Program-made: the position numbers and the translations under genes
Part shown: piece by piece, positions 1 through 35,582 of the stretch
How positions within the stretch are numbered: the first letter of the stretch is position 1
Layout of the letters: the number at the start of each line of letters is the position of its first letter
Notes under the pieces: model-generated
What the model was told of the DNA's origin: nothing
Database searches by the model: none
Seen by the model: only the letters and a program-made list of their open reading frames with translations
Origin: Candidatus Jorgensenbacteria bacterium
GTDB lineage: Bacteria; Patescibacteriota; Minisyncoccia; UBA6257; GWB1-50-10
DNA length: 35,582 nt
Reading direction: 5' to 3'
Assembly: GCA_011050075.1 (NCBI GenBank)
Contig: DRGK01000002.1
Span: forward strand, 1-35,582

Positions 1-802
<802 letters not shown>

Positions 803-1002
803 TGTACAAAAAGAGTCGATTGGTCGTTGTGGGCGATGACTGTGACTGTGCCTATGACAAGTTAGTCATAGGTGTTGTCAAAGTCATTGCTTGCTGATAG
901 AGCGACCAGGGTGTTGATCGAGTTCACCCAAACACTCGATTGTCGTTATTCATGAGAACGACGAAAAAATCTCAAATGGTTAGTAATCTGTAATCGATAC
1001 TG
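803..1002 (+). other. Hairpin-rich spacer after 16S rRNA
   Basis: This gene-free spacer contains a nested imperfect hairpin: TGGTCG (821-826) pairs with CGACCA (903-908), ATGACT (836-841) with AGTCAT (882-887), TGAC (843-846) with GTCA (877-880), and CCTATGAC (851-858) with GTCATAGG (865-872). Two simple hairpins follow: ATCGAGT/ACTCGAT (917-923/934-940) and GTCGTT/AACGAC (942-947/957-962). No tRNA, 23S start or U-tailed intrinsic terminator is visible. It is probably the 3' flank of the rRNA precursor, used in processing or transcript end formation. The pairing is seen in the sequence; the role is inferred. Confidence 0.6.
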
Positions 1003-1011
1003 TGATATAAT
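1003..1011 (+). promoter_or_regulatory. Extended -10 promoter for the response-regulator gene
   Basis: TGATATAAT is a perfect extended -10 (TGn plus TATAAT). Eight bases separate it from the ATG at 1020, so transcription should start within one or two bases of the start codon and give a leaderless or nearly leaderless mRNA. No good -35 is seen, as is usual for extended -10 promoters. Confidence 0.7.
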
Positions 1012-1019
1012 TACGTCAT

Positions 1020-1466
1020 ATGCCAGAAGTAACGGTAGGTAATGTTGTTGCACCGCAGCAGCCACAACCGCAGCCACAATCCCAATCACAAAAAACTATA
1101 CTTATTGTTGAGGACGAGCCACTTCTCTCGACTCTTTTGAAACAGCGCTTTGAAAAGAGTGGTTATCGTGTATTGATAGCTGTAAATGGGGAAGTAGCGC
1201 TGAAGACTGTGCAGGCAGAATTACCTAATCTCATTTTGCTTGACATTATATTGCCAAAAGTGTCTGGGTTTGAGTTTATGGAGCGAGTGCGCCAAGATCC
1301 TCAGACAAGTCAAGTGCCCATCATCGTGACATCAAATCTTGGACAAGAGAGTGATATTAAGAAAGGACGAGAACTGGGTGCGGTTGGTTATTTTGTAAAG
1401 GCGCAAGTCTCTATTGAAGATCTCGTGCGTGAGGTTGCAAAGTATCTGCAGAGTGACAACAAGTAA
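1020..1466 (+). CDS. CheY-like response regulator (stand-alone receiver)
   Basis: A 148-aa single-domain receiver protein. After a Pro/Gln/Ser-rich tail (about residues 12-24, PQQPQPQPQSQSQ) comes a complete receiver fold: acidic pocket VEDEP, phospho-acceptor Asp in LLDIILPK, a Thr/Ser switch in PIIVTSN, and the conserved Lys in YFVKAQ. There is no DNA-binding output domain. It lies directly upstream of the type IV pilin genes, so it plausibly controls pilus activity or chemotaxis-like behaviour through protein contact. No histidine kinase is nearby. The promoter is an extended -10 that predicts a leaderless transcript. The domain call is firm; the pilus link rests on position only. Confidence 0.9.
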   Translation: MPEVTVGNVVAPQQPQPQPQSQSQKTILIVEDEPLLSTLLKQRFEKSGYRVLIAVNGEVALKTVQAELPNLILLDIILPKVSGFEFMERVRQDPQTSQVPIIVTSNLGQESDIKKGRELGAVGYFVKAQVSIEDLVREVAKYLQSDNK

Positions 1467-1503
1467 TAACACCTGTGTGGAAAACTTTTTTGAGACGCTG
1501 TAC

Positions 1504-1521
1504 TATAATGTATAGTATTAT
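1504..1521 (+). promoter_or_regulatory. Overlapping -10 boxes upstream of pilin 1
   Basis: TATAAT (1504-1509) and TATTAT (1516-1521) lie 20 and 8 nt before the ATG at 1530. The second spacing matches the leaderless pattern seen elsewhere in the window. GGAG (1526-1529) touches the ATG directly, which is too close to work as a Shine-Dalgarno site. Confidence 0.5.
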
Positions 1522-1529
1522 ATAAGGAG

Positions 1530-2063
1530 ATGAAAAAGGGTTTTACGCTTATTGAATTGCTGATTGTTATTGCAATTTTAGCGGTACTCGCGACGGCGGT
1601 AACGCTTATCTTGAACCCCGCAGAGATGCTTAAGCAGGGGCGGGATGCGACGCGCCTCTCTGATTTAGCGGCAATCCACAGTGCAATTGCGCTCTATCTG
1701 GCTGATGTTTCTAGTGCATCATTTAATTCCACTCTCAATTGTAATGTTGCACTTGCAACCTCGCCTCCCACAGCTTGTTCAGCGGTTACATCGACTGTCG
1801 TGACTGGCGGAGGATGGGTGGATATAAATTTTACTAGTGTATCAGGCGGTTCACCGCTTTCACGGTTACCTCTTGATCCAACAGATGATAATACCCACTA
1901 CTATGGATTTGGTTCCAATACAAGTGGAGAGTACGAGTTAATTACCCAGATGGAGAGTGCGCGGTATGTAAATACTGGCCCTGCTGATAAAGAATCAACC
2001 GACGGCGGAGAGGACTCAGATTTCTATGAAATAGGAAACGATGCTGGATTGGATATATGGTAG
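1530..2063 (+). CDS. Type IV pilin-like protein (pilin 1)
   Basis: A 177-aa class III-signal prepilin. It has a very short basic leader (MKKG), a prepilin peptidase site G|FTLIE with the conserved Glu at +5, and a hydrophobic helix to about residue 28. An amphipathic region (NPAEMLKQGRDATRLSDL) leads into a small Ser/Thr/Gly-rich C-terminal domain with two cysteines (NCNV and TACS). Prepilin peptidase would remove MKKG and the hydrophobic helix would pack into the pilus core. The first 65 or so residues are almost identical to the next gene, while the exposed half differs. It is likely a major or alternate pilin subunit, in the same locus as pilB and pilC. Confidence 0.92.
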   Translation: MKKGFTLIELLIVIAILAVLATAVTLILNPAEMLKQGRDATRLSDLAAIHSAIALYLADVSSASFNSTLNCNVALATSPPTACSAVTSTVVTGGGWVDINFTSVSGGSPLSRLPLDPTDDNTHYYGFGSNTSGEYELITQMESARYVNTGPADKESTDGGEDSDFYEIGNDAGLDIW

Positions 2064-2106
2064 ATAATGTTACATAGAAGAGTGAACTTTTGTGTGTGTA
2101 GTTGTG

Positions 2107-2112
2107 TATAAT
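2107..2112 (+). promoter_or_regulatory. -10 box of pilin 2, leaderless spacing
   Basis: A perfect TATAAT ends 8 nt before the ATG at 2121, so the mRNA should begin at or next to the start codon. A weak -35 candidate (GTGAAC) lies upstream. There is no Shine-Dalgarno sequence. Confidence 0.6.
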
Positions 2113-2120
2113 AAGTAGTA

Positions 2121-2711
2121 ATGAAAAAAGGTTTCACGCTTATTGAACTGTTGATTGTTATTGCAATTTTGGCGGTACTCGCGACGGCGGTAACGCTTGT
2201 TTTAAACCCCGCAGAGCTTATAAAGCAGGGGCGAGATGCGACGCGGTTGTCTGATTTAGCCGCGGTACATAGTGCAATAGCTCTCTATTTAGCTGACGTT
2301 TCAAGTGCAGGTATTGGTGGTGTAAATAATGCTGCATGCTCTGGAGCATTTGCTCGGTGTACCTCAGGTAGCACAGAGAACTTTGTTACTATCAGCAGTT
2401 GTTCGACCAATGCATCAACCACTGTAGATGGCACTGGATGGGTTGCAGTTGACTTTGAAAATATTTCAGGTAATTCACCGCTCTCGCGTCTTCCGATTGA
2501 CCCGAATAATGGTTCTACGAACTGCGGCTCCGGCGGTTATGCATGCCTCTATGCGTACGGTTGTACCGGCACCGAATACGAGCTTAATGCTGCTATGGAA
2601 AGTGAAAGATATAGATATGATGGCACATCCGATGTAGAGAGTAGTGACGGTGGTGATGATATTAACGTCTACGAAATAGGAAACTCTCCTAACTTGACGT
2701 GTTGTGATTAG
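2121..2711 (+). CDS. Type IV pilin-like protein (pilin 2, tandem paralogue)
   Basis: A 196-aa prepilin with the same leader and cleavage site, MKKG|FTLIELL. Its N-terminal 65 residues nearly match pilin 1, also at DNA level. The C-terminal domain is different and richer in cysteine (six between residues 73 and 143, plus a CC pair near the end), which suggests disulfide-stabilised loops. It has its own TATAAT promoter and ends before an intrinsic terminator, so it can be expressed independently of pilin 1. The arrangement suggests gene duplication followed by divergence of the surface-exposed half, with the two forms either alternating or co-assembling. Confidence 0.92.
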   Translation: MKKGFTLIELLIVIAILAVLATAVTLVLNPAELIKQGRDATRLSDLAAVHSAIALYLADVSSAGIGGVNNAACSGAFARCTSGSTENFVTISSCSTNASTTVDGTGWVAVDFENISGNSPLSRLPIDPNNGSTNCGSGGYACLYAYGCTGTEYELNAAMESERYRYDGTSDVESSDGGDDINVYEIGNSPNLTCCD

Positions 2712-2739
2712 TAATTATTTGATTGCAGTGCTTACCAGT

Positions 2740-2761
2740 ACCTCTTTGAGAGGTTTTTTTG
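2740..2761 (+). terminator. Intrinsic terminator after pilin 2
   Basis: The stem ACCTCT/AGAGGT with a TTG loop is followed at once by seven T residues. It overlaps the region just before the TATAAT box of the next gene, so pilin transcription ends where the next transcript begins. Confidence 0.8.
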
Positions 2762-2764
2762 TTT

Positions 2765-2770
2765 TATAAT
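2765..2770 (+). promoter_or_regulatory. -10 box for the membrane protein-pilB operon
   Basis: A perfect TATAAT ends 7 nt before the ATG at 2778, predicting a leaderless mRNA. It lies right behind the pilin terminator. Confidence 0.6.
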
Positions 2771-2777
2771 AAAGTGT

Positions 2778-3341
2778 ATGGTGACAGTATTTTCGTTTAG
2801 TGTTCTATCTATTGTATTTATCGTCCAGTTAGCCAGCTTGAAGAAGCGTTTTAGTTTCAAGCGTGGAGTCCGACTTCTCCTTTTTATTACAGTAGGTTTT
2901 ATACTCGCATATTTTGTGTACCTCATTGTGTTTCAATATATTCTCTGGCGAGATGCTGGTCCGCCTTCAATCTATTTTATTCCTCCATACCAGAGTATGT
3001 GGTATGTGGTTAACTATCACTTCATCCGTTTCGGACTGTACTACCTCATCTCACTCGCTGCAGCGGCAGCGTTTTTTGTTACGGCGCAGAAACTCAATAA
3101 CCGCTTTAACGAACGGTTTTTCGAGCCGGAAGAACCCTACTTGGGAGCGCTCTCTATATTTCTTCTTGGTAACCCTGCGTGGGGATATGCGTGGATATTC
3201 TACATCGTGGCTATGCTTTCTGTTGCTGCCATAGCCACTAGTTACCAATTATTAGTTACGAAAGAAAATCACAGATTTTCTTTGTACTGGCTGTGGCTGC
3301 CAGTGGCAATCTTGACTATAATAGTAATGAGCTTGTTTTAA
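2778..3341 (+). CDS. Four-TM membrane protein of the pilus locus, unknown function
   Basis: A 187-aa protein whose family I do not recognise. Predicted membrane segments lie at about residues 2-20, 36-56, 81-100 and 127-150, with a last one at the C-terminus (about 165-186), so four to five in all. A basic stretch (KKRFSFKRG) follows the first segment, and a Tyr/Pro-rich loop (SIYFIPPYQSMWY) follows the second. There are no catalytic motifs. It begins the transcription unit that continues into pilB, 17 nt downstream, so it may be an inner-membrane accessory of the pilus machine. That role is inferred from position. Confidence 0.6.
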   Translation: MVTVFSFSVLSIVFIVQLASLKKRFSFKRGVRLLLFITVGFILAYFVYLIVFQYILWRDAGPPSIYFIPPYQSMWYVVNYHFIRFGLYYLISLAAAAAFFVTAQKLNNRFNERFFEPEEPYLGALSIFLLGNPAWGYAWIFYIVAMLSVAAIATSYQLLVTKENHRFSLYWLWLPVAILTIIVMSLF

Positions 3342-3358
3342 CCTAAAACCTAAAATCA

Positions 3359-5071
3359 GTGATAAACCTTTCTACAGAACGTCTTAAGCAGATTCTGATT
3401 ACTGCGGGCATTATTGACGAAAAAACGTTCAATACGATTGTTGATGAAGCTAGTCGGCGCAAACAGAATCCAATTGATATCATCATCTCGCGCGGCATTA
3501 TCAACGAGGACTATTTTTATCTCATCTTAGCAAAAGCATTTAATGTTGAGCGTGTTGACCTCGGCGCAACAGTCATTGATGAGCAGGTTCTGCAAGTGAT
3601 TTCAGAGGATATTGCGCGTTCCCGACGTGTGGTAATCTTTGGACGCAATCAGGACGGGTCGTACAATGTTGCGATGGAAAATCCAACAGACCTGGAAACG
3701 ACCAATTTCCTAACCCTGCGTCTCGGTGCGCCCGTGCGACCATTCTTAGTGTCTGATGAGGATCTCAATCGTGGTTACACGCTGTATGGACAGAAACAGG
3801 CACAAGACTTCAAACAGTTGATTGAACAAAGTATTAAAGAATCACTCCGTTCAAAAGCGCGAGGTGCTGAGGAGGCGGCGAAAGATGTACCGATAGTTGC
3901 GCTGGTGGATAATCTGCTGGCATATGCGATTTCTTCACGCGCATCTGATGTGCACTTTGAAATTTTGGATGATGCGGTACTGATACGTTTTCGGATTGAT
4001 GGTATTTTACATGAGATTCTGCGTATGTCGCCTCAAGTCCATTCGTCCGTGATTGCACGTTTAAAAATCCTTTCCGGATTACGTATCGATGAGCACGCAA
4101 AACCGCAGGATGGGCGATTTCGTTATAAAGTTGGTGGGAAACTTATTGACATCCGTGTTTCTATTATCCCTACGTTCTATGGTGAAAAAGTTGAACTCCG
4201 TTTGCTGGATGCAGCACAAAAGCCGCTCGCACTTGAGGAGCTTGGTATGTTTGAAAATACTGCGAAACGTATACGTGACGCGATAGGAAAAAGTTACGGG
4301 ATGGTACTCGTGTGTGGCCCTACCGGTTCCGGAAAGACGACAACGCTGTATTCTATTATGAATATATTGAACCGTCCAGAGGTGAACATTGTTACCATTG
4401 AGAACCCAATTGAGTACGACATGCGGTACGTTAATCAGATTCAGGTGAATGAAATTGCGGGTATTACGTTCTCAAATGGTCTTCGCTCTATTTTGCGCCA
4501 AGACCCAAATATCATTATGGTTGGTGAAATTCGGGACAGTGATACCGCCGGCATTTCTGTGCAGGCCGCACTGACCGGACACCTTGTGCTTTCAAGTTTG
4601 CACACAAATGACGCACCAACTGCCATACCGCGTTTAATGGATATGGGTATTCAGCCGTTTTTGGTCTCAGCCGTTTTAAACGCAATCAGCTCACAGCGAT
4701 TGGTGCGCCATGTTCATATAGACTGCATTGAGTCATATACTCCGAAGAAGGCAGTATATGAAACCATTAATGAGCAGCTTATGGAGTTGGATGTTGATCC
4801 TAAAGCGGTCAAACTTCCTAAAACGTTCTATCGTGGTAAGGGTTGTGATGCGTGTAATCACACGGGGTATGTGGGACGCATTGGTATTTTTGAGGTAATG
4901 GAAATAACCGAGAATATTCGTCAGCTTATCATCAGTCCCAACTTTGATTTAGACACATTACAGCATCTGGCGCGCAAAGAGGGTATGGTTTCCATGTTTG
5001 AGGATGGTTTGCGGAAGGTCGAGTTGGGTATGACGACCGTTGATGAACTATTTCGGGTGATTCGGGAGTAA
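3359..5071 (+). CDS. pilB: Type IV pilus assembly ATPase PilB (GspE/PulE family)
   Basis: A 570-aa cytoplasmic hexameric ATPase that powers pilus extension. An N-terminal MshEN-like region (residues 1-150) is followed by the GspE core: Walker A GPTGSGKT at 320-327, an Asp box, Walker B-like VGEIRDSDTA, and the His box SSLHTNDA. The usual zinc tetracysteine is altered: the second pair CDAC is present, but the first pair reads HIDC, so one ligand may be His. The start is GTG at 3359; no ATG upstream fits and the alignment supports it. pilC begins one base after the stop. No retraction ATPase (PilT) is in the window. Confidence 0.95.
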   Translation: MINLSTERLKQILITAGIIDEKTFNTIVDEASRRKQNPIDIIISRGIINEDYFYLILAKAFNVERVDLGATVIDEQVLQVISEDIARSRRVVIFGRNQDGSYNVAMENPTDLETTNFLTLRLGAPVRPFLVSDEDLNRGYTLYGQKQAQDFKQLIEQSIKESLRSKARGAEEAAKDVPIVALVDNLLAYAISSRASDVHFEILDDAVLIRFRIDGILHEILRMSPQVHSSVIARLKILSGLRIDEHAKPQDGRFRYKVGGKLIDIRVSIIPTFYGEKVELRLLDAAQKPLALEELGMFENTAKRIRDAIGKSYGMVLVCGPTGSGKTTTLYSIMNILNRPEVNIVTIENPIEYDMRYVNQIQVNEIAGITFSNGLRSILRQDPNIIMVGEIRDSDTAGISVQAALTGHLVLSSLHTNDAPTAIPRLMDMGIQPFLVSAVLNAISSQRLVRHVHIDCIESYTPKKAVYETINEQLMELDVDPKAVKLPKTFYRGKGCDACNHTGYVGRIGIFEVMEITENIRQLIISPNFDLDTLQHLARKEGMVSMFEDGLRKVELGMTTVDELFRVIRE

Positions 5072-5072
5072 T

Positions 5073-6284
5073 ATGGCACAGTTTCATTACATTGCATCAC
5101 AACCTGACGGTAGAATTGTTGAGAGTGAACTGGAGGCACAGCAGGTTTCTGATGTACTGCAGTTTCTTACTTCACGCGGCTTAAAACCGATTAGTGTAAA
5201 GCTTGTTGAGCGCGCAAAGGAGGAGCGTAAAACGTTGTTTAGGGGACGTGTGACTATTGCAGACCAGATTTTTCTCTTTCGATACCTCACACTTATGCTG
5301 CAGATAGGAACTAATCTACTGCAGGCTGTTAATATTTTAATTGATGATTTTGATAAGCCGTCTGTCAAATCATTTTTACTTGAGGTACGTTCAAATCTTG
5401 AGCGTGGGCAACCATTCCATTCAACATTTGCAAAATACCCGAAGGTGTTCAGTTCAGTACATATTAATCTCATTAAGGCAGGAGAAGTATCAGGAAACCT
5501 TCAGAATATATGTGACAACATTACACAGTCTCTCCTAAAAGAAAAGGGACTGCGTGACCAGCTTCGCAACGCGCTTATTTATCCAACGATGCTGCTCGGC
5601 ATATCCGTATTTATTTTGATTTTCTTGATTACGTTTGCGTTACCGAAGATTGCCGGCGTATTTTTGGACAGCGGCTTTGAACCCCCTGTCTTTTCAAGAG
5701 TCGTGTTCACGGTTGGGCTCTTCATCGGGAAGATTTGGTTTTGGTTGTTTGGAGGTTTCATTTTACTTGCATTCTTGTTCTTTTATCTATATCGCACATC
5801 GCTATTTTTCAGAAGGTTTCTATGGTCTGTTGTGACGGATATTCCTGTAGTCAGTGACATTATTAAGAAACGTGCGATACAACGGTTTGCGGCAACATTT
5901 TCGTCTCTGGTAAAGGCAGGTATTACCATTACCGGGGCGTTGGAGATTACCGCTGATGCAGCCGGGCACGAGGAAATGAAACAGGCACTACTTCGTATTT
6001 CTCGAGAAGGGATTTCGAAGGGACTGGTACTTGGTGAGGCGTTTCGGCGCGAAACGTTTTTTCCGAAAATGGTGGTCAATCTTATCGCGATTGCGGAGAA
6101 GGCGGGACATGTTGAAAATGTATTGGAGACACTTGCCGACTTTTACATTGGCGAAATTGACAACTCGCTCAAGAGACTGGTATCTCTCTTGGAGCCGATA
6201 CTACTTTTGATCATAGGATTTGTGATTGGTATTATTGCGCTCGCCATTATTGTGCCGATCTATGAACTCACTACGCAGTTTTAG
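5073..6284 (+). CDS. pilC: Type IV pilus platform protein PilC (GspF family)
   Basis: A 403-aa inner-membrane platform protein that couples PilB to pilin insertion. It has two GspF domains (about residues 60-185 and 265-390) with the family patterns FLFRYLTLMLQIG, KAGEVSGNL, and, in the second copy, RFAATFSSLVKAGITI and IAEKAGHVENV. Membrane segments are near 170-190, 218-240 and 375-397. The N-terminal MAQFHYIASQPDGRIVE matches the normal PilC start. The gene sits 1 nt after pilB and 4 nt before the next pseudopilin gene, so the three are one operon. Confidence 0.96.
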   Translation: MAQFHYIASQPDGRIVESELEAQQVSDVLQFLTSRGLKPISVKLVERAKEERKTLFRGRVTIADQIFLFRYLTLMLQIGTNLLQAVNILIDDFDKPSVKSFLLEVRSNLERGQPFHSTFAKYPKVFSSVHINLIKAGEVSGNLQNICDNITQSLLKEKGLRDQLRNALIYPTMLLGISVFILIFLITFALPKIAGVFLDSGFEPPVFSRVVFTVGLFIGKIWFWLFGGFILLAFLFFYLYRTSLFFRRFLWSVVTDIPVVSDIIKKRAIQRFAATFSSLVKAGITITGALEITADAAGHEEMKQALLRISREGISKGLVLGEAFRRETFFPKMVVNLIAIAEKAGHVENVLETLADFYIGEIDNSLKRLVSLLEPILLLIIGFVIGIIALAIIVPIYELTTQF

Positions 6285-6288
6285 GTTC

Positions 6289-7464
6289 ATGACTCGTCAT
6301 TCATCACGGAGCGGGTTCACACTGACAGAGGTTCTTATTGTAGTTGCGATTGGCGTAGTACTGACCTCTTCTGGGTTTCTATCATTGAATTCGTTTCGTA
6401 ACCGGAAAGATGTTGAGTTTTCAATGTTGGAAGTTACCGCGGTGGTGCGTGAGACACGTGAACGTTCAGTAACGCAGAAAGATGGTTTCGGTTGGGGTAT
6501 TCGATTCATCAGCACGAGCACTGGAGATATCTACAAAGTATTTCAGGGAAGTTCGTACGCGAATGGTACGACAACTGCGACACATTCATTTCGCAGGCCG
6601 GTAGAGTTTGGCGAACCAGCCGGTAATCGTATAGTGGATATTCTATTCAACCCCATTAGCGGGAAAGTGAGCACCCGTAAAATTATCACTGTTTCTCCCA
6701 AAGCCTCTCGTTCATACATCGGAGATATTATCGTAAATACACAAGGACTTGTTACACAGCGAATGGAAGATGGTATCGTTGGCTACTGGCACTTTGATGA
6801 AGAAACTAGTACCAGTACGTATGATGCATCGAGTAATGATAATACCGGGACGCTTACGAATGGCCCTACATGGCAGTCTGGTTCGAGTTGTAAAGCTGGG
6901 GGGTGTCTGTATTTTGATGGTGATGATGATTATATTTCTATACCAGATGACAAGTCATTACGGGCCAATACAACAGATCAATTAAGTTTCAGTATGTGGG
7001 TTAAGAGTGATGATTATACTAATGATCAAGCTTTTATTGCCAAAAGACATACAAATAATAATAGCGGGCATTATCTTATTCAAACACAGCTTTCAGGAAA
7101 AATATTGTTTGCTTGGTATACAGGACAATCACCAGCTGGAAGTGCTTATTACCGCACTAACGACGTTGTTCTAACAGCAGGCCAATGGCATCATATTGGA
7201 ATTAGTAAAGTGTGGAGTGATTCTAGTCCCGATTTTCATATTTATGTTGATGGCGTAGAGAAATCATTTACTGCTGTTAACCCCACTAGATTAGCTTCTA
7301 ACTACACAGGAGGTTATGTTCCTTCTTCTATTGGTGCAGCAAGGCGAGCTGAGGGATATGGAGGTAATTATGCGCTTTTCAAAGGTTTCATCGACGAAGT
7401 TCGCATGTATAACGTTGCTCTTTCTTCCAGCACAATCAAAGCACACTATGATGACCTTAAATAA
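6289..7464 (+). CDS. GspH/PilE-like pseudopilin with C-terminal LamG domain
   Basis: The track ORF starts at a TTG inside pilC; I prefer the ATG at 6289, 4 nt after the pilC stop, which gives 391 aa with a proper prepilin leader (MTRHSSRSG|FTLTEV). A hydrophobic helix runs to about residue 32, followed by a pseudopilin domain to about 155. A LamG/concanavalin-like domain fills the rest, from DGIVGYWHFDE to FIDEVRMYNVALS. LamG domains bind glycans or proteins, so this is a candidate adhesive tip or minor pilin. The LamG stretch looks more A/T-rich, with codon use unlike the pilin part, consistent with domain acquisition. The ligand is unknown. Confidence 0.88.
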   Translation: MTRHSSRSGFTLTEVLIVVAIGVVLTSSGFLSLNSFRNRKDVEFSMLEVTAVVRETRERSVTQKDGFGWGIRFISTSTGDIYKVFQGSSYANGTTTATHSFRRPVEFGEPAGNRIVDILFNPISGKVSTRKIITVSPKASRSYIGDIIVNTQGLVTQRMEDGIVGYWHFDEETSTSTYDASSNDNTGTLTNGPTWQSGSSCKAGGCLYFDGDDDYISIPDDKSLRANTTDQLSFSMWVKSDDYTNDQAFIAKRHTNNNSGHYLIQTQLSGKILFAWYTGQSPAGSAYYRTNDVVLTAGQWHHIGISKVWSDSSPDFHIYVDGVEKSFTAVNPTRLASNYTGGYVPSSIGAARRAEGYGGNYALFKGFIDEVRMYNVALSSSTIKAHYDDLK

Positions 7465-8668
7465 AAACGAGACAGGACAATCTCTCATTGAGATTATTAT
7501 CGCTCTGGCAATCGGTGCGCTCCTCATCGGTGCTGCAAGTATGGCGATAATTGTCGTACTGCAGTCAAGCTCTGCGAGTCAGATACAGCAGAGCGCTACG
7601 ATACTTGGACAGGATATTATGGAGAAGACGCGCGCATTTTCGCTCGGCAGCTGGGATGGCTTGTATGGCCTGACGAAAGGCTCAAGCACGCTGTACTATT
7701 TCTATACTACGAGCACGCAGTTTGCTATCTTGCAGGGTAAAGAGGGGATAATTGCGAATGATATCCATGACGGTTTGGTTGGATACTGGAAGCTTGATGA
7801 GGCGAGCAGTACGATTGCCTATGACTACTCTGGAAACGGGAACGATGGGACGCTCGCGGGTGGCGTAACGAGAGCGACATCTACCTGTAAAATTGGCTAC
7901 TGCTTGGATTTTAATGGATCAACTAATTATGTGGATGTTGGTAGTATCAGCTTAAGTAGTCCAATAACTTTTTCTGCATGGATTAATCCATCGGTTCTTG
8001 ATAGTAATGACAACCCGGTGGTTTACAATACTACTTACTTCCAAGTTTGGTCGAATAAAATTCGTTTTGTTATAAATAATGCTGCCGCAACTGCTTATAC
8101 AATCACTTCAGCAGATACGTGGTATCACGTTGTTGGAACCTATGATAAGGATGCAGATCCTTCTGATAACATAAAATTATATGTAGATGGAGTGTTACGG
8201 GACGAATATGGTTGGCCTAACGAAATAGCAGCTGGAAATCTACTTATCGGTGCGTACACTGGACCACAACTTTATTTTGATGGTCTTGTTGATGACGTTC
8301 GTATATACAACCGTGCACTTGACGCTGATGAAGTTAAACATCTCTATAACTCCACGCTTTTCACTCGCTATTTCTACGTTGAGAATGTGAATCGTGATAC
8401 TGGAGGAGATATTGTAACCTCCGGTGGTACTGAGGACCCGACAACACAGAAGGTGACTGCGGTGCTTCAGTGGGACACAAGCCAAGGAACTCAAGAGTTT
8501 ACGTTTTTTGAGTACATGACGAGGTGGCGAAATCGTGTGTTCCACCAGTCCGACTGGTCAGGTGGGAGCGGCCAAGATAGTGTGATAACCGTTCCGAATG
8601 AGAGGTTTGCAAGTTCAAGTGGTGTAGATACAGCAACGCCCGGGCAGTTTAGGATAGAGGGACTTTAA
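7448..8668 (+). CDS. PilV-like pseudopilin with an inserted LamG domain
   Basis: The track ORF begins too early; the ATG at 7448 (or the adjacent 7451), overlapping the previous gene by 17 nt, gives 406 aa. A basic leader (MMTLNKNETG) precedes QSLIEIIIALAIG, an atypical cleavage site with Gln rather than Phe at +1 but with the conserved Glu. The pseudopilin fold is interrupted at about residue 107 by a LamG domain (DGLVGYWKLDE to VDDVRIYNRALD) and resumes near residue 300 with TRYFYVENVNRDTGGD. It is thus a LamG inserted inside a pilin rather than appended to one. It is coupled to the previous LamG pseudopilin, and both probably form a minor-pilin tip complex. Confidence 0.86.
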   Translation: MMTLNKNETGQSLIEIIIALAIGALLIGAASMAIIVVLQSSSASQIQQSATILGQDIMEKTRAFSLGSWDGLYGLTKGSSTLYYFYTTSTQFAILQGKEGIIANDIHDGLVGYWKLDEASSTIAYDYSGNGNDGTLAGGVTRATSTCKIGYCLDFNGSTNYVDVGSISLSSPITFSAWINPSVLDSNDNPVVYNTTYFQVWSNKIRFVINNAAATAYTITSADTWYHVVGTYDKDADPSDNIKLYVDGVLRDEYGWPNEIAAGNLLIGAYTGPQLYFDGLVDDVRIYNRALDADEVKHLYNSTLFTRYFYVENVNRDTGGDIVTSGGTEDPTTQKVTAVLQWDTSQGTQEFTFFEYMTRWRNRVFHQSDWSGGSGQDSVITVPNERFASSSGVDTATPGQFRIEGL

Positions 8669-8675
8669 TTAAGTA

Positions 8676-8684
8676 TGGCATACT
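8676..8684 (+). promoter_or_regulatory. Extended -10 promoter before the 148-aa gene
   Basis: TGGCATACT (TGn plus CATACT) ends 7 nt before the ATG at 8692, again leaderless spacing. No Shine-Dalgarno sequence is present. Confidence 0.5.
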
Positions 8685-8691
8685 AATAACT

Positions 8692-9138
8692 ATGGATAAT
8701 TCACCAGAGACGTATCAAGAACCTGTTCGCAAAGATTTTTTACCCTCACAGGAAGAGCTTGCAGAAGTGGGTAAGCACGTGGAGCGTGTAATGAATGAGT
8801 ACGAGCACGGAGAAGGAAAACCAATTGAGAAACATGAAGTTGTCAAACAGTCCTTACAACAGATGGTTGTAGAGGATATGCCAAACACAGAGCAGAGCAG
8901 TAATGTTTTGACACCAGATGTAACTGAATCACGCCTTCCTGTATATATGGCAGGTGATCAATCAAGTGATGAGATTAAGGCCACCGTCATGTCTTTACTG
9001 GAAACCACATTAAAGAAGGGGTTACTGCGTGGATTGCGGGCGTCACGAAAATATCCACCATTCGTTCAGGATGCGTTCCATGACGCACTGATTGATAAGT
9101 TACTTCCAGAACTTGAGCGGCGAGGATTTTTGAAATAG
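8692..9138 (+). CDS. Acidic soluble protein of unknown function
   Basis: A 148-aa protein I do not recognise. The N-terminal half (to about residue 95) is hydrophilic, Glu-rich and probably helical or flexible (EELAEVGKHVERVMNEYEHGEG). The C-terminal half (about 96-148) looks like a compact helical domain (IKATVMSLLETTLKKGLL, then FVQDAFHDALIDKLLPELERRG). There is no signal peptide, TM segment or enzyme motif. It sits 3 nt upstream of the VirD4/HerA-like ATPase gene, in the same direction and with its own promoter, so the two probably work together, perhaps as a partner or regulator of the ATPase. Confidence 0.6.
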   Translation: MDNSPETYQEPVRKDFLPSQEELAEVGKHVERVMNEYEHGEGKPIEKHEVVKQSLQQMVVEDMPNTEQSSNVLTPDVTESRLPVYMAGDQSSDEIKATVMSLLETTLKKGLLRGLRASRKYPPFVQDAFHDALIDKLLPELERRGFLK

Positions 9139-9141
9139 TAC

Positions 9142-11487
9142 ATGCCAGTTTGGGTCCATATTACACTTGCAGGTATAGTAGGTATCGTAGGTATCGTGGG
9201 TATTTTTGTGACGCTGCGCGCGCGCAGACGCGCAGCGGTTGAGCGGTTGCGTACCAAGTTGTTCCTATTACGATTCCCACGGGGGAATCAAGAGGGAACC
9301 GACGTTATGCATGAGATAGGTCGCACTGAACAGTTATTTAGTGCGGTAGCGGGATTTCATCAACCAATTGTGTTTGAGGCGGCGGTGCCACATGTCGGCG
9401 AGGAGATTTTGTTTTATGCAGCGGTGCCATCACATATCGGTGATGCGTTTGTTCGTCAGGTGCACGCTATTTGGAGCGATGCATCAGTTGAGGAAGTTGA
9501 TGACTACAATATCTTTCATCATTCCGGTATTACGTTGGGCGGATGGGTGAAATCGAAGGAGGAGGCCATCATCCCCATTGCGACGTACCGCTATTCTGAG
9601 TCTGATACATTTCAACCTATTTTAGGCGGTCTGGCGAAGGTTGATGAGATGGGAGAGGGTGGTGCGGTGCAGGTGATACTGCGTCCGGCAGCTGCGTCTC
9701 ATAAGAGAGAGGTACAAAAATCACTCCAGTTGTTGCGCAAAGGCTGGAATTTGAAAGATTTACAGAAGCGCACGACCATATCTAATGTGTTTTCTGCACT
9801 TTCTGGTAAAGCACCTACGGAAGAGGAACGGCAGCGTGTAGATGAGAATACTATTCGTGCGGTGGAAGAAAAGGCGCGCAAACCGCTCCTGGAAGTTAAC
9901 GTGCGCCTCGTGGCTTCTGCCCCAAGCCAAGTGCAGGCAGAGTCAATTTTTAGTGGGCTTGTGTCTGCGTTCGCTCAGTTTAGTAGTCCGGACCGCAATG
10001 AGCTGTCGGTGGTAAAGGCGCGCAGTATTAAGAAATTTGCGCACCGATTCTCATTCCGTGAGTTCAGCGGGACACAGGCAATGGTGCTTAATACTGAGGA
10101 GGTAGCGAGTATTTTTCACTTTCCAACGCCATTTACTGATATGCCGCGCGTTAAATACTTAAAAGCAAAACAACTGGCTCCGCCGTCTGTGCTGCCAGAC
10201 GAAGGAACGCTCATTGGAGAAAGTGTGTATCGCGGTGAACGTCGATCAATTTACATCACTGATAATGACAGGCGTCGGCACGTGTATGCCATAGGTCAAA
10301 CCGGGACTGGTAAATCAACACTACTCATCAATATCGTGATGAGTGATATTGAGCGCGGCAAGGGTGTTGCGGTCATTGATCCTCATGGGGATCTGGTGCA
10401 GCACATTGCGAGCCTTATTCCAAAGCAGCGTCAAGATGATGTTATTATTTTCGACCCATCATCGCTCGAAAAACCACTCGGACTGAATATGTTGGAGTAC
10501 GACCTCAATCGACCGGAGGAAAAAACGTTCGTAGTGAATGAACTTATGGGTATTCTTGATAAGTTGTACGATTTAAAAACAACAGGTGGCCCTATGTTTG
10601 AGCAATATATGCGTAATGCCCTTCTTTTGCTTATGGATGATGCGGCACACGAAGTGCCGACGTTAATGGAGGTACCGCGCATTTTTACCGATGCAGATTA
10701 TCGTAACCAAAAACTCGCACGTATTACTAATCCATCGGTTATCGATTTTTGGGAAAAGGAAGCAGTTAAAGCTGGCGGCGAAGCATCACTGCAGAATATT
10801 ACACCGTATATTACATCAAAATTTAGCAGTTTCATCGCAAATGATTATATGCGCGTCATTATTGGTCAGGAGCGCTCGGCGTTCAATTTCCGAGAAATAA
10901 TGGACGAGGGCAAGATATTACTCGTGAACCTTTCAAAGGGTCGTATTGGGGACTTGAATGCGAACTTGTTGGGGATGATCATTGTTGGCAAGTTCTTAAT
11001 GGCAGCACTGGGTCGTGCTGACATACCAGAGAGCGAGCGTCGTGATTTTAATGTGGTTATTGATGAATTTCAGAACTTTACGACTGACTCCATTGCCACC
11101 ATCTTATCAGAAGCACGGAAGTATCGATTAAGTGTGACCTTGGCGCACCAGTTTATTGCCCAACTTAATGATAAAACGCGCGACGCGGTATTTGGTAATG
11201 TAGGCTCGTTCATAGCGTTTCGTGTTGGTGTTCAGGACGCCGAGTTCTTGGTAAAACAGTTTGAACCGTTTCTTGCCGTTGAAGATCTTGTGAACGTAGA
11301 TAACTATAATGCGTACGTGAAGCTGCTTGTGCGCGGAGAAACGGCGCGTCCGTTTAATATACAAACGTTTGTTACCGCACCGTACAATGAAGCAGAAGCG
11401 AGTGCGTTGTATGCTCGTTCAATGAGTCGATATGGTGTTCCAAAAGAAGAGGTTGAGCGTACTATTCGCCATCGTCTCCAACAGTAA
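9142..11487 (+). CDS. Membrane-anchored VirD4/HerA-like DNA-translocase ATPase
   Basis: A 781-aa protein with one N-terminal TM segment (about residues 5-26, containing GIVGIVGIVGIF), a long cytoplasmic N-domain, then a RecA-like motor: Walker A GQTGTGKST at 385-393, DPHGDLV, Walker B VVIDEFQNF at 638-646, and the sensor-like AHQFIAQL. This matches the type IV secretion coupling-protein/TraG-DUF87 group. Possible jobs are DNA transfer or uptake, or chromosome handling. No relaxase, VirB or integrase genes are nearby, so a conjugative element is not supported. Proximity to the pilus genes allows a role in DNA import, but that is speculation. Confidence 0.82.
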   Translation: MPVWVHITLAGIVGIVGIVGIFVTLRARRRAAVERLRTKLFLLRFPRGNQEGTDVMHEIGRTEQLFSAVAGFHQPIVFEAAVPHVGEEILFYAAVPSHIGDAFVRQVHAIWSDASVEEVDDYNIFHHSGITLGGWVKSKEEAIIPIATYRYSESDTFQPILGGLAKVDEMGEGGAVQVILRPAAASHKREVQKSLQLLRKGWNLKDLQKRTTISNVFSALSGKAPTEEERQRVDENTIRAVEEKARKPLLEVNVRLVASAPSQVQAESIFSGLVSAFAQFSSPDRNELSVVKARSIKKFAHRFSFREFSGTQAMVLNTEEVASIFHFPTPFTDMPRVKYLKAKQLAPPSVLPDEGTLIGESVYRGERRSIYITDNDRRRHVYAIGQTGTGKSTLLINIVMSDIERGKGVAVIDPHGDLVQHIASLIPKQRQDDVIIFDPSSLEKPLGLNMLEYDLNRPEEKTFVVNELMGILDKLYDLKTTGGPMFEQYMRNALLLLMDDAAHEVPTLMEVPRIFTDADYRNQKLARITNPSVIDFWEKEAVKAGGEASLQNITPYITSKFSSFIANDYMRVIIGQERSAFNFREIMDEGKILLVNLSKGRIGDLNANLLGMIIVGKFLMAALGRADIPESERRDFNVVIDEFQNFTTDSIATILSEARKYRLSVTLAHQFIAQLNDKTRDAVFGNVGSFIAFRVGVQDAEFLVKQFEPFLAVEDLVNVDNYNAYVKLLVRGETARPFNIQTFVTAPYNEAEASALYARSMSRYGVPKEEVERTIRHRLQQ

Positions 11488-11489
11488 TT

Positions 11490-12158
11490 ATGAAGTCAGT
11501 ACGCTTATCTATAGTACTTCCTGTTCAGAAAGTACACGCACTGCCACTATTGCTCGTTGATATCGATTACATACTTCACACGTTGCGGTTGCGGTCGTTT
11601 GAAATACTGCTTCTGGTGCAGCATGGTGATGTGTTGAATAAAGATATGGTTGGACAATTTCGTAAGATTATACCGGTTCTTACGCAGGTTTTGTCAGATG
11701 ATATTTGCAGTACTGCACGTGGCGACCGTGTGGTGGTATACAATACAAGATTCAATATTTCTGAAAATGTATGGCGGGCGTTTACTCAGGTGCGCAGTCA
11801 AGATGCGCCAGTTGTTGTGATAACAGAAGATTACGATGCAGAAAATACAGTGGCGCGTTTGAGTGAGTATATATTTCGATTGATAACCAGACTATTGCAG
11901 CGTGCACTCGGATTATCTTTGAACCTTGCAGTTCCTGTCGGTGTGCGTCTCGTTGGGTATGCGCGTGAGGTCTGTACCGATACGGTGATATACACCGTGC
12001 CAGAGACAGTGTTTGCTGCGCAGATGCGCGGGCATCGGGTTGTAATTGTGCCAACGGTGACGGTTGGCACCGGTCAAAGATTTCGTGGGTACGTTGCAGT
12101 TTGGATAGCGCTTGTGCGAACGCGTATACAAAAAAAACAGTATCAGGAAAACACATGA
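11490..12158 (+). CDS. Degenerate GT2 (dolichol-phosphate mannosyltransferase)-like protein
   Basis: A 222-aa protein that resembles polyprenyl-phosphate sugar transferases at both ends. The start LSIVLPVQKVHALPLLLVD parallels LSVVIPAYNE plus its following helix, and EILLLVQHGD lies where EIIVVDDGS is expected. The segment FRLITRLLQRALGLSLN and the later TVPETVFAAQMRGHRVVIVP resemble the acceptor and C-terminal parts. The nucleotide-binding DDGS and the metal DxD are not preserved (VQHGD; ITEDYDAEN), so it may be inactive or bind another ligand. It begins 2 nt after the ATPase gene and overlaps tpiA by 4 nt (ATGA). The assignment is tentative, made by eye. Confidence 0.45.
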   Translation: MKSVRLSIVLPVQKVHALPLLLVDIDYILHTLRLRSFEILLLVQHGDVLNKDMVGQFRKIIPVLTQVLSDDICSTARGDRVVVYNTRFNISENVWRAFTQVRSQDAPVVVITEDYDAENTVARLSEYIFRLITRLLQRALGLSLNLAVPVGVRLVGYAREVCTDTVIYTVPETVFAAQMRGHRVVIVPTVTVGTGQRFRGYVAVWIALVRTRIQKKQYQENT

Positions 12159-12922
12159 GATATCTTATTGGTAATTGGAAGATGAATCCGGAATCTGATG
12201 AGAAAGCAGTAGAGCTTGCACGGAGCGTCGAGCAAGGTGTTGCCGGCATTGAGAAGGTAACAACTATTGTTGTGCCCCCATACCCGTTTCTTGGCGCGGT
12301 TCACGCAGTTCTTGACCGCACACTTCTTGGTGCTCAAGATGTATTTTGGGAAGAGTCAGGCGCGTATACCGGTGAAGTTTCTGCTCATGAACTGCGTGAG
12401 GTCGGTGTGCGGTACGTGATTATTGGACACTCGGAGCGGCGTGCAATGGGAGAGAGTAATGTGGTGGTGAATAAGAAATTACGCGCAGTGCTTGAAGAAG
12501 AACTTATCGCGGTGCTGTGTGTTGGTGAATCAAAGGAAATACGAGTAAAAGGTACTACTGCAGCTCAAGCATTCGTGAAACAGCAACTTGAGGATAGTAT
12601 GAAGGGGATAAAGAACTGGAAATCGGGAATTGAGGATAATGTGATTATTGCGTATGAGCCGGTGTGGGCAATTGGTACCGGAGAGGAAGATGATCCACAG
12701 GATGCTGCTACAATGACACGATTCATTAAACAGTTATTAGTTACAAATTATGGGCTACGGGTTGCTGTTCTGTATGGTGGATCGACCGACGCGGCAAATG
12801 TTGCGGGATACATAGAAACAGGGATTATTGACGGTGTGCTTGTTGGTGGTGTGAGCTTAAAAGCAGATGAATTCATTGCTATGGCGCGGAATATAGAACG
12901 GGCGCGTGAGGTGGAGAAATAA
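12155..12922 (+). CDS. tpiA: Triosephosphate isomerase
   Basis: A 255-aa glycolytic enzyme that interconverts dihydroxyacetone phosphate and glyceraldehyde 3-phosphate in the cytoplasm. The track ORF is over-extended; the ATG at 12155 overlaps the previous stop and gives the canonical start MRYLIGNWKMN. Catalytic residues are visible: Asn7/Lys9 in GNWKMN, His92 in IIGHSERR, and Glu168 in AYEPVWAIGTG. The flexible loop 6 (WAIGTG) and phosphate-binding YGGST and VGGVSL are present. Length is normal for the family. No other glycolytic genes are adjacent. Confidence 0.97.
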   Translation: MRYLIGNWKMNPESDEKAVELARSVEQGVAGIEKVTTIVVPPYPFLGAVHAVLDRTLLGAQDVFWEESGAYTGEVSAHELREVGVRYVIIGHSERRAMGESNVVVNKKLRAVLEEELIAVLCVGESKEIRVKGTTAAQAFVKQQLEDSMKGIKNWKSGIEDNVIIAYEPVWAIGTGEEDDPQDAATMTRFIKQLLVTNYGLRVAVLYGGSTDAANVAGYIETGIIDGVLVGGVSLKADEFIAMARNIERAREVEK

Positions 12923-12937
12923 TTCTTATCTCTATTG

Positions 12938-12965
12938 TTGACAAGGTTTTCCTGTCGTATACAAT
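12938..12965 (+). promoter_or_regulatory. Strong promoter for the structured RNA
   Basis: A perfect -35 TTGACA (12938-12943) is separated by 16 nt from TACAAT (12960-12965). The predicted start is near 12971. No ORF follows it on this strand, so it must drive the RNA described next. Confidence 0.75.
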
Positions 12966-12970
12966 TGTGG

Positions 12971-13198
12971 GTAGCTATTTCTTGATGTGGTCTCAAAGAC
13001 CAGTGTGCGGATGGCACCGATGGTAGTGGTGAGAAAGTGAATCGAGGCGCCCGGGGTTTTACCGTGGGATGCAATGGTCAGATTTTGTCTTCTGGCCAAA
13101 TCCGGTCCGAGGCAGCCTCCTCTTCTCTAGCCCTGCGCTTACTACGCCGTGCGGTGTTCATGAAGCCCCCTTCAAATTTTTGGAGGGGGCTATTTTTT
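12971..13198 (+). ncRNA. Unassigned structured RNA, about 225 nt, with own promoter and terminator
   Basis: There is no credible ORF on this strand between the TTGACA/TACAAT promoter and an intrinsic terminator. The RNA has a 5' hairpin TGGTCT-CAA-AGACCA (12988-13002) and can fold into a long imperfect rod. Stacked pairings include GCAC/GTGC, GTAGT/ACTAC, GAGAA/TTCTC, GAGG/CCTC, ACC+GGAT/ATCC+GGT, and an apical stem TGGTCAGA/TCTGGCCA (13075-13082/13091-13098). The rod-like shape and size resemble 6S RNA, but I see no conserved 6S sequence. Signatures of RNase P RNA, tmRNA and SRP RNA are missing. The existence of a transcribed RNA is well supported; its family is not known to me. Confidence 0.7.
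13164..13198 (+). terminator. Intrinsic terminator of the structured RNA
   Basis: AGCCCCCTTCA pairs with TGGAGGGGGCT (11 bp including one G-T wobble) around AATTTT, followed by ATTTTTT. It is the strongest terminator on the + strand in the window. Confidence 0.9.
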
Positions 13199-13205
13199 GA
13201 ATAAA

Positions 13206-13230
13206 AAAGCCGAACAGGTTGTTCGGCTTT
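13206..13230 (-). terminator. Terminator of the 158-aa membrane protein gene
   Basis: AAAGCCGAACA/TGTTCGGCTTT is a perfect 11-bp stem with a 3-nt loop. A further A run (T run on the minus strand) follows on its left, so it ends transcription of the minus-strand gene; it could also act on the + strand. Confidence 0.8.
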
Positions 13231-13248
13231 ATGTATGTGGAATTTTAC

Positions 13249-13725
13249 TTATAAAGACAGAGCAATGTAGAAAATAATAGTGGTTGCTACAATAATCTCA
13301 ATTGCGAGTGCACAATATACCGTGCCTTTGGTGATTAACGTGTTCTCCGTGTACATATTGACAGACTTCTTCCCTACCTGTGTGATGCCTCCAATAAGGA
13401 TAATTGGAAATACAGAAACGGAAGCTGCGATGATCATTGAGAGAACATCAGTCATGGGTAGTAGTATGAAACTGCCTATAGCGGAAGCGATGAGGAATGC
13501 AATGCTGAGCGGCAGCATACTTACTTGGATAACGTATGAAGCGGCGCTCGAACCGAGTATGAAAAAACCAGCACCCAACAAGAGTAGGGTAATAAGTTTC
13601 GCCGCGGCGTCGTAAGTACTGAGTAAATCACTCATAAAGAGCAGCGCTATGAGGAACGCAACGATGCTTCCAATAGTCACGAGTACCTGGGAACCGATAA
13701 GGACTGAAAGATTTCTCGCCTTCAT
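13249..13725 (-). CDS. Small multi-TM membrane protein, unknown function
   Basis: A 158-aa very hydrophobic protein with about five TM segments (roughly residues 8-32, 42-66, 69-90, 93-113 and 134-156). One polar loop between the fourth and fifth (TQVGKKSVNMYTENTLITKG) is the only clearly hydrophilic part. No family motif is recognised. It is a single-gene unit on the minus strand with a TTGACA promoter and a strong terminator. Its leader holds AAGGA about 8 nt before the ATG, one of the few SD-like stretches in the window. Confidence 0.7.
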   Translation of the reverse strand: MKARNLSVLIGSQVLVTIGSIVAFLIALLFMSDLLSTYDAAAKLITLLLLGAGFFILGSSAASYVIQVSMLPLSIAFLIASAIGSFILLPMTDVLSMIIAASVSVFPIILIGGITQVGKKSVNMYTENTLITKGTVYCALAIEIIVATTIIFYIALSL

Positions 13726-13774
13726 TTTATAGTTCCTTTTTATGATGATGTTAATGTGCGTTTAGTATATATGT

Positions 13775-13804
13775 ATGGTAGACAATTTTGTCATGATTTG
13801 TCAA
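13775..13804 (-). promoter_or_regulatory. Minus-strand promoter for the 158-aa gene
   Basis: On the minus strand, TTGACA (13799-13804) and TACCAT (13775-13780) are spaced by 18 nt. The leader to the ATG at 13725 would be about 45 nt, longer than in most genes here. Confidence 0.5.
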
Positions 13805-13830
13805 CTTAATAATGTGCGGCACAGTAAAAC

Positions 13831-13848
13831 CCCGCGGATATTCGCGGG
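13831..13848. repeat. GC-rich hairpin CCCGCG/CGCGGG between divergent promoters
   Basis: CCCGCGGATATTCGCGGG can fold into a 6-bp GC stem. On the minus strand it is followed by GTTTTA, a weak terminator shape, yet no minus-strand gene lies directly upstream of it. It sits between the divergent promoters of the 158-aa protein and the hydrolase gene, where it could be an operator or an insulator. Confidence 0.4.
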
Positions 13849-13874
13849 ATATAGAACGTCTTGAAGGTTTATGG

Positions 13875-13903
13875 TTGACCGTTAGGTCTGTGCAAAGGAT
13901 AAT
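13875..13903 (+). promoter_or_regulatory. Complete promoter placing the start at the hydrolase ATG
   Basis: TTGACC (13875-13880), a 17-nt spacer and GATAAT (13898-13903), with only 6 nt before the ATG at 13910. Both boxes and the ideal spacing are visible, making this the clearest leaderless promoter of the window. Confidence 0.75.
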
Positions 13904-13909
13904 GATTGT

Positions 13910-14506
13910 ATGAAGAAGAAAGTGATTATTGTGCACGGTTGGGGAGGGTATCCTGAGGAGGGATGGTTTCCGTGGCTGAAACGAGAGTTGGAAAAAAAGG
14001 GATTTACCGTTACTGTGCCGCAGATGCCGAACCCGGAAGAACCGAAGATTGAAGCGTGGGTTTCTCACCTCGCCGAGGTTGTTGGTGAGCCGGACGAGCA
14101 TACCTACTTCGTCGGGCACAGTATTGGTTGTCAGACAATACTTCGGTACTTGGAAACCATTGACGCGAAGGTTGGCCTGCCTGCGCAGGCAGGAGGCGCT
14201 GTGCTCGTTGCAGGGTTTTTTGATGTACTTACCGGCTTGGAGGGTGAAGAAGAACGAGCGATTGTAAAACCGTGGCTTGAGACGCCAATTGATTTTGAAA
14301 AAGTGAAGCAAGCTGCGGATAATTTTGTGGCGATTCTCTCGGACAATGACCCATTTGTGCCGCTTGAAGAGAACAAGAAAATATTTGAAGAAAAACTTGG
14401 TGCGAGAGTGTTTGTAGAAAGTAACAAAGGACACTTCAGCGGTCCTACGGATAAGTGTACGGAACTTCCTATTACACTTGAGGCAGTTCTTGCACTGGAG
14501 GATTAG
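13910..14506 (+). CDS. RBBP9/YdeN-family alpha/beta hydrolase
   Basis: A 198-aa serine hydrolase fold. IIVHGWGG forms the oxyanion region, the nucleophile Ser lies in GHSIG, the acid Asp probably in SDNDPFVP, and the His in NKGHFSG, so the triad is complete. Family members are cytoplasmic esterase-like proteins with poorly known substrates. An 18-bp perfect palindrome (14176-14193) lies within the gene and encodes LPAQAG in frame, just before the strand GAVLVAGFF; the family normally runs straight into this strand, so it looks like an insertion. The promoter predicts a leaderless mRNA. Confidence 0.88.
   Translation: MKKKVIIVHGWGGYPEEGWFPWLKRELEKKGFTVTVPQMPNPEEPKIEAWVSHLAEVVGEPDEHTYFVGHSIGCQTILRYLETIDAKVGLPAQAGGAVLVAGFFDVLTGLEGEEERAIVKPWLETPIDFEKVKQAADNFVAILSDNDPFVPLEENKKIFEEKLGARVFVESNKGHFSGPTDKCTELPITLEAVLALED
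14176..14193. repeat. 18-bp perfect palindrome inserted in frame in the hydrolase gene
   Basis: CCTGCCTGCGCAGGCAGG equals its own reverse complement. Its length is a multiple of three and it adds LPAQAG between GluCys-free positions of a conserved beta-strand boundary, leaving the frame intact. I believe similar CCTGCC-type palindromes recur in Parcubacteria genomes, but cannot check here. Only one copy is seen in this window. Confidence 0.7.
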
Positions 14507-14512
14507 AAACGC

Positions 14513-14541
14513 TTGATTTATTTGTAATTCTATTGTATAGT
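14513..14541 (+). promoter_or_regulatory. Promoter of the 56-aa ORF
   Basis: TTGATT (14513-14518), a 17-nt spacer and TATAGT (14536-14541). The leader of about 41 nt carries AGGAG ending 10 nt before the ATG at 14589. Confidence 0.7.
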
Positions 14542-14588
14542 ACTTGCAGTTATTTTATACAACTCATTCACACATAGGAGAATGAATT

Positions 14589-14759
14589 ATGGCGCAGGGA
14601 AAGTATGAGTACGTTGCAAAAGGGAAAGATGGCGATAATGAAAGTGTTACGCCTGTTACGCTTCGAGCCGATTCGGATAGCGAGGCATGGAAAGTAGTAC
14701 GCGACAAGCTTAAATTATATGATGCCAAGCTATACCGCGAAGTTGATAATGATTCATAA
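14589..14759 (+). CDS. Small 56-aa protein, unknown function (below track cutoff)
   Basis: ATG at 14589 to TAA at 14759 encodes MAQGKYEYVAKGKDGDNES and continues to KLYREVDNDS. It is soluble and highly charged, with no TM segment or recognised motif. The gene is credible because it has a full promoter with a 17-nt spacer, a leader and an intrinsic terminator 10 nt after its stop. It is one of very few genes here with an SD-like AGGAG. The pattern YxYVAKGKDG followed by TLRADSDSEAWKVVRDKL suggests a small alpha/beta domain. Confidence 0.75.
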   Translation: MAQGKYEYVAKGKDGDNESVTPVTLRADSDSEAWKVVRDKLKLYDAKLYREVDNDS

Positions 14760-14768
14760 TAACAAACT

Positions 14769-14796
14769 AGCCGTCGAGTACATCGGCGGCTTTTTA
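14769..14796 (+). terminator. Intrinsic terminator after the 56-aa ORF
   Basis: GCCGTCGA (14770-14777) pairs with TCGGCGGC (14783-14790), with one wobble, and TTTTT follows. It abuts the stop codon of the convergent HIT gene and may serve both transcripts. Confidence 0.85.
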
Positions 14797-15258
14797 TTTT
14801 TCTTCGTTGCTAATATTCTTTGCAAGTTTTTCTAATTTTTTATCGTCAGCGCGTTTGTAGTCATGTGATGAGATGTATCCCTCATACGTATTAAAGTATT
14901 TATCTACCTTCGATTCGAGCGGTCTCCACTCCGGTGTGTTGGTTCCGTGCATTGGGAATAGTTTTGTATGTACATGGTCAATACCAAACCCTTCGGCGAT
15001 GAGACCTGTTCTGCCGACGTCTTCCAGTTTTGCATCCAAGAGCTTCGCTACCTGTTTAGTGGCGCGCATCAGATCTGCGAGTACGTCATCTGGTAGATCA
15101 AAGGCGTAGCTCGGATAATGCTGTTTTGGAATCACAACTGAAAACCCTTCGGTGTTTGGGAAAATAGAGAGAAATGCGAGATATGTATCATCTTCCCAGA
15201 TTTTGTGTGCCGGTGCTTCACCGCGCACAATTTTACAGAACACACAGTTTTTTTCCAT
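14794..15258 (-). CDS. HIT-family nucleotide hydrolase/transferase
   Basis: The track ORF is much too long; the ATG at 15258 gives 154 aa starting MEKNCVFCKIVRGEAPAHK, the standard HIT N-terminus with its CxxC. Substrate-pocket residues (WEDDTYLAFL, VIPKQHYPS) follow. The histidine triad reads DHVHTKLFP: the first two His, including the probable catalytic middle one, are kept, while the third position is Lys. Such variants occur in HIT branches, though activity should be tested. Likely substrates are nucleoside phosphoramidates or dinucleotides. It is transcribed alone, divergently from the ASCH gene. Confidence 0.9.
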   Translation of the reverse strand: MEKNCVFCKIVRGEAPAHKIWEDDTYLAFLSIFPNTEGFSVVIPKQHYPSYAFDLPDDVLADLMRATKQVAKLLDAKLEDVGRTGLIAEGFGIDHVHTKLFPMHGTNTPEWRPLESKVDKYFNTYEGYISSHDYKRADDKKLEKLAKNISNEEK

Positions 15259-15272
15259 GATTATAGTATTAT

Positions 15273-15301
15273 AGTATATGCGAGGAACGTAGTAACGCCA
15301 A
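15273..15301 (-). promoter_or_regulatory. Minus-strand promoter of the HIT gene
   Basis: On the minus strand TTGGCG (15296-15301), a 17-nt spacer and TATACT (15273-15278). Two overlapping ACTATAAT repeats lie between it and the ATG at 15258. Either reading gives a leader below about 10 nt. Confidence 0.6.
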
Positions 15302-15324
15302 CAGTGATTTGTACAAACTATGGG

Positions 15325-15333
15325 TGGTATACT
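15325..15333 (+). promoter_or_regulatory. Extended -10 promoter of the ASCH gene
   Basis: TGGTATACT, an extended -10, ends 7 nt before the ATG at 15341. The same TGGTATACT precedes ssb. This spacing decides the ASCH start at 15341 rather than the ORF-track start at 15320, which would lie upstream of the predicted transcript. Confidence 0.65.
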
Positions 15334-15340
15334 CACTAAT

Positions 15341-15772
15341 ATGGACCACGTGGCGATTATGAAAAAATCTTGGGGATTACTACCGAGAATTCTGGAAGGT
15401 GCGAAAACAATAGAGTCACGGTGGTACAAGACGCGCGTGGCGCCATGGGACAGAATACAAGGAGGCGATGCTATATATTTCAAGGATTCCGGTGCGCCGG
15501 TTACATTAAAGGGTATGGTGACTAAGGTATTGCAGTTTGAAGTGAAGCGCGATGGTGAAGCAATAGATATTACCAAACGATTTGCTGGTGGTCTGGGTTT
15601 CTCTCGTGTACCGGATGCTGTACTAAACTATATTTCTGGAAAGAGATATGGAATACTCGTGTTTTTTGATTCTGTGGAAAAAGTAAAGCCATTCAATATT
15701 AATAAGGCAGGTTTCGGAATGATGAGTGCATGGATTAGTGTCGATAATGTGAATAAGATTAAAAGAGTATGA
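15341..15772 (+). CDS. ASCH-domain (PUA-like) protein
   Basis: A 143-aa protein from the ATG at 15341 (MDHVAIMKKSW), chosen because TGGTATACT covers the track start. The fold pattern matches ASCH proteins: LLPRILEGAKTIESRWYK carries the typical Lys/Glu-Arg surface, followed by GDAIYFKDSG and a beta strand LKGMVTKVLQF. ASCH/PUA-like domains bind RNA or modified nucleotides, and some are amidohydrolases. The exact substrate is not predictable from sequence. It is divergent from the HIT gene, with the two promoters only about 25 nt apart. Confidence 0.75.
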   Translation: MDHVAIMKKSWGLLPRILEGAKTIESRWYKTRVAPWDRIQGGDAIYFKDSGAPVTLKGMVTKVLQFEVKRDGEAIDITKRFAGGLGFSRVPDAVLNYISGKRYGILVFFDSVEKVKPFNINKAGFGMMSAWISVDNVNKIKRV

Positions 15773-15780
15773 TTTTTTAA

Positions 15781-16078
15781 ATGCGTGAAATAGAAATACT
15801 CGTAGAGATACATGAGAATGCGAATGTTGTAGAAGAGTAAGAAAACGTTTCGTGCTGATAACTTATTAATAGACATAGAACAGGTACCGGGTATTGGGTT
15901 ATTTCTGGAGGTTGAAGCTATGGATGTACCGGACGATGAGCGTGTGGAAGACGTGAAACAGCGCATTAGGAAGTTTATCGATACGCTTGGTATTCAGGTA
16001 AGTCAGGAGCTACAGATAGGGAAAGCTGAGCATGCACTCATCAAAAAACACGGCTCAGCATGGTTTGATGTGATGTAG
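15781..16078 (+). pseudogene. Decayed CYTH-domain (class IV adenylate cyclase/thiamine triphosphatase-like) gene
   Basis: A start at 15781 gives MREIEILVEIHENANVVEE and then a stop (TAA, 15838-15840). In another frame, immediately after, lies KKTFRADNLLIDIEQVPGIG, then LFLEVEAMDVPDDERVED and helix-like sequence to the stop at 16076-16078. This second piece resembles the C-terminal part of CYTH proteins (FxxDxVxGLGxFLEIE, then a helix ending in LGI), and the first resembles the N-terminal ExExK strand. The middle, roughly half the domain with most of the triphosphate tunnel, is missing and the halves are out of frame. A deletion plus frameshift explains this best. Confidence 0.6.
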
Positions 16079-16088
16079 GAGTATGGGG

Positions 16089-16117
16089 TTGACATATGTA
16101 TAGTAACCCTATACTGT
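16089..16117 (+). promoter_or_regulatory. Promoter of the cold-shock gene
   Basis: TTGACA (16089-16094) is followed by TATACT (16110-16115, 15-nt spacer) or TACTGT (16112-16117, 17-nt spacer). The leader is about 62-65 nt and has no Shine-Dalgarno site before the ATG at 16185. Long leaders are typical of cold-shock genes. Confidence 0.7.
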
Positions 16118-16184
16118 GTATGTGCGTTATACGCAAGTAGAGAGTGGTCGAGTCTGCTATTAAACGTTAACAAAAAACTTACTC

Positions 16185-16382
16185 ATGGAAGGAGTTATCA
16201 AGAAGCTCACCGACAAGGGATTTGGTTTCATTGGAAGGGAAGGAGAGGAGAAAGACCTTTTCTTTCACTCTAACAATCTCGTTGGTGTAGGATTTGATGA
16301 TCTACGAGAAGGGGACAACGTCACCTTTGAGCTTGAGCAGTCGGACAAGGGTCCAGCTGCAGTAAATGTAGAAAAAGCGTAG
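16185..16382 (+). CDS. Cold-shock domain protein (CspA family)
   Basis: A 65-aa OB-fold protein that binds single-stranded RNA/DNA and melts RNA structure. RNP1 (KGFGFIG) and RNP2 (DLFFHSN) are intact, and the C-terminus ends in GPAAVNVEKA as in the family. Length is typical. It is a single-gene unit with a TTGACA promoter, a leader of over 60 nt and a strong terminator. In a cell without SD:anti-SD contacts, a melting chaperone could help keep start regions open, but this is only an idea. Confidence 0.96.
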   Translation: MEGVIKKLTDKGFGFIGREGEEKDLFFHSNNLVGVGFDDLREGDNVTFELEQSDKGPAAVNVEKA

Positions 16383-16399
16383 ATTTTCTAAGATAGACA

Positions 16400-16429
16400 A
16401 AACAACCCCGACATATGTCGGGGTTGTTT
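16400..16429. terminator. 30-bp perfect palindrome, bidirectional terminator
   Basis: AAACAACCCCGACAT joined to its exact reverse complement, ending TTGTTT. It terminates the cold-shock transcript and lies just before the promoter of the next gene. Confidence 0.85.
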
Positions 16430-16448
16430 CTATGATGACCACACAATG

Positions 16449-16454
16449 TATAAT
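16449..16454 (+). promoter_or_regulatory. -10 box for the membrane protein-rodA-mltG operon
   Basis: A perfect TATAAT ends 7 nt before the ATG at 16462. This favours 16462 as the start over the track start at 16432, which would lie upstream of transcription. Confidence 0.65.
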
Positions 16455-16461
16455 AAACGGT

Positions 16462-17214
16462 ATGCGTCGGAGAATGAAACAGATATTGTACGGTGCAATG
16501 TACATTGTGCTTTTTGCGTTCATTGTGTGGAGCGCGTACCAGACTTGGCTTAAACCAATACCGTCATGTGTTGATGGTATCCGCAATCAGGGAGAGTTTC
16601 AGGTGGATTGCGGCGGTCCGTGCACTTCGTGTGATTTAACTGAGTTGTCTGAACTGGAACTGCGGGATGTTGAGTTTTACCAGCTCGCATCCGGCGATAC
16701 TGCGTTGGTGGCGAAAATATACAATCCGAATACTGATCATAGAGCCGTGTTTTCGTATGAGTTTACGGTGCTGTCTCGTGGAGAATTTATTGCCGTACGT
16801 TCCGGGTTGAGCGAAGTTCGTGGTGGTGCGTCTGTGTGGATATATCAGACGGTTTCACTTGACGAGCGGGTGACCGACGTTACTCTTACGTTCTCTGATA
16901 CATCTCTGGAACGTACTGATTTGGTACTTCAGCCAAAACTTGAGGTGGTACATATTGAAACAGTACGGGAAGGTAGTACGGTGACGGTGTATGGTGCTAT
17001 TCGTAACCAGAGTGTTGTGATCGTACCGAGTGTATGGGTGACCGCATTCTTTTATAACACAACCGGGTATCGGATATTTGCCAGTCGCACCATACTGCAG
17101 AATGTACCTGCCTTTGGTGAGCGTACGTTTACAATTCACACACCTACCGATGCATTATTTGCTGATGCTGTTGATATTAGTGCAACCAGCGTAGTAACAC
17201 ACCTAAAACAGTAA
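16462..17214 (+). CDS. Membrane-anchored extracytoplasmic protein with CDG...DCGGPC motif
   Basis: A 250-aa protein from the ATG at 16462 (MRRRMKQILYG), with one N-terminal TM segment (about residues 7-27). Directly outside comes a four-Cys motif, SCVDGIRNQGEFQVDCGG followed by PCTSC, then two beta-rich domains (about 60-150 and 155-245) that look like Ig/fibronectin-type folds (VALVAKIYNPNTDHRAVFSY-like strands). The Cys motif recurs in surface proteins of many bacteria; its function is unknown to me. The stop overlaps the rodA start by 1 nt, so it is probably an envelope factor acting with RodA and MltG. Confidence 0.7.
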   Translation: MRRRMKQILYGAMYIVLFAFIVWSAYQTWLKPIPSCVDGIRNQGEFQVDCGGPCTSCDLTELSELELRDVEFYQLASGDTALVAKIYNPNTDHRAVFSYEFTVLSRGEFIAVRSGLSEVRGGASVWIYQTVSLDERVTDVTLTFSDTSLERTDLVLQPKLEVVHIETVREGSTVTVYGAIRNQSVVIVPSVWVTAFFYNTTGYRIFASRTILQNVPAFGERTFTIHTPTDALFADAVDISATSVVTHLKQ

Positions 17215-18290
17215 TGAGAGGGTGGATACACGATTTTGATTGGCTTTTGCTGGGATGTGTCACGGTTTTGGCGAGTATGGGGCTGGTAACACTGGCGAGC
17301 ATTAATACCATATTCTTTTTTCGGCAGGTGTTATGGTTTGTGCTTGCATTCTTCGTCATTATAGGCTGCAGTCGCATCCGTTGGCAGTGGCTCTTTACGC
17401 AATCATGGTTTCGGTATGGGTTTTATTGGGTGAGCGTAGGATTACTATTAGTACCATACGCGCTTGGTCATACGATACGGGGTACCAAGAGCTGGATCAT
17501 ACTCGGACCGTTGCAGTTTGAACCATCCGAGCTTGCGAAGGTAGCACTGATCGTAGTGCTCGCCGGTTTTTTTTCACGGCGGTACGTAGCGGCGTGGCAG
17601 AGTAAGAATATCGCACTTTCATTTGTGTATATGCTGATACCTGCAGGTTTGATAGCGATGCAGCCAGATATTGGATCGGCGCTCGTGCTTGGCGGTATCT
17701 GGCTCGGATTTTTACTCATGAACGGTATCCATAAACGCCGATTTCTAATCGGGCTCGCGCTTGCAGTCGTGTTGCTCTTCGTGTTATGGATGGGTGCTCT
17801 ACGACCGTACCAGAAGGATAGGATTACCGGATTCATATTTCCAGACATTGATCCATTGGGAGTCAATTATAATCTCATCCAGTCAAAAATAGCAATTGGC
17901 TCAGCCGGTTTTTTTGGAAAGGGGTTCGGTGGAGGTACGCAAACACAGTTGGGTTTTTTACCGGAGGCACACACCGATTTTCTGTTTGCTTCGTTTATTG
18001 AAGAGTGGGGACTCCTTGGCGGTACTGTTCTTGTCTTGACTTATGTCGTTCTTCTTTTTAGAATAGCAACTACCGGTTTACGATTGCATAGGAATGATGA
18101 AAAGTTTGTCGTACTCGGTATAGGTCTGTTTTTTCTTATTCACTTTTTTGTTAATATAGGTTCCAATATTGGGATTGTTCCCATTATTGGCATTGGACTT
18201 CCGTTCGTCAGTTATGGTGGGTCGAATTTGTTGACGGCGGCATTACTTATTGGTATTATTGAGCGTATTAAACTTGTATCCCAAACATAA
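17214..18290 (+). CDS. rodA: RodA/FtsW-family peptidoglycan glycosyltransferase (SEDS)
   Basis: A 358-aa polytopic membrane protein with about ten TM helices. Family signatures are present: GTKSWIILGPLQFEPSELAK, QPDIGSALVLG, and the C-terminal PIIGIGLPFVSYGGSNLL. SEDS proteins polymerise lipid II, normally with a class B PBP, which is not in this window. The stop-start overlap with the previous gene (TAATG) and its position next to mltG indicate an envelope operon. RodA versus FtsW cannot be separated surely by eye; the short termini favour RodA. Confidence 0.93.
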   Translation: MRGWIHDFDWLLLGCVTVLASMGLVTLASINTIFFFRQVLWFVLAFFVIIGCSRIRWQWLFTQSWFRYGFYWVSVGLLLVPYALGHTIRGTKSWIILGPLQFEPSELAKVALIVVLAGFFSRRYVAAWQSKNIALSFVYMLIPAGLIAMQPDIGSALVLGGIWLGFLLMNGIHKRRFLIGLALAVVLLFVLWMGALRPYQKDRITGFIFPDIDPLGVNYNLIQSKIAIGSAGFFGKGFGGGTQTQLGFLPEAHTDFLFASFIEEWGLLGGTVLVLTYVVLLFRIATTGLRLHRNDEKFVVLGIGLFFLIHFFVNIGSNIGIVPIIGIGLPFVSYGGSNLLTAALLIGIIERIKLVSQT

Positions 18291-18315
18291 GACATACCAA
18301 GAAGGCACGTTGCGT

Positions 18316-19311
18316 ATGCGTTTGCTTGTTGTCTTGGGGGCCGTTATTGTATCTTTGGTAGCGTTGGGGTATTTTTTTTACGGCCTTCAACCAACTGCGA
18401 CAGCCGACAGTGCTGCAGCTAAAGCTGTGGCGTTTAACATTGACCGCGGGGATAGTTTTCGAAACATAGGCGCGCGACTGTCGCAGGCAAAGCTCATTAA
18501 ATCAATCACGGTATTTAAACTATACGCACTCTTGAGCGGAAGAGCGCAGCGGTTTCAACCGGGTGTATATGAATTGAGTGCAGCTATGAGCGTACCAGCA
18601 GTGATAAACAGTCTTACCACTGCCGGTGCAAACGAGGTAATGATTACGCTACCAGAAGGTGTTACGCTCAAGGATATTGAGACGTTGCTTGTAGATATGA
18701 GTATCCTTAAGGAGGGCGCGCTCGAGCGCTTTTCTTTTATCTCACTCGTGCAAGACTATCCGTTTCTTGATGGTGCATTGAGCCTTGAAGGATTCTTGTT
18801 TCCCGATACGTACCGTTTTGAACGTGACTCATCGCCGGAGCAAGTTGTGAGAGTTTTATTAAATACTTTTTCTGAGAAGGCGTGGCCATTGCTCCGTGAT
18901 GCTGAAGAGTGGTATGGCGTACTTATTCTAGCCTCACTGCTTGAACGTGAGGTTCCTGAATTTGAGGATAGGCGTACCGTTGCAGGTATTTTGTGGAAGC
19001 GTCTTGGCGCAAGCGTTCTACTACAGGTTGACGCTACGTTGAGTTACATAAAATGTGACGGTCGCTTACTTACTTGTGAAGATGTTCGTGTGCTCCGAGC
19101 AGACTTACAGCTTATCTCACCGTATAACATGTATCGTCATCCCGGTCTCACTCCTACACCAATTGCAAATCCTGGAGAGGAGGCAATCCGTGCAGCACTC
19201 AATCCAGCCCCAAGTCCGTACTGGTATTATCTTTCATCAGTGAAAACAAAAGAAACTATTTTTTCACGGACACTGGAGGAACATAACCAAAACCGCGTCC
19301 TACACCTTTAA
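18316..19311 (+). CDS. mltG: Endolytic murein transglycosylase MltG (YceG-like)
   Basis: The track ORF starts inside rodA; the ATG at 18316 (or the TTG at 18310) gives about 331 aa starting MRLLVVLGAVIV, a clear signal anchor. A LysM-like region (about 35-95, FNIDRGDSFRNIGARL) precedes the YceG domain. The catalytic Glu lies in LASLLEREVPEFEDR, and QVDATLSYIKCD, SPYNMYRHPGLTPTPIANPG are family hallmarks. It cleaves nascent glycan strands at the membrane, which fits its place behind rodA. rpoB begins 8 nt after its stop without a visible terminator. Confidence 0.95.
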   Translation: MRLLVVLGAVIVSLVALGYFFYGLQPTATADSAAAKAVAFNIDRGDSFRNIGARLSQAKLIKSITVFKLYALLSGRAQRFQPGVYELSAAMSVPAVINSLTTAGANEVMITLPEGVTLKDIETLLVDMSILKEGALERFSFISLVQDYPFLDGALSLEGFLFPDTYRFERDSSPEQVVRVLLNTFSEKAWPLLRDAEEWYGVLILASLLEREVPEFEDRRTVAGILWKRLGASVLLQVDATLSYIKCDGRLLTCEDVRVLRADLQLISPYNMYRHPGLTPTPIANPGEEAIRAALNPAPSPYWYYLSSVKTKETIFSRTLEEHNQNRVLHL

Positions 19312-19319
19312 TATCATCT

Positions 19320-22300
19320 ATGCAACGTAAAACAAAAACATTCTCGTCATACACGGGGCCCATTGTTGCCCCTCCGGACTTTATTGAAATACAGTACAGT
19401 TCTTTCAAGTGGTTTTTGGAAAAGGGACTCAAAGAACTGTTTGATGAAATTTCTCCCATCAGTGATCACACCGGTGAGGAGCTTGAGCTGCATTTTCTAA
19501 AATACAAATTCGACAACCCTAAATATACTGAGATTCAAACACAAGAAAAAGATCAGACATATGAAGCGCCGCTGCGTGCTACGGTAAAGCTTATTAACAA
19601 GAAAACAAAGGACGTGAAAACTCAGGAGGTGTACCTCGGCGACTTCCCGATTATGACGAGGCACGGTACGTTTATTATCAATGGTGTAGAGCGTGTAATT
19701 ATTTCTCAGCTTATTCGTTCTCCGGGAGCGTACTATAGTGTACGCGTCGTGCGCGGCAAGAGATTTTTTGGAGCAAAGCTTATTCCAAACCGCGGTTCAT
19801 GGCTTGAATTTGCAACTGAGTCATCTGGCTTCATTGGAGTAAAAATTGACCGAAAACATAAGGCGCCGATTACACAGTTGCTGCGCGTTTTTGGTCTGGA
19901 AACAGATGATGAAATACGTAAGGCGTTTGCTGATGTTGACACTGGCAAGGTGCAGCATATTGACGTTACCCTCCAGAAGGACGGTGCAAAAGAAGTTGAT
20001 GACGCATTTGTTGCGTTGTACAAAGCGTTGCGACCGGGGGATGTAGCGAGTGTTGAAAATGCACGTGCTCTTATTGAACCAATATTTACCCGTGCCGACC
20101 GCTATGACCTCGGTAATGTGGGGCGTTTTAAGTTAAATCAGCGTCTTGATCTGAATCCTAAAAAACAAGGTGGTACGCTTGATCTTGAAGATATTATAGC
20201 GGTCATTAAAGAGATTGTCCGTCTTAATAATGATCCCAATGCTGAGCCTGATGATATTGATCATTTGGGTAATCGGCGTATTCGTGCGGTGGGAGAACTG
20301 ATTCAGCTGCGTTTACGTGTTGGCTTTGCTCGTCTGCGACGCGCGGTGCAGGATACAATGTCAGTTGTTGAGCGTAAAGGACTACAGCCGTCACAGTTGA
20401 TTAATTATAAAATACTCACTTCTGTCGTGCGTAGCTTCTTTGCATCATCGCAGCTTTCGCAGTTCATGGACCAGGCAAATCCATTAGCTGAGCTTGAACA
20501 TAAACGTCGTCTCTCTGCGCTGGGTCCTGGAGGGTTAACACGTGAGCGCGCCGGTTTTGAAGTGCGCGATGTACATAGTTCATACTATGGAAGAATTTGT
20601 CCTATTCAGACTCCTGAAGGTCCGAATATTGGTTTGGTTAATTACTTGGCGACCTACGCGCGCTTGAATGAGCTTGGGTTCATAGAAACCTCATATTTTA
20701 AAGTGAAGAAAGGTGTCGTTACCCGCGAAGTGGTTTGGCTTGATGCATTTACCGAGCAGCAGTATAAAATTACCCAAGCTGACCTTTTACTCGACGCAAA
20801 GGGTAAAATAAAGGAAAAGGAAATACCAGCGCGTTTACGGAGTGAGGTTGGTACGTTTGCACGTGAAGAGATTGATTTTATGGACGTTTCGCCGAATCAA
20901 TTGATTAGCGTATCTGCAGCATTAATTCCATTTTTGGAGCATGATGATGCGAACCGTGCATTAATGGGTTCAAACATGCAGCGGCAAGCGGTACCGTCAA
21001 TCCAACCGCGGGCACCGCTTGTGAGTACGGGACTGGAAGAACAGGTAGTGTTTGATTCAAAGCTTGCTGTTTTTTCGGACGTTGACGGTACGATTTCCAG
21101 TGTTGATGGTAATGAAGTGGTGGTCAAAACTTCATCAGGAAAGACGGTACCGTACCCGCTTATCAAGTTTAAGCGGTCAAATGATTCAACATGCATTTCA
21201 CAGCGGCCGGTTGTCAAGATTGGACAGAGTGTGAAGAAGAGAACGTTACTTGCAGATGGTCCTGCGACTGAAGATGGCATACTCGCGCTTGGTCAGAACT
21301 TACTCGTTGCATTTATGCCGTGGGAAGGTATGAATTTTGAGGATGCTATTCTTATATCCGAGCGTGTTGCACAGCGTGATGCGTTCAGTTCTATTCACAT
21401 TGAGACGTATACATGTTCGGTGCGGGACACGAAGCTCGGGCCGGAAATTACAACACCCGATATACCGAATGTTTCCGAAGAAAAACTTCGCAACCTTGAT
21501 GAGGAAGGTATTATTCGCATTGGTGCCGAGGTGCGTGAGAACGATATTTTAGTTGGTAAAATATCGCCGAAAGGCGAGTCTGAACTGACACCTGAGGAAC
21601 GTCTCTTGCGTGCTATCTTTGGTGAGAAAGCGCGTGACATTAAAGATACGTCGCTCACATTGCCGCATGGCAAGCAAGGGCGAGTCATTGGAATTAAGAT
21701 ATTCTCTCGTGATGAGGGTGACCGACTAGAGCCGGGCATTATCACAAAAATTCAAGTTGAGGTTGCACAGCTTCGTCGTATCAAAGCCGGTGACAAGCTT
21801 GCCGGACGACATGGCAATAAGGGGGTCATTTCAAAAATCCGGTCGGTGGAGGATATGCCGTTTTTGGAAGACGGCACCCCGGTTGATGTGGTTTTGAATC
21901 CATTGGGAGTTATTTCACGCATGAACCTCGGTCAAATCTTAGAGACACATTTAGGGTATGCCGCATCAAAGCTCGGGTACCGTGCAATTGTGCCAAACTT
22001 TGTTGGTGCTTCTGATGATGATATTCAAAACGAGCTGAAAGCAGCCGGACTGTCGAATACGGGTAAAGTTACTTTGTTCCATGGGTTAACGGGGCAGAAG
22101 CTTCCTGAGCCGGTAACTGTCGGGTACATTTATATTATGAAACTGCATCATCTGGTTGAGGATAAAATTCATATGCGCTCAACCGGTCCGTACTCGCTTA
22201 TTACGCAGCAACCGTTGGGTGGTAAAGCGCAGTTGGGTGGCCAGCGTTTTGGAGAGATGGAAGTATGGGCGCTGGAAGCGTATGGTGCAGCACATACTTT

Positions 22301-22508
22301 ACAAGAGATGCTGACTATTAAGTCCGACGATATACTAGGTCGCTCATCAGCATTTGAAGCAATTATTCGCGGTCAACGGATTAAGAAACCAATGACTCCC
22401 GCTTCGTTTAATGTACTGGTCAATGAACTGAAAGCACTCGGCTTGAGTATTCGATACGGCCATAATCCTGAGAAACATGAAGAGTCGACGAGCGATGATA
22501 TTGAATAA
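19320..22508 (+). CDS. rpoB: DNA-directed RNA polymerase subunit beta
   Basis: A 1062-aa subunit, shorter than the about 1340 residues of E. coli but normal for small-genome relatives lacking lineage inserts. The rifampicin region (from about residue 376, [20 protein letters not shown] then [11 protein letters not shown]) keeps the residues that correspond to E. coli Asp516, His526 and Ser531, which predicts a rifampicin-binding pocket. [17 protein letters not shown] and the C-terminal [18 protein letters not shown] are intact. rplJ and rplL, the frequent upstream neighbours, are missing; mltG takes their place. No Shine-Dalgarno precedes the ATG (ATATCATCTATG). Confidence 0.99.
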
Positions 22509-22525
22509 TTAATTAATAATACTAT

Positions 22526-25500
22526 ATGAGACAATCCACCCATATACGAGACATTAACTACCTTGCTATTAAAGTGGCATCACCCGAGGAGATTTTGGCG
22601 TGGTCATATGGAGAGGTAATTAAGCCTGAAACGCTCAACTATCGTACACAGCGTCCGGAGAAAGATGGTCTGTTCTCCGAGCGCATTTTTGGACCAACAA
22701 AGGACTATGAGTGTTACTGTGGTAAATATAAAAAAGTACGGTATAAAGGTGTGGTGTGTGAGCGGTGTGGTGTGGAAGTAACTCGTTCTAATGTGCGTCG
22801 TGAACGCATGGGACACATTAAGCTTGCAAGCCCTGTTATTAATATTTGGTTCTTGAAGACCGTACCATCAAAATTAAGTTCAATGCTTGATGTACCGATT
22901 TCTAAACTTGAGCGCGTTGTGTACTACGCTGCATACATTGTTACCACGGTTGCTGAAGACAGACGTAAGCAGGCAATACAGGTAATTAACGAAGAATATA
23001 AAGCGCTTAAAGCTAAAAAAGAAGTTGACGATAAAGAGCTCAAGGGAATGCGAGAGCGCAGCAAGGAAATCCTTCGTGCTCTGTATCCCGGTATGGTGCT
23101 CTCTGAAGAAGAATATTATTACCTTTCACAAAAATTTGGAGAGGTTTTTGAAGCTGGCAGGGGAGCAGAAGCACTTCAGAAGCTACTCAAAAATGTGGAG
23201 CTTGGAAAACTTGTTCGTAAACTTGAAGAAGAAGTAAAACACACGAATGATGCCGGCAGAAGAAAAAAAATTCTTCATCGACTTAAACTCTCTCGTTCGT
23301 TCATCCGTTCAAAAATAAAGCCTGAATGGATGATAATGACTGTCATTCCGGTACTGCCGCCGGAGTTGCGACCGATGGTGGCGCTTGATGGTGGACGGTA
23401 CGCAACAGCAGATTTGAATGACCTGTATCGACGTGTTATTAATCGTAATAACCGACTGAAGAAACTTATTGATTTGAACTCTCCCGATGTTATTCTGACC
23501 AATGAAAAGAGAATGCTGCAGGAAGCAATTGATGCGTTGATTGATAACAATGCGCGCACGGGGAGTCAGGTGCTTTCAACACGTCGCAGACCACTCAAGT
23601 CTCTTGCAGATATGCTGAAGGGTAAGCAGGGGCGATTCCGGCAAAACTTGCTTGGTAAGCGAGTTGATTACTCTGCTCGTTCGGTCATTGTGGTAGGTCC
23701 CGATTTGAAACTGAACCAGTGCGGGCTTCCGAAGAATTTGGCATTGGAAATATTTCGCCCGTTCGTGATTAATAAAATTATTGAGGGAGGCATTGCGTAT
23801 AACATAAAACAGGCGAATCGCTATATTGAACAGGGAATACCGGAAGTGTGGGCCGCACTTGAAGAAGTCATTGAAAATAAGATGGTGCTCTTGAATCGTG
23901 CACCAACACTTCACCGTTTGGGTATCCAAGCATTCCAACCGATACTCATCGAAGATTTGGCAATCCGCATTCACCCACTTGTTTGTTCGGCGTTTAATGC
24001 AGACTTTGATGGTGACCAGATGGCGGTACATTTACCGCTTACCGAAGAAGCACAGTATGAGTGCCGAGAACTTATGAATGCGAGCAAGAACTTACTAAAG
24101 CCATCAAGCGGAGAGCCTATTGTTTCACCTACACAGGATATCGTGTTGGGCGTATATTACCTCACGCGCGTACGTGAAGGACGTAGCATGGATATCGTAT
24201 TCAGTACCGTTGACGAAGCGTTGCTCGCGTTTGAGCAAGGTATTATTAATCACGATGCCCTTATTAAGATATCTATGGAAGGGGATATTATTGAGACAAC
24301 ATATGGTCGCTTGGTATTTAATCAGATACTGCCGGATGATTTCGGATTTGTGAACGAACATCTGGGCAAGAAAGGATTAACGGAGATTGCAGCGAGGATT
24401 ATCAAGCAGTACGGTACGTCGAATGCCCATGAGTACCTTGATAGAATCAAGGATATTGGATTCAAATATTCAACATACTCATCAGTTTCATTTGGTATTA
24501 CGGATGTAGGTATACCTAAGGAAAAGGAGCGGTTGATTAGTGATGCTGAAAAAGAAGTTGTGGAGATTGAGTCACAGTTTGAAGAGGGATTGCTCACTAA
24601 GCGTGAGCGTGAAGAGCGTGTCATCAGTATCTGGACGCGCGCACGAGAGCGTGTTGGTAAAGCGGTTCTTGATGATATGGGTGTTGAAAATCCTATATAC
24701 ACTATCATTGCCTCTAAAGCGCGCGGTAGTTGGGCTCAATCAAACCAGATTATGGGTATGCGGGGATTAGTGGCAAACCCGCGTGGTGAGACCATTGAAT
24801 TGCCGGTGAAATCTTCATATAAGGAAGGATTGAATGTGCTTGAGTACTTTATGTCAACACACGGTGCACGTAAGGGATTGACTGATACCGCATTGAAAAC
24901 TGCTTCGGCAGGTTACCTGACGCGCCGTTTAGTAGACGTTGCACAAGATCTCATTGTGTATGAAAAAGACTGTCGGACGCGTGAAGGATTGGAGATCATA
25001 CGCGCTGAAGGAGATGAGTATGGACACACGCTTGCACGCAGGCTGTACACGCGTACCGCTGCTGATGATATTAAGATTGGTCGTAAGATTGTAGTGAAAT
25101 CGGGTGAAACTATTGAAAAGGAAACTGCAAGGAAAATTGAAGAAGCGGATATTCCATCGGTAAAAGTTCGCTCCCCCATTACTTGTAAAACGTTGTACGG
25201 TGTATGTTCCAAGTGTTACGGGTGGGACCTTACGAAGGAAGTAATGGTTAGGGAAGGCGAGGCGGTTGGGATTGTTGCTGCTCAGTCTATCGGTGAGCCC
25301 GGTACACAACTTACGATGCGCACATTTCACGTTGGTGGAATTGCAGGTGTAGATATTACGCATGGCCTACCGCGCGTTGAAGAAGTTTTTGAAGTGCGTA
25401 TACCAAAGGGACAGGCAGTAATGAATAAAACAGATGGTACGGTACAGTCTATTGTCGAAAAGAGTACGATGCGTATCATTGAAGTTGTGGAAGATAAGAT

Positions 25501-26170
25501 TGGTCGCAAAAAAGCGACGGTTAATGAATATTCTATACCGCGCGGTGTCCGCCTGTTCGTGAAGAAAAATGATCGCGTGATACAAGGACAGCTACTCAGT
25601 GAAGGACCGGCCGATCTGCGTGAAGTACTTACATATAATGGTCTTGAAGCGTTGAAACGGTATATTATTAATGAAGTACAGAGGATTTATGTACCCGAAG
25701 GAGCGGTGATTAATGATAAGCATATTGAGGTTATCGTTCGCCAAATGCTCTCACGCGTTGTGATTAAGGATTCTGGCGATACTGACTTTACTGTTGGAGA
25801 CATTGTAGACAAGTCGCATCTCCGTGAGATTAATAAAGAAATAAAGAGTAAGGGTGGGCAGCCGGCGAAGTCAGTGCAGCACGTGCTTGGTGTTACAAAG
25901 GTAGCTCTTACTACAGAGAGCTTCTTGTCGGCAGCCTCATTTCAAGAGACAAGTCGTGTCTTGGTGAATGCTGCAGTAGAGGGTAAGATTGATATTCTTC
26001 GCGGTCTTAAAGAAAGCGTTATTATTGGTAAGCTTATACCTGCGGGCACGGGGTTGCGTGGTATTCCAAAAGAAGCATTACCACAAGAATTGTCAGAGGT
26101 ATCATTTGGAACGCGTACTGATAAGGTGGAGGAACCTTCTAAGACAAATGTAGTGCGAAAAGAAGGTTGA
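22526..26170 (+). CDS. rpoC: DNA-directed RNA polymerase subunit beta'
   Basis: A 1214-aa catalytic subunit. The N-terminal zinc site (CYCGKYK...CERCGVEV) and the active-centre NADFDGDQM at 491-499, with its three Mg-binding Asp residues, are present. The bridge-helix/trigger-loop region is recognisable ([32 protein letters not shown]). The second zinc site [15 protein letters not shown] follows. It begins 17 nt after rpoB in an AT-rich spacer with no SD and ends in TGA, evidence that TGA is a stop here. A weak TATGAT before rpsF may add transcription downstream. Confidence 0.99.
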
Positions 26171-26205
26171 TGGTTCTATAAAGCTATGATAGGCTCTCAA
26201 ACATA

Positions 26206-26595
26206 ATGGAAGATACATTACGCACATATGACATAACAACAATGCTCATAGAAGAAGACGATGCATCCATCCGCACACTGATTCAAGAGCACGGTGGGAA
26301 GATTATATCTTCGCAGCCGACCGTGAAGGTGAACTTAGCGTACCCCATCAAGAAACGTACGACTGCGTTTATGGCGGTGTTTTTGGCAACGTTTTTACCC
26401 GATACGTTACACGGCTTTGGAAAAGCACTTATAATGAGTGAACATGTATTGCGTGCATTAGTACTGCAAGCTGATACGGTGAGTACACAGCCTGAGAAAA
26501 GAGCAGTAGAGAAGGAACCAGTCTATACTCGGGGGAAAAAGGAAGGTTTTTTGAGTAATGAGGCGCTTGAACAAAAAATAGAGGAACTTACATAA
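26206..26595 (+). CDS. rpsF: Ribosomal protein bS6
   Basis: A 129-aa 30S protein that pairs with S18 on the platform. The fold is recognisable from RTYDITTMLIEEDDASI, the strand GGKIISSQPTVKVNLAYPIKK and the helix that follows. After about residue 95 comes a charged C-terminal tail (EKRAVEKEPVYTRGKKEG) longer than in many homologues. It opens the conserved rpsF-ssb-rpsR set. No SD is seen upstream (CAAACATAATG). Confidence 0.88.
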   Translation: MEDTLRTYDITTMLIEEDDASIRTLIQEHGGKIISSQPTVKVNLAYPIKKRTTAFMAVFLATFLPDTLHGFGKALIMSEHVLRALVLQADTVSTQPEKRAVEKEPVYTRGKKEGFLSNEALEQKIEELT

Positions 26596-26616
26596 GACAG
26601 GTGTTGGATTTTAGAA

Positions 26617-26625
26617 TGGTATACT
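26617..26625 (+). promoter_or_regulatory. Extended -10 promoter upstream of ssb
   Basis: TGGTATACT ends 10 nt before the ATG at 26636, predicting a leader of only a few bases. It is the same 9-mer that precedes the ASCH gene. Confidence 0.55.
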
Positions 26626-26635
26626 AATTAACAGA

Positions 26636-27100
26636 ATGAATTTAAACAAAGTACTTCTCATTGGGCGATTGACTGCAGACCCAGAACTTCGCTCTACCTC
26701 ATCCGGTAATCCTGTCGCCAGTTTTTCTGTTGCAACAAATCGTGTTTGGACAAATAAAACAGGGGAGCGTCAGGAAGCCACCGAGTTTCATAATATAGTA
26801 GTATGGGGTCGACAGGCAGAAACCACTCACCAATTTCTGAAAAAAGGAGCGCTGGTTTTAATAGAAGGGAGACTACAGACACGTTCTTGGGAAGGACGTG
26901 ACGGACAGAGTAGGCGTACTACTGAAGTTATCGCAGAGCGGGTTCAGTTTGGTCCTCGCGCTGGTGGGGCTGCTACGTCTCTTGGAGAACAGAAACCATC
27001 GACAGATGCTCATAGTAAAGAAAAGGATTCTCAGATTCCTGAAATTTCTCTCAATGCAGAGGGTGAAGAAATTAAGGGTGAGGATATTTTTGGAGAATAA
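26636..27100 (+). CDS. ssb: Single-stranded DNA-binding protein
   Basis: A 154-aa SSB. The OB fold occupies residues 1-108 with typical signatures: MNLNKVLLIGRLTADPELR, VASFSVATNRVW, EFHNIVVWGRQAE, and LVLIEGRLQTRSWEGRDGQ. A short acidic linker follows. The C-terminal tip reads EGEEIKGEDIFGE: acidic, but without the terminal Pro-Phe that most bacterial SSBs use to recruit repair and replication partners. It sits between rpsF and rpsR, the classic order. Confidence 0.96.
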   Translation: MNLNKVLLIGRLTADPELRSTSSGNPVASFSVATNRVWTNKTGERQEATEFHNIVVWGRQAETTHQFLKKGALVLIEGRLQTRSWEGRDGQSRRTTEVIAERVQFGPRAGGAATSLGEQKPSTDAHSKEKDSQIPEISLNAEGEEIKGEDIFGE

Positions 27101-27105
27101 TACAC

Positions 27106-27315
27106 ATGCTTATCAGAAGACAAAAACAGTGCACATTCTGTTCAAAAAATATTCAAATTATTGATTTTCGGGATATAGGAATTTTGAAACGATACGTTTC
27201 GTCACAACAGAAAATTATTGATCCTAAACATACGGGGGTATGTGCTCGTCACCAGCGTGATTTGGCGCGTGCTATTAAACGTGCCCGTCGCATGGGATTA
27301 TTGCCATTCGTATAG
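27106..27315 (+). CDS. rpsR: Ribosomal protein bS18
   Basis: A 69-aa 30S protein. It is a zinc-binding form, with CTFC near the N-terminus and CARH later. The family core is intact: IDFRDIGILKRYVSSQQKI and TGVCARHQRDLARAIKRAR. It follows ssb by 5 nt and forms the S6-S18 heterodimer partner of the gene two places upstream. Confidence 0.96.
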   Translation: MLIRRQKQCTFCSKNIQIIDFRDIGILKRYVSSQQKIIDPKHTGVCARHQRDLARAIKRARRMGLLPFV

Positions 27316-27317
27316 GT

Positions 27318-27863
27318 ATGGATACTGCAGCCGCAGAGTTGCTTGCACGTATTATTGGTACATCTTCGGTATTTGATGCATTGGTGATCTTTGTTGCCGA
27401 ATACGTACCGTACGTTTTGGTGTTGCTGGTGCTGGTAGCGGTATTGCGTGAGCTGGATTGGAGACGCCAGCTTTTTTTGATTATCAGCACGGTACTGGGT
27501 GTTATTGTGTCACGCGGCATAGTAACTGAGGTGGTTCGACTTCTCTATCAGCGTCCGCGCCCTTTTTTAGTACTTGACTTCACACCACTTGTAGATGCGA
27601 TGGGTGCTGCGTTTCCATCAGGGCACGCAGCATTCTTTTTTGCACTCGCATTTGTATTTTTGTGGTTGAAACGCACGTGGGGCTGGTGGTTTCTCGCATT
27701 TGCAGTTATGAATGGCATTGCGCGTGTTGTTGCGGGAGTGCACTGGATTACTGATATACTCGGAGGTGTTATTGCGGGGGCGATAGGTTTTGCTGTTGTG
27801 TTTATGTTACTTCGTAGTGTGCTTGCTCAATTAAAAATAGCTCCACCTTCAACTCTAAAATAA
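27318..27863 (+). CDS. PAP2-family membrane phosphatase
   Basis: A 181-aa integral membrane phosphatase of the PAP2/BcrC type. Three catalytic motifs are visible: a variant of KxxxxxxRP (VRLLYQRPRPF), PSGH in FPSGHAAFFF, and the last motif in ARVVAGVHWITDILGG. About five to six TM helices surround them. Such enzymes dephosphorylate undecaprenyl pyrophosphate or phosphatidate; the substrate is not settled by sequence. It lies 2 nt after rpsR, an unusual guest in a ribosomal-protein set, and just upstream of the tuf promoter. Confidence 0.9.
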   Translation: MDTAAAELLARIIGTSSVFDALVIFVAEYVPYVLVLLVLVAVLRELDWRRQLFLIISTVLGVIVSRGIVTEVVRLLYQRPRPFLVLDFTPLVDAMGAAFPSGHAAFFFALAFVFLWLKRTWGWWFLAFAVMNGIARVVAGVHWITDILGGVIAGAIGFAVVFMLLRSVLAQLKIAPPSTLK

Positions 27864-27868
27864 TGGGG

Positions 27869-27897
27869 TTGACACCAACGTATTTTTTGTTAATGAT
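27869..27897 (+). promoter_or_regulatory. Promoter of tuf-rpsJ
   Basis: TTGACA (27869-27874), a 17-nt spacer and AATGAT (27892-27897). The leader is about 70 nt and lacks an SD site. A second -10-like TATACAAT lies at 27927-27934. Confidence 0.65.
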
Positions 27898-27976
27898 GAG
27901 ACGTACTAAATGGCGTTTTACACGCATATACAATAGGTCGAAGAGTATAGATAAGATTAACTAACAGAAACGTAAT

Positions 27977-29173
27977 ATGGCAAAAGAAAAATTTGAACGA
28001 ACAAAGCCACACGTCAATGTCGGTACCATTGGTCACGTTGATCATGGCAAAACAACATTGACGGCAGCAATTCTTCATATACTTCACCTTAAGGGTTTAA
28101 TTGATAAGGTTGAGACGGTTGAACAGATTGATAATGCTCCGGAAGAAAGGGAGCGTGGTATTACTATTGCTCTGCATCATTCAGAGTACGAGAGTGAAAA
28201 GCGGCACTATGCGCACATTGATGCTCCAGGTCACGCGGATTACATCAAGAACATGATTACCGGTGCAGCGCAGATGGATGGAGCTGTATTGGTGGTATCA
28301 GCAGCAGACGGTCCTATGCCGCAGACACGAGAGCATATTCTATTGGCAAAGCAAGTGGATGTGCCGGCTATTGTTGTGTTCCTTAATAAGACAGATCAGG
28401 TTGACGATCCCGAGCTTGTGGAGTTAGTGGAAGCAGAGATTCGAGAGTTACTTAATAAGTATGAGTTTCCTGGTAATGAGGTACCTGTTATCAAGGGTTC
28501 AGCCTTGAAAGCGTTAGCAGCTACATCGCTTGATGATGAGGCAGTAAAGCCGATTCTTGAACTCATTGATGCGCTCGATAATTATATTCCTGAACCGAAG
28601 CGTGATATTGATAAGCCGTTCTTAATGCCCATTGAGGATATATTCTCAATTGAGGGACGTGGCACGGTAGTTACCGGTCGCGCCGAACGCGGTATTGTCA
28701 AAGCAGGCGAGGAAATAGAGATTATCGGTTTGAACAAAAATCAAAAGACGGTCGTAACCGGTATTGAAATGTTTCAGAAAACGCTTGATGAGGGACGCGC
28801 AGGTGATAACGTAGGATTACTCTTGCGTGGCATTAAGAAGGAAGATGTTGAACGTGGACAGGTTGTTGTAAAGCCTGGCAGCGTAACACCACACACAGAG
28901 TTTGAAGCGGAAGTGTACATCCTAAGCAAAGAAGAAGGCGGTCGTCACACTCCGTTTTTCAGCGGCTACAAGCCGCAGTTCTATATTCGTACCACTGATG
29001 TTACCGGTGATGTTACTTTACCGAAAGGGACTGAGATGGTCATGCCGGGTGATACGGTCAATGTGAATATCAAACTCATTCTTCCTATTGCATTGGAAGA
29101 GCAGCAGCGATTTGCTATCCGTGAAGGTGGTAGGACCGTTGGTGCAGGCGTTGTGACAAAAATAGAGAAGTAA
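27977..29173 (+). CDS. tuf: Elongation factor Tu
   Basis: A 398-aa GTPase that delivers aminoacyl-tRNA to the ribosome. G1 GHVDHGKT at 19-26, the switch I threonine in ERGITIA, G3 [13 protein letters not shown]4 NKTD and G5 SALKALA are all intact, followed by the two beta-barrel domains ending [11 protein letters not shown]. It is preceded by a leader of about 70 nt and followed 14 nt later by rpsJ. The fusA, rpsG and rpsL genes that commonly stand in front are missing from this locus. Confidence 0.99.
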
Positions 29174-29187
29174 GAACTCTCGTAGGC

Positions 29188-29517
29188 ATGCCGAAAAAAA
29201 CCGAACAAAAAACAGAGCGTTTACGCATTCGTATAAAGAGTTATGATGCTAAGCTGATTGATAACTCGGTCCGGCAGATTGTAGACGCAATTCAACGGCA
29301 AGGAGGTACGATTGCAGGTCCTATTCCGTTACCGACTGAGATACGGCGGTATACGGTGAACCGTTCTACGTTTGTCAATAAAAAATCTCGGGAGCACTTT
29401 GAGATGAAAGTGCACAAACGCTTGATAGACATCTTGGACCCGGGACAGAAAATCATTGAGTCACTCAGTAACTTAAATCTTCCCGCAGGCATAGATATAG
29501 AAATTAAGATGGGCTGA
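29188..29517 (+). CDS. rpsJ: Ribosomal protein uS10
   Basis: A 109-aa 30S protein, also known as NusE in antitermination. Recognisable are RLRIRIKSYDAKLIDNSV, GPIPLPTEIRRYTV, and the segment NKKSREHFEMKVHKRLIDI. Slightly extended N-terminal tail (MPKKTEQKTE). It is co-transcribed with tuf and separated from rplC by a 258-nt hairpin-bearing spacer. It ends with TGA. Confidence 0.98.
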   Translation: MPKKTEQKTERLRIRIKSYDAKLIDNSVRQIVDAIQRQGGTIAGPIPLPTEIRRYTVNRSTFVNKKSREHFEMKVHKRLIDILDPGQKIIESLSNLNLPAGIDIEIKMG

Positions 29518-29775
29518 GCTGAGTACTTGACCTTCTATACGGCATTGACTACACTAAAACAACTGGTATGACCCCAGTTGTTTTAGTACATATGCAATTA
29601 AGTATTTTTTGGTACCAACGGGAAAAACACCGTATGTAACCAGAATAATTCTGTTATTGGAACAGAATTATCTTTCCCTTTCATCTCACTGAATTACTTT
29701 CAGCGGGGTTGGGTTCAACGGGACTGCGGGATGATCCGTACGGTGCTTTCTCTCGGTTAAATAATTCCTAAGAAC
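29518..29775 (+). promoter_or_regulatory. Hairpin-bearing spacer between rpsJ and rplC
   Basis: A gene-free 258-nt stretch inside an otherwise tightly packed cluster. It has a 14-bp perfect stem ACTAAAACAACTGG/CCAGTTGTTTTAGT (29553-29587, 7-nt loop) and an 11-bp stem ATAATTCTGTT/AACAGAATTAT (29645-29671). A smaller hairpin CTGAA/TTCAG comes next, then a G-rich tract. The first stem has only a short U-rich tail, so clean termination is uncertain. It is probably a leader that controls the downstream ribosomal genes, as the S10 leader does in other bacteria (there it lies before rpsJ). The -10-like AATAAT near 29761 may give a new start. Confidence 0.55.
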
Positions 29776-30234
29776 GTGAATACATTAAAGTGTACAAAAT
29801 CACACATGAGCCAAGTATGGCGTGAAGACGTGATGATACCGGTCACCGTTTTAAAGGTGTCTACAGACGATAAGGACTTACTACAGTCTCTTGAAGCAGG
29901 AATGGAAGTTCGTCTCACCGGTACAAGTAAAGGAAAAGGTTTTCAAGGTGTGGTAAAACGCTATGGATTTGCCGGCGGACCAAAATCACATGGTCAGAAA
30001 CATTCACTCCGTGCGCCGGGTTCTATTGGTGCAACCGGTCCGCAACGTACAAATCCTGGACAGCGCATGCCGGGGCGTATGGGAGGTGATCGCATAACGA
30101 AGAAGCGGGTACCGATTATTGACGTTGATAGCGCTGCACAGACGATTATGGTGAAAGGGGGTGTTCCTGGTATGCGAGGCAGTACTATTTTAATAGTGTT
30201 GCCGGAAAAAGAGGAAACACATAATACTACGTAA
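29776..30234 (+). CDS. rplC: Ribosomal protein uL3, shortened
   Basis: A 152-aa 50S protein starting at GTG 29776 (MNTLKCTKSHMSQVWREDVM). The long loop reaching toward the peptidyl-transferase centre is present (GTSKGKGFQGVVKRYGFAGG; RAPGSIGATGPQRTNPGQRM), as is the C-terminal barrel. Typical bacterial L3 is about 205-210 aa; here the text passes directly from PVTVLKVSTDDK to LEAGMEVRLTGTSKG, so about 50-55 residues of the globular barrel are missing. The reading frame is clean, so this is shortening of the protein and not a frameshift. Confidence 0.95.
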   Translation: MNTLKCTKSHMSQVWREDVMIPVTVLKVSTDDKDLLQSLEAGMEVRLTGTSKGKGFQGVVKRYGFAGGPKSHGQKHSLRAPGSIGATGPQRTNPGQRMPGRMGGDRITKKRVPIIDVDSAAQTIMVKGGVPGMRGSTILIVLPEKEETHNTT

Positions 30235-30238
30235 TTTC

Positions 30239-30919
30239 ATGAAGGTCCCACTATACAATCAAAAACGAGAAGAGATAGGAACCGTATCGGTTCCCGATGA
30301 GCTTTTTAATACTATATGGCGCCCCGAGTTAGTGCACCAAGCTATGGTTGCGCAGCAGGCAAATAGTCGGCAACGAATAGCAACATCTAAGGGACGCAGT
30401 GAAGTGCGCGGCGGTGGAAGAAAGCCTTGGCGTCAGAAAGGTACCGGTCGTGCGCGGCACGGCTCAATTCGTTCTCCACTATGGCGTGGTGGCGGTGTTA
30501 CTTTCGGACCTGCTTCAGAGCGCAAGTATGCAAAAAAGATAAATAAACAGATGAGAAGGCAGGCGCTATTTTCTGTACTGTCTAAGAAAATGCGCGATGG
30601 AGAAGTTTTCGTGATTGATTCTCTGTCTTTGCCGGAAGTAAAAACCAAAGTAGTTGCGTCACTGTATAGCGCGCTCGTGCATGATGGGAAAAGCACACTC
30701 TTTATTCCAAAAGCAGAATATCGCATATTTCATCAAATGGTGCGGAATATACCGAGCGTTGACGCGGTGAGTCCGCTGAATTTAAGTATTATTGACTGTT
30801 TGCACCACGCATACATCATTCTTGATAAGGAAGCTGTTAATGAATTAGCGGAGCACTATCAAGGGTTTCATGCAAGATTGCGAGGTGAAACTGAGGCAGT
30901 ATCTGTATCCAGAACATAA
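30239..30919 (+). CDS. rplD: Ribosomal protein uL4
   Basis: A 226-aa 50S protein that lines the exit tunnel. The extended loop is recognisable (SKGRSEVRGGGRKPWRQKGTG RARHGSIRSPLW, quoted in two parts), followed by the globular domain to about residue 215. In other bacteria L4 also represses its own operon; the hairpin spacer upstream of rplC would be the natural target here. It overlaps the rplW start by one base. Confidence 0.97.
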   Translation: MKVPLYNQKREEIGTVSVPDELFNTIWRPELVHQAMVAQQANSRQRIATSKGRSEVRGGGRKPWRQKGTGRARHGSIRSPLWRGGGVTFGPASERKYAKKINKQMRRQALFSVLSKKMRDGEVFVIDSLSLPEVKTKVVASLYSALVHDGKSTLFIPKAEYRIFHQMVRNIPSVDAVSPLNLSIIDCLHHAYIILDKEAVNELAEHYQGFHARLRGETEAVSVSRT

Positions 30920-31374
30920 TGAGTATTTTTGATTCAATTATTAAGAAAAAGAGTAAGACGAAGGCTAAATCATCTGTTTTGGCAGATGATCGCCCGACTG
31001 ATAAGTTTAGGGATAAAGATGAGAAGTCCGTACATGCACCAGAGGAAACTGAGAAAAAACAACATACTTCTACAAAAAAGACCGCGATTAACAGCAGGAG
31101 TCGTCATGTTATTGTGCGTCCGTGGGTTACTGAGAAGGCACGCGACTTGAGCAATGAAGGGACGTATACATTTTTAGTGACAATTGACGCGAACAAGCAT
31201 ATGGTGCGTAACGAAATTGAACGTGAGCATGAAGTTTCAGTCGTATCAGTTCGTATGATTCGTGGGAAACATCGAAGTAAGCGATTTGCTGGAAAAAAGG
31301 GACACGCTCGAATGTATAAAAAGGCTTTAGTAACGGTAGCACCGGGCCAAAAACTTGACGTTTTTTCTGTATAA
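30919..31374 (+). CDS. rplW: Ribosomal protein uL23 with N-terminal extension
   Basis: A 151-aa 50S protein at the tunnel exit, docking site for SRP and trigger factor. The conserved domain runs from about residue 64 (VIVRPWVTEKARDL; TFLVTIDANKHMVRNEIE) to the end. The first 60 residues are a Lys/Ser/Asp-rich, probably disordered extension (KKKSKTKAKSSVLADD) absent from most bacterial L23. It begins at the ATG overlapping the rplD stop. No alternative start lies closer to the domain, so the extension seems genuine. Confidence 0.94.
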   Translation: MSIFDSIIKKKSKTKAKSSVLADDRPTDKFRDKDEKSVHAPEETEKKQHTSTKKTAINSRSRHVIVRPWVTEKARDLSNEGTYTFLVTIDANKHMVRNEIEREHEVSVVSVRMIRGKHRSKRFAGKKGHARMYKKALVTVAPGQKLDVFSV

Positions 31375-31398
31375 TCTCAGTGTAGTACAAAGCATAAT

Positions 31399-32175
31399 AT
31401 GACTCAGATATCTAAAAACATAAAACCATTGAAGAGCCTCATAAAAGGAATGAAGCGTCATGCGGGTCGTAATAACCGTGGAAGAATTACCGTGCGACAT
31501 CAAGGAGGGGGACATAAGCGACGTTACCGTATCGTTGATTTTTCGCAGAAGAAAATGGATATCCCCGCAGTAGTAGAGTACATTGAATACGACCCGTATA
31601 GAACTGCTTTTATCGCACGCATACGTTACCGTGACGGTGAACGGCAGTACATACTCGCACCTCACGAACTCAAGGTTGGTCGGCAGGTTATTACTTCTTT
31701 GGAAGCACCGTTTGAGTCGGGCAACCGAACCATTTTGAAACGTATTCCCTCTGGCACGTTTGTGCATAATGTTGAATTGACGCCGGGTAGAGGTGGGCAA
31801 CTGGGACGTTCTGCCGGTTCGTCACTGAAGGTACTTGCGAATGAAGACGGTTATACGCACCTTAAGATGCCTTCCAGTGAAGTACGACGTGTTCGATGGG
31901 ATGGATATGCGTCGGTGGGTCAGGTTTCAAATCCTCAACACAGTACTCGTGTTATAGGTAAGGCGGGACGGTCTCGCTGGTTAGGAATACGTCCTACGGT
32001 GCGCGGTAGTGCAATGAATCCTGTTGACCATCCGTACGGTGGCGGTGAAGGAAAAACTCAGCGTGGGACGCGGCGTCCGAAAACAAAATGGGGAAAGGTA
32101 ACTGGTGGTCACCGAACGCGTCGAAAGAATAAACCATCAAACCGTTATATTATTAAACGGCGGAAGAAGAAATAA
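31399..32175 (+). CDS. rplB: Ribosomal protein uL2
   Basis: A 258-aa 50S protein important for subunit association and the peptidyl-transferase centre. RNA-binding core [20 protein letters not shown] and C-terminal [15 protein letters not shown] are clear. Bacterial L2 usually has DHPHGGGEG; here the second His is Tyr, while the first His (E. coli His229) stays. The N-terminal KxYKPTTPGRR segment of about 20-25 residues found in most bacteria is missing, and no upstream in-frame start restores it. Confidence 0.98.
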
Positions 32176-32176
32176 T

Positions 32177-32455
32177 ATGTCACGTAGTGCAAAAAAAGGA
32201 CCATATACGGATGAGAAACTTATGAAGAAGGTACACACGCGTTCTCAGGAAGACGGACCGATTAAAACGTGGGCGCGTGCTTCTGAAATCGCACCAGAAA
32301 TGGTGGGATACACATTTGCTGTACATAACGGCAAAGAATTTATTGAGTTCTTGGTGAATGAAGACATGATTGGGCACCGTTTAGGAGAATTTGCGCCGAC
32401 ACGTAAATTTACGCGGCATGGCGGTAAGATGCAACGAGAGCTTGAACGTAAATAA
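32177..32455 (+). CDS. rpsS: Ribosomal protein uS19
   Basis: A 92-aa 30S head protein. The track ORF starts inside rplB; the ATG at 32177, directly after the rplB stop (AATAATATG), gives the standard [18 protein letters not shown]. The core INKTW-like motif appears as [20 protein letters not shown] and the C-terminal [15 protein letters not shown] is standard. Confidence 0.97.
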
Positions 32456-32475
32456 CAGAGAGCGTAGTACTATTT

Positions 32476-33078
32476 ATGGCACAGACACAAACACAACAGA
32501 ATAAGATACGTGAAGTATTCGCTCGATTACGATATCTTCACGTTGCGCCTCGTAAGGTACGTCGCGTAGTTGATATGATACGTGGCTTGTCAGCACAGGA
32601 AGCAGAAGCACAGCTTATGCTTTCCCCGCGACGGCCTAGTTTACACGTATTGAAATTGTTACGTTCTGCATTGGCAAATGCACGCCAGAGTGATCTTAAA
32701 ATGTCACAACTATACGTGAAGACAATAACAGTTGATGGAGGACCAAGGTTGAAACGCTGGATTCCAAGAGCTCGCGGTTCGGTGAATACCATTGAGAAGA
32801 AAATGAGTCATGTGACACTCATACTCGGTGAGCGTGAGAAGATTGTTGCAGAACGATTCGTTATGCCGCGCATAGAGAAAAAAGAAAAACAAGAAAAGAA
32901 AGAGAGCAAGAAAAGTAAGGCTGAAAACAAAAAACCAGTTTCTGGTGAAGTAGACGTATCAGCTGAAGAAAAAGAACAGACACAGAAACAAGTTCACGAG
33001 CAGAAACTTGAACGCCCGGTACAGAGAAAGGAGCGACAGGGTGCACTGTATAAATTGTTTAGGCGCAAGTCAATATAA
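32476..33078 (+). CDS. rplV: Ribosomal protein uL22 with long charged C-terminal tail
   Basis: A 200-aa 50S protein; most bacterial L22 proteins are about 110 aa. The conserved domain occupies residues 8-125 (ARLRYLHVAPRKVRRVVDMI; tunnel loop DGGPRLKRWIPRARGS). A tail of about 75 residues made of Lys/Glu-rich repeats (EKKEKQEKKESKKSKAENK) follows and ends in a basic segment. Tail sequence is low-complexity and probably disordered. The stop is immediately before the rpsC start. Confidence 0.95.
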   Translation: MAQTQTQQNKIREVFARLRYLHVAPRKVRRVVDMIRGLSAQEAEAQLMLSPRRPSLHVLKLLRSALANARQSDLKMSQLYVKTITVDGGPRLKRWIPRARGSVNTIEKKMSHVTLILGEREKIVAERFVMPRIEKKEKQEKKESKKSKAENKKPVSGEVDVSAEEKEQTQKQVHEQKLERPVQRKERQGALYKLFRRKSI

Positions 33079-33079
33079 A

Positions 33080-33772
33080 ATGGGTAGAAAAATAAAACCA
33101 AACGCACTACGACTCGGCATTACCACACCTTGGCTCAGTCGATGGTTCTATAAAAAATCATTACAGTTCTTCTTAGAAGAGGACTGTGCAATTCGTGATA
33201 TTATTGCAAAACAATTAACGCATGCAGGTATCGCCGGCGTTGATATTGAACGGACACGCGAGGATATTACTATTTTTATTAAGAGTAATCGTCCCGGATT
33301 GGTTATTGGACGCAGGGGGAAGGGCGTTGAAGATTTGCGCAATAAGATTACAAAATACATTGCCGAACTGCGTAAAGAACGCGATATATCAATTCCGTTT
33401 CATATTACGGTGAATGTTGTAGAATTACGTCGTACAGAACTTTCAGCACCCGTTATTGCCGATCAGATTGCATCGGATTTGGAACGTCGGTTACCACCTC
33501 GCCTGATTTTGAAGCGGCAGTTACGTTTCATTGAGCAGAATCGTGAGATACAAGGTGCGAAAATTAAGTTGTCTGGACGTTTGAACGGAGCGGAGATTGC
33601 GCGCAGTCAATGGCTTTCATTTGGACGCATGCCACTGCAGACACTCCGTGCAAACATTGATTATGGTGAAACCATTGCTCGTACCACGTATGGTGTTATT
33701 GGCGTGAAGGTATGGTTATATAAAGGTGAAATATTTGAAGACGATGCTACAGCCAAAGAAACAAAAATATAG
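33080..33772 (+). CDS. rpsC: Ribosomal protein uS3
   Basis: A 230-aa 30S protein at the mRNA entry. Start at the ATG 33080 (MGRKIKPNALRLGITTPW), not at the track start inside rplV. The KH domain GxxG is visible as GRRGKGVEDLRNKI, and the C-terminal domain as QGAKIKLSGRLNGAEIARSQW. Its 3' end overlaps the start of rplP by 29 nt, which suggests translational coupling. Confidence 0.97.
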   Translation: MGRKIKPNALRLGITTPWLSRWFYKKSLQFFLEEDCAIRDIIAKQLTHAGIAGVDIERTREDITIFIKSNRPGLVIGRRGKGVEDLRNKITKYIAELRKERDISIPFHITVNVVELRRTELSAPVIADQIASDLERRLPPRLILKRQLRFIEQNREIQGAKIKLSGRLNGAEIARSQWLSFGRMPLQTLRANIDYGETIARTTYGVIGVKVWLYKGEIFEDDATAKETKI

Positions 33773-34166
33773 GAAGCAGCACAAGGGACGGTCGCGAGGG
33801 CGTCTTAAAGAATTGCGTGGTACCACGCTTGATTTTGGCAGTGTTGGATTGCAGGCGCGTTCAGCTGCCTGGATGACTGCAAATCAAATAGAGGCGGCTC
33901 GTCGCACTATTACCAGATACATGAAGCGCGAGGGGAAATTGTGGATTCGGGTATTTCCTGACAAGCCAGTTACTGCATTCCCCCCCGAAGTTACTATGGG
34001 AGGTGGAAAAGGTGCTGTTGATCATTATGTAGCACCGGTGAGGCCGGGCCGTATGTTGTTTGAGGTTGATGGTGTTGAACAACATGTCGCAATTAGAGCA
34101 TTGCGACATGCGAGTTATAAGCTTCCCATGAAAACTTTTATTGTTACTAAGGATGTACACGTATGA
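33744..34166 (+). CDS. rplP: Ribosomal protein uL16
   Basis: A 140-aa 50S protein near the A-site tRNA. The ATG at 33744 gives the family start MLQPKKQKYRKQHKGRSRG and lies within the rpsC 3' end. Core motifs ARRTITRYMKREGKLWIRVF and the loop MGGGKGAVDHYVAPV (usually MGKGKG) are present. The stop overlaps the rpmC ATG (ATGA). Confidence 0.97.
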   Translation: MLQPKKQKYRKQHKGRSRGRLKELRGTTLDFGSVGLQARSAAWMTANQIEAARRTITRYMKREGKLWIRVFPDKPVTAFPPEVTMGGGKGAVDHYVAPVRPGRMLFEVDGVEQHVAIRALRHASYKLPMKTFIVTKDVHV

Positions 34167-34357
34167 AGAAAAAAGAATTACAGGAGATACGTAAAAAACC
34201 AGCATCTGCGATTCAGAAAGAGATTTGGACTGCGCGTGATCGTATGCGTAATTTATATATTGACCTTTCGCTGGGCAAGGTTAAGAGTGTGCAGGAGTTT
34301 CACAATGTCAAAAAACGTGTAGCTCAGCTTGAGACAATACTGCGTGAGAAAGAATAA
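34163..34357 (+). CDS. rpmC: Ribosomal protein uL29
   Basis: A 64-aa two-helix 50S protein at the tunnel exit. Recognised by its position and by ARDRMRNLYIDLSLGKVK and the C-terminal VKKRVAQLETILREKE. It overlaps rplP by four bases and is followed by rpsQ, the standard order. Confidence 0.93.
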   Translation: MKKKELQEIRKKPASAIQKEIWTARDRMRNLYIDLSLGKVKSVQEFHNVKKRVAQLETILREKE

Positions 34358-34376
34358 ACATCGTACTATCAATACT

Positions 34377-34637
34377 ATGAGAAAGTTAAAAGGTACAATC
34401 GTATCGGATAAAATGGACAAAACGCGGGTCATTGCGGTTACTCGATTAGTGAAACATTCGCGGTATCAAAAGTACTACAAGATTACCAAGCGTTTTAAGG
34501 CACACGACGAGCACAATACATACCATACTGGTGATGTCGTGATTATTAGCGAAGTTCGACCGTTATCTAAAGATAAGCGGTGGCGGATTATTGAGTTGGT
34601 GCAGGGTCGTGTGGTTGATTCTACTGATAAAACGTAA
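34377..34637 (+). CDS. rpsQ: Ribosomal protein uS17
   Basis: An 86-aa OB-fold 30S protein. The track ORF begins inside rpmC; the ATG at 34377 gives MRKLKGTIVSDKMDKTRVIA, the normal beginning. The motif ITKRFKAHDEHN and GDVVIISEVRPLSKDKRW match the family. No SD stands upstream (ATCAATACTATG). Confidence 0.96.
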   Translation: MRKLKGTIVSDKMDKTRVIAVTRLVKHSRYQKYYKITKRFKAHDEHNTYHTGDVVIISEVRPLSKDKRWRIIELVQGRVVDSTDKT

Positions 34638-34640
34638 TAT

Positions 34641-35006
34641 ATGATTCAAGAACGCACTATATTGAACGTGGCGGATAACTCAGGCGCAAAACGCGTGCGT
34701 TGTTTTCGTGTACTCGGAGGAACGCGCCGGCGTTATGCCCGCATCGGGGATGTTATCGTTGCCTCGGTACAAGTAGCTGAACCGAGGAAGCAGGTGAAAA
34801 AGGGTGATATAGTACGTGGGGTCATTGTACGTCAGCGACATCCGCATAAGCGTCCAGACGGTACCCGCATTAAATTTGATGACAATGCAGTTGTACTTAT
34901 TGAGAAAAAGCAGCCACGTGGTACGCGTATTTTTGGTCCCATTCCTCGTGAAATTAAAGAGCGCGGGTATGGTGCTATTACATCATTAGCAAAAGATATT
35001 GTATAA
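34641..35006 (+). CDS. rplN: Ribosomal protein uL14
   Basis: A 121-aa 50S protein of the intersubunit face. MIQERTILNVADNSGAKRV is the universal start, with VKKGDIVRGVIVRQRHPHKR and the C-terminal GPIPREIKERGYGAITSLA. Length is exactly typical. Start context GTAATATATG has no SD. Confidence 0.98.
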   Translation: MIQERTILNVADNSGAKRVRCFRVLGGTRRRYARIGDVIVASVQVAEPRKQVKKGDIVRGVIVRQRHPHKRPDGTRIKFDDNAVVLIEKKQPRGTRIFGPIPREIKERGYGAITSLAKDIV

Positions 35007-35008
35007 AT

Positions 35009-35314
35009 ATGAGAATCAAAAAAGGCGATTTGGTTAATATTATAGCGGGCAAAGACAAAGGAAAGAGTGGTAAGGTGATGAAGGTATATCCAGTACGGCA
35101 CCGCGTTTCTATTGAAGGGATAAACGTGTATAAGAAACATGTGCGTCCGCGCCGTCAGGGTGAAAAAGGAGAGGTAATTGAAGTTACTCGTTCGTTGCAG
35201 CGCTCTAATGTGATGCTGGTCTGTTCGTCGTGCAGTAAACCGGTCCGTGTCGGGTACAAGCGAGAAGGAAAGAAACCGATTCGTTACTGTAAAAAATGTA
35301 ACGCTACATTTTAA
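35009..35314 (+). CDS. rplX: Ribosomal protein uL24, zinc-ribbon form
   Basis: A 101-aa 50S assembly initiator. The KOW motif lies at the N-terminus ([20 protein letters not shown]). The C-terminus has a zinc ribbon with CSSC and, 18 residues later, CKKC, a feature found in many bacterial L24 proteins. It starts 2 nt after the rplN stop, in the context TAAATATG. Confidence 0.97.
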
Positions 35315-35315
35315 T

Positions 35316-35582
35316 ATGAACACTGCAACTCGTATTCAAAATCATATAGACCGCATTGTAGTTAATGTTGGTGTTGGTAGACTTCGCAAGAATGCACACT
35401 TTGATAGTAAAATTCTCCCCGAGATTGTGCAGGAACTGAGTTTGATAACCGGACAGAAACCATCACCACGGCCGGCGAAGAAATCTATTGCCGGTTTTCG
35501 TACTCGAGAAGGTGATGTAGTTGGGTTGAAGGTAACATTACGCGGGAAGCGCATGGTGGATTTTTTCATTCGTCTGATGCAG
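35316..35582 (+). CDS. rplE: Ribosomal protein uL5, N-terminal part (runs off window)
   Basis: ATG at 35316, one base after the rplX stop, opens 89 codons that run without a stop to the window end. The supplied track omits it, probably because it has no stop. The translation [40 protein letters not shown] and [20 protein letters not shown] matches L5, which binds 5S rRNA. The position after rplX is canonical. The C-terminal half is outside the window. Confidence 0.95.

What the first reader, a model, noticed from the sequence alone, without database searches (positions are those of the whole stretch)
6769..8355. Two adjacent pseudopilins display LamG domains, one inserted within the pilin fold
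The first has LamG as a C-terminal extension; the second has it spliced into the middle, with the pseudopilin sequence resuming afterwards at TRYFYVENVNRDTGG. The domain entries DGIVGYWHFDE and DGLVGYWKLDE are related at DNA level, and the LamG cores look more A/T-rich than the pilin parts. A lectin-like pilus tip would suit attachment of an episymbiont to a host cell.
Basis: partly seen in the sequence, partly recalled or inferred. Interest (0 to 1): 0.65.

Follow-up and report, generated by a model that had tools for sequence, protein, structure and literature searches.

The report
Pilus-tip lectins with swappable cores
Two neighbouring pilus proteins of an ultrasmall bacterium each carry a sugar-binding-type (lectin-like) domain, and across related species the middle of that domain is repeatedly replaced by unrelated sequence while its ends and the pilus part stay the same, which looks like a way to change what the pilus sticks to.

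Summary
P1 (6289-7464) is a type IV minor pilin with a C-terminal LamG. P2 (7448-8668) is a minor pilin whose beta-sheet is interrupted by a LamG; the pilin fold resumes after it (Pfam, AlphaFold, Foldseek). Relatives with an uninterrupted P2 are common in the order, so the insert is not ancestral in all homologues.

The LamG splits into an entry (~55 aa), a core (~120-150 aa) and an exit (~25 aa). Entry and exit track the pilin; the core does not. Median core identity stays at the background of about 0.27 whether scaffolds are 30% or 96% identical. In 33 of 36 close pairs the core is replaced (identity 0.38 or less); in 3 it is retained (0.78 or more). Some cores are shared across families or between P1 and P2. 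In the window both cores are the coding stretches with the lowest third-position GC.

Best reading: a pilus-tip lectin pair whose cores are exchanged as cassettes, probably by homologous recombination with imported DNA. Host-cell adhesion is plausible but untested. The parts have precedents (modular pilins, S. sanguinis PilC, ComZ/GspK insertions, PilV shufflon): a new variant of a known kind.

The parts
6289..7464 (+). P1: type IV minor pilin with C-terminal LamG, 391 aa (GspH/FimU-like N-terminus)
   Evidence: Pfam N_methyl + Laminin_G_3; weak sub-cut-off GspH hit; AlphaFold
6289..6759 (+). P1 pilin moiety, residues 1-157 (helix 12-62, sheet 69-149)
6760..6927 (+). P1 LamG entry segment (DGIVGYWHFDE ... 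CKAGGCLYFDG); GC3 0.36
6928..7386 (+). P1 LamG core, the segment that is replaced between relatives; GC3 0.22
7387..7461 (+). P1 LamG exit segment (FIDEVRMYNVAL...)
7448..8668 (+). P2: type IV minor pilin with LamG inserted in the pilin sheet, 406 aa (PilV-like N-terminus); start overlaps the end of P1 by 17 bp
7448..7765 (+). P2 pilin N-part, residues 1-106 (helix 13-67, strands 83-102)
7766..7918 (+). P2 LamG entry segment (DGLVGYWKLDE ... CKIGYCLDFNG); GC3 0.53
7919..8281 (+). P2 LamG core, the segment that is replaced between relatives; GC3 0.25
8282..8356 (+). P2 LamG exit segment (GLVDDVRIYNRALDADEV...)
8357..8665 (+). P2 pilin C-part, residues 304-406 (strands 304-358), resuming after the insert
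3359..5071 (+). PilB-type assembly ATPase (T2SSE + MshEN)
   Evidence: Pfam E 9e-121; best NCBIfam PilB/GspE, under equivalog cut-offs
5073..6284 (+). PilC/GspF-type platform protein
   Evidence: Pfam T2SSF E 7e-48
1530..2063 (+). type IV pilin of the same cluster (possible major pilin)
   Evidence: N_methyl E 1e-8
2121..2711 (+). type IV pilin paralogue of 1530-2063
   Evidence: N_methyl E 1e-8

Best explanation
P1 and P2 are a co-encoded pair of type IV minor pilins that display LamG (ConA-like lectin) domains on one of the cell's pili, most likely at the tip. Shown here: P1 carries the domain after the pilin fold and P2 carries it at a fixed hinge between two strands of the pilin sheet. The hinge is a reusable port that is empty in most families of the order, holds LamG in others, and holds an RCC1 propeller in one genome. 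The domain's ends (entry and exit) stay with the pilin, while the central core is replaced as a block by unrelated LamG cores, by my count at least a dozen times among close relatives, sometimes with cores also seen in other families or in the other pilin. Inferred: replacement occurs by homologous recombination in the conserved ends, fed by DNA imported through competence (the genome encodes ComEC) rather than by an inversion or retroelement system. Inferred and least certain: the core forms the ligand-facing side of the lectin, so a swap changes which surface glycan, perhaps which host cell, the pilus binds.
For: Architecture. Foldseek: AbnA domain 4, an arabinanase domain solved in complex (5hon), is the top hit for P2 and second for P1; S. 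sanguinis PilC (7oa7) is fifth for P1. Empty sites; insert-state changes at least 12 by parsimony, at least 6 forced by starred branches, on the scaffold tree. Core replacement: median core identity is 0.26-0.30 in every scaffold-identity bin; G025/G028 have scaffold 0.96, entry 0.85, core 0.26, exit 0.72 with no blastn match between DNA cores, while the same genomes' P1 LamG cores are 0.94 identical. Edges are sharp at DNA level, 0.88 to about 0.38 and back. Of 36 close pairs, 33 have core at most 0.38, 3 at least 0.78, none between. Cross-family sharing: G004 (f1) - G082 (f5) core 0.64, scaffold 0.35; P1 of G179 and P2 of G171 share a core at 0.54. In the window both cores have the lowest GC3 of all coding windows. 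ComEC present; no reverse transcriptase found, one tyrosine recombinase on another contig.
Against: No ligand or tip location is shown. AU tests on whole LamG domains did not reject clades that follow the scaffold; those domains include the scaffold-tracking ends, and the core-only comparison is by identity, not by a tree test. The comparators are draft assemblies, nearly all of those with a title labelled as metagenome-assembled. The window has no close relative, so replacement in this genome itself rests on composition and analogy. The donor of most cores is not found in the sample.
Confidence: 0.72

Rival explanations
1. Very fast point divergence: the cores are inherited with the pilin but change quickly under diversifying selection, with no exchange.
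For: Ligand-facing parts of adhesins often evolve fast; the AU tests do not reject vertical descent of whole domains.
Against: Close pairs are bimodal (0.22-0.38 or 0.78-0.99) with no intermediates. Where the core is kept it changes about as slowly as the pilin (G028/G029 0.99 vs 0.98; P1 G025/G028 0.94 vs 0.88). Some cores are closer across families than between sister species.
Confidence: 0.12
2. The variable tip serves phage or predator evasion rather than choice of a partner cell: type IV pili are common phage receptors, and swapping the exposed core removes the site.
For: It predicts the same hypervariation; rests on general knowledge of pilus-targeting phages. Not exclusive with adhesion.
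Against: The cores keep a lectin fold, and many relatives carry no LamG at all. No phage of these organisms was examined.
Confidence: 0.25
3. The LamGs bind environmental polysaccharides or the cell's own envelope, not another cell.
For: Nearest solved folds include the AbnA arabinanase domain (5hon).
Against: Core turnover is more than a fixed polysaccharide would need; cultivated Patescibacteria are described as obligate episymbionts, and in one of them pili contribute to host binding (PMC12206443).
Confidence: 0.3
4. Assembly or binning artefact: cores of different strains were wrongly joined into metagenome contigs.
For: The genomes compared are draft assemblies, mostly from metagenomes.
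Confidence: 0.04

Closest known systems
PilC of Streptococcus sanguinis type IV pili (PMC9934059)
   Same: Minor pilin with a ConA-like lectin module, proposed pilus-tip adhesin; P1's model matches its structure (7oa7).
   Different: Module is C-terminal behind an Ig-like domain; no sequence match here; its partner PilB carries vWA rather than a second lectin; core exchange not described in the passages read.
Modular pilins as a class (PMC8179133)
   Same: Functional module grafted on a pilin; PF13385 is among the frequent modules and several examples are Patescibacteria.
   Different: The definition given there is N-terminal pilin plus linker plus module; P2 has the module inside the fold, and no adjacent LamG pair or cassette exchange is described in the passages read.
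ComZ (beta-solenoid) and GspK (alpha-domain) insertions (PMC8179133)
   Different: Inserted domain is not a lectin and is not described as exchanged.
PilV shufflon of IncI plasmids (PMC9045228)
   Same: Constant minor-pilin part with exchangeable adhesin end that sets recipient specificity.
   Different: Shufflon uses a dedicated recombinase, sfx sites and stored cassettes at the C-terminus; none of these is seen here.
PilX1/PilX2 of Nanosynbacter lyticus TM7x (PMC12206443)
   Same: Patescibacterial minor pilins with added jelly-roll or RCC1 propeller; PilX2 is needed for full host binding.
   Different: Modules are C-terminal; different lineage; exchange not described in the passages read.

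Membership tests
Type IV pilin | Class III prepilin motif with Glu5, curated N_methyl score | tested here: met
   P1 G-FTLTE, P2 G-QSLIE; 23.6 and 25.9 bits vs 21.2
Type IV pilin | Long N-terminal helix and beta-sheet head | tested here: met
   AlphaFold helices 12-62 and 13-67 plus sheet
Type IV pilin | Assembled in a filament | not testable with these tools
   only the PilB-PilC neighbourhood supports it
Laminin_G_3 (PF13385) | Curated Pfam cut-off | tested here: met
   75.8 and 94.5 bits vs 27.6
ConA-like lectin fold | Beta-sandwich matching solved lectin-like domains | tested here: met
   5hon E 2e-9 (P2), 3e-10 (P1)
ConA-like lectin fold | Sugar binding | not testable with these tools
   no assay
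Modular pilin (PMC8179133 sense) | N-terminal pilin followed by a linked module, P1 | tested here: met
   P1 model
Modular pilin (PMC8179133 sense) | N-terminal pilin followed by a linked module, P2 | tested here: not met
   module lies inside the pilin sheet; closer to the ComZ/GspK layout
TafC fimbrial protein (NF052521) | Equivalog cut-off 410 bits | tested here: not met
   57 and 41 bits
Shufflon-type variable pilin | Inverted repeats, stored cassettes and a dedicated recombinase | tested here: not met
   no inverted repeats of 14 nt or more, only two LamG in the genome, one tyrosine recombinase, on another contig
Diversity-generating retroelement target | Reverse transcriptase in the genome | tested here: not met
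   no RVT_1 match; assembly 91% complete

The most novel reading that the evidence does not exclude
A lineage-wide variable host-recognition system: two adjacent minor pilins hold lectin domains with conserved docking ends, and their cores are drawn from a shared pool that moves between species and families, so that an episymbiont changes partner by recombining one segment.
Probability: 0.33. Interest if true: 0.82.

Novelty: new variant of a known kind. Interest (0 to 1): 0.66.

Why it matters
How uncultivated Patescibacteria choose and hold their partners is largely unknown. This names two genes, and within them one exchangeable segment of 120-150 residues, as a candidate for specificity, and gives a way to compare allele with co-occurring partner across metagenomes. 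It also adds a natural case of a lectin domain inserted at a reusable port in a pilin.

Tried and rejected
Recent duplication of one LamG within the genome: rejected; P1 and P2 cores of the same genome are no more alike (median 0.28) than those of different genomes (0.27). Insert ancestral in all homologues: rejected. Strict P1-P2 coupling: 33 genomes have both, 34 neither, 11 P2 only, 1 P1 only, but too few independent contrasts for significance. Whole-domain AU tests to prove exchange: not decisive, so the argument rests on segment-wise identity. Shufflon and retroelement: no support. Phage origin of the window's P2 LamG: one weak partial hit in a Synechococcus phage. Literature searches for LamG with pilin in Patescibacteria or Parcubacteria found one paper (on Nanohaloarchaeota, not opened) and none. 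Clostridial neurotoxin entries among fold hits share only the lectin jelly roll; no toxin reading is intended.

Full report
What is there. The window lies in a 526-kb, 18-contig genome. A type IV pilus cluster runs from 1530: two pilins, an unknown membrane protein, PilB, PilC, then P1 (6289-7464) and P2 (7448-8668), which overlap by 17 bp. Both have a class III prepilin motif and one Laminin_G_3 domain over the curated cut-offs. No other LamG_3 was found in the genome. The genome has four PilB-type ATPases and a further shorter T2SSE match next to one of them, probably PilT, so this pilus is one of several.

Structure. P2 was modelled from 33 sequences (pLDDT 81.1, pTM 0.75). The pilin helix is 13-67 and pilin strands lie at 83-102 and again at 304-358; the LamG sandwich occupies 110-287 between them, mostly at pLDDT above 85. 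The C-terminal 45 residues are poorly predicted. P1 (23 sequences, pLDDT 85.2, pTM 0.83) has a complete pilin to 149 and the LamG after it. Foldseek against the PDB gives AbnA domain 4 as the top hit for P2 and the second for P1; the S. sanguinis minor pilin PilC (7oa7, E 1.4e-8) is fifth for P1. The many clostridial neurotoxin and sialidase entries share only this jelly-roll fold.

Empty sites. Relatives without the insert read straight through the hinge, for example L033 'TGTQSV-SVGGVNYALFFSIENV'. A profile of uninterrupted P2s found P2 scaffolds in 184 of 244 genomes of the order; in most families the match is contiguous. Among loci read in full, family f1 has 29 LamG-bearing and 7 empty P2 scaffolds (some are second copies), f5 has 9 and 12, f23 has none with LamG and 9 empty, f16 has 7 with LamG. 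On the scaffold tree, insert state changes at least 12 times, at least 6 forced by starred branches; G036 (empty) and G037 (LamG) are sisters at 100. Gain cannot be told from loss without a root. Inserts begin at the same model position (about 103/105 of 211) in f1, f2, f5, f7, f8 and f16. In G216 the same place holds an RCC1 propeller.

Core exchange. Sister species with very similar P2 pilins have unrelated LamG middles. Dividing the domain into entry (first ~55 aa), core and exit (last 25 aa), the median core identity is 0.26-0.30 in every bin of scaffold identity, 0.27 in most, from below 0.3 to above 0.9, while entry and exit rise with the scaffold. For G025/G028 scaffold is 0.96, entry 0.85, core 0.26, exit 0.72; blastn finds no match between the DNA cores; DNA identity falls from about 0.88 to about 0.38 and returns to 0.88. 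The P1 LamG core of the same two genomes is 0.94 identical, which argues against a general high mutation rate. Other replaced pairs are G021/G024, G015/G016, G004/G005, G032/G033, G049/G050 (family f2) in P2, and G015/G017, G026/G028, G179/G180 in P1. Of 36 pairs with scaffold identity of 0.6 or more, 33 cores are at 0.22-0.38 and 3 at 0.78-0.99. Cores can be closer across families than between sister species: G004 (f1) and G082 (f5) 0.64 with scaffold 0.35; G015 (f1) and G171 (f16) 0.55. The P1 core of G179 resembles the P2 core of G171 at 0.54. For P1 of G024/G032 (core 0.82, scaffold 0.34) the pilin rather than the core may be what was replaced. The AU test on whole domains did not reject scaffold-like grouping; I did not run a core-only tree test.

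The window's own cores. Third-position GC is 0.22 (P1 core) and 0.25 (P2 core), against 0.40 in the P1 pilin, 0.56 and 0.48 in the two P2 pilin parts and 0.53 in the P2 entry. Among 574 other 121-codon windows of coding sequence the minimum is 0.289. Across f1 the domain is only slightly lower in GC3 than its pilin (about 0.05), so the bias is not inherent in the fold; recent acquisition of both cores is the simplest reading, by inference.

Mechanism. No inverted repeats, no store of extra LamG cassettes and no reverse transcriptase were found; the one tyrosine recombinase lies on another contig. ComEC is encoded, and competence is demonstrated in the patescibacterium TM7x (PMC12206443). Homologous recombination within the conserved entry and exit is therefore my preferred route; it is inferred. 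That the core is the ligand-facing part follows from the general layout of LamG/ConA folds, where N- and C-terminal strands lie together (own knowledge); it was not measured on the model.

Comparison. Lectin-bearing minor pilins (S. sanguinis PilC), modular pilins with PF13385 including patescibacterial ones, and domain insertions into the pilin sheet (ComZ, GspK) are known (PMC9934059, PMC8179133). Swapping of a pilin's adhesive end is known from the PilV shufflon (PMC9045228). The combination found here, two adjacent pilins with conserved domain ends and replaced cores, one at an internal port, I did not find described in the searches made; the held library omits most subscription papers.

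Noticed in passing
L225 (G216:C3:38000-45200), P2 frame 3223-6870: P2 of another family carries an RCC1 beta-propeller (about 897 aa insert) at the same hinge; TM7x PilX2, needed for full host binding, also has an RCC1 propeller (PMC12206443).
   Followed up: partly
L250, L192, L205: Other modules on the same two pilins: NHL propeller at the end of P2 (L250), Fib_succ_major on P1 (L192), sulfatase-modifying-factor-like domain after a LamG-bearing P2 (L205).
   Followed up: partly
L193 (G048) and L221 (G177): P2 inserts about twice the usual size (413 and 448 aa), apparently two LamG domains in tandem at the hinge.
   Followed up: no
L214 (G123:C1:442500-448500): P2 with a 399-aa insert at or near the hinge and no Pfam match.
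   Followed up: no
window 8692-9138 and 9142-11487: Directly downstream of P2: a 148-aa protein without Pfam match and a VirD4/TraG-like ATPase.
   Followed up: no
G000 C17, C18, C12: Three further PilB-type ATPases and about ten further N_methyl matches elsewhere in this half-megabase genome, suggesting several pilus or pilus-like systems.
   Followed up: partly
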